This document shows, one piece after another, positions 1 through 64,000 of a DNA stretch of 64,000 nt. A program made the position numbers and the translations under genes. The notes under the pieces are model-generated. The model saw only the letters and a list, made by a program, of their open reading frames with translations, searched no databases and was not told where the DNA came from. The DNA lies in the NCBI GenBank assembly GCA_016742175.1, contig JACVCH010000002.1:248001-312000 (forward strand). Reading direction: 5' to 3'. Numbering within the stretch: position 1 is the first letter of the stretch; every line of letters starts with the position of its first letter. The DNA is from Rhizobiaceae bacterium. Its GTDB lineage: Bacteria; Pseudomonadota; Alphaproteobacteria; Rhizobiales; Rhizobiaceae.

Positions 1-372
1 GAAGATGGCGAATGGTGCCGCGTGGCTTTCGAAAACCGGCAGCGCTTCGGTGAAATTGTCGAGATAGGCATCGTCGAGCGTGATGGTCGCCACCTTGCAG
101 CGGCGGCCCGAGGACAGATGTTCGACCATCTCGCCGAGCGAGATGAAGCTGAACCCGCTCCGCTTCATGTCCGCGATGGCTTTGTCGAGGAAGTCCGGCG
201 TGATCGACAGATGGTCGTTGAGGCCGAGGCCGGCGCGCGGCTTCACCGTCACGCTGTGGAGCATCAAAATGGCACCGAGGCCGGAAAGATGGGGGCCCGC
301 CATTCTGGCGACGCCCGACCATCGCGACGCGGCCAGCACGAATCTGCGAAGTCGCTCGCGGTTGTCGGTCAT
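1..372 (-). CDS. Polysaccharide deacetylase family protein (partial, N-terminal part)
   Basis: The reading frame begins with an ATG at 372 and runs leftward off the window edge, giving 124 codons. It carries two hallmarks of the NodB/polysaccharide deacetylase fold: an early LMLHSVT segment, resembling the L-x-x-H-x-V strand, and VATITLDDAYLDNF, the TFDDG-type metal and catalytic aspartate motif. Such enzymes remove N- or O-acetyl groups from polysaccharides. The neighbouring genes build and export an exopolysaccharide, so a role in trimming that polymer is likely, but the catalytic histidines further on lie outside the window and the substrate cannot be told. It is divergent from the acetyltransferase at 450. 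Confidence 0.8.
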   Translation of the reverse strand, partial: MTDNRERLRRFVLAASRWSGVARMAGPHLSGLGAILMLHSVTVKPRAGLGLNDHLSITPDFLDKAIADMKRSGFSFISLGEMVEHLSSGRRCKVATITLDDAYLDNFTEALPVFESHAAPFAIF

Positions 373-449
373 TTCGAAACCTTTGTGCTCTAGGCTCCTC
401 CGCCAGCAGCAGAGACACGTGAACGACCATATTAGCGAAGAGTTGAAGC

Positions 450-1589
450 ATGGTTGACGCCCTTGCCACGACGGATGCAGCCGATGACGGCATGGGGATC
501 GCCGTCGAAGCCGCCGATCCGCGCGCGCTTCGCCGCTACCGCGACTTCGCCGGCCCGCGCATGAAGGGCGCCGCGCAGCATCCGTTGTGGTTCGAGACCT
601 GGCTCGGCCAATCGGGCGAGACGGGGCACATCGTCTGGCTGAAACGCGGCGGACGCGCCCTCGCCGCGCTGCCGCTGGTCGAGACGCGGATCAATGGATT
701 GACCGCGCTGGCATTTGCCGGCGGTGCGCATGCAAACGGCAATTTCTGCGCTGCTTCAGAACCGGACACGGCGATATCCGCCGCGATGCTCGCCGACGCC
801 GTCCGGCAAGACTTGCCACATGTCGCGTTGATCTCGCTCGACCGCCAGCATCGAGAGCTCGGCGGGCAGACGAACATTCTCCTCGACCTTTCGACGCGCA
901 CGAGCCCGAACCTCGCCCTTGCCGCCAGTCTCGAAGGCGGCTTCGCGGGCCTGCTGGAGCGGTCGAACGGCAAGAAGAGAGCCAAGAAGCGCCGCGCGCA
1001 GACCCGCCGCTTCGACGAGGCGGGCGGAAGCGTGCTCGCCAGGCCGGCAAGCGCCGATGAGATCGGCGACGTGCTCGGCGCCTTCTTTCGCCTCAAGTCC
1101 GCCCGCTTCGAAAAGGCGGGCATCGCGGATGCGTTCGGCCCGCCGCACATCCGCAGCTTCTGGCGCGCGCTGCTGGAAGCCAGCCAGGCCGAGCCCGACC
1201 GGCCGTTCACGCTCGAATCCCTCGTCGTGGGCGGATCGATCCGCGCGATCACCGGGTCGTCGCATCTATTCGACCGCACCGTCTGCGAGTTCGGCGCGAT
1301 CGAGGACGACGATCTGACGTCGATCAGCCCGGGCGAATATCTTGCCTATTCCAATCTCGAGGAAGCCTGCGCGAAGGGCCTGCCGATCTACGATTTCAGC
1401 GTCGGCGACGAGGCCTACAAGCGCACATGGTGCGATCTGGAGATCCGCCATTTCGACGTGGTGATCCCGCTTTCAACCGCAGCGCGCCTCGCGGTCATCG
1501 GCTCCAATCTCGCCGCGCGCGCCAAGCAGACGATCAAGTCGAACCCGCAGCTCTGGTCGATGGCGAAGGCGATGCGGCGCCTGAGATAG
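450..1589 (+). CDS. GNAT-family acetyltransferase, CelD/BcsL-like
   Basis: This 379-residue protein has the two-lobe layout of the CelD/BcsL-type GNAT acyltransferases seen in rhizobial cellulose and exopolysaccharide loci. The C-terminal half holds the characteristic stretch YDFSVGDEAYKRTWCD, near residues 310-325, preceded by a basic KKRAKKRRAQTRR segment around residue 175. Proteins of this family are thought to acylate sugar precursors or polymer in the cytoplasm. It sits between a polysaccharide deacetylase (divergent) and the co-polymerase gene (convergent, abutting at 1589/1590). The start is the ATG preceded by a GAAGAG stretch. The exact acyl donor and acceptor are unknown. Confidence 0.8.
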   Translation: MVDALATTDAADDGMGIAVEAADPRALRRYRDFAGPRMKGAAQHPLWFETWLGQSGETGHIVWLKRGGRALAALPLVETRINGLTALAFAGGAHANGNFCAASEPDTAISAAMLADAVRQDLPHVALISLDRQHRELGGQTNILLDLSTRTSPNLALAASLEGGFAGLLERSNGKKRAKKRRAQTRRFDEAGGSVLARPASADEIGDVLGAFFRLKSARFEKAGIADAFGPPHIRSFWRALLEASQAEPDRPFTLESLVVGGSIRAITGSSHLFDRTVCEFGAIEDDDLTSISPGEYLAYSNLEEACAKGLPIYDFSVGDEAYKRTWCDLEIRHFDVVIPLSTAARLAVIGSNLAARAKQTIKSNPQLWSMAKAMRRLR

Positions 1590-3641
1590 TCAGGCGACGG
1601 TGCGTTCCTCGCTCCTTGCCTCCGGCGTCGCCGCGACGACGCGCAGCGCTTCGCCGTAGCCGGCGCCGAACAGGCTTTCGGAAGCCGCGCGGACGCGCTC
1701 GTCATCCGCGTCGATGACGCCGATCAGCACCTCGCTCGCATCGCCCACCACCCTGCGCAGCCCGTCCGTCTCGGCCGGTCCGCATTCGACCACGACGATG
1801 TCGTAGGCGGTGGTCAGCGAGGTCAGGATGATCGGCAGGCGGTCGGCGGCGCGCATGGCGCGGCGAGCCTCGGCCGTGCCGACCGGAATCACATGAGCGT
1901 CCGAATAAAGATCGCCGTGGATCGTCTCGGTGAACTGCGCCTCGGCGGCCAGAAGGTTGGTAATGCCGGTGTAGGTGCGGCTTTCCAGCATGTGGCTCGA
2001 CGGCGTGCCGGTGAAGGTGAGGTCGAGATAGAGGACGCGCAGGCCCGCATCGGCGAGTTCGCGCGCGACCATGACGGAGGCGGTGGATGCCTCCTCGCCC
2101 TCGGGCGAGACGAATACCGCGCGCGAGACGCCGGCCGCGATCAGCCGTTCGGCGGCGATGCCGACCGGCACGTCGAGCGACAGCGGATCGCCGTCGACCG
2201 CCTCGGCCGATGCCGCTGCCGGCATGACGAGGTGCGGAACCGGCTGGACGCGTGGGGTGCCGGCGGCCGGGCGCATGGCGCGGCCGCTGAAAAGTTCGCC
2301 CAGAAGCGTGCCAACGATCATCAGCAGCAGCGAGCCCATGAAGGCGGCGCCGAGGATCGGGCCGTATTTCGGGTAGTAGGAATCGACCGGCGGCGTGGCG
2401 CGTGCGAAGATTCGCGCGTCGACGGGTAGATAGTTGCGGTCGCCGCGCGCACTCGCCTCGCGGAAGCGGGTCAGGTAGGATTCGAGCAGTTCGCGCTGCG
2501 CCGTCGCCTCGCGCTCAAGCGCGCGCAGTTCGACTTCCTGCGAACCGGCCGCGGCCGACGTGGTCTTCAGTGCGTCGAGGTCCTGCTGCAGGCGCGCCTC
2601 GCTGCGCTGCGCCGCGCGGGATTCGTTTTCGAGGCTTTCGAGGACGTTGCGCGCTTCCTCGCGGATGCGCGTCGACAGGTCCGCCAGTTGCGAGCGCAGG
2701 CCGCGCAGGCGCGGATGGTTGTCGAGAAGCGTGGTCGACAGTTCCGCGATCTCGGCATTCAACTGCACTTCGCTCTCGCGCAGGCGCTGGACGATGGGCG
2801 AGGCAAGGACTTCCGGAACCGAATCGAGCGCGCGTCCGCTCTCCAGCGCCTGGCGGACGCCTTCGGCCCGCGCTTCGGCGGCGGAGCGGCTGGCGCGCAC
2901 GCGGGAGAGTTCGGAAGAAAGTTCGGAAAGCTGCTGGCTTGCCAGCGTCGAATTGTTCTGGCCGACGAGCAGGCCGGAACGGGCGCGGAAGGCCGCGACG
3001 TTGGCTTCCGCCTCGCGGACGCGCTCGCGCAGATCGGCGATCTCGGGCGCGAGCCAGCCCGTCGCATCCTCGTTGGAAAGGAGCTTGGCGGCGCGCTGCT
3101 CGTCGATATAGGCGTCGGCGATGGCATTCGGAACCGCTGCGGCAAGCTCGCGATCCTCCGACGAGAAGCGGATGACGATGACGCGCGAATTCTCGACGCG
3201 ATAGACCGAAAGCTTCTCGCGCATGATGTCGATGGTCGTCTGCGCGCGCAGCAACTCGTCCGACCCGCCGAGCCCGAAGGATGCGAGGAGCCCGCCGCCC
3301 TGGAATTCGCTGCGTTCCGAAAGCTGCAATTCGCCGGCGACGCGCCGCAGGATGTCGCTCGAACCGATCACCTCGACCTGGCTCGTCACGCCTTCGTCGT
3401 CGAGGATCGGGCGTTCCCCCTCGCCTGCGCCGGCCATGCGCGTATAGGCGGATTCGCGCGTCTCGATCAGGATGCGGGTCTCGGCGCGATAGAGCGGCGT
3501 TGCGAAATAGGCGAAGAGGAAGGCCGCGATGGTGACGACAAGCACCACGGCCGCGATGCTCTTCCACTTTTCGCGCACGCTCGACGCAAGACGGCGAAGG
3601 TCGATGTCGACGTCGTTGCCACCCATCTGCATTCCGCTCAT
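1590..3641 (-). CDS. Polysaccharide co-polymerase (Wzz/ExoP-like) with degenerate tyrosine-kinase domain
   Basis: A 683-residue inner-membrane protein that should set chain length of an exported polysaccharide. In order: a Wzz domain with a first membrane segment near residues 28-48; a long coiled-coil periplasmic region, about 200-380; a second membrane segment near 427-451; and a cytoplasmic domain, about 506-683, resembling the BY-kinase ATPase. In that domain the Walker A position reads SPEGEEAST without the invariant lysine, the Walker A' position reads VLYLDLT, the Walker B-like strand reads YDIVVVECGP, and there is no tyrosine cluster at the C terminus. I chose the ATG at 3641, with a GGGAG stretch upstream, over an in-frame GTG at 3683. 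It diverges from the Wza-like gene. Confidence 0.85.
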   Translation of the reverse strand: MSGMQMGGNDVDIDLRRLASSVREKWKSIAAVVLVVTIAAFLFAYFATPLYRAETRILIETRESAYTRMAGAGEGERPILDDEGVTSQVEVIGSSDILRRVAGELQLSERSEFQGGGLLASFGLGGSDELLRAQTTIDIMREKLSVYRVENSRVIVIRFSSEDRELAAAVPNAIADAYIDEQRAAKLLSNEDATGWLAPEIADLRERVREAEANVAAFRARSGLLVGQNNSTLASQQLSELSSELSRVRASRSAAEARAEGVRQALESGRALDSVPEVLASPIVQRLRESEVQLNAEIAELSTTLLDNHPRLRGLRSQLADLSTRIREEARNVLESLENESRAAQRSEARLQQDLDALKTTSAAAGSQEVELRALEREATAQRELLESYLTRFREASARGDRNYLPVDARIFARATPPVDSYYPKYGPILGAAFMGSLLLMIVGTLLGELFSGRAMRPAAGTPRVQPVPHLVMPAAASAEAVDGDPLSLDVPVGIAAERLIAAGVSRAVFVSPEGEEASTASVMVARELADAGLRVLYLDLTFTGTPSSHMLESRTYTGITNLLAAEAQFTETIHGDLYSDAHVIPVGTAEARRAMRAADRLPIILTSLTTAYDIVVVECGPAETDGLRRVVGDASEVLIGVIDADDERVRAASESLFGAGYGEALRVVAATPEARSEERTVA

Positions 3642-3825
3642 TGCGAATCCACTCCCGCCAAGATGGCTCAGAAGTAAAGACACATGGTAACCACCGGGTT
3701 AACGATTTGGGCAAAGCCAAAGCCCGTCGTGACTGGGCTTTACCAGCCATTAACCTTAACGAGCCGATAAGGGAGCATCTTCAACGGGGCTGCTTCGCGG
3801 CTCAACGGATGGACGCCCGCAGGTC
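3642..3825. promoter_or_regulatory. Divergent promoter region between co-polymerase and Wza-like genes
   Basis: The 184-bp gap is AT-richer than its surroundings and must hold the promoters of both flanking export genes. Visible structure: a GTTAAC site at 3698-3703; a 7-bp inverted repeat AAAGCCC/GGGCTTT at 3719-3741 with a 9-nt spacer; and TTAACCTTAACGA at 3750-3762, built of two TTAAC-like half sites. No binding protein can be named from this. TTAACC-type half sites recall CtrA boxes, but the spacing is not the usual TTAA-N7-TTAA. Confidence 0.4.
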
Positions 3826-4383
3826 ATGAAACGCCACGCCCTCCATGGTCTTTTCGCTCTCGCGCTCCTGACCGGCTGCACCAGCTACCAGCCCGCCCCG
3901 CCCGCCTTCCACGAAGCGATCAACCAGCCCTACGTGCTCGACGCCGGCGACCGGGTGCGCATTTCGGTCTTCGAGCAGGCCTCCCTGACCAACAGCTATT
4001 CCGTCGACCAGTCCGGCTACATCGCCTTCCCGCTGATCGGCGCGGTCGCCGCGCGCGGCTATACCTTGCAGCAGATCGAGGGCCAGATCGCGACCAAGCT
4101 GCGCGACGGCTATATCCGCAACCCAGACGTCACCGCCGAGATCGACCGCTACCGGCCGGTCTTCATCATGGGTGAAGTGGGCGCGGCCGGACAATATTCC
4201 TATGTTCCGGGCATGACGGTCCAGAAGGCCGTGGCGGCGGCGGGCGGCTATACGCCGCGCGCCCAGCAGCGCGACGTCGACATTACGCGCCAGATCAACG
4301 GCGAGGTGATGACGGGCCGCGTGACGACGACGGACCCGGTCCTGCCGGGCGACACGCTCTATGTGCGCGAACGCTTCTTTTAG
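3826..4383 (+). CDS. Wza-like polysaccharide export lipoprotein
   Basis: A 185-residue secreted lipoprotein. The N terminus is a short signal peptide ending in the lipobox LTGC, with cysteine near residue 18, followed by a Poly_export domain (YVLDAGDRVRISVFEQ, then GYIAFPLIGAV) and one SLBB-like repeat (RPVFIMGEVGAAGQYSYVPGMTVQKAVAAAGG). It is much shorter than E. coli Wza and matches the short export proteins of rhizobial exopolysaccharide systems, which partner with a Wzz/ExoP-type co-polymerase such as the divergent neighbour. It should be anchored in the outer membrane and form the exit channel. It probably leads a rightward operon with the GT4 gene 22 nt downstream. Confidence 0.9.
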   Translation: MKRHALHGLFALALLTGCTSYQPAPPAFHEAINQPYVLDAGDRVRISVFEQASLTNSYSVDQSGYIAFPLIGAVAARGYTLQQIEGQIATKLRDGYIRNPDVTAEIDRYRPVFIMGEVGAAGQYSYVPGMTVQKAVAAAGGYTPRAQQRDVDITRQINGEVMTGRVTTTDPVLPGDTLYVRERFF

Positions 4384-4405
4384 GGTTTTGCGCGCATAAG
4401 GGCGC

Positions 4406-5509
4406 ATGCGGATCGTCCATACGTTCAGATCTCCGGTCGGCGGCATTTTCCGCCATGTGCGCGATCTGGCTTCCGCCCAGCATGCGGCAGGCCACGAGGT
4501 CGCGATCGTCTGCGATTCGACCACCGGCGGCGATCACGAGGACCGGCTGTTCAAGTCGGTCGAGCCGTTCGTTTCGCTCGGCATCCACCGCATCGCCATG
4601 CAGCGCCATGTCGGCATCGGCGACCTGACCGCCGCGATGCGCGCCTTCAACCTGATCGGCGGCCTGCGCCCGGACGTGCTGCACGGACACGGCGCCAAGG
4701 GCGGGTTCTACGCCCGCTTCTTCGGCACGTTGATCAAGCGGCGGCGCAAGGCGTTGATGCGGCTCTACTCGCCCCATGGCGGCGTCCTGCACTATGATCC
4801 GCGCTCGACCACCGGCCGCACCTACTTCATGGCGGAGCGGCAACTCGAGCGCTTCAGCGACCACATCCTGTTCGTCTCCGATTTCGAGCGAAGCACCTAC
4901 GTCGCCAAGATCGGCATCCCGCGTGCGCCGAACAGCCTCGTCTATAACGGACTGCAGGCGGCGGAATTCATTCCGGTGGAGACCCAGGGCGGCGCGGCCG
5001 ATTTCCTCTATATCGGCATGATGCGCGACCTGAAGGGCCCCGACCTCTTCATCGAAGCGCTCGCAAAAACGCGCGAGCGCTTTCCCTCCGTCAGCGCCGA
5101 CATGGTGGGTGACGGCGACGACCTCCCCCGCTATCGCGCCCGCGTCGCCGAACTCGGCCTTGCCGCGACCTTCCATCCCGCGATGCCCGCGCGGCAGGCC
5201 TTTGCGATGGCGCATGTCATCGTGGTGCCGTCACGCGCCGAGGCCATGCCCTACATCGTCCTCGAGGCGCTCGCCGCGGGCAGGCCGATGATCGCCACGG
5301 CCGTCGGCGGCATTCCCGAAATCCTCGGCGCGACCTCGCCCGCCCTCGCCCAGCCGACCGTCGACAGCCTTTCGGCGCAGATGATCCGCGCGATGGAGGA
5401 CCGGCAGTGGCTCGCATCCGCCATGCCCGATTGCGCGGCGCTCAAGGCCGAGTTCAGCGCCGCGACGATGGCCGGGCGTATCGAAAGCATTTACCGTAAC
5501 TGCGCCTGA
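4406..5509 (+). CDS. Glycosyltransferase family 4
   Basis: This 367-residue protein has the GT-B layout of GT4 enzymes. A glycine-rich N-terminal loop (RSPVGGIFRHVRDLA) follows the first strand, and the C-terminal nucleotide-sugar half contains FLYIGMMRDLKGPDLFIEAL and the E-x7-E type motif in VVPSRAEAMPYIVLEALAAGRP. Such enzymes transfer a sugar from an NDP- or GDP-sugar to a growing lipid-linked repeat unit on the cytoplasmic face. The start codon ATG lies 22 nt after the Wza-like gene, consistent with one operon. The donor and acceptor sugars cannot be deduced. Confidence 0.88.
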   Translation: MRIVHTFRSPVGGIFRHVRDLASAQHAAGHEVAIVCDSTTGGDHEDRLFKSVEPFVSLGIHRIAMQRHVGIGDLTAAMRAFNLIGGLRPDVLHGHGAKGGFYARFFGTLIKRRRKALMRLYSPHGGVLHYDPRSTTGRTYFMAERQLERFSDHILFVSDFERSTYVAKIGIPRAPNSLVYNGLQAAEFIPVETQGGAADFLYIGMMRDLKGPDLFIEALAKTRERFPSVSADMVGDGDDLPRYRARVAELGLAATFHPAMPARQAFAMAHVIVVPSRAEAMPYIVLEALAAGRPMIATAVGGIPEILGATSPALAQPTVDSLSAQMIRAMEDRQWLASAMPDCAALKAEFSAATMAGRIESIYRNCA

Positions 5510-5539
5510 CGGCGCGCCGGGGCTATTCCTCAAGCCTTT

Positions 5540-5559
5540 CTTAGGGCAGCCGCCCTAAG
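5540..5559 (+). terminator. Hairpin between GT4 and polyprenyl sugar-transferase genes
   Basis: An 8-bp perfect inverted repeat CTTAGGGC/GCCCTAAG with a 4-nt loop is followed by GCTTTCTCG, and the flanking AAGCC/GGCTT extends the fold. It could act as a weak terminator or as an mRNA-processing hairpin inside the operon. The T tract is poor, so full termination is doubtful. Confidence 0.4.
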
Positions 5560-5580
5560 GCTTTCTCGCAGATTGCGAGT

Positions 5581-7125
5581 ATGACGCCCATGAGCCGCAC
5601 ACAGCAGAACCACGAGTTCACGGCGAAAGCCGTCCGCGACTTCGCCGACGCCTCGGCGCCGGTCGGCAAGGGCGAGCTCAGCCAGATCGCGCGCGCGGTC
5701 GCCTCGCAATACAGGGCCGACACCATGTCGCCGGTCATGGTCAGCGGGCTCCTGCGGCTTTGCGAATTCCTGATCCTCGCACTGACGGGCCTTTCGATCT
5801 TCTTCGCCTATACGGGCGGTGCGGCGGGGCTGACCTATGGCTATCCGCTCGTCATCCTTGCCGGATCGGCGCTCGGCATCCTCCTGCTCGAGATCGCCAA
5901 CCTCTACCAGCTCTCCGTCATGCGCCGGCCTTTCGTCTACCTGCCGCGCCTCGTGTTGGTCGTGACGGCGAACTTTGCGCTCCTCGCCATGGCAGGCTTC
6001 TTCCTCAAGATTTCCGACGAGTTCTCGCGCGTCTGGTTCGCGGGTTGGCTGGTCAGCGCCCTCCTCCTCGTCCTGGCGGGCCGGGTGGTCCTTTCGGTGA
6101 TGATCCGGCGCTGGGCGCGCAACGGCGCGATGGAACGCCGCGCGCTGATCGTCGGCGGCGGCAAGCCCGCCGAAACGCTGATCCGCACCATCGAGCAGGA
6201 CCCCGACAACGACATCCGCATCTGCGGCATCTTCGACGACCGCGACGATTCGCGCTCGCCGCCGGTCGTCGCCGGCTACCCCAAGCTCGGCTCCGTCGCC
6301 GAACTCGTCGAATTCGCCCGTATCGCGCGCATCGACATGCTGATCGTCTCGCTGCCGCTGAGCGCCCAATCGCGTGTCCTGTCGCTTTTGAAGCGGCTCT
6401 GGGTGCTGCCGGTCGACATCCGCCTCTCGGCCCATTCGAGCCAGCTTCGCTTCCGTCCGCGCGCCTATTCCTATGTCGGCTCGGTGCCGATGCTCGACAT
6501 TTTCGACAAGCCCATCAACGACTGGGATTCGGTCGCCAAGCGCCTGTTCGACATCGCCTTCAGCCTCGCCGGGCTGATCGTTTTCTCGCCGATCATGATC
6601 GCCACCGCCGTCGCCATCAAGCTCGACAGCAAGGGGCCGGTCTTCTTCAAGCAGAAGCGGCACGGCTTCAACAACGAGGTCATCGAGGTCTTCAAGTTCC
6701 GCTCGATGTATACCGACCAGTGCGACCCGCTCGCGCGCCGTGCCGTCACCAAGGGCGATCCGCGCGTGACGCGCGTCGGCCGCATCATCCGCAAGACCTC
6801 GATCGACGAACTGCCGCAATTCTTCAACGCGCTCCTCGGCTCCCTCTCGCTGGTCGGTCCGCGCCCGCATGCGATCAAGGGCCATTCGCAGAACCGGCTG
6901 TTCGAGGAGGTGGTCGACGGCTATTTCGCGCGCCATCGCGTCAAGCCGGGCGTCACCGGCTGGGCGCAGATCAACGGCCTGCGCGGCGAGATCGATCATG
7001 ACGACAAGATCCGCCGCCGCACCGAATTCGACCTCGACTACATCGAGAACTGGTCGCTCGGGCTGGACCTGAAAATCCTGCTCCTGACGCCGCTGCGGCT
7101 CCTCAACACGGAGAACGCGTATTGA
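5581..7125 (+). CDS. Polyprenyl-phosphate sugar-1-phosphate transferase (WcaJ/ExoY-like)
   Basis: A 514-residue membrane enzyme that should start repeat-unit assembly by moving a hexose-1-phosphate from a UDP-sugar to undecaprenyl phosphate. Four membrane segments lie between about residues 57 and 172, then a Rossmann-like CoA_binding_3 domain (ALIVGGGKPAETLIRTIE), then a C-terminal bacterial sugar-transferase domain from about 325. Diagnostic motifs in the last part are KRLFDIAFSL, GPVFFKQKRHG, FKFRSM, RKTSIDELPQ, GPRPHA and KPGVTGWAQINGLRGE. A second ATG at codon 4 is an equally possible start. Its stop overlaps the TTG start of the next gene by 4 nt, so the two are probably translationally coupled. 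Confidence 0.92.
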   Translation: MTPMSRTQQNHEFTAKAVRDFADASAPVGKGELSQIARAVASQYRADTMSPVMVSGLLRLCEFLILALTGLSIFFAYTGGAAGLTYGYPLVILAGSALGILLLEIANLYQLSVMRRPFVYLPRLVLVVTANFALLAMAGFFLKISDEFSRVWFAGWLVSALLLVLAGRVVLSVMIRRWARNGAMERRALIVGGGKPAETLIRTIEQDPDNDIRICGIFDDRDDSRSPPVVAGYPKLGSVAELVEFARIARIDMLIVSLPLSAQSRVLSLLKRLWVLPVDIRLSAHSSQLRFRPRAYSYVGSVPMLDIFDKPINDWDSVAKRLFDIAFSLAGLIVFSPIMIATAVAIKLDSKGPVFFKQKRHGFNNEVIEVFKFRSMYTDQCDPLARRAVTKGDPRVTRVGRIIRKTSIDELPQFFNALLGSLSLVGPRPHAIKGHSQNRLFEEVVDGYFARHRVKPGVTGWAQINGLRGEIDHDDKIRRRTEFDLDYIENWSLGLDLKILLLTPLRLLNTENAY

Positions 7126-8414
7126 GCGCGGCCACCGGCACCCTGCCCCGCGCGGCGGTCGACGCCAAGCTCGTCGCGATGGCGAGCGCGACGGCGGTCG
7201 CCATCGGCGTCGGCCTTGCCGGCTTCGTCCAGAACGAACCTGCGCCTTACGAACTCTACATGGTCGCGCTGATCGGCGTCTGGGCGTTGTTCGGCCTGAC
7301 GATCTCGCGCGCCACCGTGCCGCTTCTCGTCCTCTGGATCGTCTATCTCATCGGCGGCATGGTCTCGATGACGCAGATGAGCGACTTGAAGGACACGCCG
7401 CTCTATCTCGCCGTCACCGCCTTCCTGGCGCTGACCGCGGTCTTCTTCGCCGCCGTCATCGAAAAGCGCGAGGGCCTGTTGCGGCCGATCTTCATCGGCT
7501 GGACGCTCGCCGCCTGCCTGACGGGCCTTCTCGGCATTTTCGGCTATTTCGGTGCCTTTCCCGGCGCGGAACGCTTCACGCTCTACGACCGTGCTGCCGG
7601 CGCGTTCAAGGACCCGAACGTCTTCGGCCCGTTCCTCGTCCTGCCGGCCGTTTGGCTCCTGCACGGCATCGTCACCGGGCGGCTCCTGAAGATGCCGATC
7701 CAGGCGGCGGGCCTCCTCATCCTCTCCTTCGCGATCTTCCTGTCCTTCTCGCGCGGCGCGTGGGGGCTCTACGCTCTATCCGCCATCACGGTCTGTGCCG
7801 CGGCCTTCCTCAACTCGTCGAGCAACAAGCTGCGCCTGCGCATCCTCGTCATGGCGCTGATCGGCATGGGCCTGATCGCGCTCGCCGTGATGATCGCCCT
7901 TCAAATCCCGCAGGTCGCGGCGCTGTTCGAGACGCGTGCGCAACTCGTGCAGGACTATGACGGCGCGCGGCTCGGCCGCTTCGCGCGCTACGGCATCGGC
8001 TTCGCCCTCGCGATGGAGCATCCGCTCGGCATCGGCCCGCTCGTCTTCGGCACGATCTTCGGCGAAGACACGCACAATATCTGGCTGAAGGCGCTGATGG
8101 ACTATGGCTGGCTGGGCTTTGCCGCCTATTTCACGCTGCTCGTCCTGACCGTCGCCGCGGGCTTTCGCATCCTGCTGCGCGACCGATACTGGCAGCCCTT
8201 CCTGCTGTGCGCGTGGGTCGTCTTCGTCGGCCATATCGCGCTCGGCACCGTGATCGACATGGATCACTGGCGCCATTTCTATCTGCTGATGGGCATCATC
8301 TGGGGCTGCGTCAGCCTCGAAGCCCGCCACCAGGCGCGCCATTCCCGAGCGTCAGCGCGCGAAACCGCCACCCCGCGCAATTATGCGCTTGCCTTGCACA
8401 GACCGACCAATTAG
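7122..8414 (+). CDS. O-antigen ligase/polymerase-like membrane protein (Wzy_C family)
   Basis: A 430-residue protein with about ten to twelve membrane segments and the Wzy_C/WaaL pattern: LSFSRGAWGLYAL near the middle, a periplasmic loop holding arginine in GARLGRFARYG, and a later GEDTHNIWLKALMDYG segment with the conserved histidine. It probably polymerises or ligates the lipid-linked repeat units made by the genes upstream. The start is a TTG overlapping the stop of the sugar transferase (TTGA); an ATG 19 codons in is an alternative. The gene ends 14 nt before tRNA-Pro. Confidence 0.82.
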   Translation: MSAATGTLPRAAVDAKLVAMASATAVAIGVGLAGFVQNEPAPYELYMVALIGVWALFGLTISRATVPLLVLWIVYLIGGMVSMTQMSDLKDTPLYLAVTAFLALTAVFFAAVIEKREGLLRPIFIGWTLAACLTGLLGIFGYFGAFPGAERFTLYDRAAGAFKDPNVFGPFLVLPAVWLLHGIVTGRLLKMPIQAAGLLILSFAIFLSFSRGAWGLYALSAITVCAAAFLNSSSNKLRLRILVMALIGMGLIALAVMIALQIPQVAALFETRAQLVQDYDGARLGRFARYGIGFALAMEHPLGIGPLVFGTIFGEDTHNIWLKALMDYGWLGFAAYFTLLVLTVAAGFRILLRDRYWQPFLLCAWVVFVGHIALGTVIDMDHWRHFYLLMGIIWGCVSLEARHQARHSRASARETATPRNYALALHRPTN

Positions 8415-8428
8415 AGCTTGCCCCGGCT

Positions 8429-8505
<77 letters not shown>

Positions 8506-8533
8506 TTTCCCCTGACACTTTCTTCCAGATACG

Positions 8534-8557
8534 AAAAAGGGCCGGCGAAGCCAGCCC
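8534..8557 (-). terminator. Rho-independent terminator of the DUF883-like gene
   Basis: Read leftward, GGGCTGG pairs with CCGGCCC around the loop CTTCG and is followed by five T residues. It lies 25 nt past the stop of the leftward gene that begins at 8891. Confidence 0.75.
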
Positions 8558-8582
8558 CTTCGAGTAGTTCGTCTGCCCGCGA

Positions 8583-8891
8583 TTATCGGCGCAGCAGCGC
8601 CGCTGCCGCAAGTCCGACGACAGCGAGGCCGGCGAGGACGAGGGCGGGATGTTCGCGTGCGGTCTGCTCGGCATAGCGGGCCTGCTTGCGCACCATCGGC
8701 ATCCAGTCGTGGATGCGCTCGGCGATGTCGTCATAGGCGTCGGAGGCCGTCTCGCGCGTGTCGTCGTAGAAATGCGAGCCGCGCCGACGCGCCTGCCGCG
8801 TGAGGACAGACAGTTCCTTGCTCAGATGGGAGATGCGTCGTTCGAGATCGTCATCCCACGAACGACGGCCGCCGAAGATCGAATATGACAT
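8583..8891 (-). CDS. DUF883/ElaB-like small membrane-anchored protein
   Basis: A 102-residue protein with an acidic and basic amphipathic helix region (DDDLERRISHLSKELSVLTRQARRR) and a single C-terminal membrane segment, EHPALVLAGLAVVGLAAAALLRR. The closing R-E-H-P followed by a hydrophobic helix and LLRR is typical of DUF883/YqjD/ElaB-type tail-anchored proteins, which in enterobacteria bind ribosomes at the membrane in stationary phase; the function in this lineage is not established. I chose the ATG at 8891 because GGAAGG lies 8 nt upstream. It stands alone, with its own terminator. Confidence 0.7.
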   Translation of the reverse strand: MSYSIFGGRRSWDDDLERRISHLSKELSVLTRQARRRGSHFYDDTRETASDAYDDIAERIHDWMPMVRKQARYAEQTAREHPALVLAGLAVVGLAAAALLRR

Positions 8892-8969
8892 GGGAAACCC
8901 TTCCATTCGCCACGTGTTTGTCTCCAAACGGCGGCGCAAGGGCTTGGTTCCACACGGATTACGAGAGCG

Positions 8970-9509
8970 TCAACGGACCTGGTCGAGCAGGCGCTTGCAT
9001 TCCAGGAGGTCGAACAGCGCCTCCTGCAGAAGCGCGCGATTGTCCCGCGACAGGCGTTCGTCGTCAGGGGCTACCGGGCCGTCCTCCTCGCCGCGCCCGA
9101 GGCCGAAAAACCGCCGCGCTGGCTTCGCCTTCGCCTGGCCGACGATGATCTCGTCGTCGCCATCGCCGTCCGGCGCGGCATGGGCGGCTTCGGCTTCCTG
9201 CTGCTTGCGTTGGGCGATCACTTCCACGGCGGCGAGATCGCCATTGCCGATGGCGATGACGAACTGGTTGCCATTGTCGCGCAACAGCTTCTGCACGCCC
9301 TTGATGGTGTAGCCCTGGTCGTAGAGCATGTGGCGGATGCCCTTGATCAGCTCGACGTCCTGCGGCCGGTAATAGCGCCGGCCGCCGCCGCGCTTCATCG
9401 GCTTGATCTGCGTAAAGCGCGTTTCCCAGAAGCGCAGGACATGCTGCGGCAGGTCGAGATCGTCGGCGACCTCGCTGATGGTGCGGAATGCGTCGGGTGA
9501 CTTTTCCAT
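8970..9509 (-). CDS. MerR-family transcriptional regulator
   Basis: A 179-residue protein with an N-terminal MerR winged helix-turn-helix: [25 protein letters not shown], then [41 protein letters not shown]. The C-terminal half is low-complexity and charged and has no conserved cysteines for metal sensing, so it is not a classic metal or redox MerR. The gene directly follows ihfA in the same direction, an order common in Hyphomicrobiales. Its ligand and targets are unknown. Confidence 0.85.
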
Positions 9510-9622
9510 GGCGTGCTCGCTTTCAGGGCTCGCGATTCGCCAGTATTACAATCCCTTAGTCGTGCATATTCAAGTGCGGGGCGGTCTTGCCCCCCGAAAT
9601 TGATGTCATGACGACGCCACGC

Positions 9623-9964
9623 TCAGCCCTTGGCGAGCTTGGCTTCCTTGAGCGGATTCGAGGCGGTGCGGTGATTGTCGAGGATGCGCTGCTTCAGGAC
9701 GTTCGACGCCTTGAAGGTCATCACGCGGCGCGGCAGGATCGGCACTTCCTCGCCCGTCTTGGGATTGCGGCCGACGCGCTCGTTCTTCGAGCGGACCTGG
9801 AAGGTCGCGAAGGAGGACAGCTTGACCATCTCGCCGCGGACGATGGCATCGCAGATTTCGTCGAGCACCATCTCGACGAGTTGCGCGGATTCGGTGCGCG
9901 AAAGGCCGACCTGCCGGTAGACAGTTTCAGCGAGATCGGCACGCGTTAATGTCTTTCCCCCCAT
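9623..9964 (-). CDS. ihfA: Integration host factor alpha subunit
   Basis: A 113-residue HU/IHF-fold DNA-bending protein. The sequence [13 protein letters not shown] is the usual rhizobial IhfA N terminus, and the DNA-inserting beta arm is present as [23 protein letters not shown], with the proline that kinks DNA. IHF alpha pairs with IHF beta, encoded elsewhere, to bend DNA by a large angle at specific sites and so helps transcription, recombination and replication. The start was placed at 9964 to match the family; two upstream in-frame ATGs add 4 or 15 residues that are not typical. It follows fabH in a leftward operon. Confidence 0.93.
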
Positions 9965-10087
9965 CGGCCGTCCAACCATTCTCAAAAATGCAGGAGAATT
10001 TTCAAACACAGGCGACGTTAGGAAATTGGGGTGTCGAGGTCAAGAACCCATTGACCTCGCACGGTTTATCTCGGGGCAGGTGTGTTG

Positions 10088-11059
10088 CTACCAGCGCACG
10101 AGCACCGCGCCCCAGGTGAAGCCGCCGCCCATCGCCTCGAGGAGAACCAGGTCGCCCTTCCTGATGCGGCCCGTATCGACGCCCTCGCAGAGCGCCAGCG
10201 GCACCGAGGCAGCCGAGGTGTTGCCGTGCTTGTCAACGGTGATGACGACCTTGTCCTCGGCGATGCCGAGCTTCTTGGCCGACGCGTCGATGATGCGCTT
10301 GTTGGCCTGGTGGGGGACGAACCAGTCCAGATCTTCGGCCGTGATCCCGGCCTGCGCGAAGACCGACTCGACCACGTCCGTGATCATGCCGACGGCGTGC
10401 TTGAAGACTTCGCGGCCTTCCATGCGCAGATGGCCGACCGTGCCGGTCGTCGACGGGCCGCCGTCGACATAGAGCTTCTCGCGGTGCGAGCCGTCCGAGC
10501 GCAGGCTGGCGGCGAGGATGCCGCGGTCGGCGATCGTGCCCTCGCCTTCGCCCGCCTCGAGGATGACCGCGCCGGCGCCATCGCCGAAGAGCACGCAGGT
10601 GCCGCGGTCCTGCCAGTCGAGGATACGCGAGAAGGTTTCCGAGCCGATGACGATGGCGCGTTTGACCATGCCGCCGCGAATGTGCAGGTCGGCGGTGTTG
10701 ATCGCATAGACGAAGCCCGAGCACACGGCCTGCATGTCGAAAGCGAAGCCGTGGCGCATGCCGAGCCGTTCCTGGATTTCGACCGCCGTCGCCGGGAAGG
10801 TGTTGTTCGGCGTCGAGGTCGCGAGCACGATCAGGTCGATGTCGTCGACGCTCAAGCCCGCCGCGTCGAGCGCAGCGCGCGCCGCCGCCTCGCCGAGCGA
10901 GGCCGTCGTCTCGTCGTCAGACGCGATGTAGCGCTGCGTGATGCCCGTCCGCTGGACGATCCAGGCGTCGGACGTCTCCAGGATGCCTTCGAAATCCGTG
11001 TTCTTCATCACACGGCGCGGCAGGGATTTGCCGACCGAGCGCACGACCGATCTGATCAT
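10088..11059 (-). CDS. fabH: Beta-ketoacyl-ACP synthase III
   Basis: A 323-residue condensing enzyme that starts fatty-acid synthesis by joining acetyl-CoA with malonyl-ACP. The catalytic triad is visible: Cys113 in [11 protein letters not shown], His in [10 protein letters not shown] near residue 250 and Asn in [10 protein letters not shown] near 280. The thiolase-like glycine-rich end [17 protein letters not shown] is intact. The ATG at 11059 gives the standard N terminus [10 protein letters not shown]; the frame stays open further upstream into plsX, but that part is overlap. It begins 10 nt after plsX, the usual bacterial pairing. Confidence 0.96.
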
Positions 11060-11069
11060 TCTTGAAATC

Positions 11070-12134
11070 TCACTTTCCGGCCGCCACGACCATTTCGTCT
11101 TCGCCGCCGCGCGGGCGCAAACGCCCATGGAATTGCTGGAGTTCGGCTTCGATGCGTTCGCGAAGCTTGCCCTTGGCCATGTCGTAGCCGAGTTCGACGG
11201 CGGCCGCGAAACCCTCGTCGTCCGTGCCGCCATGGCTCTTCACCACGATGCCGTTCAGGCCGAGAAAGACGCCGCCGTTGATCTTACGCACGTCCATCTT
11301 CTCGCGCAGGAAATCGAACGCGCCCTTGGCGAGCACGTAGCCCATCTTCGACAGGAAGCTGCGCGACATCGCCTCGCGCAGATATTGCGCGATCTGCTTG
11401 GCGGTGCCTTCGGCCGTCTTCAGCGCGATGTTGCCGGCGAAACCTTCCGTCACCACCACGTCGACCGTGCCCTTGCCGAGGTCGTCGCCCTCGACGAAGC
11501 CGTGATAGTCGATCGATTTCAGCCCGACCTCGCGCAGGATGCGGCCGGCCTCCTTGACCTCTTCCTGGCCCTTGACCTCCTCGACGCCGACATTGAGGAG
11601 GCCCACCGAGGGGCGCTCGATGTCGAACAGCGCGCGCGCCATCGCCGAGCCCAGGATCGCGAAGTCGATCAACTGGTGCGCATCGGCGCCGATCGTCGCG
11701 CCGACGTCGAGCACGACGCTCTCCCCGCGCACCGTCGGCCAGATGGCGGCGATGGCGGGGCGCTCGATGCTCGCCATGGTGCGCAGGCAGAATTTCGACA
11801 TCGCCATCAAGGCGCCGGTGTTGCCGGCCGAAATGCAGACATCGGCATCGCCGTTCTTGACCGCCTCGATCGCCTTCCACATCGACGACTTCCAGCGGCC
11901 CTGGCGAAGCGCCTGGCTCGGCTTGTCGTCCATGCGGACCGAAATCTCGCAATGATGGAACTCGGAAACGGCTTCGAGCTTGGGCAGCTTGGTGAGGACC
12001 GGGCGCACCTCGTCCTCGCGGCCGTAGATCAGGAACCGTGCATCGGGGCGTCGCTCGGCAACACGCGCCAGGCCCGGCAGCGTCGTCGAAGGACCATGGT
12101 CTCCTCCCATGGCGTCGATGGAAATGCGTATCAC
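11070..12134 (-). CDS. plsX: Phosphate acyltransferase PlsX
   Basis: A 354-residue peripheral-membrane enzyme converting acyl-ACP to acyl-phosphate for phospholipid synthesis. The N terminus [12 protein letters not shown] is the family signature, and the later [12 protein letters not shown] and [19 protein letters not shown] segments also match PlsX. Length is normal. It precedes fabH by 10 nt and follows the DUF177 gene after 107 nt; no rpmF lies in that gap, unlike the enterobacterial order. Confidence 0.96.
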
Positions 12135-12241
12135 GCGGCAATCGTCTTTCGTTGGCCCTTCATGGGCGGCATTTCAGCAAAGTGCGGCGAAAATAGCGGT
12201 TTCGTCCCGGCAAACAACTGCCATTCGCGCTCATCCACGCT

Positions 12242-12787
12242 TCAACCGTCGCGTTTCAGCGCCTTCAACTGCTCGTAGAGCGGTCCGCGGTCTTCCCCAT
12301 CGTCGCCGCGCGGGGCGACCGGGGCGGCGCCGGCCTTGCGCGGATAGGGGTCGATGCCGAGTGCGAAGAACTCCTCGGCAAGCTGGCCGACATCGATCGT
12401 GTCGCCCGAAAACGGCTCCGGCCCGTCCTCGCCCTCGGCGTCGAGGATCATCTCTCCGCCTTCGTATGCGTCGGGACGCGTCAGTTTCGAGCCTTCGGGC
12501 ACGAACAGAGCGTGGAATTCCTCGTCGACCTCGGCGTCGATCGGCTCCAGCGAGGTGATGCAGGACTGGACGATCGCGGCCTTGACCCGGCCCGACACCT
12601 TGACGCCGTCGCGCTTCCAGTTCTCGACCAGGAGGTCGGCCCGGAACGACTTCACCTCGACGAGATGATGCGCGTCGGCCATCGCCCGGCGCTGCGCCTC
12701 GTCCGCCTCGATGCGGACGGGCATGCCCTTGGCGGGCAGGCGCAGGATGTTCGCTTCGAATGAGATCGGGCTCTTTCCGTCGCTCAT
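12242..12787 (-). CDS. DUF177 (YceD-like) domain protein
   Basis: A 181-residue acidic protein of the DUF177/YceD family. Family members from several bacteria and plants are required for 23S rRNA accumulation. The core motif is KVSGRVKAAIVQSCITSLEPIDAEVDEEF, containing the cysteine and the S-L-E-P segment of the family. Its ATG overlaps the stop of the upstream ubiquinol-cytochrome c chaperone gene by 4 nt, implying coupled translation. The C-terminal YEQLKALKRDG is typical of the alphaproteobacterial version. Confidence 0.85.
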   Translation of the reverse strand: MSDGKSPISFEANILRLPAKGMPVRIEADEAQRRAMADAHHLVEVKSFRADLLVENWKRDGVKVSGRVKAAIVQSCITSLEPIDAEVDEEFHALFVPEGSKLTRPDAYEGGEMILDAEGEDGPEPFSGDTIDVGQLAEEFFALGIDPYPRKAGAAPVAPRGDDGEDRGPLYEQLKALKRDG

Positions 12788-13350
12788 GCCGATGCTCCTC
12801 CGGTCGAATCGGCGCGTTCGGGCAGCGGGAACGAAACGTCGCCGGCCGTGATCGCCGCCACTTCCTGCGCGGCCAGATCGCGCGAGGAGGCCAGCACGTA
12901 GTCGGCCATCGCCTGCGCCTCGCGCCAGTCCGTGCCGCCCGGAAAGACGTTGCGATAAAGTGCCTGCGCCAGCGCCTCGCGGTTGTCCGCCTCGACCGCC
13001 TTGCCGTAGGAATCGGCACGGCCATAGAACATGTTGGCCAGCTTCTTCATGCGCTTCGGCACGCCGACATCGCCGATGCCCAGTTCGCGCAGCGAATGGT
13101 CCACGTCCTTGAAAAACTCGTCGGTCACGTCCTGCGCGACGTCCTGGATCGCGCCGTCCTCGCGGCGCGTGCGGTGAAGGAACAGGAACATGTGCAGCGC
13201 CATCATCTCGTAGCGACCGAGCGGCGTATCCGGCACGTTCCAGTCTGCATAGAACACCGGCTGGCGCGCCGCCGCCACGATTTGTCCATAAATCCTATCG
13301 ACGATGGCCGCGTTTTCATTGCGGCGTGCGCCGAACAGTCGCTTGAACAT
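12784..13350 (-). CDS. Ubiquinol-cytochrome c chaperone family protein (Cbp3-like)
   Basis: A 188-residue homologue of mitochondrial Cbp3/UQCC1, which helps mature cytochrome b of the bc1 complex. The family core is visible as VFYADWNVPDTPLGRYEMMALHMFLFLHRTRR followed by VTDEFFKDVDHSLRELGIGDVGVPKRMKK. The ATG at 13350 is preceded by AGAAGGAG; the frame stays open upstream but that stretch lies antisense to bamE. It leads a leftward operon and shares a 105-bp divergent promoter region with bamE. Confidence 0.87.
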   Translation of the reverse strand: MFKRLFGARRNENAAIVDRIYGQIVAAARQPVFYADWNVPDTPLGRYEMMALHMFLFLHRTRREDGAIQDVAQDVTDEFFKDVDHSLRELGIGDVGVPKRMKKLANMFYGRADSYGKAVEADNREALAQALYRNVFPGGTDWREAQAMADYVLASSRDLAAQEVAAITAGDVSFPLPERADSTGGASA

Positions 13351-13455
13351 TCCCGAAGGGCTCCTTCTGGCGGTTTCAGTGCCGGCCGTGTTGCATCGGC
13401 GCGCAAGCTGGTTTACCGCTTTTGCCCGCAGGCGCAAGGCGCGCTTAACCAAGTC

Positions 13456-13983
13456 ATGGAGTTGTCGTTGCAAGGACGGAATTTCAAGGGCCGTGCACGG
13501 CTGGTCGCATCGGGTCTGGCTGTCGTGCTGGCCGGCGGGGCGGCAGGCTGCTCCTCGGTCGCGGACGATCTCAACCCGCGCCAGACGTTCCAGCAAGGCT
13601 ACGTCATCGACGAGCAGATGCTCGAGCTCGTCCCCGTCGGCTCGAGCCGCGAGCAGGTGCTGCTGGCCCTCGGCACGCCGACGACGACGGCGACCTTCGA
13701 CAACGAGACCTTCTACTACATCTCGCAGACCGCCGTTCGGAACGTCGCATTCCAGAACCCGCGCGTCGTCGACCGCAAGATTCTGGCGATCTATTTCGGC
13801 GAGGACGGGCGCGTGTCCAACATCGCCAATTACGGCCTGCAGGACGGGCGCGTGTTCGACTTCATCTCGCGCACGACGCCGACGGCCGGAAGCGACGTGA
13901 ACTTCATCCAGCAGCTCGTCACGGGCGTCGTCGGCGGCACGCCGGTCGGCACGGGTGCCGGGCGCGGATCGGTCAACTTCTAG
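13456..13983 (+). CDS. bamE: Outer membrane assembly lipoprotein BamE (OmlA/SmpA family)
   Basis: A 175-residue lipoprotein with a signal peptide and lipobox near residue 33 (GGAAGCSS). The SmpA/OmlA domain follows: GYVIDEQMLELVPVGSSREQVLLALGTPTTTATFDNETFYYIS, then KILAIYFGEDGRVSNIANYGLQDG. BamE is an accessory part of the beta-barrel assembly machine in the outer membrane. It is monocistronic, followed by a strong bidirectional terminator, and divergent from the respiratory chaperone gene. Confidence 0.93.
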   Translation: MELSLQGRNFKGRARLVASGLAVVLAGGAAGCSSVADDLNPRQTFQQGYVIDEQMLELVPVGSSREQVLLALGTPTTTATFDNETFYYISQTAVRNVAFQNPRVVDRKILAIYFGEDGRVSNIANYGLQDGRVFDFISRTTPTAGSDVNFIQQLVTGVVGGTPVGTGAGRGSVNF

Positions 13984-14000
13984 AATTCAAGCCGACATGC

Positions 14001-14034
14001 AAAAGGGCCGCGGTAGCGATACCGCGGCCCTTTT
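14001..14034. terminator. Bidirectional terminator between bamE and hppA
   Basis: A perfect 15-bp inverted repeat, AAAAGGGCCGCGGTA/TACCGCGGCCCTTTT, encloses a 4-nt loop. The A and T tracts on both sides make it functional for the convergent bamE (+) and hppA (-) transcripts. Confidence 0.93.
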
Positions 14035-14048
14035 CATTTGCCTGAAGA

Positions 14049-16190
14049 TCAGCCGTGCGCGAGGACTGCTAGGAGCAGGAGCGCCATGATGTTGGTGATC
14101 TTGATCGCCGGGTTGACGGCGGGGCCGGCGGTGTCCTTGTAGGGATCACCCACCGTGTCGCCCGTCACGGACGCCTTGTGCGCATCCGAGCCTTTCAGAT
14201 GGCGCGTGCCGTCCTTGTCGATGAAGCCGTCCTCGAACGACTTCTTCGCATTGTCCCACGCACCGCCGCCCGACGTCATCGAGATGGCGACGAAGAGGCC
14301 GTTGACGATCACGCCGAGAAGCGTGGCGCCGAGCGCCGCGAAGGCCGCGGCTTTCGAGCCCGAGACCAGCAGGATGCCGAAATAGACGACGATCGGCGCC
14401 AGCACCGGCAGCAGCGACGGGATGATCATTTCCCGGATCGCCGCCTTGGTCAGGAGATCGACCGCCCGTGCATAGTCCGGCTTGACCGTGCCCTGCATGA
14501 TCCCCGGATTCTCGCGGAACTGGCGACGCACCTCCTCGACGATGGCGCCTGCCGCGCGGCCGACGGCCGTCATGGCGATGCCGCCGAAGAGGTAGGGGAT
14601 GAGGCCGCCGAAGAGCAGGCCCGCCACCACATACGGGTTCGACAGCGAGAAGGACACGTCCTCCATGCCGGCGAAATACGGGTACTGGTCCGGATTGGCG
14701 ATGAAGTATTCCAAATCGTAGGAGTAGGCGGCGAAGAGCACCAGCGCGCCGAGACCGGCCGAGCCGATCGCATAGCCCTTGGTGACCGCCTTGGTGGTAT
14801 TGCCGACCGCGTCGAGCGCGTCGGTCGACTGGCGCACTTCGGGCGGAAGCCCCGACATTTCGGCGATGCCGCCGGCATTGTCGGTCACCGGGCCGAAGGC
14901 GTCGAGCGCGACGATCATGCCGGCCAGGCCAAGCATGGTCGTCACCGCGATGGCGGTGCCGAAGAGGCCGGCAAGCTGGAACGTCGCCAGGATGCCGCCG
15001 ATGATGACGATCGCCGGCAGCGCCGTCGATTCGAGCGAGACGGCGAGGCCCTGGATGACGTTGGTGCCGTGGCCGGTCACCGACGCCTGCGCGATCGAGT
15101 TCACCGGGCGCTTGTTGGTGCCGGTATAGTATTCGGTGATCACCACGATCAGCGCCGTCACCACGAGGCCGATCAGGCCGCAGATGAAGAGATTGGTGCC
15201 GGTGATATCGACGCCGTTGACGACGCCGATCGAGCCCCAGCCGATGGTGAGCGAGGTCGCCGCGCCGATGCCGACGACCGTCAGCAGGCCGGTGACGATC
15301 AGCCCGCGATAGAGCGCGCCCATGATCGAGGCATTGGCCCCCAGCTTGACGAAGAAGGTACCGATGATCGAGGTGATGATGCACGCGCCGCAGATCGCGA
15401 GCGGGTAGACCATGATCGAGCCGAGAAGATCGGAGCCGAGGAAGAAGATCGCCGCGAGGACCATCGTCGCGACGACGGTCACGGCGTAGGTCTCGAAGAG
15501 ATCGGCCGCCATGCCCGCGCAGTCGCCGACATTGTCGCCGACATTGTCGGCGATCGTCGCCGGATTGCGCGGATCGTCCTCGGGAATGCCCGCTTCCACC
15601 TTGCCGACGAGATCGCCGCCGACGTCTGCGCCCTTGGTGAAGATGCCGCCGCCAAGACGCGCGAAGATCGAGATGAGCGAGGCGCCGAAGCCGAGCGCGA
15701 CGAGCGCGTCGATGACCATGCGGTCGGACGGCGCGGCGCCCATCGGGCCGATCAGCACCCAGTAATAGACCGACACGGCAAGCAGCGCGAGGCCGGCCAC
15801 CAGCATGCCGGTGATCGCGCCCGCCTTGAAGGCGATGTCGAGGCCGGCCGACAGGCTGTTCGACGCGGCCTGCGCGGTGCGCACGTTGGCGCGGACCGAG
15901 ACGTGCATGCCGATGAAGCCGGCGACGCCCGAAAGAACGGCGCCGATCAGGAAGCCGATCGCGGCCGTGGCCGCAAGAAGCCACCAGGTGATGAGGAAGA
16001 CCACGACGCCGACGAGCGCGATGGTTGTGTATTGGCGAGTGAGATAAGCCTGCGCGCCCTCCCGGATCGCGCCCGCAATCTCCTGCATGCGTGCATTGCC
16101 CTGGTCGGCCGCGAGGACCGACTGGGTGGCCCAGATCGCGTAGACGATGGACAGCAAACCGCAGGCGATGACGACGAAAAGCATGGTCAT
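14049..16190 (-). CDS. hppA: Membrane-bound proton-pumping pyrophosphatase
   Basis: A 713-residue, roughly 16-helix pump that couples hydrolysis of pyrophosphate to proton export. Signature segments are [35 protein letters not shown], which binds Mg-pyrophosphate, and a second acidic motif near the C terminus, [20 protein letters not shown]. The stretch [17 protein letters not shown] carries lysine and threonine at the positions where K+-dependent enzymes have alanine and glycine, so this is the K+-independent type. The ATG at 16190 (MTMLFVV) fits the family; an upstream ATG in the same frame would add 16 unlikely residues. It is monocistronic. Confidence 0.95.
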
Positions 16191-16331
16191 TGCCGATTTT
16201 TCCTTGATTCTCGCCCGGCAGAACCCCTCCCCGGGCATTGGGAACGAAGCCGGAATCGCTCGTCATCCGGCATTCGCGGGCAGCTTATGCGAAGGATTCC
16301 GCACACATCAAGGAGATATTCTACCGCTGGG

Positions 16332-17546
16332 TCAGCGCGCAGCGGCGACGTGCCGGCGTCCGCGCACCGCAAGAAGGCCAAGCGCTGCAAGGCAAACCGC
16401 GCTGACCGGGAAAACGATCCAGTTCAGCATCTCCCAGCCGGCAAGATTGTAGACGAGACCGGACATGAAGGAGGCGAAGGCGACCGTCGAGAACAGCACG
16501 AAATCGTGGAAGCCGAGCGCCCTGCCCTTTTCGGACGGATGGTAGCTCTCGGCGACCATCGCCGTCGACCCGATGAAGCCGAAATTCCAGCCGACGCCGA
16601 GAAGGACGAGCGCCGTCCAGAACTGCCACAGCTCGATGCCGGAGAGCGCGACGACGGCGCAGCCGAGCAGCAGGACAAGTCCCGCCGCCATGATCTTCTC
16701 CTTGCCGAAGCGGGCGATCAGCTTGCCGGTGAAGAAGCTCGGCGCATACATCGCCATGACGTGCCAGGAAATTCCGAGCATCGCCTGGTCGGTCGAGAAG
16801 CCGCAGCCTACCATGGCGAGCGGCGCGCCGGTCATCACGAAGCTCATCAGCGCATAGGTGCCGACGCCGCAGAGGAGGCCGGTGACGTATTTGGGCTGGC
16901 GGATGATTTCGCCGAGCGGCCGTGCCGGCATCTGCGGGACGGCCGCAGCCTGGGCCTCCGACTGCGTTCGCGGCAAGGCCGACAGGATCAGCGCACCGAC
17001 GGCGGCGATGCCGAGCACCGAGGTGAAGGTGCCGGCGAACATGACGGGCGCGAGCAGCTCGCGGGTGAAGATAACGATCTGCGGGCCGATGATCGCGGTC
17101 AGCACCCCGCCCGCCAGGACGAAGGAAATCGCCCGCGCCTTGAACTCGACGGGCGCGGATTCGGCCGCCGCGAAGCGGAACTGCTGGACGAAGGCATTGC
17201 CGACCCCGATCAGCGCGAGACCGGCTGCGAAGAGCCAGAAATTCTGAGCGAAAAGTGCAAGGGTCGCGATCAGGCCGCCGCTGGCCGTCATGACTGTGCC
17301 GGTCATGAAGCCCAGCCGCAGCCCGAGCCGCTTCAGGACCAACGCAGCCGGAATGGCGCCGAGCGCGACGCCGACGGTGAAGCCGGTGACGGGAGCAGTC
17401 GCAAGGCTCTTGTCGGCGCCGAGGAGATAGTAGCCGGCAAGGCCGCCGACCGAGATGGCGATGGGCGCGGCCGACCCGACGATTGCCTGCGCGGCGGCGA
17501 GAACGATCGCCGTGCGCCTTGCGTCGCGGGTCGAGGCCGTCGTCAT
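16332..17546 (-). CDS. MFS transporter, candidate riboflavin permease (RfnT-like)
   Basis: A 404-residue major facilitator protein with 12 predicted membrane segments and little outside them. Its ATG overlaps the stop of nusB by 4 nt, so it is the last gene of the riboflavin operon. A family of alphaproteobacterial MFS proteins located in or near riboflavin genes, named RfnT, has been linked to riboflavin uptake. Position and topology suit that role here, but I cannot align the sequence to confirm it, and another metabolite or drug is possible. No terminator is obvious in the 141-bp gap after it. Confidence 0.65.
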
Positions 17547-18049
17547 GCCTTCGGCGTTCCGCCCCTGCCTTCGTTGCGAATTCGCCGCGCGACGCGGTCG
17601 AGCACGGCGTTGACGAGCTTGGGCTCTTCCTCCGTGTAGAAGGCCTTGGCGATGTCGACATATTCGGTGACGATCACCGCGACCGGCACGTCGGCACGCT
17701 TCATCAATTCATAGACGCCGGCGCGCAGGATGGCGCGCAATGTCGAATCGAGGCGCGAGAGCGGCCAGTCGTCGGTCAGCGCCTGCCGGATCACCGGGTC
17801 GATCGTCTTCTGGTCCTCTACGACGCCCGACAGGATCGCACGAAACCATTGCGCATCGGCCTCGCGATAGGTCGCGCCGTCGACTTCCTTGCCGAGCCTG
17901 TAGGCCTCGTATTCGGCCGATATCTCCAGAAGCCCCGTGCCGGCGACGTCCATCTGGTAGAGCGCCTGCACGGCCGCGAGCCGCGCCGCACCGCGCTTGT
18001 TGGCATGGCGGATTGGCGGCGTGGCCGGAAGGTCGTCCGTCTCGCTCAT
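17543..18049 (-). CDS. nusB: Transcription antitermination factor NusB
   Basis: A 168-residue all-helical RNA-binding protein of the rRNA antitermination complex, acting with NusE (S10) at boxA. The N-terminal core reads [22 protein letters not shown], and the C-terminal segment [37 protein letters not shown] is the standard family end. Start and stop overlap ribH upstream and the MFS gene downstream by 4 nt each. The ribH-nusB pairing is widespread in bacteria. Confidence 0.95.
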
Positions 18050-18510
18050 CGCGACGCCCCTGCGAGACGCTTCCTCGTTTCAACCATCGTCAGCGCCGCA
18101 CGCGCGGCAAAGCCGCCCTTGTCGCCCTCGTTGCGGCGCGCGCGCGCCCACGCCTGGTCGTCGTTCTCGACGGTCAAAATGCCGTTGCCGATCGCCAGCG
18201 ATTCATTGACGGAAAGGTCCATCAGCGCGCGGCAGGATTCGTTCGCGACGATGTCGAAATGATAGGTCTCGCCCCGGATCACGCAGCCGAGCGCGACGAA
18301 CGCATCATAGTCCGCGCCGCCCGCATCCGCGCCGTCGAGCGCGAAGGAAATGACGGCCGGGATTTCGAGCGCTCCGGGCACGGTGACGACATCATAACTC
18401 GCGCCGGCGGCATCGAGCGCGGCCCTGGCGCCATCGAGGAGCGCGTCGGCCAGATCGTCATAGAAGCGCGCTTCGACGATCAGAACTTTGAGGGGTTCCT
18501 GATGGGGCAT
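18046..18510 (-). CDS. ribH: 6,7-dimethyl-8-ribityllumazine synthase
   Basis: A 154-residue lumazine synthase subunit, the enzyme that makes the direct precursor of riboflavin. The active-site strings are [35 protein letters not shown], with the catalytic histidine, and [16 protein letters not shown]. It overlaps nusB by 4 nt. The gap to the 36-residue membrane-protein gene upstream is 80 nt, the only sizeable break among these riboflavin genes. Confidence 0.95.
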
Positions 18511-18590
18511 GAATGTCTCCGGGATTGGCCCGGTGACTTAGGCCGATCCGGCCGAGTTCGCAAGCGAAGCTTTGGAGAAAGTCGGCCCGG

Positions 18591-18701
18591 TCAGCGCTTC
18601 AGCGAGCGCTCGTGCAGGCGCACGGCGATGTAGGCGCCCACAACGATGATTGCAGGCAGACCGAGCGAGGTAAACCAGAACATGGGATCGCTGAAGCTCA
18701 T
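18591..18701 (-). CDS. 36-residue single-pass membrane micro-protein in the riboflavin operon
   Basis: The frame from the ATG at 18701 encodes a 36-residue protein: a short polar start, one hydrophobic helix (WFTSLGLPAIIVVGAYIAV, residues 9-27) and a basic tail, HERSLKR. Its ATG overlaps the stop of the 77-residue gene by 4 nt (ATGA), the same coupling used along this operon, which supports it as a real gene although it is below usual annotation limits. I do not recognise the family. The positive tail predicts an N-out, C-in orientation. Function is unknown. Confidence 0.6.
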   Translation of the reverse strand: MSFSDPMFWFTSLGLPAIIVVGAYIAVRLHERSLKR

Positions 18702-18931
18702 GGTTTCAAACCCTTCAAAACTTGCCTTGCCAACATATGTAGGGATGCCGTCGCAGTCATCCAGCCAGCAGCCGTGAATACAAGCCAAAATCCGATCGGC
18801 GACGAGAAGCTTATCACACCATAGAGATATCCAGCCAGCGGCGTTGCTACGCCCACCGTGAAACATGCCGTCGACGCGCGATCGAGCGCGTTGGCCAGCA
18901 GCTTCGTCCGTTCGTTGTCGACGAGGCTCAT
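18698..18931 (-). CDS. 77-residue two-helix membrane protein in the riboflavin operon
   Basis: The frame encodes 77 residues with an N-terminal basic, polar stretch (MSLVDNERTKLLANALDRAS), two hydrophobic helices at about residues 21-40 and 44-66, and the basic end ARQVLKGLKP. Its ATG overlaps the ribE stop by 4 nt and its stop overlaps the start of the 36-residue gene by 4 nt. This double coupling in the middle of the rib genes argues strongly that it is expressed. I do not recognise a named family. A role near flavin synthesis or transport is only suggested by position. Confidence 0.7.
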   Translation of the reverse strand: MSLVDNERTKLLANALDRASTACFTVGVATPLAGYLYGVISFSSPIGFWLVFTAAGWMTATASLHMLARQVLKGLKP

Positions 18932-19533
18932 TCGTCGTGCGCTTCCATCAGGCGCGCGGCATAGCGCGCCATGGTGTCGACCTCGAGATTGACGTGGTCG
19001 CCGACCTGCCGCGCGCCCCAGGTCGTCACGCCGAGCGAATGGTGGATCAGGAGGACGTCGAAGAGGTCGCCGTCGACGCCGTTGACGGTGAGCGACGTGC
19101 CGTCGAGCGCGACGGAGCCTTTCGGCGCGATGAATTTCGACAGGGCGCGTGGCGCGCGGAGGCGAAAACGCACGGCGTCGCCTTCGTCGATCCGCTCGAG
19201 GATCTCGGCCATGCCGTCGACATGGCCGGAGACGATGTGCCCGCCGAGTTCGTCGCCAATTTTCAGGGCGCGTTCGAGGTTGAGGCGGGAGCCGACCTGC
19301 CAGTCGCCGGCTGTGGTCAGGCGCAGCGCCTCTTCCCACGCCTCGACCTCGAACCAGCGGGCATCATCTTCAGGAAGGGCGACGACGGTCAGGCACACGC
19401 CGGCGCAGGCGATCGAGGCGCCGATCGCGATGGTCGCCGGATCGTAGACCGTGCGAATGCGCAGGCGGATGCCCTGGTCGAGCGGCGCGATGGCCGCGAT
19501 CTCGCCGATATCGGTGACGATTCCAGTGAACAT
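18928..19533 (-). CDS. ribE: Riboflavin synthase alpha chain
   Basis: A 201-residue enzyme with two lumazine-binding barrel repeats that dismutates 6,7-dimethyl-8-ribityllumazine to riboflavin. The N terminus [12 protein letters not shown] is diagnostic. Each repeat shows the pattern SIACAGVCLTVV in the first half and SVALDGTSLTVNGVDGD in the second, and HIVSGHVDG lies between them. Start overlaps the ribD stop by one base; the stop overlaps the next small gene by 4 nt. Confidence 0.95.
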   Translation of the reverse strand: MFTGIVTDIGEIAAIAPLDQGIRLRIRTVYDPATIAIGASIACAGVCLTVVALPEDDARWFEVEAWEEALRLTTAGDWQVGSRLNLERALKIGDELGGHIVSGHVDGMAEILERIDEGDAVRFRLRAPRALSKFIAPKGSVALDGTSLTVNGVDGDLFDVLLIHHSLGVTTWGARQVGDHVNLEVDTMARYAARLMEAHDE

Positions 19534-20639
19534 CAGTCGATCCTTACATATTCGAAGCAGAAATCGCCGCCGAACACATCGCGGCGGAGGAGGCGGAAGC
19601 CCGTCGGGATCGCGGCCGGATCGACCGGCGATGCAATCCCGCCCTCCCCGACCGGCTGCGGGCCGACGAAGAGAACCAGCCGGCCGACCAGTCCTTCGGC
19701 CAGGAATTGCCGCGCGGTTTCCGCGCCGCCCTCGACGAGTAGTGTCAGGACGCCGCGCGCTGCCAGGTCCTCGAGGAATTCCGGCAGGGCGATGCGGCCT
19801 TCGTGCTCGTCGCAGGCGATGAAGCCGACGCCGAGTTTTTCGAGCGTCGCGCGACGGGTGGCCTCGGCGTCGATCGCCGTCGCCAGAAGAACCGGCGTCT
19901 CGCGCGCGCTCGATGCGAGCTTCGACGCGGGCGAGAGCCGGGCGTCGCGGTCGAGGACGATGCGGATCGGCGAGCGTTTTTCGAGCCCCGGCAGGCGGCA
20001 GGTGAGTTCGGGATCGTCGGCCAGTGCGGTGCCTATACCCACGAGGATCGCGTCGCTTTCGGCACGCAGGCGATGGACCTGGCGACGCGAAACCGGCCCG
20101 GTGATCGCAAGCTGCCCCGCGCCTTCCCGGCCGATCATTCCGTCGGACGAAATGGCAAGCTTGAGAGTCACTTCCGGGCGTTTGCTCAGGGATCGAGTCA
20201 GGTAACCGTTGAGGAGATCGGCCGCGTCATCGGCCAAGATTTGGGGCGTCACGTCGATCCCGCCGGCTTCGAGGATCGCGTAGCCCTTGCCCGAAACGCG
20301 CGGATCGGGATCGGCCGCCGCGCCGACCACGCGGGCGACGCCGGCGCGCACCAGCGCCTCGGCGCAGGGCGGTGTTCGGCCATGATGGGCGCAAGGTTCA
20401 AGCGTCACATAGGCGGTGGCGCCCCGCGCGTCGTCGCCCGCCACCGCCAGCGCCTCCGCCTCGGCATGGGGCCTGCCGCCGATGGCGGTGATCCCGCGCC
20501 CCACGATCCGCGGCCCCTCGCCGTCGTTGCGCACGATCAGCGTTCCGACCGAAGGGTTGGTCGACGTCAGGCCCAGATTGCGGCGCGACAGTCGGATGGC
20601 GGCGGCCATGAAGCGGCGATCGGCCTCGCCGGCGCTCAT
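19533..20639 (-). CDS. ribD: Bifunctional diaminohydroxyphosphoribosylaminopyrimidine deaminase / 5-amino-6-(5-phosphoribosylamino)uracil reductase
   Basis: A 368-residue two-domain enzyme for the second and third steps of riboflavin synthesis. The N-terminal deaminase holds the zinc motif, with [11 protein letters not shown] and [18 protein letters not shown]. The C-terminal reductase, from about residue 145, contains AISSDGMIG and [23 protein letters not shown]. Its ATG overlaps the nrdR stop by 4 nt. Confidence 0.95.
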
Positions 20640-21106
20640 TCGCGCGCGGCGTCCTCGTCGCTCTTCAACTCGCCGAGCAGGTCCTGGAAATCGCGCGCTT
20701 CGCGGAAATTCTTGTAGACGGAGGCGAAGCGCACATAGGCGACGTCGTCGATGGATTTGAGCGCATCCATGACCAGTCGGCCGATCTCGTCGGAAGGGAT
20801 TTCCGTCTCGCCGGAACTTTCGAGCTGGCGCACGATGCCGGTCACGGCGCGCTCGATTCGCTCGGGCTCGACGTTGCGCTTGCGCAGCGCGACCTCGACC
20901 GAGCGCATCAGCTTGTCGCGATCGAACGCGACCTTGCGGCCCGACCGCTTGACGACGACGAGGTCGCGAAGTTGCACGCGCTCGAATGTGGTGAAACGCC
21001 CGCCGCAGACCGGGCAGACGCGCCGACGGCGAATGGCCTGCCCGTCTTCGGCAGGCCGGGAATCCTTCACCTGGGTGTCTTCAGACTGGCAATAGGGGCA
21101 GCGCAT
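20636..21106 (-). CDS. nrdR: Transcriptional repressor NrdR
   Basis: A 156-residue repressor of ribonucleotide reductase genes. The N-terminal zinc ribbon is [17 protein letters not shown] with a second pair in [11 protein letters not shown], followed by an ATP-cone: [26 protein letters not shown]. It binds NrdR boxes in response to ATP or dATP. The gene begins 36 nt after glyA and overlaps ribD by 4 nt, a common alphaproteobacterial arrangement. Confidence 0.96.
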
Positions 21107-21142
21107 GCGTTTCTTTCAACAAATGGTGTGCTGCCCCAGCGT

Positions 21143-22456
21143 TTAGCCCAGATATGGATAGATCGGGAAGCGCTCGGTCAGCGCGACGACCTTTTTCTTG
21201 ACCTCGGCTTCGACGGCGGCATTGCCCTCGTCCGAATTCGCCGCCTTCAGCCCGTCCATGACTTCTGCGATCAGCTTGCCAATTTCGCCGAATTCCGCGA
21301 CGCCGAAGCCGCGCGTGGTGCCGGCCGGCGTGCCAAGCCGGATGCCGGAAGTGACGAACGGCTTTTCGGGATCGAAGGGAATGCCGTTCTTGTTGCAGGT
21401 GATGTTGGCGCGGCCGAGCGCAGCTTCCGCGCGCTTGCCGGTCGCGTTCTTCGGGCGCAGGTCGACCAGCATCGAGTGGTTGTCGGTGCCGCCCGAAACG
21501 ATGTCGAGGCCGGTTTCCTGAAGGCTCGCGGCAAGCGCCTTGGCGTTGGCGACGACGTCCTTGGCGTAGGTCTTGAATTCGGGCTGCAGCGCTTCGCCGA
21601 AGGCGACGGCCTTGGCGGCGATGACATGCATCAGCGGGCCGCCCTGCAGGCCGGGGAAGACGGCCGAGTTCATCTTCTTGGCGATCGCCTCGTCGTTCGA
21701 GAGGATCATGCCGCCGCGCGGGCCGCGCAGCGACTTGTGCGTGGTGGTCGTCACGACATGGGCGTGGGGCAGCGGCGAGGGATGCACGCCGCCTGCGACG
21801 AGGCCGGCGATATGCGCCATGTCGACCATCAGATAGGCGCCAACGGCGTCGGCGATCTCGCGGAAGCGCTTCCAGTCCCAGATGCGCGAATAGGCGGTGC
21901 CGCCGGCGACGATCAGCTTCGGCCTGGTCTCGTGCGCCAGGCGCTCGACCTCGTCCATGTCGATGCGGTGGTCGTCCTCGCGCACGCCGTAGGAGACGAC
22001 GTTGAACCACTTGCCCGACATGTTGACCGGCGAACCATGGGTCAGGTGCCCGCCCGAATTCAGGTCGAGCCCCATGAAGGTGTCGCCGGGCTGCAGGAGT
22101 GCCAGGAACACGGCCTGGTTCATCTGCGAGCCGGAATTGGGCTGCACATTGGCGAAACTGCAGTCGAAGAGCTTCTTGGCGCGCTCGATCGCCAACTCCT
22201 CGGCGATGTCGACGAACTGGCAACCACCATAGTAGCGCTTGCCCGGATAGCCCTCGGCATATTTGTTCGTCATGATCGAGCCCTGCGCCTCGAGCACGGC
22301 GCGGCTGACGATATTTTCCGAGGCGATCAGCTCGATCTCGTGACGCTGGCGGCCGAGTTCCTTCTCGATCGCGCCGAAAATCTCGGGGTCGCGGTCGGCG
22401 AGGGACTGGGTGAAGAAGGCATTCGGCTGGGCGGAGGCGGCAGTCGCGGTGGCCAT
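21143..22456 (-). CDS. glyA: Serine hydroxymethyltransferase
   Basis: A 437-residue PLP enzyme interconverting serine and glycine with tetrahydrofolate. Motifs include [27 protein letters not shown], and the lysine motif [19 protein letters not shown], where the lysine binds PLP. I placed the start at 22456 ([15 protein letters not shown]); an upstream ATG in the same frame would add 18 atypical residues. It probably heads the nrdR-riboflavin operon, since only 36 nt separate it from nrdR and no terminator lies between. Confidence 0.95.
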
Positions 22457-22579
22457 GGCGGATCGACCCTTTCGGTGTGGCGGCAGGCTTTGAAGCGGCG
22501 CGAATATCACACTATCGAAAGCGCGGCCACGTCCGGTTGACGCAATTTACGGTTCTGATCGCGACCGGGGCAATGCGGC

Positions 22580-22612
22580 AAAAAGGAAAGGCCGCCCCGC
22601 GGGACGGCCTTT
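22580..22612 (-). terminator. Rho-independent terminator of the L,D-transpeptidase gene
   Basis: Read leftward, AAAGGCCGTCCC pairs with GGGGCGGCCTTT, with one G-T pair, around a 2-nt loop, and the stem is followed by CC and five T residues. It lies about 23 nt after the stop at 22636. Confidence 0.85.
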
Positions 22613-22635
22613 CGATGCATTCAGTGCAGGCGCGA

Positions 22636-23883
22636 TCAGGTCGCGGTCGAAATCTGCAGTTCCGAAGAGCCGTCGAGGCCGTAGATGTCGTCGCGGAATT
22701 GCACCACGCCGTCGCCCGTCGACCAGGCCGAGACGTAGGCAAAGTGGACCGGCACCGGATTGGTGACCGGCACCGAGACGTCCGCGTCGGTCGCGATCGT
22801 CTGCTCGAAGCGGTTGCGGTCCCAGCCCGGCGTCTCGCGCAGGATCCAGGTGACGAGGTCGCGCACGTTCTGGACGCGCACGCAGCCCGAGGAGTGGAAG
22901 CGCTCCTGGTTGGCGAACAGGCTCTGCTGCGGCGTGTCGTGCATGTAGACGGCATGCTGGTTGTGGAAGTTGATCTTCACCGACGCCATGGCGTTGATCC
23001 TGCCCGGGTCCTGGCGGAAGCGCAGCTTGGCCGCCTCCTCCGTCTGCCAGTTGATCGTCAGCGGATCGACCTCGCCATTGGGGCCGAGAATGCGGATGCC
23101 GTTTTCGGCCAGATAGTTCGGGTTCTTGCGCATCAGCGGAATGATGTCGCGGCGAACGATCGATTCCGGCGCATTCCAGTACGGATTGACGATGATCTCG
23201 TGGATGTTCGAATCGAGGATCGGCGTCTGGCGGTCGATCTTGCCGACGACGGCGACATGGCGCGTGACGACGCGGCCGCCCTCGACGGCCTCGATCTCGG
23301 CGGCCGGGATGTTGACCATCACGTAGCGGTTGGAGGTCGTGCCGACCTTCTCGCTGAGGCGCTGAAGATTGGTCTGGAGCTGGCCGAGACGAACCTGCGC
23401 CGACGCATTCAGCGAGCGGTAGGTGTAGGGCCCGGTGACGCCGTCGGCGGGAATGCCGTGACGGGTCTGGAAGCGCTTCAGCGCCGAATCGACATAGGAA
23501 TCGAAGGCCGGCGACATGCCCGCCTGCTCCGAAAGGTCGCCGGAGATCATCAGGCGCTGGCGCAGCACGTCCACGTCCGGATCGACGACGCCGAGCTGCA
23601 GCTTCTTCTGATCCGGCACCATCGGCCAGCCGCCGCGCGCGGCGATGTCCTGGTAGCGGACGATGGCGTCCTGCAGGTAGACGAGCGTGTCGGGGCTGTA
23701 GATCGGCCTGGTCGTGGCGACCTGTCCCCCGCTCGAGACCTGCGCGTCGAACTGGTCACCCCAGCCACGGCGGTTCGAATTGAGGATCGAATCGAGCACG
23801 TTCTGCGCATGCGCGCTCTGCGACACGGCGGCGGCGGCAAGCGCGGACGCACCGGTGAGAAAGGTTCTGCGGCTGGTTTTCAT
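22636..23883 (-). CDS. L,D-transpeptidase (YkuD domain), LdtP-like
   Basis: A 415-residue periplasmic enzyme that forms or edits 3-3 crosslinks in peptidoglycan. The N terminus is a twin-arginine signal, with SRRTFL followed by a hydrophobic stretch ending in SAHAQ. Next come a PG_binding_1-like domain (FDSYVDSALKRFQTRHGIPADGVTGPYT) and the YkuD catalytic domain with VYMHDTPQQSLF and the active-site string FHSSGCVRVQN. The ATG at 23883 was chosen because it puts the twin arginines at the normal distance. An LdtR-like regulator lies just upstream in the same direction, matching the ldtR-ldtP relationship reported in rhizobia and Liberibacter. Confidence 0.9.
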   Translation of the reverse strand: MKTSRRTFLTGASALAAAAVSQSAHAQNVLDSILNSNRRGWGDQFDAQVSSGGQVATTRPIYSPDTLVYLQDAIVRYQDIAARGGWPMVPDQKKLQLGVVDPDVDVLRQRLMISGDLSEQAGMSPAFDSYVDSALKRFQTRHGIPADGVTGPYTYRSLNASAQVRLGQLQTNLQRLSEKVGTTSNRYVMVNIPAAEIEAVEGGRVVTRHVAVVGKIDRQTPILDSNIHEIIVNPYWNAPESIVRRDIIPLMRKNPNYLAENGIRILGPNGEVDPLTINWQTEEAAKLRFRQDPGRINAMASVKINFHNQHAVYMHDTPQQSLFANQERFHSSGCVRVQNVRDLVTWILRETPGWDRNRFEQTIATDADVSVPVTNPVPVHFAYVSAWSTGDGVVQFRDDIYGLDGSSELQISTAT

Positions 23884-24200
23884 CTTTGGTCCCGACGCTT
23901 CAATCATGACGGCGAATGCACGCGAGGTGCGAACGACGAGACTAGCGCGTTAACCTTAACGAAACGCCACCAATCCCGACGCGATGGATTCGGTCGAAAA
24001 TACCGGATGACGTCCGGTCACATTCCAATATGGCGGCTTCGTGACGGTCGGGCCGTCGGGGATGACGTGTTGCAGAATGACGACACCGGCAAGGCGGCGC
24101 TGAAAATGGACCGGCGCCGGCCGCGCACCGGCCGCGCCCCATGATGACGGGCGGGTCCGATGCGTCGGCGTCGGCGATGATCGAGAGGCGTCGCCTCGCC
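23884..24200. promoter_or_regulatory. Intergenic region upstream of the L,D-transpeptidase gene
   Basis: This 317-bp gap has no convincing gene on either strand. It should contain the transpeptidase promoter and any LdtR operator. Visible elements: TTAACCTTAACGA at 23950-23962, which recurs in the polysaccharide-export promoter near 3750; an inverted repeat ACCGGA-TGACG-TCCGGT around 24002-24020; a tandem repeat of CCGGCCGCGC around 24116-24137; and a short GAGGCG/CGCCTC hairpin at 24185-24197, right after the ldtR stop. Confidence 0.4.
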
Positions 24201-24716
24201 TTACATGCGGTAGGCGATGGTGTCGTTCCAGAAGCGGTCGAGGCGCTGCAGGGCCTTGTTCATCTGCTGGAACTCGTCCTGGCCGATGCCGCCGACCTTC
24301 TCGATCGAGCCGATGTGGCGGTCGTAGAGCGCGCCGACCAGATCGGCGATCTCGCGGCCCTTCGGCGTCAGGCTGACGCGAACCGAGCGGCGGTCGATGC
24401 GCGAGCGCTGGTGGTTGATGAAGTCGAGGTCGACGAGCTTCTTCAGATTGTAGGAGACGTTCGAGCCCAGATAGTAGCCGCGCGATCGCAGTTCGCCGGC
24501 GGTCAGTTCCGAAGAACCGATATTGAAGAGCAGGAGCGCCTGGATGGCGTTGATGTCGCTGCGGCCGTTGCGGTCGAACTCGTCCTTGATGACGTCAAGC
24601 AAACGGCGGTGCAGACGCTCGACGAGCTGAAGAGATTCAAGGTAGAGCGAGCGAATGGAATCGCCGCGGTCTTCGTTCATCTGGACGTTTTTCGACGTCG
24701 TACGCGAATTGATCAT
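24201..24716 (-). CDS. ldtR: MarR-family winged-helix regulator, LdtR-like
   Basis: A 171-residue MarR protein. The winged helix-turn-helix spans FNIGSSELTAGELRSRGYYLGSNVSYNLKKLVDLDFINHQRSRIDRRSVRVSLTPKGREI, with the characteristic RSRIDRRSVRVSLT wing. The sequence style and its place upstream of an L,D-transpeptidase match LdtR of Liberibacter and Sinorhizobium, which controls ldtP and stress tolerance. Here both genes point the same way, 317 bp apart. The symbol is given from context and motif resemblance; it was not aligned. Confidence 0.8.
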   Translation of the reverse strand: MINSRTTSKNVQMNEDRGDSIRSLYLESLQLVERLHRRLLDVIKDEFDRNGRSDINAIQALLLFNIGSSELTAGELRSRGYYLGSNVSYNLKKLVDLDFINHQRSRIDRRSVRVSLTPKGREIADLVGALYDRHIGSIEKVGGIGQDEFQQMNKALQRLDRFWNDTIAYRM

Positions 24717-24875
24717 GGTCGTGCCTCTCGTTAAACGCCGGTGATTTTGTTTTTGATCTCACCTTGGTCACGACCCTAGCCAATGCATCTAAAATTCGAC
24801 TTAAACCGCAGGCTTAACATGAGCTTACCGAGAACTGCCGGATTTCAGGGTTAAGCTGCGGTTAGAACGAAAGGT
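24717..24875. promoter_or_regulatory. Upstream region of ldtR
   Basis: A 159-bp AT-rich gap between the DUF6163-like gene and ldtR, both leftward. It contains several TTAA-type tetrads: TTAAAC at about 24730, CTTAAACC and CTTAAC near 24810-24820, and GGGTTAAG near 24850. No clear T-tract hairpin is present, so transcripts from the upstream gene may run into ldtR. Confidence 0.3.
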
Positions 24876-25295
24876 TCATATTTCCTCTCTGCGGCGCTTT
24901 GCCCAGCGGTGCAGCCGGAAGCCGGCATAGACCACCGCCGTCAGGGCATGGACGATAAGCACGAGATCGCGGCGGCCAAAGAGCTCGGGGAACCCGGCAT
25001 ACATGACCGTCTCGGACAGCGCGCAGACGAACCAGATCACCGGCCCCCAGGAGGCGAGCATCCACAGGCCGCTGGCGGCGAAGGGATAGAGGACCGCAAG
25101 GCACACGGCCGCGACCTGCCAGTGGACAGGCATCAAGTCGAAGCGCCAGGTCAGCCCCTCATAGATGCCGAGCAGCCTGATCCAGTAGAGAAGCCCGAGC
25201 CCGGCGCAGAGCGCGGCGACGGCGCGCAGGAAGGTCTCGAACAGGGCGTCGGAGGCCGACAGGCGCGGCAGGGCCGAATGAAAGGACTGGATCAC
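24876..25295 (-). CDS. DUF6163-like four-helix membrane protein
   Basis: A 139-residue integral membrane protein with four predicted helices: AVAALCAGLGLLYWIRLLG, WQVAAVCLAVLYPFAASGLW, WGPVIWFVCALSETVMYAG and VLIVHALTAVVYAGF, ending in the basic tail HRWAKRRREEI. It resembles the small DUF6163 proteins found next to ldtR in Hyphomicrobiales; no function is known to me. I chose the GTG at 25295 because GGAGGA lies 9 nt upstream; an ATG at 25367 lacks such a site. The gene diverges from hemB and is co-oriented with ldtR. Confidence 0.7.
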   Translation of the reverse strand: MIQSFHSALPRLSASDALFETFLRAVAALCAGLGLLYWIRLLGIYEGLTWRFDLMPVHWQVAAVCLAVLYPFAASGLWMLASWGPVIWFVCALSETVMYAGFPELFGRRDLVLIVHALTAVVYAGFRLHRWAKRRREEI

Positions 25296-25388
25296 GGATC
25301 GGCGTCCTCCGGACGGTGGGATTGGCGCGGCGAGACGGGTTGGACCCGCAATCGGCGCATGATACATCCCGCGCTAGCAGGAGACGCG

Positions 25389-26423
25389 ATGATGAACAAG
25401 ATCACCCGGCCGGTTGCCACCAGCTCGCGCACGGTCGACGAAATCACAGGCGGCCGGCGGCTGCGGCGCATGCGCAAGGCGTACTGGTCGCGACGCATGG
25501 TGCAGGAAACGCGACTGAGCGTGGACGACCTGATCTGGCCGATTTTCGTCGTCGACGGCGAGAAGCGCCGCGATCCCCTCCCCTCGATGCCTGGCGTCGA
25601 ACGTTTCTCCGTGGACGTGGCGGTGGCGGAGGCACGACGCGCCGCGCAGCTCGGCATTCCCGCGCTCGCCATCTTCCCCAATATCGACATCGGTCGGCGC
25701 GACCAGACCGGCTCGCACATTCTCGACCCCGACAATTTGATCAACCGCGTCACGCGCGCGATCAAGCAGGCGGTGCCGGAGATCGGGATCATCACGGATG
25801 CCGCGCTCGACCCGTTCACGAGCCACGGCCATGACGGCATCCTGCGCGACGGCGTCATCGTCAATGACGAGACGGTGGCGCAGGTCGCCGCCGCCTCCGT
25901 GCTGCAGGCCGCCGCCGGGGCCGACATCGTCGCGCCGTCGGACATGATGGACGGGCGGATCGGCGCCGTGCGCGACGCGCTCGACGCGGCAGGCTTCCAG
26001 GACGTGGCGATCATGTCCTACGCGACCAAGTTCTCCTCGGCCTTCTACGGCCCCTATCGCGAGGCGATCGGCACGAGCGGCCTCCTGAAGGGCGACAAGA
26101 AGACCTACTATCTCGACCCCGCCAACGCCGCCGAGGCGATGCGCGAGACCGAGCAGGACGTGATCGAGGGCGCCGACATGATCATGGTCAAGCCAGGCCT
26201 GCCCTATCTCGACATCATCCGCCAGTTGAAGGACGAGTTCGCGTTGCCGACCTTCGCCTACCAGGTGTCGGGCGAGTATTCGATGATCGAGGCCGCCGCC
26301 GCCAATGGCTGGATCGACGGCGAGCGCGCGATGATGGAGAGCCTGCTTTCGTTCAAGCGCGCGGGCTGCGACGGCATCCTGACCTATTTCGCGCCGCGCG
26401 TGGCGGAAATCCTCAAGGGCTGA
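25389..26423 (+). CDS. hemB: Delta-aminolevulinic acid dehydratase (porphobilinogen synthase)
   Basis: A 344-residue enzyme condensing two 5-aminolevulinate molecules to porphobilinogen in haem synthesis. The two active-site lysines lie in IMSYATKFSSAFYGP and DMIMVKPGLPYLDI. At the metal site the sequence reads DAALDPFTSHGHDG, with aspartate and alanine where zinc enzymes carry cysteines, so this is the Mg-type found in alphaproteobacteria. AGGAG lies 5 nt before the first of two consecutive ATGs, at 25389 and 25392; either may be used. Confidence 0.96.
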   Translation: MMNKITRPVATSSRTVDEITGGRRLRRMRKAYWSRRMVQETRLSVDDLIWPIFVVDGEKRRDPLPSMPGVERFSVDVAVAEARRAAQLGIPALAIFPNIDIGRRDQTGSHILDPDNLINRVTRAIKQAVPEIGIITDAALDPFTSHGHDGILRDGVIVNDETVAQVAAASVLQAAAGADIVAPSDMMDGRIGAVRDALDAAGFQDVAIMSYATKFSSAFYGPYREAIGTSGLLKGDKKTYYLDPANAAEAMRETEQDVIEGADMIMVKPGLPYLDIIRQLKDEFALPTFAYQVSGEYSMIEAAAANGWIDGERAMMESLLSFKRAGCDGILTYFAPRVAEILKG

Positions 26424-26428
26424 CCTTC

Positions 26429-27526
26429 TCAGGCGGCGCGGCGCAGTTCGACGCGGTTGCGGCCATTGTTCTTGGCGTCGTAGAGCGCGTCGTCGGCCGC
26501 CTTGAACACGGTCGGGAAGACCACGCCCGCCTTGTCGGCACCGCTGACGCCGATGCTGACCGTCACCATCAGTTCCGAGCCGTCGACGGCGAGCGGCTGG
26601 TTGGCGACGCTTTCGCGGATGCGCTCTGCGACGCGCTCTGCGACGCGGATCGACGTCGACGGCATCAGCACCGCGATCTCCTCCCCGCCATAGCGCGCGA
26701 CGATGTCGCTCTGGCGCGTCTCGGCCTTGACGACCGCGGCGATCGACGCCAGCACCCGGTCGCCGGCCAGATGCCCGAAGCGGTCGTTGATCGACTTGAA
26801 GCGGTCGACGTCGACGAGCAGCATGGCAAACGGCGCGTTCTTCGCCTTCGCGCTTTCGCTGATCCGGTAGGCCAGCCTGTCGAAGGCCCGCCGGTTGGCC
26901 AGGGCCGTCAGCGCGTCGGTCGTCGCTTCGGTGCGCAGTTCCTCCTCGCGCCGGAAGTTCCGGTCTTCGCGGGCGAGGAACGCGCCGAGCAGGAGGATGC
27001 CGAGCACCGCGTTCGTTATCAGCGGCACGGCGGCGGTGCGCACGAGCGAACTCGCGACCTCCTTCGGCAGCAGCGCCAAGCAGACGAGGACCGAGCAGAT
27101 CGCGATCGCCAGCGTCAGCAATTGCTCGGTGTTGGGGGTGCGCCCGCGCCAGATCCGGTAGAAGGCGTAGCCGATCGTCGAGGCCATGGCGATCGCCGCG
27201 AGGCCCGTCACCACGCCCGCCCCGCCCTGCACGATCCGGAAGACGCCCATGATGAAGGCTGCGATCAAGGTCGCGACCAATCCGCCGAACGGCGCGGCAA
27301 GCGCCGCCATTACCGTTCTGGAATCCAGTTGAATGCCTTCGGGCGTGCGGATCGGGTCGGCCATGGACAAGACGCCAGCCAGTCCAAATAGCACGCCGAT
27401 CATCACGCCGCGGCCGCCGATCTTCGGCGCGTGGCGCAGAAGCGTCGAATAGGCCATCACGACGAGAGCCATCAGGCCGGCATTGTGAAGAAGGCTGAGA
27501 AATATCTGACTTGGGGCGTAGGACAC
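26429..27526 (-). CDS. Diguanylate cyclase with 5TM-5TMR_LYT sensor domain
   Basis: A 365-residue membrane protein. The first 180 residues form about six hydrophobic segments with the 5TM-5TMR_LYT pattern, GVLFGLAGVLSMADPIRTPEGIQLDSRTVMAALAAPFGG. The C terminus is a GGDEF domain whose active site reads RYGGEEIAVLMP and should make cyclic di-GMP. The inhibitory RxxD site is intact as RQSD, five residues before GGEE, so product feedback is expected. The start is a GTG at 27526 with GAGGAGAG upstream. It is convergent with hemB with a 5-bp gap. Confidence 0.87.
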   Translation of the reverse strand: MSYAPSQIFLSLLHNAGLMALVVMAYSTLLRHAPKIGGRGVMIGVLFGLAGVLSMADPIRTPEGIQLDSRTVMAALAAPFGGLVATLIAAFIMGVFRIVQGGAGVVTGLAAIAMASTIGYAFYRIWRGRTPNTEQLLTLAIAICSVLVCLALLPKEVASSLVRTAAVPLITNAVLGILLLGAFLAREDRNFRREEELRTEATTDALTALANRRAFDRLAYRISESAKAKNAPFAMLLVDVDRFKSINDRFGHLAGDRVLASIAAVVKAETRQSDIVARYGGEEIAVLMPSTSIRVAERVAERIRESVANQPLAVDGSELMVTVSIGVSGADKAGVVFPTVFKAADDALYDAKNNGRNRVELRRAA

Positions 27527-27671
27527 GGAAGCACACTCTCCTCGCAACCACGCATAGCGATGGCGGCTTTCCTTTCTTTCGCCCTGATCGATAAAATTTG
27601 CATGAATCCCGGTGCTTGCGATCACGGTTCCGCGATCCCATCTTCGATCGGACAGGCAAAGGACGACGCGC

Positions 27672-28157
27672 ATGACCACGAGCACCTCGACGAACCGCAT
27701 CCATGACGGCGAGATCATCAACGACCGCCTCGACGACGCGCGCGTCTACGAGGGCGTGCGCACGCGCCGCATCCTTTCCTTCTGCATCGACTACCTGATC
27801 GTCGGCCTCCTGATGATTGTTCCCGCGATCGTGATCGCGCTTCTCGGCGTGCTGACGCTCGGCCTCGGCTGGATGCTCTACGGCATCCTCTTTCCCGTCG
27901 TCGCGCTCGGCTATGTCTGGTGGACGCTCGGCAGCCCGGCGCAGGCGACGATCGGCATGCGCATGATGAACATCCGCCTCGAACGCCTCGACGGCGGCCG
28001 CGTCGACGGGCCGCTCGCGGTGCTCCACTCGGTGCTGTTCTGGGCCGGCAACGTGATCCTGACGCCGTTCATCCTGCTGGCAACCCTGTTCCTCGACCGC
28101 AAGCGCGCCGTCCACGACCTACTGCTCGGCACGGTCGTCGCGCGCACGGACCGTTGA
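27672..28157 (+). CDS. RDD-family membrane protein
   Basis: A 161-residue protein of the RDD family with three hydrophobic stretches: [49 protein letters not shown] and [22 protein letters not shown]. It has the family's arginine and aspartate in [12 protein letters not shown] and the ending [18 protein letters not shown] proteins are small transporters or membrane factors of mixed function. The ATG at 27672 gives [14 protein letters not shown]. It sits 88 nt before bpt, an order seen in rhizobia. Confidence 0.85.
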
Positions 28158-28245
28158 TCGGCGCAAAATTGCTGACGGCTTGCCAACGGGCGCGACTGGG
28201 GATTTCATACCCGGATCGCGGCAATTCATCCCGACTCGACGGTCA

Positions 28246-28992
28246 ATGACGCACCAGCCTACGCAGTCACCGCAATTCTTCCTGACGGCGCCCTCGCCCT
28301 GCCCGTATATCGAGGGCGAGTTCGAGCGCAAGGTGTTCACGCATCTGGTCGGCGACAAGGCCCCCGACTTGAACGACCTCCTGACGCAAGGCGGCTTCCG
28401 CCGTTCGCAGAACATCGCCTACCGCCCCGCCTGCGAGACGTGCCGCGCCTGCGTCTCCGTGCGCATTCTCGCCAGCGAGTTCCAGCCGACGAAGAACATG
28501 AAGCGCGTGACGGCGCGCAATTCCGATCTCATCGGGGCCGAGCACAAGGCCGAGCCTTCGAGCGAGCAGTATTCCCTTTTCCGCACCTATCTCGACGCCC
28601 GCCACAAGCGCGGCGGCATGTCGGACATGACCGTGCTCGACTATGCGATGATGGTCGAGGACACCCATGTCGACACGCGCGTGATCGAATATCGCCGGCG
28701 CGGGCCGGACAGCTTCATCACCGGGCGCGGCCAGGGCGAGTTGATCGCCGTCGCGCTCTCCGACCGGATGGGCGACGGGCTGTCGATGGTCTATTCCTTC
28801 TTCCAGCCGGACCTGGAGGATCGCTCGCTCGGCACCTTCATGATCCTCGACCACATCCAGCGCGCCCGCGCGCTCGGCCTGCCGCATGTCTATCTCGGCT
28901 ATTGGGTCAACGGCTCGCGCAAGATGGGCTACAAGGTCCGCTTCAAGCCGCAGGAGCATCTGGGGCCGCAGGGATGGGAGCGCGTCGAGTAG
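28246..28992 (+). CDS. bpt: Aspartate/glutamate leucyltransferase (arginyltransferase family)
   Basis: A 248-residue aminoacyl-tRNA-protein transferase of the N-degron pathway, expected to add leucine to proteins beginning with aspartate or glutamate and so mark them for ClpAP. The N-terminal ATE motifs are [18 protein letters not shown] and [16 protein letters not shown]. The GNAT-like C-terminal half holds [25 protein letters not shown] and the close [20 protein letters not shown]. The ATG at 28246 is preferred over one 22 codons upstream. It ends 6 bp from the convergent ATPase gene. Confidence 0.92.
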
Positions 28993-28998
28993 CCTTTC

Positions 28999-30510
28999 CT
29001 ATTCCGCCGCCTGCCGCGGCACGATCTCCTCGCCCGGCCGCTCCGGCTGGTCGGGCGCCGTCTCGCAGCCGAGATCAGGAAACACCACGATCCTCTTGCC
29101 GGTGAGGTCGGTGCGCACGACGATCAGGTCGCGCTCCTCGAAATAGGTCAGCAACCGCCGCGCGCGATTGGCCGAATGGCTGCCATAGGCGCGCGCCAGC
29201 GCGGCGTTGCTCGGGCACGGCCGACCCTCGACCGCCGCCAGCGCGATGATCAGGAAGATCGGCTGGATGTCCTCGGCCAGATCCTTCGACAGGTCGAGCG
29301 CGATGCGCCACGCTTCGGTCGCCGCCGTCTCCTCGCAGACGCCAGTGCGCGCGATCGCCAGGCGTCGCTTGAACTCCGGAAGGTCGACCGGGCTGCCCGG
29401 CACGCGGCGGATGCGGCAGCGCACGAGGAAATCCTGGTAAAGCACCGCAACTGTTCGGAACGGCAGGTCCGGATCGTCGGCGATCTCGCGCATGACGAGG
29501 TCGAGCAGGCGCTCGCGCTCCGCCTTGTCGATTTCCGGGAAAAGCGCCTGCACAGGCTCCTCGGCCGCCTCGCGCGGGCGCGACAATTGTTCGAGGATGT
29601 CGGCGGTCGGGGTCGGCGGCGGTGGGGCACGGCGCACCGGTGCGCGCACTTCCTCCGGACCGCGCTGGAAGATCAGGTCGCGCGCCTCGTCACTCGCCTC
29701 GGGCAGCGGCATCAGCTTGGGGCTGACCGATCGCGCCGACGTCTCCACCGTCCCGATCGTCACCGGCATTGGCCGGCGCGAGACGGCGGGGCCGAGCGCG
29801 ACGAAGGAGCCGCGCTGCAGGTCGCGGAACTGCTCGGCCTGGCGCCGGTCCATGCCGAGAAGATCGGCCGCGCGCGCCATGTCGATATCGAGGAAAGTGC
29901 GGCCCATCAGGAAGTTCGACGCCTCGGCCGCCACGTTCTTGGCGAGCTTGGCGAGGCGCTGCGTGGCGATGACGCCGGCTAGGCCGCGCTTGCGGCCGCG
30001 GCACATAAGGTTGGTCATGGCGCCAAGCGAGACGCGCCGCGCCTCGTCCGACACCTCCCCGGCGACGGCCGGCGCGAAGAGTTGCGCCTCGTCGACCACG
30101 ACCAGGACCGGATACCAGTGCTCGCGCTCGGCATCGAACATGCCGTTGAGAAAAGCGGCGGCGGCCTTCATTTGCTGGTCGGCGTCGAGGCCTTCGAGAT
30201 TGACGATGACCGAGACGCGGTGCTGGCGGATGCGGCCGGCGATCCGCACGAGTTCGGCCTCGGTGCGCGCGGCATCCACGACCACATGCCCGAACTTGTC
30301 GGCCAGCGTGACGAAGTCGCCCTCCGGATCGACGATGCACTGCTGCACCCAGGGCGCGCTCTGTTCCAGCAGGCGGCGTAAAAGATGCGACTTGCCGGAG
30401 CCCGAATTGCCCTGCACGAGCAGGCGCGTGGCGAGCAGTTCCTCCAGGTCCATCATGGCCGGCGCGCCGTGCGCGCCCTTGCCCATATCGATGCCGACTT
30501 TCAATGCCAT
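28999..30510 (-). CDS. HerA-like P-loop ATPase (DUF87/helicase-like)
   Basis: A 503-residue cytoplasmic ATPase of the HerA/FtsK type. Walker A is LLVQGNSGSGKSHLLRRLLE (about residues 30-49) and Walker B is VLVVVDEAQLFAP. An arginine-rich segment, MCRGRKRGLAGVIATQRLAKLAKNV, follows and is typical of HerA-like motors. After a proline-rich linker (APPPPTPTADI) comes a C-terminal helical region ending in a winged-helix-like ALARAYGSHSANRARRLLTYFEERDLIVVRTD. It is probably a DNA-translocating or remodelling factor, but no nuclease gene of the NurA type is beside it. It is convergent with bpt. The biological role is unknown. Confidence 0.78.
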   Translation of the reverse strand: MALKVGIDMGKGAHGAPAMMDLEELLATRLLVQGNSGSGKSHLLRRLLEQSAPWVQQCIVDPEGDFVTLADKFGHVVVDAARTEAELVRIAGRIRQHRVSVIVNLEGLDADQQMKAAAAFLNGMFDAEREHWYPVLVVVDEAQLFAPAVAGEVSDEARRVSLGAMTNLMCRGRKRGLAGVIATQRLAKLAKNVAAEASNFLMGRTFLDIDMARAADLLGMDRRQAEQFRDLQRGSFVALGPAVSRRPMPVTIGTVETSARSVSPKLMPLPEASDEARDLIFQRGPEEVRAPVRRAPPPPTPTADILEQLSRPREAAEEPVQALFPEIDKAERERLLDLVMREIADDPDLPFRTVAVLYQDFLVRCRIRRVPGSPVDLPEFKRRLAIARTGVCEETAATEAWRIALDLSKDLAEDIQPIFLIIALAAVEGRPCPSNAALARAYGSHSANRARRLLTYFEERDLIVVRTDLTGKRIVVFPDLGCETAPDQPERPGEEIVPRQAAE

Positions 30511-30595
30511 TCTCCGATCAGAGCGAGACTTCTAGCATCCGCGCATGTGGATGCGGGCGTGCTCGCCGCGCAATCCACAACTCGCTGCGCCAACG

Positions 30596-30621
30596 AAAAG
30601 GCCCGCCGGAGCGGGCCTTTC
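30596..30621 (-). terminator. Terminator of the FMN-binding stress protein gene
   Basis: Inverted repeat AAAGGCCCGC/GCGGGCCTTT with a 4-nt loop at 30597-30620, followed leftward by a T run (TTTT). It lies 20 nt after the stop at 30641. The flanking A tract on the other side is shorter. Confidence 0.85.
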
Positions 30622-30640
30622 CGAATCGCTCGGATCAAGC

Positions 30641-31117
30641 CTAGAGCCTGACCTTCTCGTTGTCCCCCATGTCGGGACGGCTGTCCGACACGGCGGCGGT
30701 CAGCATCTTGATATAGCTCACGACCGTGCCTGGGCTGTCCCAATACTGCGCGTCATTGGGCGTGATCTTCAGGACGCGGATCGAAGGATCCTCGGGGTCG
30801 TCCCACCACGCCTTCGCCGGCGTCGACCAGAGTTCCTTGATCTTCGCGCGGTCGTTGGAAACCACGGCGCGGCCGGTCACTGACACGTATTTCTGGTCGC
30901 CGGCATCGGCGAAGAACAGCCCGACATGCGGGTCGCGCTCGATCTCGTCGTCCTTGTGGCTTTCGGCATCGGTCAGGAAGTAGATCGCATGCTCGTCGCG
31001 CTCCAGATGCGCGGCCATCGGGCGCGCGCGGATTTCGCGGCCGTCCTTGGTGGCAAGCATGCAAAAGCCGATCTTCTTCATCAGCTTCCAGACGTGGTCG
31101 ATCTTGTCGTCGCTCAT
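30641..31117 (-). CDS. Pyridoxamine 5'-phosphate oxidase-like FMN-binding general stress protein
   Basis: A 158-residue split-barrel flavoprotein. The fold is recognisable from VWKLMKKIGFCMLATKDGREIRARPMAAHLERDEHAIYFLTDAESHKDDEIERDPHVGLFFAD and the later KYVSVTGRAVVSNDRAKIKELWS. It belongs with the small general stress protein 26 type of the PNPOx-like superfamily; the exact substrate is unknown. The ATG at 31117 has an AGGA site 4 nt upstream. It is divergent from the sulfate-binding protein gene and has its own terminator. Confidence 0.85.
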   Translation of the reverse strand: MSDDKIDHVWKLMKKIGFCMLATKDGREIRARPMAAHLERDEHAIYFLTDAESHKDDEIERDPHVGLFFADAGDQKYVSVTGRAVVSNDRAKIKELWSTPAKAWWDDPEDPSIRVLKITPNDAQYWDSPGTVVSYIKMLTAAVSDSRPDMGDNEKVRL

Positions 31118-31346
31118 TTGATCCTCGCGGGTTGATTGGACGTCTCCAACCGCGACAAGCCCCGGGATGTTCCAATGGACACGGCTCGGTTGTGCGCCGA
31201 TTGGATTCCCTTTCCCCGATACCGGCCCGAAACGAAATTCCATCCCATTCTCCGCCCTCAGCGCGGAGCGCGCGACCTTCATGTCCCGGGGGAGCACGGG
31301 TAGATTCCGGTTCCAATCAAGTCCCTTTCCGACGAGGAAATTTCCA
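31118..31346. promoter_or_regulatory. Divergent promoter region with four ATTGGA boxes
   Basis: The 229-bp gap between the FMN protein gene (-) and the sulfate-binding protein gene (+) contains the hexamer ATTGGA or its complement four times: 31135-31140, 31171-31176, 31200-31205 and 31312-31317. The outermost two extend to a 9-bp inverted repeat, TTGATTGGA and TCCAATCAA. TTGGA-CGTC-TCCAA at 31136-31149 forms a further short palindrome. This looks like a multi-site regulator target, but I cannot name the protein. Confidence 0.45.
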
Positions 31347-32348
31347 ATGAAGCGCCTCTTGCTTGCCGGCGTCGCCGCCGCCCTTCTCTTCGGTGCGCCC
31401 GCCCACGCGCAGCAGCCGACCTCCCTTCTCAACGCCTCCTACGACATCGCCCGCGAGCTCTTCGCGGCGGTCAACGAGGCCTTCATCCCGGCCTACAAGG
31501 AGCAGACGGGCCAGGACGTGACCATCGACCAGTCGCATGCCGGCTCGTCGCGCCAAGCGCGCGCCATCGTCGAAGGGCTGGAAGCCGACGTCGTCACTTT
31601 CAATCAGGTGATCGACGTCAATTTCCTGGTCGAGAACGGCTTCGTTTCCGAAGACTGGGCGAGCGAATTCCCCAATCAGGCCTCGCCCTTCTATTCGCTC
31701 CCCTCGTTCCTCGTTCGCGAAGGCAACCCGAAGGGCATCGCGGACTGGGACGATCTGGTGCGCGAGGACGTGCAGGTGATCTTCCCCAACCCGAAGACCT
31801 CCGGCAACGCCCGCTACACCTATCTCGCCGCCTATGCCTACGCGCTCGAATCCTTCGAGGGCGACGCGGCCAAGGCGCAGGAGTTCGTGAAGAAGATCTT
31901 CGACAACGTCCCCGTCTTCGACACCGGCGGACGAGCGGCGACGACGACCTTCGTCGAGCGCCAGATCGGCGACGTGCTGATCACCTTCGAGGCCGAGACC
32001 AAGGCGATCGCCCGCGAATTCGGCGAGGACCAGTATGACCTCGTCACGCCGTCGGTCAGCCTCCTGGCGGAATTCCCCGTCGCCATCGTCGACCGCGTGG
32101 CCGAGCGCCGCGGCTCGGGCGAACTCGCCAAGGCCTATCTCGACTTCCTCTTTACCGAGGAAGGCCAGCGCATTGCCGCGGAAAACGGCCACCGCGTCGA
32201 GAACGAGACGGTCGCGCCCGACTTCGCCGAAAGCTTCCCAGAAGTGCGCCTCGTCACCGTCGAGGACGTGTTCGGCGGCTGGGACAAGGCCCAGGAAGAG
32301 CACTTCGCCTCCGGCGCGATCCTCGACCAGCTTTACGGCCAGCGTTAA
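31347..32348 (+). CDS. Sulfate/thiosulfate ABC transporter substrate-binding protein
   Basis: A 333-residue periplasmic protein with a signal peptide (MKRLLLAGVAAALLFGAPAHAQ). Sbp/CysP family strings are TSLLNASYDIARELFAAVN, IDQSHAGSSRQARAIVEGLEADVVTFNQ, VIFPNPKTSGNARYTYLAAYAYAL and FDTGGRAATTTF. It delivers sulfate or thiosulfate to the CysTWA importer encoded next. Sbp and CysP cannot be told apart without alignment. GAGGAAA precedes the ATG. A strong hairpin and a palindromic repeat separate it from cysT. Confidence 0.92.
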   Translation: MKRLLLAGVAAALLFGAPAHAQQPTSLLNASYDIARELFAAVNEAFIPAYKEQTGQDVTIDQSHAGSSRQARAIVEGLEADVVTFNQVIDVNFLVENGFVSEDWASEFPNQASPFYSLPSFLVREGNPKGIADWDDLVREDVQVIFPNPKTSGNARYTYLAAYAYALESFEGDAAKAQEFVKKIFDNVPVFDTGGRAATTTFVERQIGDVLITFEAETKAIAREFGEDQYDLVTPSVSLLAEFPVAIVDRVAERRGSGELAKAYLDFLFTEEGQRIAAENGHRVENETVAPDFAESFPEVRLVTVEDVFGGWDKAQEEHFASGAILDQLYGQR

Positions 32349-32369
32349 TCCGCTACACAGTGAGTACCG

Positions 32370-32400
32370 ATCCGACGGACCTCGGTCCGTCGGATTTCGT
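32370..32400 (+). terminator. Hairpin terminator or attenuator after the sulfate-binding protein gene
   Basis: A perfect 12-bp inverted repeat, ATCCGACGGACC/GGTCCGTCGGAT, with a 2-nt loop is followed by TTCGTTTG. It starts 22 nt after the stop. It should end most transcripts after the binding-protein gene and let some continue into cysT. Confidence 0.8.
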
Positions 32401-32434
32401 TTGATGGATGATGAAATCGTGGCGTTCCATGTTG

Positions 32435-32550
32435 CCCCCCTCTGGCCTGCCGGCCATCTCCCCCGCATGGGGGGAGATCACGCGCTCCGAGGTCTGCGGC
32501 TAGCTGATCTCCCCCCTCGCGGGGGAGATGGCCGGCAGGCCAGAGGGGGG
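32435..32550. repeat. Palindromic intergenic repeat, copy 1 (RIME-like)
   Basis: A 116-bp element bounded by perfect 30-bp inverted arms (32435-32464 and 32521-32550) that begin CCCCCCTCTGGCCTGCCGGC. Each arm continues into its own small hairpin, ATCTCCCCC/GGGGGAGAT, so the unit is two stem-loops facing each other around a short core. It resembles the mosaic palindromic elements (RIME type) known from rhizobial genomes. It lies between the sulfate-binding protein gene and cysT and has no coding capacity. Confidence 0.88.
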
Positions 32551-32591
32551 CGCGAAGGATCGCAGTCGTATCCATCGATTGGTACCGCGGC

Positions 32592-33416
32592 ATGACCCGC
32601 CGCCGCGTTATCCCCGGGCTGCCGCTCTCCCTCGGCATCACGCTCTTCTACGTCGGCCTCATCATCGCCCTGCCGCTGGGCGCGCTCGTCTTCAAGGCTG
32701 CGTCGCTCGGTCCCGAAGCCTACTGGAACATCATCTCGTCCGAACGCGCAGTGGCGAGCTACCGCGTCACCGTCCTGTCCGCCTTCGCCGCGACCCTCTT
32801 CAACCTCGTCTTCGGGCTCGCCCTCGCCTGGGTTCTCGTGCGCTATTCCTTCCCCGGCCGGCGGCTCGTCGATGCCATCGTCGACCTACCCTTTGCGCTG
32901 CCGACCGCCGTCGCCGGCATTGCGCTGACGACGCTCTTCGCGCCCAATGGCTGGTTCGGCGCGCCCTTGATGGATGCGGGCATTCGCGTCGCCTATACGC
33001 CGATCGGCATCATGATCGCGATGGCGTTCACCAGCCTGCCCTTCATCGTGCGAACCGTGCAGCCGGTGCTCGAAGACCTCGACCCGGCGCTGGAAGAAGC
33101 CGCGCAGTCGCTCGGCGGCAGCGATGCGTCGATCTTCTGGCGCGTGATCCTGCCGCTCCTGTGGCCGGCGCTCCTGGCCGGCACGTCGCTCGCCTTCGCG
33201 CGCAGCCTCGGCGAGTTCGGCGCCATCATCTTCATCGCCGGCAACCAGCCCTTTGCGACCGAGATCACCGCGCTTCTCGCCTTCATCCGGCTCGAGGAAT
33301 ACGATTACCCGGCCGCCGCCGCGATCGCGTCGGTCATGCTCATCACCGCCTTCGTGATGCTCGCCGTGACCAACATCCTGCAGGCGCGCGCCCTGCGCTA
33401 TACGGCGAGGACCTGA
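32592..33416 (+). CDS. cysT: Sulfate ABC transporter permease CysT (CysU)
   Basis: A 274-residue inner-membrane permease with six predicted helices. The conserved cytoplasmic EAA loop reads EEAAQSLGGSDASIFWRVILPLLWPALLAG. The SLAFARSLGEFGAIIFIAGN segment is characteristic of CysT and ModB-type permeases, but the adjacent sulfate-binding protein, CysW and CysA identify the substrate class. It ends 2 nt before cysW. Confidence 0.94.
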   Translation: MTRRRVIPGLPLSLGITLFYVGLIIALPLGALVFKAASLGPEAYWNIISSERAVASYRVTVLSAFAATLFNLVFGLALAWVLVRYSFPGRRLVDAIVDLPFALPTAVAGIALTTLFAPNGWFGAPLMDAGIRVAYTPIGIMIAMAFTSLPFIVRTVQPVLEDLDPALEEAAQSLGGSDASIFWRVILPLLWPALLAGTSLAFARSLGEFGAIIFIAGNQPFATEITALLAFIRLEEYDYPAAAAIASVMLITAFVMLAVTNILQARALRYTART

Positions 33417-33418
33417 CC

Positions 33419-34300
33419 ATGCGCCACGCAACCGGCCACCCACCGCGCGTCGGCGACAATCCGGCCTTCCGTCGAACGCTGATCGGACTGGTGCTGATCA
33501 CCGGCGCGCTCTACGTTCTTGCGCCGATCGTGGTCATCGCCGTGCAGGCGTTCTCGATGGGCATCGGCTATTTCGGCGCCACGATCGCCGATCCCGACAC
33601 CCGCCACGCGATCTTCCTCACCGTCGCGACGGCGCTGATCGCGGTGCCGATCAACACGGTGTTCGGCATCGCCGCGGCATGGGCGGTGACCAAATACGAT
33701 TTCTGGGGCCGCCGGTTCCTGATCGTCGTCATCGAAATCCCGTTCTCGATCTCGCCGATCGTCGCCGGCGTCGCCTATCTCTTCGTCTACGGGCTCCAGG
33801 GCCTGTTCGGGCCGATGCTGCAATCGGCCGAGATCAAGGTTCTGTTCGCCCTGCCCGGCATCGTGCTCGCCTCGATGTTCGTCACCGCGCCCTTCGTCGC
33901 GCGCGAACTCATCCCGCTGATGCAGGCGCAGGGGCGCGACCTTGAGGAGGCAGCGACCTCGCTCGGCGCGTCGGGCTGGCGCACCTTCTTCTCCGTCACG
34001 CTGCCCAACATCAAATGGGCGCTGCTCTATGGCGTCGTGCTATGCAACGCCCGCGTGATGGGCGAGTTCGGCGCGGTATCGGTCGTCTCGGGCAACATCC
34101 GCGGCCAGACCAACACGCTGCCGCTCCACATCGAACTTCTCTACCACGACTACAACTCCGTCGGCGCGTTTGCGGCCGCGTCGATCCTCGCGCTTCTCGC
34201 CGTCGTCACCATCGTCGCCAAGGTGCTGCTCGAGCGCCAGGGCGCGGGACGGCGCACCCGCCCCGCGCTCGCCGCCCCCATCGTTGAGGCCAAGCCATGA
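33419..34300 (+). CDS. cysW: Sulfate ABC transporter permease CysW
   Basis: A 293-residue permease partner of CysT. The EAA loop is [30 protein letters not shown], followed by [35 protein letters not shown], a typical CysW signature. It starts 2 nt after cysT and its last four bases overlap the cysA start, so the three genes are a tight operon. Six membrane segments are predicted. Confidence 0.95.
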
Positions 34301-35319
34301 AGATCAGCCTGAAGAACGTCGCCAAGACCTTCCAGACCTTCCGCGCCGTGCGCGGCGTCTCGCTCGAGATCGAAAGCGGCGAGCTCGTCGCGCTGCTCGG
34401 GCCCTCCGGCTCGGGAAAGACCACGATCCTGCGCATGGTCGCCGGGCTCGAATATGCCGATGAGGGCCAGATCTTCTTCGGTGAGGAAGACGCGACCGAT
34501 ATCCCCGTGCGCGAACGCGGCGTCGGCTTCGTCTTCCAGCACTACGCGCTGTTCCCGCACATGACCGTCGGCGAAAACGTCGCCTTCGGCATGAAGGTGT
34601 CGAAGAAGAGGCGCTCGAAGGCCGATATCGAGGCGCGCGTCGGCGAACTCCTGCGCCTCGTCAAGCTGGACGGCCTTCAAGACCGGTTCCCGAACCAGAT
34701 TTCCGGCGGCCAGCGCCAGCGCGTCGCGCTCGCCCGGGCGCTCGCGGTCGACCCGAAGGTGCTTCTGCTCGACGAGCCGTTCGGTGCCCTCGACGCCAAT
34801 GTGCGCCGCGAACTGCGCCGCTGGCTGCGCGAGATCCATTCCGAACTCGGCATCACCACGCTGTTCGTCACCCACGACCAGGAAGAAGCGCTCGATCTTG
34901 CCGACCGCGTCGTCATTCTCGACGAGGGCAGGATCGTGCAGGAGGGCACACCCGAGGAGGTCACCCGCCAGCCGAAATCGGCCTTCGTGGTGCGGTTCCT
35001 CGGCGACACCAACCGGCTCGGCGCATCTGTCGCAAACGGCATGGCCGACCTCGGCGGCGCGTCCATCGCCGCGCCGACGCTCGCCGACGGCAAGGCCGAC
35101 GCCTATCTGCGGCCGAGCGACCTCTCCTGGTCGGCGACCGGCGGCGGCATCCCCGCCTCGGTCGACCGCGTCCTCGACCGTCCCGATTCCCGGCGCGTCA
35201 TCGCCATGACCGACCGCGGCGACCCGCTCGAATTCGACGTCGCGCCGGAAGTGGCGGTCAGGGCCGGCGACCGCGGCTTCGTCCAGATCGCCCGCGCGCA
35301 GCTCTTCGCAGCGGAGTAA
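34297..35319 (+). CDS. cysA: Sulfate/thiosulfate ABC transporter ATP-binding protein
   Basis: A 340-residue ATPase that drives the CysTW importer. Walker A is GPSGSGKTT (about residues 35-43), the signature is [15 protein letters not shown] and Walker B is [14 protein letters not shown], with the switch histidine in [15 protein letters not shown]-like C-terminal region, about residues 235-340, follows. Its ATG overlaps the cysW stop by 4 nt. A palindromic repeat begins 14 bp past its stop. Confidence 0.95.
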
Positions 35320-35332
35320 CTGCGGGTGGCCA

Positions 35333-35480
35333 CCCCCCTCTGGCCTGCCGGCCATCTCCCCCTCAAGGGGGGAGATCACGCGCGCCATCCTCCACGCCAA
35401 GACGGTCGTGGGTTCAGCGGGACGGCGACGAGACTGATCTCCCCCCTTGAGGGGGAGATGGCCGGCAGGCCAGAGGGGGG
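35333..35480. repeat. Palindromic intergenic repeat, copy 2 (RIME-like)
   Basis: A 148-bp element with the same perfect 30-bp inverted arms as copy 1 (35333-35362 and 35451-35480), but a longer, unrelated core of about 60 bp. The inner stems read ATCTCCCCC/GGGGGGAGAT around TCAA and TTGA loops instead of the GCAT and CTCG loops of copy 1. It fills most of the gap between cysA and the RNA helicase gene. Confidence 0.88.
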
Positions 35481-35602
35481 TGCCTGGCGCCACGATTCCG
35501 ATTGCCACTAAACCTATACTTTTCCCCCGAACCCGGTTAGGAAGGCGCAAAATTCAGCGCCGCGCCCGTTGCGCCCGTGCGCCCACTCCCGAAAGACGAC
35601 CG

Positions 35603-37312
<1,710 letters not shown>

Positions 37313-37340
37313 GAATCGCCGAGGTCAGCGCTCGACGTTG

Positions 37341-37467
37341 CCCCCCTCTGGGCTGCCGCCCATCTCCCCCGCAAGGGGGGAGATTAGTCTCGTCACCGAC
37401 ACCGCGTGATCTCCCCCCTCGCGGGGGAGATGTCAATCTCGACCCAAAATGGCAGGACAGAGGGGGG
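37341..37467. repeat. Palindromic intergenic repeat, copy 3 (degenerate)
   Basis: A 127-bp copy between the helicase and parC genes. The left arm, CCCCCCTCTGGGCTGCCGCC, differs from copies 1 and 2 by compensating-looking changes, and the inner stems ATCTCCCCC/GGGGGGAGAT are kept. In the right arm the inner GGGGGAGATG and outer ACAGAGGGGGG survive, but the middle (37433-37456) is unrelated sequence, so the long outer stem is broken. Confidence 0.8.
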
Positions 37468-37498
37468 CGCGACGGAGCACAGCCCTCGCCTCACTTCG

Positions 37499-39784
37499 TC
37501 ACCCAAACTTCCCCGTCCGCGGAAAGCCCTTCGGCACCATGCGGCCCGCCGCGGCGCGATTGCCGATCCACTCGATCAGCTCGCCCTGGCTGCGCGTGAA
37601 CCCGCGCCCGGCCGAATCCGTCCAGGTCAGCCCCGCCTCTATCGCGAAGGTCTTGGCGTCCGACACGCCGCCATCCTTGTAGCGCTGGAGGCGCACGCCC
37701 TTGCCGCGCGTCATCTCGGGCACCTCGACCAGCGGGAAGACGAGCAGCTTGCGGTTGTCGCCGACGATGGCGAGGTGGTCGCCCGAAACGGTGAGGCACA
37801 GCCGCGCCTCGTCCGGCGACTTGACGTTCATCACCTGCCTGCCCTTGCGCGTGTTGGCGACGACTTCGGCCTCCGGCACTGCAAATCCGTAACCCTCGCG
37901 GCTGACGAGCAGCAGGCGGCGCTGCGGGTCGTGGACGAAGGCGGTCAGGATGTCCTGGTCGTTTTCCATGTCGACCATGATGCGGATCGGCTCGCCATGC
38001 CCGCGCCCGCCGGGCAGACGATCGGCGCCGAGCGTGTAGAACTTGCCGCCGGTCGTGAAGACGATGATCTTGTCGGTCGTCTGCGCGTGGAAGGCGAGCT
38101 TGAGCTTGTCGCCCTCCTTGAAAGTCAGCGACGCGAAATCGGCCATGTGGCCCTTCATCGCTCGCAACCAGCCCTTTTCGGACACGACGATCGTCACCGG
38201 CTCCTTCTCGATCATCGCGTGATGGATGTCGCCGACATCGTGCTCCGGCGCGTCGGCGAACTGTGTGCGGCGGCGGCCGAGATCGGTATGCGAGCCGAAC
38301 TTGTCGCGGATCTTCTCGACCTCCCAGCGGATCGTCTTCCACTGCTTGGCCTCGGAAGCGAGCAGGCCTTCGATCTGCGCCTTCTCGGCGGTCAGCGCCT
38401 CATGCTCCTTGCGGATTTCAAACTCCTCGAGCTTGCGCAGATTGCGCAGGCGCATGTTGAGGATGGCTTCGGCCTGGATGTCCGTCAGGTCCCAGCGGGC
38501 GATCATCACCTTCTTGGGCTCATCCTCCTCGCGGATGATGCGGATCACCTCGTCGATGTTGAGATAGGCGATCAGCAGGCCGCCAAGGATTTCCAGCCGC
38601 CGCTCGATCTCCGCCAGCCGGTGGCGCGAGCGGCGGATCAGGACTTCCTTGCGGTGCTCCAGCCACTCGACCAGCACGCCCTTGAGCGAGAGCACGTTCG
38701 GCACCTTGCCGCGCGTCAACACGTTCATGTTGAGCGGAAAACGGCTTTCGAGCTCGGTCAGCTTGAACACCGATTCCATCAAGAGCGCGGGGTCGACCAG
38801 CCGGCTCTTCGGCACGAGGACGAGGCGGATGTCCTCCGCGCTTTCGTCGCGCACGTCGTCGAGCAGCGGCAGCTTGCGGGCGAGCAGGAGTTCGGCGATC
38901 TTCTCGACCAGCCGCGCCTTCTGGACGCCATAGGGAATCTCGGTGACGACGATCTGGTAGGTTCCCCTGCCCTGGTCTTCCTGCACCCATTTCGCCCGCA
39001 CGCGGAACGAGCCGCGCCCGGTCTTGTAGGCCTGCGCAATCATGTCGAAATCGTCGACGATGATGCCGCCGGTCGGGAAGTCCGGCCCGCGCACCATGTT
39101 CTCGTCCGGGTCAGTCGGATGCGGCTCGCGTGTCAAAAGGTCCTCGACCTCGGCGTCCGGATGGTCGATCAGGTGAAGCGCGGCCTTGCAGAGTTCGGCA
39201 AGGTTGTGCGGCGGCACCGACGTCGCCATGCCGACGGCGATGCCCGACGAGCCGTTGGCGAGAAGGTTAGGGAAAGCGCCGGGGAGGACGACGGGCTCCT
39301 CGTCCTCCTCGTTGTAGGTCGGGCGGAAATCGACCGCGTCTTCGGTGATGCCGGCCAGAAGCTCGGTCGTCACCTCGGTCATGCGCGCCTCGGTGTAGCG
39401 CATGGCGGCGGCGTTATCGCCGTCGATATTGCCGAAATTGCCCTGCCCGTCGACGAGCGGATAGCGCACCGAGAAGGACTGCGCAAGGCGCACCAGCGCG
39501 TCGTAGATCGACTGGTCGCCATGCGGGTGGAACTTGCCCATCACCTCGCCGACGATGCGGGCGCATTTGGCGAAGCCCTGCTCCGGGTTCAGCCGCAGGA
39601 GCCGCATCGAATGAACGATGCGCCGATGGACCGGCTTCAGTCCGTCGCGCACGTCGGGCAGCGCGCGGTGCATGATGGTCGAGAGCGCATAGGCCAGGTA
39701 GCGCTCCTCGAGCGCCTTCTTCAGGTCGACCGGCTCGATGTTGTCGCCGTCTCCGGCGCCAGGCGGCAAAAGGCTTTTTCCCAT
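37499..39784 (-). CDS. parC: DNA topoisomerase IV subunit A
   Basis: A 761-residue type IIA topoisomerase subunit that decatenates daughter chromosomes with ParE (encoded elsewhere). The catalytic tyrosine is Tyr130 in [12 protein letters not shown], and the GyrA/ParC box [15 protein letters not shown] lies at residues 87-100. The C-terminal part, from about 500, has beta-pinwheel repeats without a GyrA box (QRRGGKG), which with its length indicates ParC and not GyrA. In the quinolone-determining region Gln91 occupies the place of the usual serine. It is convergent with the helicase gene and divergent from the gene at 39955. Confidence 0.94.
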
Positions 39785-39954
39785 GGCACTGGCTTAAACA
39801 GCCGGGGGATTCGCAGCAAGGCCGCGCGCCGCCGCACCCCGTGTCAATCCACCGAAAAGCGCCGCCCCATGAAATTGTGCCACGGAAACATCATTTGCGT
39901 TTTCGCCGCGTCTGCGGTCATTCTCGCCGCAACTGAAAGATCAAGGTGTTACCG

Positions 39955-41136
39955 ATGCAGATCGTTGCGACGAAGATGAAGGCATTGGCGCTTGGCGCCG
40001 CGCTGGCGGCGACCAGTTTCACGGGCGCATTCGCGCAGGACGTCGACGCCGCGCTCGCGCGCATGAAGGCGCTGATGGCGGACCAAGGCGTCACGCTCGA
40101 CTGGGCGGAAGCCGAGATTTCGGGCGCCGACGCGACGCTGACCGGCGTCAGCGTCACCTCCGACGGAACGGCCGAGCCGATCGGCGACATCGAGCTGACG
40201 GGCATCGCGGACGCCGAGGACGGCTACCGCGTCGCCAGCATCGCCATGCCGACCTACACCGCGACCGAAGCCGGCGGCACGCTGACGCTGACCGACCTCG
40301 TCATGGACGAGGTGTTCCTGCCGAACGAAGGCGTGGAGGTCGCGGGCGGCGAAATCTTCTTCTACGAGCGCGCCGCGCTCGGTTCGGCCACGCTCGAAAC
40401 CGATGGTCGCGAGGTCTTCTCGCTCGCCAATCTGAACGTCGAGATCACGCCGCCCGAAGGCGACGGCGAACTTGCATTTGCCGGCGGCGCCGATCAGTTC
40501 ACCGCAGATCTGAGCGTTGCCGAAGACCCCAAGCACACCGAAGTCCTGACGCGTCTCGGCTACGAGCAGGTCGCGGGCAGCATGGCCTTCGCCGGAAGCT
40601 GGGCCGCGGGCGAAGGACGGCTGAAGCTGTCTCAGTACGACTTCGTCGTCGACGATGCCGGCACGCTCGGCATCAGCTTCGACGTCAGCGGCTACACGCC
40701 CGCATTCATCAAGGCGTTGCGCGAGACCTCGGAACGCATGGCCGCGAGTTCGGACGCGGAGCAGTCGCGGCACGGGCTGGCGATGCTCGGCCTGATGCAG
40801 CAACTCAACCTGCACGGGCTAGAGATCAGCTTCGACGATGCCTCGCTGACGACGAAGGTGCTGGAATATGCGGCAGAGGACCAGGGCATCTCGTCCGCGG
40901 ACGTCGTCAACCAGACAAAGGCCGTCCTGCCGTTCATGATGGCCGGCATCAACGCGCCGCAGCTCTCGCAGGCGCTGACGGCGGCGCTGTCGCAGTTCCT
41001 GGACGATCCGCAGTCGCTGACGATCCGCGCTGCGCCGGCCAATCCGGTCCCGTTCTCGATGCTGCTGGCAGCCGGCATGGCATCGCCCGACGCGCTCATC
41101 CAGCAACTGAACCTGAGCGTGACGGCGAACGACTAA
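39955..41136 (+). CDS. Secreted protein of unknown function
   Basis: A 393-residue protein with an N-terminal signal peptide (KALALGAALAATSFTGAFAQD) and an acidic body rich in short beta strands (GADATLTGVSVTSDGTAEPIGDIELTGIADAEDGYRV), then a more helical C-terminal third. I do not recognise a named domain. Similar-looking periplasmic proteins occur in rhizobia, but their function is not known to me. The ATG at 39955 has AAGG 8 nt upstream; an ATG at 39976 is an alternative that would trim the signal. It ends 3 bp before the convergent DUF922-like gene. Confidence 0.75.
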   Translation: MQIVATKMKALALGAALAATSFTGAFAQDVDAALARMKALMADQGVTLDWAEAEISGADATLTGVSVTSDGTAEPIGDIELTGIADAEDGYRVASIAMPTYTATEAGGTLTLTDLVMDEVFLPNEGVEVAGGEIFFYERAALGSATLETDGREVFSLANLNVEITPPEGDGELAFAGGADQFTADLSVAEDPKHTEVLTRLGYEQVAGSMAFAGSWAAGEGRLKLSQYDFVVDDAGTLGISFDVSGYTPAFIKALRETSERMAASSDAEQSRHGLAMLGLMQQLNLHGLEISFDDASLTTKVLEYAAEDQGISSADVVNQTKAVLPFMMAGINAPQLSQALTAALSQFLDDPQSLTIRAAPANPVPFSMLLAAGMASPDALIQQLNLSVTAND

Positions 41137-41139
41137 GAG

Positions 41140-41727
41140 CTAGCCGTTGACGAGGGTCAGGATGAGCTGGTGGATGTTGCCGCCATTGCTCATCTCGACC
41201 CGGTCGAAGTCCCGGCTCTTCTGGCGCTGCGCCTGCGAGAGTTCGCCGAGCCGGGCCTGCAATTTCTGGCGCACCTTCTGGCAACCCGCGTCGTCCGGCG
41301 CGGTCAAGCCGATCGAATAGGCCTCGATGGCGCGGACCATCTCCTTGATGTCCTCGCCATGCACCCTCTCGTGTACGCGGATGCCCTCGATGAAGCTATC
41401 CCAGTTGCGCTGCATTGTCGGCGACAGGCTGCTCGACGGCTTCGGCAGCGCATAGGTGATGATCAGATGCGGGCGCGCGGTGACCAGCACGCAAGAGCCG
41501 TCCGGCTGGGGCTGGTAGTCGCGCGACCATTTGAGGTCGAAATTCGTGTAGGCGATGGCCCGGCCGATCCCGATCTTGGGGCCGTTCGCTCCGATCGACT
41601 GGTAAAGTTCGATGCCGCTGGTGCCCGAGATCGAATAGGGCTCGATGCGCTCGACCGCCTCCCAGTCGGCCCGCGCCGGGATCGCTGCGGCGGTCAGCGC
41701 CAGCGCCAGAAATGTACGTCGCATCAT
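41140..41727 (-). CDS. DUF922-like secreted HExxH protein (putative Zn protease)
   Basis: A 195-residue protein with a signal peptide (MRRTFLALALTAAAIPARA) and the metal-site string RVHERVHGED, an H-E-x-x-H motif placed as in the DUF922 family of putative secreted zinc proteases. The N-terminal part, YSISGTSGIELYQSIGANGPKIG, also matches that family. No activity has been shown for it that I know of. Its start overlaps the pyroglutamyl peptidase stop by 4 nt, so the two are probably co-translated. I chose 41727 on the overlap and a GGAG site 6 nt upstream. Confidence 0.78.
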   Translation of the reverse strand: MMRRTFLALALTAAAIPARADWEAVERIEPYSISGTSGIELYQSIGANGPKIGIGRAIAYTNFDLKWSRDYQPQPDGSCVLVTARPHLIITYALPKPSSSLSPTMQRNWDSFIEGIRVHERVHGEDIKEMVRAIEAYSIGLTAPDDAGCQKVRQKLQARLGELSQAQRQKSRDFDRVEMSNGGNIHQLILTLVNG

Positions 41728-42368
41728 GATCCGCTCCATGCGTCGACCGCAGCCGACAGGATGATGTCCGCGCCGCGGCGCAGGTCGGCGAGCGATAGGG
41801 TCGCGCCGGTCGCCGAAGCGTCCGTGTCGAGCGGCGGAACGTGGATGAATCCGGTCATCGCCGGTTTCAGCCCCTCGCAGGCATGGGCGGCGGACAGCGT
41901 GAAGACCGTGTTGCACAGGTAGCCGCCGGCATCGTCCGACCACTCGACCGGCAGGTTGGCTGCGGCCAAGCGTCGTTCCATCTTTTCGAGCGGGAGGGTC
42001 GACGCGATGGTTTCCGGCCCGGCGCAGATCGCGGCCGCCGACGGCATGTTGCCGAGATTGTCAGGCCGCGCCTTGGCGTTGGTGTTGCGGGCGACGCGTT
42101 CGAGCCGGAACCCCTTGCATTCACGCGCGAGCCCGAAATGGAGCGCGATGTCCGGCTGGAAATCGGCGCAAAGCGCGGCAAGCTGGGCGGCGATCGTGTC
42201 GTATTCGACCGACAGAACGGCCGTCTTCAAATCGGCGTCGATCGCGGGCGGCGCCTCGCGCAGGCTCCCCACCAGCGCCTCGGTCGGATTGACCGGTGCG
42301 CCGGGGAAGACCGAAAAACCCGTCAGGAGAATGCGCGGGCGACGCTGCTCAGCCATGCCGCCCGCCAT
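41724..42368 (-). CDS. pcp: Pyroglutamyl-peptidase I (peptidase family C15)
   Basis: A 214-residue cytoplasmic cysteine peptidase that removes N-terminal pyroglutamate. The family features are LLTGFSVFPGAPVNPTEALV at the N terminus, the glutamate in FRLERVARN, the cysteine in GGYLCNTVFT and the histidine in GFIHVPP. It starts 3 nt after aspS with AAGGA at 10 nt; an ATG four codons in is also possible. The pairing with a secreted HExxH protein is unusual. Confidence 0.88.
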   Translation of the reverse strand: MAGGMAEQRRPRILLTGFSVFPGAPVNPTEALVGSLREAPPAIDADLKTAVLSVEYDTIAAQLAALCADFQPDIALHFGLARECKGFRLERVARNTNAKARPDNLGNMPSAAAICAGPETIASTLPLEKMERRLAAANLPVEWSDDAGGYLCNTVFTLSAAHACEGLKPAMTGFIHVPPLDTDASATGATLSLADLRRGADIILSAAVDAWSGS

Positions 42369-42371
42369 TCG

Positions 42372-44165
42372 TCACGAATCCTTCTTCGCCGTCGGCGCGA
42401 CGCGCAAATGCAGTTCGCGCAATTGCTGAGGCGTTGCCGCCGAAGGCGCGTTCATCAGAAGGTCCTGCGCCTGCTGGTTCATCGGGAACATGGTCACTTC
42501 GCGCAAATTCTTCGCGCCGACCAGCAGCATGACGATGCGGTCGATGCCGGCCGCCATGCCGCCATGCGGCGGCGCGCCGTACTGGAACGCGCGGTAGAGG
42601 CCGCCGAAGCGCTCCTCGACCGTCTCGCGCGACAGGCCCACCATCTCGAACGCCTTGACCATCGTCTCCGGCAGGTGGTTGCGGATACCGCCCGACGCAA
42701 TCTCGAAGCCGTTGCAGACCATGTCGTACTGGAACGCCTTCAGCGCCAGCGGGTCGTCGCCCTTGAGACCCTCCATGCCGCCCTGCGGCATGGAGAACGG
42801 GTTGTGGGCGAAATCGATCTTCTTCTCGTCCTCGTTCCATTCGAAGAACGGGAAGTCGACGATCCAGCACAGTTCGAACCGATCGCGGTCGACGAGGTTC
42901 AGTTCCTCGCCCGCCCGCGTGCGTGCAGCGCCCGCGAAAGAGACGAACTTCTTCGGGTCGCCTGCGACGAAGAAGCAGGCATCGCCGTCGTCGAGGCCGA
43001 GCTGCTGGCGGACCGCCTCGGTCCGCTCCTCGCCGATATTCTTGGCGAGCGGACCAGCGCCTTCGAGCTTGTCGCCTTCCCTGCGCCAGAAAATGTAGCC
43101 GAGACCCGGCTGGCCCTCGCCCTGCGCCCAGGAGTTCATCCGGTCGCAGAATGCGCGCGAGCCGCCGGTCTTCGCCGGGATCGCCCAGATCTGGTTCTGC
43201 TCGCTCGAAGCGAGAATGTTCGCGAAAACCTTGAAGCCCGAGCCGCGGAAGTGCTCGGAGACGTCCTGCATCTCGATCGGGTTGCGCAGGTCCGGCTTGT
43301 CGGAGCCGTATTTGCGCATGGCCTCGTCATAGGCGATGCGCGGGAATTTCTGCGTCACCGGCTTGCCGTTGGCAAAGGTCTCGAACACCTGGCGCAGCAC
43401 CGGCTCCATGGTCGAGAGCACGTCTTCCTGCTCGACGAAGCTCATTTCGAGGTCGAGTTGGTAGAATTCGCCCGGCAGGCGGTCGGCGCGCGGGTCCTCG
43501 TCTCGGAAGCAGGGCGCGATCTGGAAATAGCGGTCGAAGCCCGACACCATGATCAACTGCTTGTAGATCTGCGGCGCCTGCGGCAGCGCGTAAAAGGTGC
43601 CTTCATGCAGGCGCGAGGGCACGAGGAAATCGCGCGCGCCTTCCGGCGAGGATGCGGTCAGGATCGGCGTCGAATATTCGGTGAAGCCGACATCGGCCAT
43701 GCGCTTGCGCATTTCGGCGATGATCTTCGTGCGCTGCACGATGTTGCGGTGAAGCGTCTCGCGGCGCAGGTCGAGGAAGCGGTATTTGAGGCGGATGTCC
43801 TCGGGATAGTCCGGCTCTCCGAAGACCGGCAGCGGCAGTTCCTTGGCCTTCGACAAGACTTCCATGTCGCGGGCGAAGATCTCGATCTCGCCGGTCGGCA
43901 GGTTCGGGTTGACCGTCTCGTCCAGGCGCGCCTTGACCACGCCGTCGACGCGGATCACCCACTCGCCGCGCACCGTTTCGGCAACCTTGAAGCAGGGCGA
44001 ATCGGGATCGGCGACGATCTGCGTCAGCCCGTAATGGTCGCGCAGGTCGATGAAGAGCAGCCCGCCATGGTCGCGCACGCGATGCACCCAGCCCGACAGG
44101 CGCACAGTCGCGCCGACGTCGCTCTTTCGAAGTTGCGCGCAAGTGTGGCTGCGATAGGCGTGCAT
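42372..44165 (-). CDS. aspS: Aspartyl-tRNA synthetase
   Basis: A 597-residue class II synthetase of the bacterial type, with an OB-fold anticodon domain ([26 protein letters not shown]), catalytic motifs ([27 protein letters not shown]-like and [24 protein letters not shown]) and a GAD insert. Most alphaproteobacteria use a non-discriminating AspRS that also charges tRNA-Asn, but the specificity is not readable here. The ATG at 44165 (MHAYRSHTC) is the standard start. It leads the operon with pcp and the DUF922-like gene. Confidence 0.95.
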
Positions 44166-44294
44166 GGGAGGTTCTTCCGAATTCTGGCTGGCAACGAGGG
44201 ATGCCCTGGGCACCCCGAAAATCGGCGCGACAAGCGCACGCAGTGTCGCTTTTGTCAAGTTTTGCCGGTCGCCAGCATGGACAAACGGATCAGC

Positions 44295-44585
44295 TCAGAG
44301 GTCCAGTCCACGCAGGCTTCGCGCGTGGACGACCGCGACGATCACAATGCCCTCGCCTTTCTCGCGATAGAAGATGATATGACTGCCGTGCTCGTGCCGG
44401 CGAAGGTCCTTGCGAATGGAATCGGCGCGGCGGCCCATGTGGCGAAACTGCGCGAGCATCGCAAACTTCTCATCGAGTTCGGCTTGGTATCTGTCGGATT
44501 GCATCACGCCGAAGCGCTGATAGCCCTCCATGGTGATATCGATAAGGTCTTGGGTGGCCCGTTCGGAAACAACGAACCTAGTCAC
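44295..44585 (-). CDS. ParE-like toxin of a type II toxin-antitoxin pair
   Basis: A 96-residue RelE/ParE-fold protein: MTRFVVSERATQDLIDITMEG, then FRHMGRRADSIRKDLRRHEHGSHIIFYREKGEGIVIVAVVHAR, the usual ParE closing strands. ParE toxins poison DNA gyrase; other members of the superfamily cut mRNA, so the target is inferred. It overlaps the antitoxin gene by 8 nt, antitoxin first, the standard order. The pair sits between aspS and an SH3 protein gene, and looks like an insertion in an otherwise housekeeping stretch. Confidence 0.85.
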   Translation of the reverse strand: MTRFVVSERATQDLIDITMEGYQRFGVMQSDRYQAELDEKFAMLAQFRHMGRRADSIRKDLRRHEHGSHIIFYREKGEGIVIVAVVHARSLRGLDL

Positions 44586-44856
44586 GCAGAATGCCTCGTT
44601 CCCGGGCGATCGTCTTAGCCCGCGCGAGGCGATCTTCCAGGCTCATCGTGCTGATGCCGCTCTCCCATCCCTCGTCGATGATCCGGCGCAATTCCTCCAT
44701 GCGCTCTTCCTTGTCGCGCTCCGCCTCGCGCTTTTCCCGGTCGCGCCGGATCAAATCGCGGACATAATCGCTGGAACTGGCGAAGTAGCCGGCCTCGAGT
44801 TGATCCTCGACCCACTCCTTCATCTTCTCGGGCAGGGAAATGGTCATCGTTGCCAT
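44578..44856 (-). CDS. ParD-like antitoxin (ribbon-helix-helix)
   Basis: A 92-residue antitoxin. The N terminus MATMTISLPEKMKEWVEDQL is a ribbon-helix-helix strand and helix, followed by GYFASSSDYVRDLIRRDREKR, the ParD/CopG DNA-binding core, and a charged C-terminal tail that should wrap the toxin. The ATG at 44856 was preferred because GGAGG lies 5 nt upstream; another in-frame ATG four codons earlier overlaps that site. Autoregulation of its own promoter is expected from the family. Confidence 0.85.
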   Translation of the reverse strand: MATMTISLPEKMKEWVEDQLEAGYFASSSDYVRDLIRRDREKREAERDKEERMEELRRIIDEGWESGISTMSLEDRLARAKTIARERGILRD

Positions 44857-44919
44857 GAAAGCCTCCATTTTTGCGAGCCATCATAGCAAGGATAAGCAAA
44901 ATTCACAAATGATGTGTCG

Positions 44920-45288
44920 TCAGCCGGCGATGTCCGCGGCCTTGACCAGGAAATCGGTCCTGATCCATTCGGCGAGTTCGCCATCGTTGATGCCGTTCTC
45001 CGCAGTGCAGGCGTCGAGGCCGCTTTCGACGAAGAGCGAACGGCCGTCGAAACAGCCCGCCGTGTAGTATTCGGAGACCCGCGACCAGCCCTCCACCGTT
45101 TCGTAGACGACGATGGATTCGCCCGCATAGAAGCGGCCGATCGCGCCGCATTCGAGCGACGGGCAGGTGCGGCGCAGATTGTCCTCGTTGGAGACCGACA
45201 TGCGCGACTGGGCGGCTGCCGGCGCGATGCCTGCGGCGGCGACCAGCATCGCCATGGCAATTCGTCCGCTCTTCGACGTCCGTTTCAT
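44920..45288 (-). CDS. Secreted SH3-like domain protein
   Basis: A 122-residue exported protein. The signal peptide is RIAMAMLVAAAGIAPAAAQ, followed by a bacterial SH3-type segment (LRRTCPSLECGAIGRFYAGESIVVYETVEGWSRVSEYY) and a short C-terminal helix region. Four cysteines could form two disulfides. Such domains often bind cell-wall material. AAGGA lies 6 nt before the ATG. It follows the next small envelope gene at 45347 in the same direction, with a hairpin between them. Confidence 0.75.
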   Translation of the reverse strand: MKRTSKSGRIAMAMLVAAAGIAPAAAQSRMSVSNEDNLRRTCPSLECGAIGRFYAGESIVVYETVEGWSRVSEYYTAGCFDGRSLFVESGLDACTAENGINDGELAEWIRTDFLVKAADIAG

Positions 45289-45313
45289 GATCGGTCCTTT
45301 TCTGCGTTCAAGT

Positions 45314-45340
45314 GGGCCGCGCCCGGCATGGGCACGGCCC
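45314..45340 (-). terminator. Hairpin between two small envelope-protein genes
   Basis: Read leftward, GGGCCGTGCCC and GGGCGCGGCCC pair over 11 bp, with one G-T pair, around a 5-nt loop. The following bases, ACTTGAACG, are not a T tract, so this may be a Rho-assisted or mRNA-stabilising hairpin and not a simple terminator. Confidence 0.4.
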
Positions 45341-45346
45341 GAACAA

Positions 45347-45778
45347 TCATCCGTCGGTCGAAACCGGCGCCGCGACGGCGCTCGTCGTCGGCAGGCTTTC
45401 CATGGCGACGAGGTTGTCGGCGCACATGTCGGCCGCGCCCGGCACCGCTTCTTCCATCGCCGCGAAGGTCGTCCAGCCGGCATCCTCGATCAAATTGTCG
45501 CGCTCATAGCTCGACGCATCCTTCAGTTCCGCCCACTTCGTCGAGGCATCCGGCGCCGCGGCGAAGCGATGGACGCAGATGGCGGATGCCAGTTCGGCGC
45601 GGGCATCGCGCGCGGCATCCTCTGCCATCTCAGCCGCCGTGCCGCCGGTCGTCCAGCCGCCTGCGGTAAATCCGATGACCATCGTCGCTATCGCGATCGT
45701 TACTCCCGACCAGAACCATGCCGTCTTCGTCGGCCGATATTCCGCCCAGCGCTGCGAAAGTGAGTCAGTATGGGACAT
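45347..45778 (-). CDS. Single-pass membrane protein of unknown function
   Basis: A 143-residue protein with one N-terminal membrane anchor (WFWSGVTIAIATMVIGFTAGGW, about residues 21-42) after a short polar start, and an acidic, mostly helical periplasmic part with two cysteines (AICVHRF and ADMCADN). Such proteins are common in rhizobia; I know of no function. It is divergent from the MFS transporter gene across a 183-bp gap. Confidence 0.7.
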   Translation of the reverse strand: MSHTDSLSQRWAEYRPTKTAWFWSGVTIAIATMVIGFTAGGWTTGGTAAEMAEDAARDARAELASAICVHRFAAAPDASTKWAELKDASSYERDNLIEDAGWTTFAAMEEAVPGAADMCADNLVAMESLPTTSAVAAPVSTDG

Positions 45779-45961
45779 GAACTATTCCTCCGTCTGATTA
45801 CAGATTGTTTCGAGCTGAAACAAATCGACACTAACACGATCGGCCGGATATGCCTAATCGCGGGCCTTTCGATGCGTCTGGGGCGACCGTGAAGGGCGGA
45901 TTGGGCCATGGCCCGCGGCGCCCGTGCAGGCTATAGCAATGACGACCCAGCCTGGATTTCC

Positions 45962-47200
45962 ATGACCTCCATACGCCCTCTCCTCCCCCTCCTTCTGGCC
46001 GCCGGCATCCTCCTTGCCGGCAACGGGCTGCAGGGCACGCTGATCGCGCTGCGCGGCCAGCAGGAAGGGTTCTCGCCAGGGCTCATCGGCGTCATCGGCG
46101 CGGCCTATTTTGCCGGCTTCTTCTTCGGCTGCATGACGATCACGCAGATGCTGCGCGCCGTCGGCCATATCCGCGCCTTCGCGGCGCTTGCGGCGCTCGC
46201 GGCCAGCGGCACGCTGACGCTCGTGCTCTTCGTCGATCCGGTTCTCTGGATCGTCGTGCGTTTCATCATCGGCTTCTGCTTCGCCGGCCTCTTCACGGTG
46301 ATGGAAAGCTGGATCAATTCGAGCGTCGGCAATGCTGCGCGCGGGCGCGCGACCGCCGTCTACCGCGTCATCGACCTCGTCGGCACGACGCTCTCGCAGT
46401 TCATGATCCCGCTCTTCGGCGTCGAGGGCTTCACCATCTTCGGCGTGATGGCGATCATGATCACGCTGTCGCTGGTGCCGGTCTCGCTCGGCGACCGCTC
46501 GAACCCCAAGCCGCCGGTCGAACTGAAGCTCGACCTGAAGAGCGTCTGGCTGATCTCGCCCCTCGCCTGCATCGGCTCGGCGGTTGCGGGCCTTGCCAAC
46601 AGCGCCTTTCGCCTCGTCGGCCCTCTCTATGCGCAGTCGATCGGCATGAATGTCGGCGAGATCGCGACCTTCATCTCGCTCGGCGTCATCGGCGGCGTGG
46701 TGATGCAGTATCCGCTCGGCGCGCTGTCGGACAGGTGGGACCGCCGCAAGACGCTGCTGTTGACGTCAGCCGCGGCGATGCTCGCCGCGCTCGCGCTCGC
46801 CATGGCGACGCAGTCCGGCAGCCTCGCCCATTTCGCGCTGATCTTCGTCTTCTCGGCCTTCGCGATGCCGATCTATTCGCTGGCCGCCGCGCATGGCAAC
46901 GACAATGCGGGCGAAGGCGGCTACGTGAAGGTCGCGGCCGCGCTGATGTTCTTCTACGCCATCGGCGCCGTCATCGGCCCGCTTGCCTCCTCGGCGCTGC
47001 TGACGCAGTTTGGCAATTCGGCGCTCTTCTTCTATCTGGTCGGCGTCTATGCGCTTTTCATCTGCGTCACTCTCTACCGGATGCGCGTGCGCGCCGCCCC
47101 GCCGCGCGCGGAACGCAGCCGCTTCACGGCCCTTTTGCGTACCTCGCCCTTCTTCGCGAAACTGGCCCACAAGCCGGGCAAGGCGGGACCTTCGAAGTGA
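45962..47200 (+). CDS. MFS transporter (YcaD-like family)
   Basis: A 412-residue, 12-helix major facilitator protein. The motif GALSDRWDRRKTLLL between helices 8 and 9 is the canonical MFS loop, and the VMESWINSSVGNAARGRATAVYRVIDLVGTT stretch in the first half is typical of YcaD-type members of unknown substrate. I chose the ATG at 45962 to give MTSIRPLLPLLLAAG. It lies between aspS and rnd, separated from rnd by 77 bp. Confidence 0.82.
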   Translation: MTSIRPLLPLLLAAGILLAGNGLQGTLIALRGQQEGFSPGLIGVIGAAYFAGFFFGCMTITQMLRAVGHIRAFAALAALAASGTLTLVLFVDPVLWIVVRFIIGFCFAGLFTVMESWINSSVGNAARGRATAVYRVIDLVGTTLSQFMIPLFGVEGFTIFGVMAIMITLSLVPVSLGDRSNPKPPVELKLDLKSVWLISPLACIGSAVAGLANSAFRLVGPLYAQSIGMNVGEIATFISLGVIGGVVMQYPLGALSDRWDRRKTLLLTSAAAMLAALALAMATQSGSLAHFALIFVFSAFAMPIYSLAAAHGNDNAGEGGYVKVAAALMFFYAIGAVIGPLASSALLTQFGNSALFFYLVGVYALFICVTLYRMRVRAAPPRAERSRFTALLRTSPFFAKLAHKPGKAGPSK

Positions 47201-47277
47201 TTTGCGGCGAGAATCCGGTTGACGCGCGGTTGATCGGCTGTGAATGAGAAGCAAAGGACAGGATAGCCAAGCAAGAC

Positions 47278-48441
47278 ATGCATCTCATCCAGGATCAGGC
47301 CGAACTCGAAGCCGTCATCGCAAAGCTCGAACAGTCGAGCTTCGTCACCGTCGATACCGAATTCATTCGCGAGACGACGTTCTGGCCGATCCTGTGCCTG
47401 ATCCAGATGGCAGCCCCCGGCGTCACCGCGCTGGTCGACCCGCTGTCCAAGAACATCGACCTCGCCCCCTTCTTCCGCCTGATGGCGAACGAGAAGGTCA
47501 TCAAGGTCTTCCATGCCGCCCGGCAGGACATCGAGATCGTCTTCCATCTCGGCGACATGATCCCGCATCCCGTCTTCGATACGCAGGTCGCGGCGATGGT
47601 CTGCGGGTTCGGCGACAGCGTCTCCTACGACCAGCTCGTCCAGAGGATCACCGGGACCAGGCTCGACAAGTCGTCGCGCTTCACCGACTGGCGCCATCGC
47701 CCGCTCTCCGACAAGCAGCTCGAATATGCGCTGGCCGACGTCACCTACCTGATCGAGGTCTATGAATATCTGCGCGGCGAACTCGAGCGCGAGGACCGGG
47801 CTCACTGGCTGACCGAGGAGATGGACGTTCTCACCGCCCGCGAAACCTACGATCCGCATCCCGACGACGCGTGGAAGCGGCTCAAGATGCGCGTGCGCAA
47901 GCCGCAGGAACTGGCGATCGTGCAAGCGCTCGCCGCTTGGCGCGACCGCGAGGCGCGCGAACGCGACGTGCCGCGCCAGCGCGTCGTCAAGGACGACGCC
48001 ATCTTCGAGATCGCCCAGCAGGCGCCGCGCGACGGCCAGGCGCTCGGCCGGCTGCGCTCGACGCCGAAGGGCTGGGAGCGTTCGTCGACGGCCGCCGCGC
48101 TTCTCGAAATCGTCAACAAGGCGCTCGACCTGCCCAAGGAGCAGCTTCCGAAAATGCCCAAGCAGGTGCATCAGCCGGAAGGATCGGGCGCCGCCGTCGA
48201 ACTCCTCAAGGTGCTTCTCAAGATGATTGCCGAAAAGGAGGGCGTCGCGCCCAAGGTGCTCGCCTCGGGCGACGACCTCGAAAAGATCGCCGGCGAAGGC
48301 GAGGACGCCACCGTTCCGGCCCTCTCCGGCTGGCGCCGCGAAGTCTTCGGCGAACGCGCGCTCCAACTCGTGCGCGGCGAAGTCGGGCTCAAATTCGAGA
48401 AGCGCCGGGTCGTCGCGTTCGACATCGACGCGGCCGAGTAG
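47278..48441 (+). CDS. rnd: Ribonuclease D
   Basis: A 387-residue 3'-5' exoribonuclease that trims tRNA ends. The DEDDy exonuclease motifs are FVTVDTEFIRETTFWP, VFHAARQDIEIV and YALADVTYLIEVY. An HRDC domain follows, with ELAIVQALAAWRDREARERDVPRQRVVKDDAIFEIA. Its stop codon abuts the stop of ppx (48441 next to 48442), so these convergent genes share no terminator space. Confidence 0.93.
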   Translation: MHLIQDQAELEAVIAKLEQSSFVTVDTEFIRETTFWPILCLIQMAAPGVTALVDPLSKNIDLAPFFRLMANEKVIKVFHAARQDIEIVFHLGDMIPHPVFDTQVAAMVCGFGDSVSYDQLVQRITGTRLDKSSRFTDWRHRPLSDKQLEYALADVTYLIEVYEYLRGELEREDRAHWLTEEMDVLTARETYDPHPDDAWKRLKMRVRKPQELAIVQALAAWRDREARERDVPRQRVVKDDAIFEIAQQAPRDGQALGRLRSTPKGWERSSTAAALLEIVNKALDLPKEQLPKMPKQVHQPEGSGAAVELLKVLLKMIAEKEGVAPKVLASGDDLEKIAGEGEDATVPALSGWRREVFGERALQLVRGEVGLKFEKRRVVAFDIDAAE

Positions 48442-49959
48442 CTATCCGCCGTCGACCACCAGTTCCATCGGCCGGCCGAGCACCTTCGATAGCTGCGCCA
48501 TGCGGCCGACCGGGCGTTCGCCCATGAGGCCGGCATGCTCAGTGGGGATGACGAGGCAAAGCGTGCCGTCGGGCCGCGTGCGCCAGGCCAGCTTCGGGAT
48601 GATGCCCGGCATCGAGGCCGAGAGCAGGTAGACGACGCGCAGCAGCGCGCCGAGGGTGCGCGCGCGCTCGACGTAGTGAGGCGTCGCCAGCGCCCGCATT
48701 TCCGGCGAGACGGCATCCTCGAAGACGCCTTCGTGCCGGAACAGGTTCGCCAGCGCGATGAAGGCGCGGCCGGGATGGTCGACGCCGATGAACGAGGCGT
48801 GGGCGATGATGTTGAGCGACTGCGTGCCGCGATATTCTGGATGCGCGCGCCAGCCGATATCGGCCAGCAGGCATGCGGCCTGCCGGTAGCGCGAATCCGC
48901 CTCGCTTTCCTCGATGCCGAAGGTGCGGAAGCTGGTCCCCGTCCATTCGGCGAGCTCGCGCGAATGGGTTACCGAGCGGGCGCGCAGGATCGCCAGTTCC
49001 TCGGCGGCCGAGATCAACGGGTCCTTCTGCTGCTCCTCGTCCGACAGGAGCGAATAGAGGTAGCCCTCGCGAACGCCGAGCGCCGAGACCACCACCTTTT
49101 CCGGCTTCATCGAACGCATCACTTCGAGCAGCGTCGTCGCGCCGTAAGGCAGGAGCCCGCGCCGGTTCTTGGAAATCCGGTCGATGCCCTTGACCTTGTC
49201 GAGTTCGCCGGAGGCCACCTGCTTCAGGAAATCCGCAAGGCCCTCGATCGGCATTTCATAGTGGTGCATGACGTTGAGGCGATAGTTGTTCACCATCATG
49301 TGGAGGCGGGCGAGATTTCGCCACGTGCCGCCGACGCAGTAGAAGGTGCGCCCCTGCCCGGCGCGCAGGAGCTGCGCGCGGATCAGTTCGGTGCGCGCGA
49401 TGCGCGTCGCGGCCGTGGGCGAGTTCTGCGCCATCTCCTGCAGGCGAAGCCCGCCGAGCGGCAGCGTGATGCCGTCGCCGATCGTCTCGCCCTTGACGTC
49501 GACGAGTTCGAGGCTGCCGCCGCCGAGATCGCCGGCTATGCCGTCGGCCGGATGAAAGCCGGAAATGATGCCGAGCGCAGAATAATAGGCTTCCTGCCGG
49601 CCCGTCAGCACCTTGATCTTCGTGCCGAGGATGTCCTCGGCGCGCGAGATGAAGTCCGGCCCGTTTTCGGCCTCGCGCGCGGCGGCGGTGGCGATGACGT
49701 GCAGGCTTTCGGCCCCCGCCTGCTCCGACAGCGCGCGGAAGCGGCCGAATTCCTCGACCGCACGGCGCACGCCATCCGGGTCGAGCTTGCCGGTCGTCAC
49801 GATGCCGCGCCCGAGGCCCGCCAGCATCTTCTCGTTGAAGAGAACGGTCGGCGAGCGCGCGATGCCCTCGTAGATGACGAGACGGATGGAGTTCGAGCCG
49901 ATGTCGATGATCGACAGCGGACGCCGGTCCTGCAACCGGCCCTGGGAGGTGGCGATCAT
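48442..49959 (-). CDS. ppx: Exopolyphosphatase (Ppx/GppA family)
   Basis: A 505-residue enzyme that releases phosphate from the ends of polyphosphate. The ASKHA-fold phosphate loops are IDIGSNSIRLVIYEG and GDLGGGSLELVDV. The C-terminal HD-like region contains LLADIGWRAHPEYRG and IIAHASFIGVDHPGR. The gene begins 6 nt after ppk, so synthesis and breakdown of polyphosphate are in one leftward operon. Confidence 0.93.
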   Translation of the reverse strand: MIATSQGRLQDRRPLSIIDIGSNSIRLVIYEGIARSPTVLFNEKMLAGLGRGIVTTGKLDPDGVRRAVEEFGRFRALSEQAGAESLHVIATAAAREAENGPDFISRAEDILGTKIKVLTGRQEAYYSALGIISGFHPADGIAGDLGGGSLELVDVKGETIGDGITLPLGGLRLQEMAQNSPTAATRIARTELIRAQLLRAGQGRTFYCVGGTWRNLARLHMMVNNYRLNVMHHYEMPIEGLADFLKQVASGELDKVKGIDRISKNRRGLLPYGATTLLEVMRSMKPEKVVVSALGVREGYLYSLLSDEEQQKDPLISAAEELAILRARSVTHSRELAEWTGTSFRTFGIEESEADSRYRQAACLLADIGWRAHPEYRGTQSLNIIAHASFIGVDHPGRAFIALANLFRHEGVFEDAVSPEMRALATPHYVERARTLGALLRVVYLLSASMPGIIPKLAWRTRPDGTLCLVIPTEHAGLMGERPVGRMAQLSKVLGRPMELVVDGG

Positions 49960-49965
49960 GCGGCC

Positions 49966-52158
<2,193 letters not shown>

Positions 52159-52308
52159 CTGTTCACCCGGCTCCCCCGCGCCGCGACGATCGCGGCCAAT
52201 GCCCGTTCCTGCCAGCCTTTTGCGACAGTTTCATATCACGCATCTTGCAATGGTGGGGCCGATGCTGCAAACGCTCAAGGCCTATTCGTACGATCTTCGG
52301 AGTCCGTC

Positions 52309-52554
52309 ATGGCCGGCCACGCAATTCCCCATTTCCAGAACGACGAAGGCCATCCGGTTATTGAGATCGGCGTCAAGGAATTCATGTGCGTCGGCGCCAA
52401 CCCGCCCTACGACCATCCGCACGTCTTCCTGGACATGGGCGACGACAACGAGAAGGTCTGCCCCTACTGCTCGACGCTCTACCGCTTCAATGCGGGCCTG
52501 AAGGCCGGCGAGAGCGTGCCCGCGGGCGCCGCCTATCACGAGAACGCCGCCTGA
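52309..52554 (+). CDS. Zinc-finger domain protein (NDUFS6-like, zf-CHCC)
   Basis: An 81-residue protein with the zf-CHCC pattern: FMCVGANPPYDHPHVFLDMGDDNEKVCPYCSTLYRF, a cysteine, a histidine and a CxxC pair. This is the domain of the mitochondrial complex I subunit NDUFS6; alphaproteobacterial homologues are accessory subunits of respiratory complex I. It is encoded away from any nuo genes. Its stop is separated by one base from the GTG of the next gene. Confidence 0.87.
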   Translation: MAGHAIPHFQNDEGHPVIEIGVKEFMCVGANPPYDHPHVFLDMGDDNEKVCPYCSTLYRFNAGLKAGESVPAGAAYHENAA

Positions 52555-52555
52555 G

Positions 52556-53692
52556 GTGAGCCGGCGCGTCCAGATCGCGGGCGCCGGCATTGCCGGCCTG
52601 ACGATTGCCCTCTTCCTCGCCCGCGCGGGCTTCGACGTCGAAATCCGCGAGCGCGCGCAAAGCCTCGAATCCGTCGGTGCGGGGCTGCAGCTTTCCCCCA
52701 ATGCGACCCGGCTTCTCGACCGATTGGGCCTCCTGCCCGCGATTGAAACCGCCTCCGTCGCTCCGCAAGCGATCGAGCTTCGCGACGCACGCAGCCTGAA
52801 GCCGCTCGCTGCCGTCGCGCTGGGCGATTTCGCGTCAAGGCGCTGGGGGGCACCCTATCTCGTCATCCATCGCGGCGACCTGCAACGGATATTGCTTGAT
52901 GCGGCCATACAGGAACCGCAGATAGGCATCCGTTTCGGCACGCAAATCGATGCCTCGGCGGCAGCCGACCTGACCATCGGCGCCGATGGCGTCTGGTCGA
53001 CGATGCGCAGCCGCATCGCCGGCGCGTCACCAACCCGCTTCAGCGGCCATGTCGCGTGGCGGGCGCTCGTCGATGTCGGCGATCCGGCCTTCACCGGACT
53101 TGCCGCCAGCCTGTCGCCGACCAGCGTCACCGCGCTCCTCGCCCCGTCCTTCCACCTCGTCGCCTACCCGATCCGCGGGGGCCGGGCGCTCAATCTGGTG
53201 GCGATCATGCGCGGCAATGCCGGGGCAGACGACTGGTCGCAATCCGTCGCGGATGCCGTGCCGCTGCCAGGCGACCACGCCGGCACTCTGCGCGACCTGC
53301 TTGCGCCCGTACGCGGCTGGACGCGCTGGCCGCTCCACGATGTCGATCCGTCCGGCAAATGGGGCGACGCCGGCGGCTTCCTCGTCGGCGACGCCGCGCA
53401 TGCGATGACGCCCTATGCGGCGCAAGGTGCGGCGATGGCGATCGAGGACGGCGCGGCGCTCGCCGCAGCGCTCGGCACCACGCCCGACATCGCTTCCGCG
53501 CTCGCCCGCTATGAAGCCGTTCGCCGCTCGCGCCTTGCCCGCGTCGCCGGCCGTGCGCGCTTCAATCGCTTCGCCTGGCATGCGGCCGGCCCGGTCGCGC
53601 TTGCGCGCAATCTCGTCCTCAAGACGCGCACACCGGAGCGCCTCGCCGCCGATTTCGACTGGCTCTACGGGTTCGACGCCGCCGCATTGTGA
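52556..53692 (+). CDS. FAD-dependent monooxygenase (salicylate hydroxylase-like)
   Basis: A 378-residue flavoprotein. The FAD Rossmann motif is VQIAGAGIAGLTIALFLARAGFDVEIRER, the second nucleotide motif is ADLTIGADGVWSTMR, and the GD motif is GGFLVGDAAHAMTPYAAQGAAMAIEDGAAL. Together these define group A aromatic-ring hydroxylases; the substrate cannot be told, and ubiquinone-type substrates are also possible in this fold. The start is a GTG one base after the zinc-finger gene stop. Its last 28 bp overlap the convergent DUF2459 gene. Confidence 0.85.
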   Translation: MSRRVQIAGAGIAGLTIALFLARAGFDVEIRERAQSLESVGAGLQLSPNATRLLDRLGLLPAIETASVAPQAIELRDARSLKPLAAVALGDFASRRWGAPYLVIHRGDLQRILLDAAIQEPQIGIRFGTQIDASAAADLTIGADGVWSTMRSRIAGASPTRFSGHVAWRALVDVGDPAFTGLAASLSPTSVTALLAPSFHLVAYPIRGGRALNLVAIMRGNAGADDWSQSVADAVPLPGDHAGTLRDLLAPVRGWTRWPLHDVDPSGKWGDAGGFLVGDAAHAMTPYAAQGAAMAIEDGAALAAALGTTPDIASALARYEAVRRSRLARVAGRARFNRFAWHAAGPVALARNLVLKTRTPERLAADFDWLYGFDAAAL

Positions 53693-54366
53693 GCGGCGAC
53701 GGACCAGACGAGGCTCACCGGCAGTGGATTCCACCAGCCGGTGCGAAAGCCGCCTTCGCGCAGCACGCGGCTTGTCCATAGATTGCAGCCGACCAGCACG
53801 TTGAACCAGCCCCGCGCTTCGTAGAAGCGGTCGAACTCGCCATAGCCGGCGCCCTCGATCACATCCGGCCGGCCGGCCGCGTCCGGGACGAGGGTCGCCA
53901 ACACCTCGTCGATCATGGCCGTCATTTCCCGCTCGGAGACGTCGAGGACTACGACACCCTCAGCAGGCAAGGCGATCGCGCCGCCGAGCGCGGCGTGGAG
54001 CACCGCGCGGTCGAGCGTCAGCGCCTTGACCGCGGGCCCCGGCTTCAGATCCGCCCAGGTCGGCGTTTCGAGATAGAAGGCGCGCCCGCCCCAGCCGATC
54101 ACCAGCCAGGCAAGTTCGGGTGCGTCCAAAGGCAGGCCGTCCTCGGCCAGGAAGCCGAACCGGCCGAGGATGTCCAGATCGGCAGGAAAGGCGATGTCGG
54201 TGTGGATGGCGTTGGCGACGAGCAGCACCTGCCGCGTCGCCGGCTCGCCCGCAGGCGCGAAAAGCGGGCGCGGCACGATGGCGCCCAGAACGAAGGCGGC
54301 CGCCGCCAGGGCGGCGACGCCAAGAAGCCCGCGAAGCAGCCGCATCCGGCGGCTTCGCGTTTGCAT
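53665..54366 (-). CDS. DUF2459/TIGR02117-family protein
   Basis: A 233-residue protein with an N-terminal membrane segment or signal (LLRGLLGVAALAAAAFVLGAIV), the VANAIHTDIAFPAD motif of the DUF2459 family, then LVIGWGGRAFYLETPTWADL and the C-terminal CNLWTSRVLREGGFRTGWWNPLP. Family members are often linked to storage-polymer or urease clusters, but no function is fixed. It starts 2 nt after the aapP stop in the same direction, so it may be a distal gene of the aap operon. Confidence 0.78.
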   Translation of the reverse strand: MQTRSRRMRLLRGLLGVAALAAAAFVLGAIVPRPLFAPAGEPATRQVLLVANAIHTDIAFPADLDILGRFGFLAEDGLPLDAPELAWLVIGWGGRAFYLETPTWADLKPGPAVKALTLDRAVLHAALGGAIALPAEGVVVLDVSEREMTAMIDEVLATLVPDAAGRPDVIEGAGYGEFDRFYEARGWFNVLVGCNLWTSRVLREGGFRTGWWNPLPVSLVWSVAAHNAAASNP

Positions 54367-54368
54367 CG

Positions 54369-55172
54369 TCAGTGCAGGATCTGGCTCAGGAAGAGCTTGG
54401 TGCGCTCATGCTGCGGATTGTCGAAGAACTTCTCCGGCACGTTCTGCTCGACGATCTGGCCCTGATCCATGAAGATGACGCGGTTGGCGACCTGGCGGGC
54501 GAAGCCCATCTCGTGCGTCACGCAGATCATGGTCATGCCTTCTTCGGCAAGGCCGACCATCGTCTCCAGCACTTCCTTGATCATCTCCGGATCGAGCGCC
54601 GAGGTCGGCTCGTCGAAGAGCATGATGCGCGGGTTCATGCAAAGCGAACGCGCGATCGCCACGCGCTGCTGCTGGCCGCCCGAAAGCTGGCCGGGATATT
54701 TGAGCGCCTGCTCGGGAATCTTGACGCGCTCCAGATAGTGCATCGCGACTTCCTCGGCCTGCTTCTTCGGCATCTTGCGCACCCAGATCGGCGCGAGCGT
54801 GCAGTTTTCGAGGATGGTCAAATGCGGGAAGAGGTTGAAGTGCTGGAACACCATGCCGACTTCGCGGCGCACTTCATCGATCTTCTTCAGGTCGTTGGTG
54901 AGTTCGATCCCGTCGACGATGATCTTGCCCTTCTGGTGTTCCTCCAGCCGGTTGATGCAGCGGATCATGGTCGACTTGCCCGAGCCCGAAGGCCCGCACA
55001 CGACGATGCGCTCGCCGCGCATGACCTTCAGGTTGATGTCGCGCAGCACGTGGAAGTCGCCATACCATTTGTGCATGCCGATGATCTCGATCGCCACGTC
55101 GGTATCGGACACCTGCATCTTCGAACGGTCGACCGAGCGGTCGCTTGCCATGACGGCGTCTTGAGTAGCCAT
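54369..55172 (-). CDS. aapP: General L-amino acid ABC transporter ATP-binding protein
   Basis: A 267-residue ATPase of the polar amino acid class. Walker A is [13 protein letters not shown], the signature [15 protein letters not shown], Walker [15 protein letters not shown], and the switch histidine lies in [10 protein letters not shown]. It energises the AapQM permease pair. The ATG at 55172 is 17 nt after aapM. Confidence 0.95.
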
Positions 55173-55189
55173 GTCGGTTCCCCTTGGCC

Positions 55190-56347
55190 TTATTTTCTGT
55201 GGCCGGTGTCGAGCCGGCGTTCCATGTAGATCGAATAGCGCGACATCGCGAAGCAGAAGGCCCAGAACACCAGCCCGGCAAAGATCAGGCCGGATTTCGG
55301 GGTCTGCGGCGAGGCCCAGTTCGAATCCGAGAAGTTCTGGCGCACGATCGCGAGCAGGTCGAACATGCCGACGATGTAGACGAGGCTCGTGTCCTTGAAG
55401 AGGCCGATGAAGGTGTTCACGATGCCCGGAATCACCAGCTTCAGCGCCTGCGGAAGCACGATCAGCCCCATCGACTGCCAATAGCCGAGGCCGAGCGAGG
55501 ACGCGCCCTCATACTGGCCCTTGGGAATGGCCTGCAGGCCGCCGCGCACCACTTCGGCCATGTAGGCCGAGGCGAAGATCGACAGGCCGACGACGGCGCG
55601 CAGGAAGCGGTCGAAGGTCGTTCCGGCCGGCATGAAGAGCGGCAGCATGACGCTCGCCATGAACAGGACGCTGATCAGCGGCACGCCGCGGATCGTCTCG
55701 ATGAAAACGACGCAGATCATCTTGATGACCGGCAGTTTCGATCGCCGTCCGAGCGCCAAGAGGATGCCGAAGGGCAGCGACACCGAAATCGCGACGAAGG
55801 ACAGCACCATCGTGACCAGGAGCCCGCCCCAGAGCGAGGTCTGGACCGGAAGCAGGCCGAACGAGCCGCCGACGAGCAGGAAGTAGGCTACGACCGGAAA
55901 CACGCCGAAGAAGACGATCGCGTTGATCGCCTTGAACGGCACGCGCGGGATCAAAAGCGGCACCAGAAGCGCGATGAACATCACCGCCGTCAGGTTGACG
56001 CGCCAGCGCTCGAAGACTGGGTAGCGGCCATACATGAACTGCGAGAACTTGGCGTTGACGAAGGCCCAGCAGGCGCCGGACCAGCCGTCGGGCTGGATGC
56101 CGCCCTGCGACTGCGTCGAGCAGACGGAACGGTCCGGCCCGACCCAGGCGGCGTCGAGGAACGCCCAGCGGATGATGTTGGGCAGCGCATAGGCGACGAT
56201 CAGCAGGCCGACGAGCGTCAGGAGGCCGTCCACGGGCGTCGCGAACAGGTTCTTGCGCAGCCAGCGGGTGACGCCCTTTTCGCGCTCCGGCGCATTCTGG
56301 GCGTTCACCATCTCCATACGGACGTAGGAAAGGTCGTGTTCCTGCAT
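55190..56347 (-). CDS. aapM: General L-amino acid ABC transporter permease AapM
   Basis: A 385-residue permease, larger than the usual His/Glu-type permease because of an N-terminal region with extra helices, as known for AapM. The conserved cytoplasmic loop is [30 protein letters not shown]. The segment [27 protein letters not shown] matches the family. It begins 4 nt after aapQ. Confidence 0.95.
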
Positions 56348-56351
56348 GGTC

Positions 56352-57542
56352 CTACCTCTCCACCAACGCCATCTTGGCGTTGTACCAGTTCATGAAGGCC
56401 GAGGTGAGCAGGCTGAGACCGAGATAGACGACGATCCAGATGGCGACGACCTCGATCGCCTGGCCCGTCTGGTTCATGGTCGTCTGGCCGATCGCGACGA
56501 GGTCGGCGTAACCGACGGCAATCGCCAGCGACGAGTTCTTGGTCAGGTTCAGATACTGGCTCGTGAGCGGCGGAATGATGATCCGCAGCGCCTGCGGCAC
56601 CACGACCAGCCGCAGCGTGCGGCGGGGCGAGAGGCCGAGCGAATAGGATGCTTCCGACTGGCCCTTGGCGACGCCGAGGACGCCCGCGCGGACGATTTCG
56701 GCGATGAAGGATGCCGTATAGAGCGACAGCGCCAGATAGAGCGACAGGAATTCCGGCCGCACGACCCAGCCGCCCTGAAGGCTGAAGCCCGCCATCTCGG
56801 GATACTCCACCGTGGCCGGCGTGCCGGTGACGAGGAAGGCGACGAGGGGCAGTCCGATCAGGAGCGCCAGGGCGACCCGGACGGTCGGGAAAATCTGGCC
56901 GGTGGCCATCTGGCGGCGCCGCGCCCACAGGACGATCGCTATGACCGCGACGACCGCGAGCGCGAAGGCTGCCGGGACCAGCCAGAATCCGGGCTCGGCG
57001 ATGATGCGCGGCGTATAGAAACCACGATTGTTGATCATGCCGCCCAGCGGCAGGTCGACCGATTGACGCGGTCCGGGCAGGACCGAGAGCACGCCGACAT
57101 ACCAGAAGAAGATCACCAACAGCGGCGGGATGTTGCGGAAGATTTCCACATAGACCGTGCAGATGCGCGAGATCAGCCAGTTGTTCGACAGGCGCCCGAT
57201 GCCGACGATGAAGCCGACGATGGTCGCCGTGATGATGCCGGTGATCGCCACGAGCAACGTGTTCAATATGCCGACGGTGATCGCCCGCATGAAGGTCGAG
57301 TTCGAGGAATAGGAGATCAGCGACTGGCTCAAATCGAAGCCTGCGCGGCCCGACAGGAAGCCGAAGCCCGACGCGATGTTCGCGCGCCGCAGGTTTTCCG
57401 CCGTGTTGCCGATGATCCAGTAGATGAAGCCGATCAGCGCAACCGCGACGACGACCTGCACGACGATGCCGCGCGTCTTGGGATCGTTCACCCAAGAAAC
57501 CTGTGCGGGCTCTTCAGCGCGCACACTCATCTGCGAAGCCAT
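56352..57542 (-). CDS. aapQ: General L-amino acid ABC transporter permease AapQ
   Basis: A 396-residue permease with the loop [30 protein letters not shown] and the family string [18 protein letters not shown]. About eight membrane helices are predicted. Together with AapM it forms the channel of a broad-range L-amino-acid importer. It lies downstream of aapJ, separated by a strong hairpin (57565-57588). Confidence 0.95.
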
Positions 57543-57564
57543 TTTCCCTCCGCGCCAAAGAGAA

Positions 57565-57588
57565 CGGGAGGCGGATTACCGCCTCCCG
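57565..57588 (-). terminator. Intercistronic hairpin between aapJ and aapQ
   Basis: A perfect 10-bp inverted repeat, CGGGAGGCGG/CCGCCTCCCG, with a 4-nt loop, followed leftward by TTCTCTTT. It lies 18 nt after the aapJ stop and before the aapQ start. Such hairpins after binding-protein genes protect or partially end the mRNA, giving more binding protein than permease. Confidence 0.8.
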
Positions 57589-57606
57589 ATGCCAGTCCGA
57601 TTCCGC

Positions 57607-58635
57607 TTAGCGGATCGGCATCGCGTATTGCAGGCCACCGTCGCTCCACAGCGCGTTCAGGCCGCGGGCGATCGCAAGCGGGCTGCCGGCGCCGATGTTG
57701 CGGTCGAAGACTTCGCCGTAATTGCCGACTTCGCGGACGATGTTGGCGACCCAGGCATTGTCGAGGCCGAGGCCCTGGCCGATGGTCGATTCATCTTCCT
57801 GGCCGAGGATGCGGCGGATTTCCGGGTTCTCCGAGTTCAGCATCTCGTCGATGTTTTCCGACGTGATTCCAAGCTCTTCGGCCTGGACCATCGCGAAGAG
57901 AGTCCACTTCACGATGTTGAACCACTGCTCGTCGCCCTGGCGAACGGCAGGTCCGAGCGGCTCCTTGGAGATGATCTCCGGCAGGACGACGTGCTCGTCC
58001 GGGTTGGCGAGCGTCAGGCGAAGCGCGTAGAGGCCCGAGGCGTCGGTCGTGTAGGCGTCGCAACGGCCGGCCTCATAGGCCGCGTTGGTCTCTTCGAAGC
58101 CCTGGAAGACAACCGGGTTGTATTCCATGTTGTTGGCCGCGAAATAGTCGGCGAGGTTGAGTTCGGTCGTGGTGCCCGACTGCACGCAGATCGCCGCGCC
58201 CGAAAGCTGCATGGCGGAGTTGATGTCCGGCAGCTTGGTCGAGTTGATCATGAAGCCCTGGCCGTCATAGTAGTTCACGCCGGCAAAGCTCAGGCCGAGC
58301 GTGGTGTCGCGCGTCAACGTCCAGGTCGTGTTGCGGGCGAGCAGGTCGATTTCGCCCGACTGCAGCGCGGTGAAGCGCTCGGTCGCGTTGGTCGGAGTGT
58401 ACTGCACGGAATCGCCATCGCCGAAGACGGCAGCGGCAACGGCGCGGCACAGGTCGACGTCGAATCCGGTCCACTCGCCGGCGTCATCGGGGGCGGCGAA
58501 GCCGGCCAGGCCGGTGTGGACGCCGCACTGGACGAAGCCCTTCGCCTTAACGTCGTCGAGCGTCGCAGCCGAAGCGGCCGTCGCACCGAGCGACAGCACG
58601 GCACCGCCGAGAATTCCCACCATAAACTTGTTCAT
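57607..58635 (-). CDS. aapJ: General L-amino acid ABC transporter substrate-binding protein
   Basis: A 342-residue periplasmic protein. The signal peptide is FMVGILGGAVLSLGATAASAA, and the SBP_bac_3 core reads GFVQCGVHTGLAGFAAPDDAGEWTGFDVDLCRAVAAAVFG. The long-type AapJ/BztA features include RFTALQSGEIDLLARNTTWTLTRD and the cysteine pair regions CVQSG and CDAYTTD. The ATG at 58635 gives the standard start. It leads the aapJQMP operon. Confidence 0.95.
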   Translation of the reverse strand: MNKFMVGILGGAVLSLGATAASAATLDDVKAKGFVQCGVHTGLAGFAAPDDAGEWTGFDVDLCRAVAAAVFGDGDSVQYTPTNATERFTALQSGEIDLLARNTTWTLTRDTTLGLSFAGVNYYDGQGFMINSTKLPDINSAMQLSGAAICVQSGTTTELNLADYFAANNMEYNPVVFQGFEETNAAYEAGRCDAYTTDASGLYALRLTLANPDEHVVLPEIISKEPLGPAVRQGDEQWFNIVKWTLFAMVQAEELGITSENIDEMLNSENPEIRRILGQEDESTIGQGLGLDNAWVANIVREVGNYGEVFDRNIGAGSPLAIARGLNALWSDGGLQYAMPIR

Positions 58636-58971
58636 TGCCCACTTACCCTCTTGTTTTCGAAGCATGTTCCTTATGCCTCGTCTTGTTTTGTCTGGAAGCC
58701 GCTTGAGCGGCCACATGCGCCGTATCGATGCCCGGCGCCGCCGGCCCCCTGCCCTGTCTCCCATTCACGGCGGCCATCGAAGGCCATAAATTTTGCTGGG
58801 TCAAGCCTGAAAGCACCAGTGGACCTATCGGCCCGTCATCATTCGGCCATCTTCCCCGACGTCGCCTGGGGCGCATCGCCTGCCCAGCCGTTGGGCAGGT
58901 TCGCTGCGTTGCACCAATTCGTGCAGACGCGTATTGATCGCGCCAAGACTTGAAATCAACGGTGGAAAAGC
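58636..58971. promoter_or_regulatory. Divergent region between aapJ and metC
   Basis: This 336-bp gap carries no convincing gene. It must hold the aap promoter (leftward) and the metC promoter (rightward). The only strong structure is a perfect 8-bp hairpin, CCTGCCCA/TGGGCAGG, at 58879-58899 with a 5-nt loop, about 75 nt before metC; no T tract follows. A T-rich stretch lies just upstream of aapJ near 58655-58690. No known SAM or other riboswitch pattern was found. Confidence 0.4.
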
Positions 58972-60138
58972 ATGAAGAACGACGTCAAGCGCCCCGGCAT
59001 CAACACCCGCCTCGCCCATGGCGGAAACGACCCCCGCGACTATTTCGGCTTCGTCAATCCGCCGGTCGTGCACGCCTCCACCGTGCTCTTTCCAGATGCC
59101 GCGACCATGGCGTCGCGCAACCAGAAATACACCTACGGCACCCGCGGCACGCCCACCTCGGACGCGCTCTGCCAGGCGATCGACGAACTCGAAGGCTCGG
59201 CCGGCACCATTCTCGTGCCCTCCGGCCTCGCCGCCGTCACGATCCCGCTCCTCGCCTTCCTGTCGGCCGGCGATCACGTGCTGATCGTCGATTCGATCTA
59301 CAATCCGACGCGCCGCTTCGCCGATTCGATGCTGAAGCGGCTCGGCGTCGAGGTCGAGTATTATGCGCCCCGGATCGGCACCGGCATCGCAAAATTGATG
59401 AAGCCGAACACGAAGGTCGTCTTCACCGAAGCGCCCGGCTCCAACACGTTCGAAATGCAGGACATTCCCGCGATCGCCGAGGCCGCCCATGCCGGCGGCG
59501 CGATCGTGATGATGGACAATACCTGGGCGACGCCGCTCTATTTCAAGCCGCTCGACCATGGCGTCGACATCTCGATCCATGCCGCGACGAAATATCCGGC
59601 CGGCCATTCGGACGTGCTCCTCGGCACGGTTTCGGCCAATGCGGATTGCTGGGACCAGCTCTGGGACACGTATCTCACGATGGGCGTCTGCTCGGCGCCG
59701 GACGACGTCTACCAGGTCCTGCGCGGCCTGCGCACCATGGGCGTGCGGCTCGAACGCCACCAGAACAGCGCGCTGGAGCTCGCCCGCTGGCTGGAGACCC
59801 GCGACGAGGTCGCGCAGGTGCTGCACCCCGCGCTCGAAAGCCATCCCGACCACGCGATCTGGAAGCGCGATTTTTCCGGCTCGTCCGGCATCTTCTCGAT
59901 CGTCCTTTCCTCCGGCGGCGAGCGCGAGGCGCATGCTTTCCTCGATGCGCTGCGGCTCTTCGGCCTCGGCTATTCCTGGGGCGGCTACGAGAGCCTCGCC
60001 GTCCACGTCCACCTCGGCGACCGCACCGTTTCCAGGGTCGACTATCCCGGCCCCGTGCTGCGCCTCCAGATCGGGCTCGAGGACGTCGCCGACATCAGGG
60101 CCGACATTGAGGCCGGGCTCGACGCGCTCAAGCCTTGA
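58972..60138 (+). CDS. metC: Cystathionine beta-lyase
   Basis: A 388-residue PLP enzyme of the Cys/Met metabolism family that splits cystathionine into homocysteine, pyruvate and ammonia. Key strings are NQKYTYGTRGTPTSDALCQAI, PSGLAAVTIPLLAFLSAGDH, the lysine motif SIHAATKYPAGHSDVLLG and the C-terminal WGGYESLAVHVHLGDRTVSRVDYPGPVLRLQIGLED. The last segment is typical of MetC and not of gamma-synthases. The metC next to aapJ arrangement is known in Rhizobium. Confidence 0.93.
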   Translation: MKNDVKRPGINTRLAHGGNDPRDYFGFVNPPVVHASTVLFPDAATMASRNQKYTYGTRGTPTSDALCQAIDELEGSAGTILVPSGLAAVTIPLLAFLSAGDHVLIVDSIYNPTRRFADSMLKRLGVEVEYYAPRIGTGIAKLMKPNTKVVFTEAPGSNTFEMQDIPAIAEAAHAGGAIVMMDNTWATPLYFKPLDHGVDISIHAATKYPAGHSDVLLGTVSANADCWDQLWDTYLTMGVCSAPDDVYQVLRGLRTMGVRLERHQNSALELARWLETRDEVAQVLHPALESHPDHAIWKRDFSGSSGIFSIVLSSGGEREAHAFLDALRLFGLGYSWGGYESLAVHVHLGDRTVSRVDYPGPVLRLQIGLEDVADIRADIEAGLDALKP

Positions 60139-60174
60139 GAATCCGCTCCATTGTCGCATTTCCCCTTGCGAACG

Positions 60175-60197
60175 GCCTGCCGACCCACTAGGCAGGC
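60175..60197 (+). terminator. Possible hairpin after metC
   Basis: A 7-bp inverted repeat, GCCTGCC/GGCAGGC, with a 9-nt loop lies 37 bp past the metC stop and before tRNA-Pro. It has no T tract, so termination by it is doubtful. Confidence 0.3.
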
Positions 60198-60215
60198 TGC
60201 GTCCGCAGTGACCGT

Positions 60216-60292
<77 letters not shown>

Positions 60293-60316
60293 CGCGGCCC
60301 GAACGGAGTATGATCG

Positions 60317-60622
60317 ATGTCCGCACGTATCTTCAGCCCCGCCAAGACGGCCATGCAGTCCGGCAAGGCCAAGACCGGCTTCTGGGTGCTCGAATTCGAC
60401 CCCGAGCAGCCGCGCAAGATCGATCCCCTGATGGGCTACACCTCGTCGGGCGACATGAAGAGCCAGATCCGCCTCACCTTCGAGACGAAGGAAGAGGCCG
60501 TCGCCTATGCCGAGCGCAACAACATCGCCTTCCGCGTACAGGAACCGAAGGACGCGCGGCGCCGGCAGATTTCCTACGCCGAGAATTTTCGCTACGATCG
60601 CAAGATCCCCTGGACGCACTGA
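60317..60622 (+). CDS. ETC complex I accessory subunit (NDUFS4-like)
   Basis: A 101-residue protein of the ETC_C1_NDUFS4 family: ARIFSPAKTAMQSGKAKTGFWVLEF at the start, LMGYTSSGDMKSQIRLTFETKEEAVAYAERNNIAF in the middle, and the closing YAENFRYDRKIPWTH. This matches the 18-kDa subunit of mitochondrial complex I, whose alphaproteobacterial homologues are bound accessory subunits. It lies between two tRNA genes. Confidence 0.9.
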   Translation: MSARIFSPAKTAMQSGKAKTGFWVLEFDPEQPRKIDPLMGYTSSGDMKSQIRLTFETKEEAVAYAERNNIAFRVQEPKDARRRQISYAENFRYDRKIPWTH

Positions 60623-60638
60623 CCCTTCCGCTCTCTCA

Positions 60639-60715
60639 GGTCCCGTAGCTCAGTTGGATAGAGCACCGGCCTTCTAAGCCGATGGTCGCAGGTTCGAATC
60701 CTGCCGGGATCGCCA
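60639..60715 (+). tRNA. tRNA-Arg (anticodon TCT)
   Basis: A 77-nt cloverleaf. The acceptor stem is GGTCCCG/CGGGATC, with one G-T pair, followed by G and encoded CCA. The anticodon loop CTTCTAA between CCGGC and GCCGA gives anticodon TCT, with a C-A mismatch at the outer anticodon stem pair. It reads AGA arginine codons. Confidence 0.95.
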
Positions 60716-60717
60716 AA

Positions 60718-60927
60718 TCACCTCTGCAAAGGCTGGCGCGCGAGCGTCTTCAGTTCGTCCTCGTCGTCGATGCCGGCCAGATAATAGCCGAGGATGCGCG
60801 AGGCGCGGGCTTCGCGTTCGGTCTCGTTCTCGCCGGCCCGCTTGGTCGCCTCGAACACGCGGGCCAAGAGCGCCAGTTCGGCCGGGGAGATGATCCCCGC
60901 TTCTTCCGCCTTGCGATGCAGCGGCAT
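60718..60927 (-). CDS. Small conserved-looking protein of unknown function
   Basis: A 69-residue soluble, helical, charged protein (MPLHRKAEEAGIISPAELALL, then GENETEREARASRILGYYLAGIDDEDELKTLA). I do not recognise a named domain. The ATG at 60927 has GGAGG just upstream. It ends 2 bp from the convergent tRNA-Arg gene and follows the histidine kinase gene, in the same direction after a 57-bp gap. Confidence 0.6.
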   Translation of the reverse strand: MPLHRKAEEAGIISPAELALLARVFEATKRAGENETEREARASRILGYYLAGIDDEDELKTLARQPLQR

Positions 60928-60984
60928 GGCCCCCTCCATGATGACGTTCACAGAGTAGTCGAAAATCGCCGATACGCAACAGGA

Positions 60985-62379
60985 TCAGTTGCTTAGACGT
61001 TCCGCCGGCGCGACCAGACGCCACTGCAGCCCGGCCGTCGCGTAGTCGAGATCGACCTTGCCCGAAAAGGCCAGCGCCAGATGCGAAAAGAGCATCGTCT
61101 GGCCGAACCCCTTGCGGTCGGGCTCGGAGACGGGCGGGCCGCCTTCCTCGCGCCATTCCAGCTCGAATTGCGGGCCGTCGGGGGCTTGTTCGCGCCGCCA
61201 GTTGATGTGGACCCTGCCGGTCTCGTTCGACAGCGCGCCGTATTTGAGGCTGTTGGTCGCCAGCTCGTGCAGCGCCATGCCGAGCGTCTGCGCGTTGCCG
61301 GGGCTGAGTTCCTCGGCCGGCCCGTCGACGAGGATACGCGTGCCGAGCATGCCGCCGACATGCTGGAGCTGTGCGCGCGTCAGCGCGGCGAGCGAAACGC
61401 GGCGCCAGCTCGCCTCGACGAGCAGGTCATTGCTCGCCGCCAGGCTCGACAGGCGCTGCGAGAACGTCTCCATGAAGCGCTCCGGGCCGGTCTGGCGCGC
61501 GGTCTGCGCCGCGACGGCGCGCACCACCGAGAGCAGATTCTTGGTGCGGTGATTGAGTTCGCCCATCAGGACGCGCACCTGTTCCTCCCAGCGCTTGCGG
61601 GCGGTGATGTCGCGTACGAAGGCGGTGAAGATCGGCGGCTCCGTGTCGGCGATCCGCACGATGGCGATCTCGGCGGGAAACTCCGTCCCGTCGGCGCGGA
61701 GCGCGGGCAGTTCGAGGCGCCGGCCGAGCACCTTCGACACGCCGGTCTCGAGATAGGACTTCATGCCCGCCCCATGTGCGCCGCGCATGTTTTCGGGGAC
61801 GATCAGACCGTCCATGGCCTGGCCCAGCACCGCCTCGCGCTCATGGCCGAAAATCCGCTCGGCCGCCTCGTTGAACTCGATGAAGCGGCCGCGATGGTCG
61901 ACGGTGACGATGGCGTCGAGCGCCGCGTCGAGAATGGCGTTCTTCAGCTTGCCGCTGTCGGCGGCCTCGTGCCGGGCGTCGAGCACGTCGGTGATGTCGA
62001 CATTGGTGCCGTACATGCCGAGGAAGGCGCCCTCGGGACCCGCAAAACGCGGCCGCGCCTCGGTGCGCATCACGCGGTATTCGCCGTCGGCGCGCCGATA
62101 GCGCGCCTCCACGGTAAATGCCGTCCGGTTCGTCATGCCGGTGACGAAGGGTTCGCGCAGCTTCTCGACGTCGTCCGGATGCAGCGTGGCGTTCCAGTCG
62201 AAGCCGGCAAGATTGTCACCGACGCCCCAGAATTCGCGCATCGCGCGGTTGAGATAGGTGCACTTGCCTTCGGCATCGCCCGCCCACAGCATGGCGGGCG
62301 CGTTTTCGGCAAGGTCTTCCAGAAGCGAGGAAGCGTCGGGACCAGGTCGGCTCGGCAGGCTATCGGCGTCCATCCGCAA
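60985..62379 (-). CDS. PAS-domain sensor histidine kinase, HWE family
   Basis: A 464-residue soluble kinase with two PAS domains (about residues 20-135 and 140-260) and no membrane segment, then an HWE-family transmitter. The phosphoacceptor region reads VRVLMGELNHRTKNLLSVVRAVAAQTARQ and the ATP site MALHELATNSLKYGAL, with LEWREEGGPPV as the W-x-E part of the family signature. No response regulator or chemotaxis gene is adjacent, so it is an orphan kinase; the signal may be redox, light or a ligand bound by PAS, but no cofactor residue is evident. An ATG two codons later is possible. Confidence 0.87.
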   Translation of the reverse strand: MRMDADSLPSRPGPDASSLLEDLAENAPAMLWAGDAEGKCTYLNRAMREFWGVGDNLAGFDWNATLHPDDVEKLREPFVTGMTNRTAFTVEARYRRADGEYRVMRTEARPRFAGPEGAFLGMYGTNVDITDVLDARHEAADSGKLKNAILDAALDAIVTVDHRGRFIEFNEAAERIFGHEREAVLGQAMDGLIVPENMRGAHGAGMKSYLETGVSKVLGRRLELPALRADGTEFPAEIAIVRIADTEPPIFTAFVRDITARKRWEEQVRVLMGELNHRTKNLLSVVRAVAAQTARQTGPERFMETFSQRLSSLAASNDLLVEASWRRVSLAALTRAQLQHVGGMLGTRILVDGPAEELSPGNAQTLGMALHELATNSLKYGALSNETGRVHINWRREQAPDGPQFELEWREEGGPPVSEPDRKGFGQTMLFSHLALAFSGKVDLDYATAGLQWRLVAPAERLSN

Positions 62380-62445
62380 TCACATTCCCGTTATCGTCCC
62401 TTCCCGGTCGATAGCATCGGCGCGCGGGCGGCGAAAGCGCAAATG

Positions 62446-63123
62446 TCAGCGGTCGCCAAGGACTTCGGCGGCAAGCGCCCGCGTGATGCGCGTCTTGCGC
62501 GCCAGCGCCGCCGCATCGAGCCGCTCGACGAGCGCGTTTGCGCTTTCGAGCGAGCGTTCCATGCGCTTGACGACGTATTGAATGACGGCCGGGTCGACCT
62601 CGACCTGGCGGTCGGCGAAAAGCTTGGTCAAAACGCCTGCGAGCAGCATGTCGTCCGGCGCGCCGATCTCGACGACCGCGGCCGCCCGCAGGCGCGAGAC
62701 GAGGTCCGGCAGTTCGATCGGCCAGGCGGCCGGGCGCGCCGCAGCCGTCAACAGCAGATGCGTTCCGGACGCGCGCACCGCGTTGATAAGATGGAAGAGG
62801 CCGGTCTCGTCGATCGGCGCGCGATCGGCATCGTCGACGAGGATCGGCCCGCGCTCGGCCCAGTCCAGCGCCTCCGCGCCAATCCCCGAAATCGAGAGCG
62901 AGGCGGCGCCCGTCATCTCCTGCCAGGCTGCGGCCAGATGCGTCTTTCCGGCTCCGCGCGGGCCGACGATCGCCACGACCGGCGCCGGCCAGTCGGGATA
63001 GGCGTCGATGAGGTGCAGGGCGGGTACGATGGACGCGCCCGGCACGAGATCGTCGCGGCTCGTGGCCGGCCGATGCGCGAGATCGAGCGGTATCTGCTGC
63101 GGTCGCCGCGGCGCAAGCGTCAC
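62446..63123 (-). CDS. hdaA: DnaA regulatory inactivator HdaA
   Basis: A 225-residue AAA+ protein that, with the beta clamp, promotes hydrolysis of DnaA-bound ATP. The N-terminal clamp-binding motif is QQIPLDL (about residues 8-14), Walker A is VGPRGAGKTHLAAAWQE and Walker B is [13 protein letters not shown] chose the GTG at 63123, 4 nt after the upstream gene's stop, because it gives the compact N terminus that puts the clamp motif near the start. The perM-like gene upstream is likely co-transcribed. Confidence 0.88.
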   Translation of the reverse strand: MTLAPRRPQQIPLDLAHRPATSRDDLVPGASIVPALHLIDAYPDWPAPVVAIVGPRGAGKTHLAAAWQEMTGAASLSISGIGAEALDWAERGPILVDDADRAPIDETGLFHLINAVRASGTHLLLTAAARPAAWPIELPDLVSRLRAAAVVEIGAPDDMLLAGVLTKLFADRQVEVDPAVIQYVVKRMERSLESANALVERLDAAALARKTRITRALAAEVLGDR

Positions 63124-63127
63124 CGGA

Positions 63128-64000
63128 TCAGCCCCGGTCGAGCGGCTTCTGTCCGCCGCTATAGAGCGGAGAGGCCTCGTAGCGACCGATCGCAAAGCGC
63201 ACCAGGACGGCCACGGCGGCCGCCGCCGGCACTGCGATCAGCAGCCCGACGAAGCCGAACAAATAGCCGAAGGCGAAGAGCGCGAACATCAGCCAGACCG
63301 GGTGAAGTCCGACGCTCTTGCCGACGAGATTGGGCTGCAGGATGTTGCCCTCGATGAACTGGCCGCCGAAGAAGATCGCCGCCACCAACAACACCATGTG
63401 CCATTCGGGCCAGAACTGCACGAAGGCGACGCCGACCGAGAGCACGAGGCCGACCATCGACCCGACATAGGGAATGAAGGAGATGAGGCCCGCAAACATT
63501 CCGATCAGCAGGCCGAAATTGAGGCCGACCACGGTCAGGCCGATCGCGTACATCGTTCCGAGGATGAGGCAGAGCGTGCCCTGCCCGCGCACGAAGCCGG
63601 CCACAGACGCGTCGATGTCGCGCGCGATCTGGCGCACCGTCTCGACATTGTTGCGCGGCACGAGCTGGTCGATGCGCGCGACCATCTTGTCCCAGTCGAG
63701 AAGCATGTAGAAGGCGACGACGGGGGTCACGACCAGAAGTCCGACGATGTCGACCAGCGCCTGTCCGCCGCTCCAGATCGAGGCGAGCAGGGTCGCCACC
63801 ATGCCCGAGCCTTCGGAGAAGATCGAGCTGATCCCCTCCTCCAGCCCGCCCGGCTCCATGCCGATGCGCGTCGACAGCCACTCGAAGTCGAGCGAGGTGA
63901 CGAGCGACTGCAGCCGCGCGAGATAGTCCGGCACGCGCTCGATGAAGCCGGCGAGTTGGTTGGCGAGGATCGGAACGAGGACGGCAAGCCCGACGACCAG
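63128..64000 (-). CDS. AI-2E/PerM-family membrane transporter (partial, N terminus missing)
   Basis: An open frame runs from the window edge to a stop at 63128, 291 codons in full, without its start. It holds typical AI-2E family membrane segments: VDIVGLLVVTPVVAFYMLLDWDKMVARIDQLVP, GLLIGMFAGLISFIPYVGSMVGL and the ending AVLVRFAIGRYEASPLYSGGQKPLDRG. Members export small metabolites or act as permeases of unknown substrate. It ends 4 nt before hdaA, the order known in rhizobia. Confidence 0.88.
   Translation of the reverse strand: MVVGLAVLVPILANQLAGFIERVPDYLARLQSLVTSLDFEWLSTRIGMEPGGLEEGISSIFSEGSGMVATLLASIWSGGQALVDIVGLLVVTPVVAFYMLLDWDKMVARIDQLVPRNNVETVRQIARDIDASVAGFVRGQGTLCLILGTMYAIGLTVVGLNFGLLIGMFAGLISFIPYVGSMVGLVLSVGVAFVQFWPEWHMVLLVAAIFFGGQFIEGNILQPNLVGKSVGLHPVWLMFALFAFGYLFGFVGLLIAVPAAAAVAVLVRFAIGRYEASPLYSGGQKPLDRG

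Follow-up and report, generated by a model that had tools for sequence, protein, structure and literature searches.

In the 64,000-nt stretch of DNA analysed here (the window), two small genes, s77 and s36, lie between ribE and ribH, and together they form a module of patchy occurrence in Alphaproteobacteria. From sequence evidence we propose, with confidence somewhat short of even, that s77-s36 is a mobile toxin-first unit of the toxin-antitoxin or toxin-immunity kind in which both partners would be membrane proteins. This proposal draws on the gene order, a promoter-like element for s36 and the loss of s77 with s36 kept, as well as on arrays and orphans of antidote-like s36 genes, carriage by mobile elements and, at some loci, a regulator that looks cognate. 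Our confidence is held back because a competing explanation, in which s36 is a useful gene in itself, accounts for part of the data and because a role in phage exclusion is also in play. As we picture it, s77 would insert in the inner membrane and be harmful there, for example as a leaky or pore-like protein, and s36, made in excess from an internal promoter, would bind s77 within the membrane and neutralise it; extra and orphan s36 genes would give protection from s77 of other types. The window's copy of the module would have landed behind ribE, where it is probably carried by transcription of the rib operon, and it need not serve riboflavin synthesis.

Two coupled genes between ribE and ribH

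The gene order on the minus strand of the window is nrdR, ribD, ribE, s77, s36, ribH, nusB and an MFS gene, as follows.

20636..21106, minus strand: nrdR, host operon
19533..20639, minus strand: ribD, host operon
18928..19533, minus strand: ribE, riboflavin synthase, host gene directly upstream of s77-s36
18928..18931, minus strand: ATGA overlap of ribE and s77
18698..18931, minus strand: s77, 77 codons, membrane protein predicted to form a helical hairpin, gene 1 of the module (homologues; dN/dS 0.068; model pLDDT 89.9)
18698..18701, minus strand: ATGA overlap of s77 and s36
18591..18701, minus strand: s36, 36 codons, one predicted membrane helix and a basic tail, gene 2 of the module (dN/dS 0.098)
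18046..18510, minus strand: ribH, lumazine synthase, host gene downstream of s77-s36
17543..18049, minus strand: nusB, host operon
16332..17546, minus strand: MFS protein, host operon, with no tracking of the s77-s36 module

The 77- and 36-codon frames, with their 4-nt ATGA overlaps, lie on the minus strand between ribE and ribH as originally predicted, and the further 4-nt overlaps quoted at nrdR/ribD (20636-20639), ribH/nusB (18046-18049) and nusB/MFS (17543-17546) were likewise found. The ribD/ribE junction is TGATG, a 1-nt overlap, and s36 and ribH are unjoined, with 80 nt between them.

That both frames are real, coupled genes was borne out by dN/dS and by frame conservation behind s77 homologues. 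Pooled over 10 non-overlapping pairs, used out of 26 qualifying pairs in a set that left out L051, L115, L117, L020, L095 and L063, dN/dS was 0.068 for s77 and 0.098 for s36. Of 92 length-intact s77 homologues, 91 are followed where expected by a frame of at least 18 codons, which in 84 cases starts exactly at the ATGA. Two of these 91 downstream frames were listed as 20 residues long: in L020 this reflects a nonsense codon in s36, and in L095 an open s36 overlaps the end of s77 by 13 nt, our script having chosen the wrong start. Among 70 loci from named genomes, an s36 profile matched in 67, the exceptions being L067, where a longer divergent frame takes its place, L078 and L109. The module therefore consists of two small, adjacent and co-oriented genes that are kept together, as in toxin-first toxin-antitoxin loci.

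The membrane character claimed for both proteins also agrees with our analysis. An AlphaFold2 model of s77, built from 56 sequences, predicts a helical hairpin (helices 2-36 and 46-73; mean pLDDT 89.9), and s36 has, by its sequence, one hydrophobic stretch followed by a basic tail. No model in Pfam, NCBIfam, PHROGs or PADLOC covers s77: the best match of 56 members to these libraries was phrog_36725 (one member, E 0.0012), followed by NF045714 (one member, E 0.0016). Searches of the PDB yielded a best E of 0.83 with the s77 model, a fold search that is uninformative for a hairpin, and no chain at E 5 with the s77 sequence profile. For s36, 38 members were compared with Pfam, and the window copy alone also with NCBIfam; the best Pfam match was a membrane hairpin model (E 0.0031), and none was to a DNA-binding family. 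No paper on the s77-s36 pair was found in the open-licence literature.

Two families touched by s77 members were considered and rejected. SLATT (PF18181), a two-helix effector domain predicted to form pores according to PMC7159879, shares the two-helix hairpin with s77, but no match exceeded the family cut-off: 8 of 56 members touched the model at E 0.1 or lower (best 0.0045), three scores were 13-17 bits against a cut-off of 26.3, and the profile-profile probability was 0.2%, with just 3 SLATT sequences. MnhG/PhaG (PF03334) was touched by 3 of 56 members (best E 0.008), with scores of 13-17 bits against a cut-off of 23.4 and a profile-profile probability of 2.5% over 17 columns.

Both genes are near or below common annotation length limits. 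It had been anticipated that they are easily missed, and 9 of 10 plasmid records with s77 list no feature under it, in a gene table that is itself incomplete.

Occurrence at the rib site and elsewhere

We rejected s77-s36 as a component of the riboflavin operon, as the module is not kept between ribE and ribH beyond one clade. It was present at 4 of 30 ribH loci (own genome included), all in the window's genus, which includes Aliihoeflea sp. 2WW, A. aestuarii and Mesorhizobium sp. YIM 152430; the ribE-ribH interval was cleanly resolved in 22 of these 30 loci, while three lacked a ribE within reach and five had a large gap. The conservation of the pair between the two genes, as first envisaged, is thus confined to a single genus. 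Measured by the criterion set with the original prediction, which counted frameshifts in close relatives against it, s77 is damaged in two of the four carriers, by a nonsense codon in G003 and a frameshift near its end in G004; s36 is open in all four. A fifth member of the genus (G001) has neither gene, yet a stretch resembling the start of s77 remains, by eye, after its ribE. Among the 70 named loci, six follow ribE, in Aliihoeflea and Mesorhizobium. The rib site is apparently one landing place of the module, at which the module decays.

The original prediction had proposed that s77 and s36 serve riboflavin metabolism, either within an exporter or by partnering the terminal MFS protein. The operon position and the overlaps favour such a role, but the module is missing at 26 of 30 ribH loci, is decaying or lost within the genus and sits behind unrelated genes elsewhere, and we regard a flavin function as scarcely credible. 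The proposed MFS partnership found no support either: A. aestuarii carries the module yet gave no MFS match, and of the 26 ribH loci lacking the module 14 do have one. Whatever the function of the pair, small frames in essential operons can be passengers.

Homologues of s77 were found in 10 of 61 relatives searched, own genome included. A profile search placed s77 in 45 of 397 genomes of the order (22 of 142 genera), and in thin samples of the class and the phylum in 3 of 385 and 9 of 299 genomes, respectively, the own genome being counted in each; none of the carriers in the phylum sample (299 genomes) lay outside the order. The 70 named-genome loci were collected via the stretch NER[TI]KL[LAM]AN, a scan that picks up closer relatives only. 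Most belong to Hyphomicrobiales, and the other carriers include Paracoccus- and Falsigemmobacter-type bacteria, Acetobacteraceae and further members. A single genome holds up to 12 s36 matches. Ten plasmid records carry s77, as do 19 IMG/VR contigs, some of them near-copies, all 19 of which have an s36-like frame behind it. In its patchiness, mobile carriage and several copies per genome, s77-s36 behaves as toxin-antitoxin systems do.

Genes found upstream of the module elsewhere include MurB, CtaA, a phage terminase, a trypsin/PDZ protease, an M24 peptidase, a Cys/Met enzyme, a tetrapyrrole methylase, enolase, FliM, an aminotransferase and YceI. When one locus was counted per upstream-gene cluster, with crude, script-made gene calls in the flanks, the upstream gene was co-oriented with the module in 26 of 37 loci, 20 of these lying within 120 nt, and the downstream gene in 16 of 37. 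The module thus often stands at the end of other transcription units.

We scanned 27 upstream genes, hand-picked with a preference for small and viral ones and thus not a random sample. Six encode DNA-binding regulators that score above the Pfam cut-off (Arc in L229, L231 and L240; HTH_3 in L055 and L090; HxlR in L056), and three are weaker candidates (L241 and L235 below the cut-off, L047 by the label of its record). Small HTH regulators related to one another lie directly upstream in a Methylobacterium plasmid (L047:2228-2497), Paracoccus (L055:5570-6001), Roseomonas (L090:5738-5983) and a viral contig (L241:2520-2774); in three of the four the overlap with s77 is 4 nt, and the remaining one stops 14 nt short of s77. 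Weaker relatives were located further upstream in L059 and L245, and in the other loci none was detected at E 1e-4 (94 loci searched). A viral contig also has a HigB-type toxin gene (L244:4470-4808) about 470 nt downstream of the s77 start. In Devosia riboflavina (L062:4688-7589) and in the viral loci L238 and L239, the module is located between genes for the terminase large subunit and the portal protein, a site that possibly belongs to a gene transfer agent or prophage.

Carriage of this kind bears on two phage-related explanations. Small two-helix exclusion proteins are known in phages, and s77 and s36 could be small membrane proteins expressed with a repressor that act in prophage or plasmid superinfection exclusion or in phage defence, blocking DNA entry or killing the infected cell. 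Consistent with this are the 19 viral-contig loci, the Arc/RHH or HTH genes directly upstream in the viral loci L229, L231, L240 and L241 (and, weakly, L235) and the terminase-portal position in three related loci. However, no known anti-phage defence protein was recognised, the best PADLOC match being one of 56 s77 members at E 0.049 and the best PHROGs match the single member at E 0.0012; the window protein had no match at E 0.01 in 50,697 phage records, and at least 11 of the 27 upstream genes are ordinary chromosomal ones. We consider exclusion or defence improbable, though to be kept in mind. Rather less probable still, to the point of being very unlikely, is a class II holin or antiholin-like lysis pair derived from phage. 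The combination of small two-helix and one-helix proteins, the viral contigs and the terminase-portal site in three related loci would suit such a pair, but no convincing lysis family emerged (two s36 members touch Phage_holin_3_6 at E of at least 0.055), and among the upstream genes scanned, several of which matched nothing, those matched to a family included no endolysin.

A promoter-like element inside s77 and its parallel in toxin-first loci

The 3' end of s77, just before s36, contains the consensus TTGGnTTTT, TACATTT and GGCAAGA, followed by the s36 ribosome-binding site. The spacing from TTGGnT to TACATT is 17 nt; both consensus and spacing were derived from 56 non-redundant of 74 TACAT-carrying modules, with near-identical loci counted once. 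The window copy comprises the following features.

18759..18764, minus strand: -35-like CTGGAT, weaker, with its first base off the family consensus TTGGnT
18736..18742, minus strand: -10-like CTACATA after a 17-nt spacer, the -10-like box proper being 18737-18742; codes for the Leu-His pair of s77, the Leu by a rare codon
18725..18731, minus strand: GGCAAGG, window copy of the conserved GGCAAGA; putative region in which the s36 transcript would be expected to start
18711..18715, minus strand: AAGGG, likely s36 ribosome-binding site inside s77

From these positions, the leader of the s36 transcript would be about 29 nt long. The alphaproteobacterial housekeeping promoter is CTTGAC-17-CTATAT; the s77-internal element resembles it in sequence and could give s36 its own mRNA.

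Codon usage argues strongly that the element is constrained as DNA, beyond its coding for amino acids. The Leu of the Leu-His pair is encoded by CTA or TTA in 76 of 84 modules (near-identical loci included), while these codons make up 2.55% of Leu codons in the flanking genes (16,300 Leu codons) and 7.8% elsewhere in s77. A third-base test conditioned on the amino acids was applied to 68 non-redundant of 87 modules, leaving out L051, L115, L117, L095 and those lacking a His codon at this position. At codon 0, before the His, the third base was A in 59 of 68 modules versus 1.9 expected (chi-square 1729), and T predominated at codon -8 (54 of 68 versus 10.3 expected) and codon -6 (49 of 65 versus 11.0). 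Third-base constraint was also strong at codons +4, +5, +9, +10 and +13 across the 68 modules, whereas codons -24 to -9 deviated far less (chi-square at most 24.5); s77 is richer overall in A/T third bases than its flanks, so weak excesses outside the element are not all signal. The element is a clear case of DNA that is at once coding sequence and promoter-like signal across wide divergence.

TACAT stands in register in 74 of 92 modules and in 12 of 19 viral-contig loci. Against reading the element as a promoter are its absence from some modules and the degraded -35 in the window, where a strict scan with the consensus of E. coli type found no promoter in the window copy. Across the window as a whole, CTACAT occurs 16 times versus 4.5 expected from dinucleotide shuffles, perhaps a codon effect.

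An arrangement of this kind has precedent in toxin-first type II toxin-antitoxin systems. Expression of mqsA is driven by two promoters that lie within the toxin gene mqsR (PMC6918082); other toxin-first loci are named in PMC4803016, and Bradyrhizobium higB has a strong start site inside the gene according to PMC5082802. The toxin-first loci mqsRA, hicAB, higBA and rnlAB are like s77-s36 in that two small genes lie adjacent, occur patchily on mobile elements and lose gene 1 while gene 2 stays, and a signal for gene 2 inside gene 1, a promoter in mqsRA and promoter-like in s77-s36, is common to these two. Unlike all four, s77-s36 would have membrane partners with no recognisable DNA-binding or RNase domain, and its regulator, when present, is a separate upstream gene.

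Most type II antitoxins carry a DNA-binding domain. A type II antitoxin with an autoregulating DNA-binding domain was accordingly rejected as a description of s36, in which no such family was found (38 members, Pfam). Rfam searches at gathering score gave no family in six carriers, and thus no known type I RNA antitoxin, and the window stretch gave one chance-level match (E 0.46).

Loss of s77, retention of s36 and s36 arrays

The 70 named loci comprise 57 with a length-intact s77, 11 in which s77 is broken or internally deleted and s36 is open, and two others, L078, with neither gene intact, and L109, cut by the contig end. The 11 lesions are of several kinds: small indels in L068, L089, L101, L114, L117 and, close to the end of the gene, L051; deletions in L115, L116, L118 and L119; and a nonsense codon in L057. 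Sequencing error may account for a small indel seen in one assembly, and is less easily invoked for the deletions and the nonsense codon. Since s77 is about twice as long as s36, twice the lesions are expected in it, and at this 2:1 ratio the chance of an 11:0 split is near 1%, a figure weakened by adding the contrary case, L020, in which s77 is intact and s36 has the nonsense codon. The lesions of L116 and L118 may represent one shared event. L020 also speaks against a strict antidote model, unless the shortened s36 is functional or s77 has no activity at this locus. In nine pairs with s77 broken or absent, two of them poor comparisons, s36 had a dN/dS of 0.226 versus 0.098 in intact pairs, which suggests that constraint on s36 after loss of s77 is relaxed but not neutral. 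Two of the deleted loci have unusual structures: in Rhizobium sp. JAB6 (L115:6001-6246) deletions join the first half of s77 in frame to s36, and in a Mesorhizobium MAG with s77 mostly deleted a second s36-like frame follows the first and reaches the contig end (L116:3626-3682).

As s36 remains open after s77 loss, s36 may simply be a useful gene. It could be a one-helix regulator or subunit of a widespread membrane enzyme or transporter, with s77 as a losable accessory, the internal promoter serving s36 and the arrays supplying dosage or specificity. Its retention when s77 is broken or gone, the purifying selection on it and its own promoter-like element are all in keeping with this. A housekeeping role, however, fits poorly with occurrence in 45 of 397 genomes and up to 12 s36 matches per genome, and as poorly with subfamily-mixing arrays and plasmid and viral carriage. 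Moreover, no enzyme recurs among the 27 upstream genes bar the tetrapyrrole methylase, found in two Phyllobacterium at one orthologous site, and the s77 dN/dS of 0.068 indicates that s77 is no mere accessory where intact. On balance we hold this explanation to be unlikely, if the most serious of the competitors.

Nine of the 70 named loci gave more than one s36 match. An orthologous site, with upstream genes 85% identical and both flanks aligning, is shared by Phyllobacterium leguminum (L088) and P. phragmitis (L105). In L088, one s77 type precedes four s36 copies in the order A, B, C and a degenerate A; in L105 the s77 is of another type and the s36 order is B, A, C (the letters being labels of this analysis). 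The s36 adjoining each s77 is of the kind found with that s77 type elsewhere, and the s36 that goes with the other s77 type lies behind it. Further arrays consist of s77 and three s36 copies (L161) or s77 and two (L158, L156 and L162).

We compared the similarities of six extra copies from four arrays and of two orphans, a comparison without L051, L115, L117, L020 and L095 and without the extra copies of L157 and L162. The second s36 of L155 (the same locus as L088), L156 and L158 has a similarity of 0.14-0.19 to the first s36 of its own locus and is nearest to the s36 of modules with another s77; L155c, by contrast, has its closest match in the first s36 of its own locus, and in L161 the extra copies share the subfamily of the first one. 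Similarities of s77 and s36 are correlated (r = 0.76), as is expected from linkage alone, and the Phyllobacterium site would also be accounted for if s77-s36 pairs moved as units.

The window's genome holds an orphan s36 (G000:C16:221146-221250; L165:2147-2248) that is preceded, by eye, by a stretch like the last codons of s77 and has a counterpart in G004. A plausible history is repeated arrival of the module, with an older s77 lost and its s36 retained.

Arrays and orphan immunity genes, together with small protective membrane proteins, are features of immunity to pore-forming bacteriocins and polymorphic toxins. The s36 arrays and orphans resemble these, and the difference is that s77 has just ~70-80 residues. 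Returning to the toxin-first unit proposed above, it is possible, though we hold this with distinctly less confidence, that s77-s36 represents an undescribed all-membrane toxin-antidote class of Alphaproteobacteria in which a hairpin toxin of 70-80 residues would be encoded by a sequence that also served as promoter for its antidote gene, the antidote being a one-helix peptide some 30-45 residues long. Such antidotes would be gathered from other modules, giving tandem arrays and orphans that outlive their toxins, and the window's genome would hold two antidote genes. If s77 is toxic and s36 its antidote, the pair would be a toxin-antitoxin type with recognition between membrane helices, for which many natural pairs and arrays would be at hand for studies of specificity.

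At its C-terminus, s36 ends in PGE, PAE or PSE in 47 of 91 peptides; the window copy lacks this ending, and the orphan copy of the window's genome ends in PGK.
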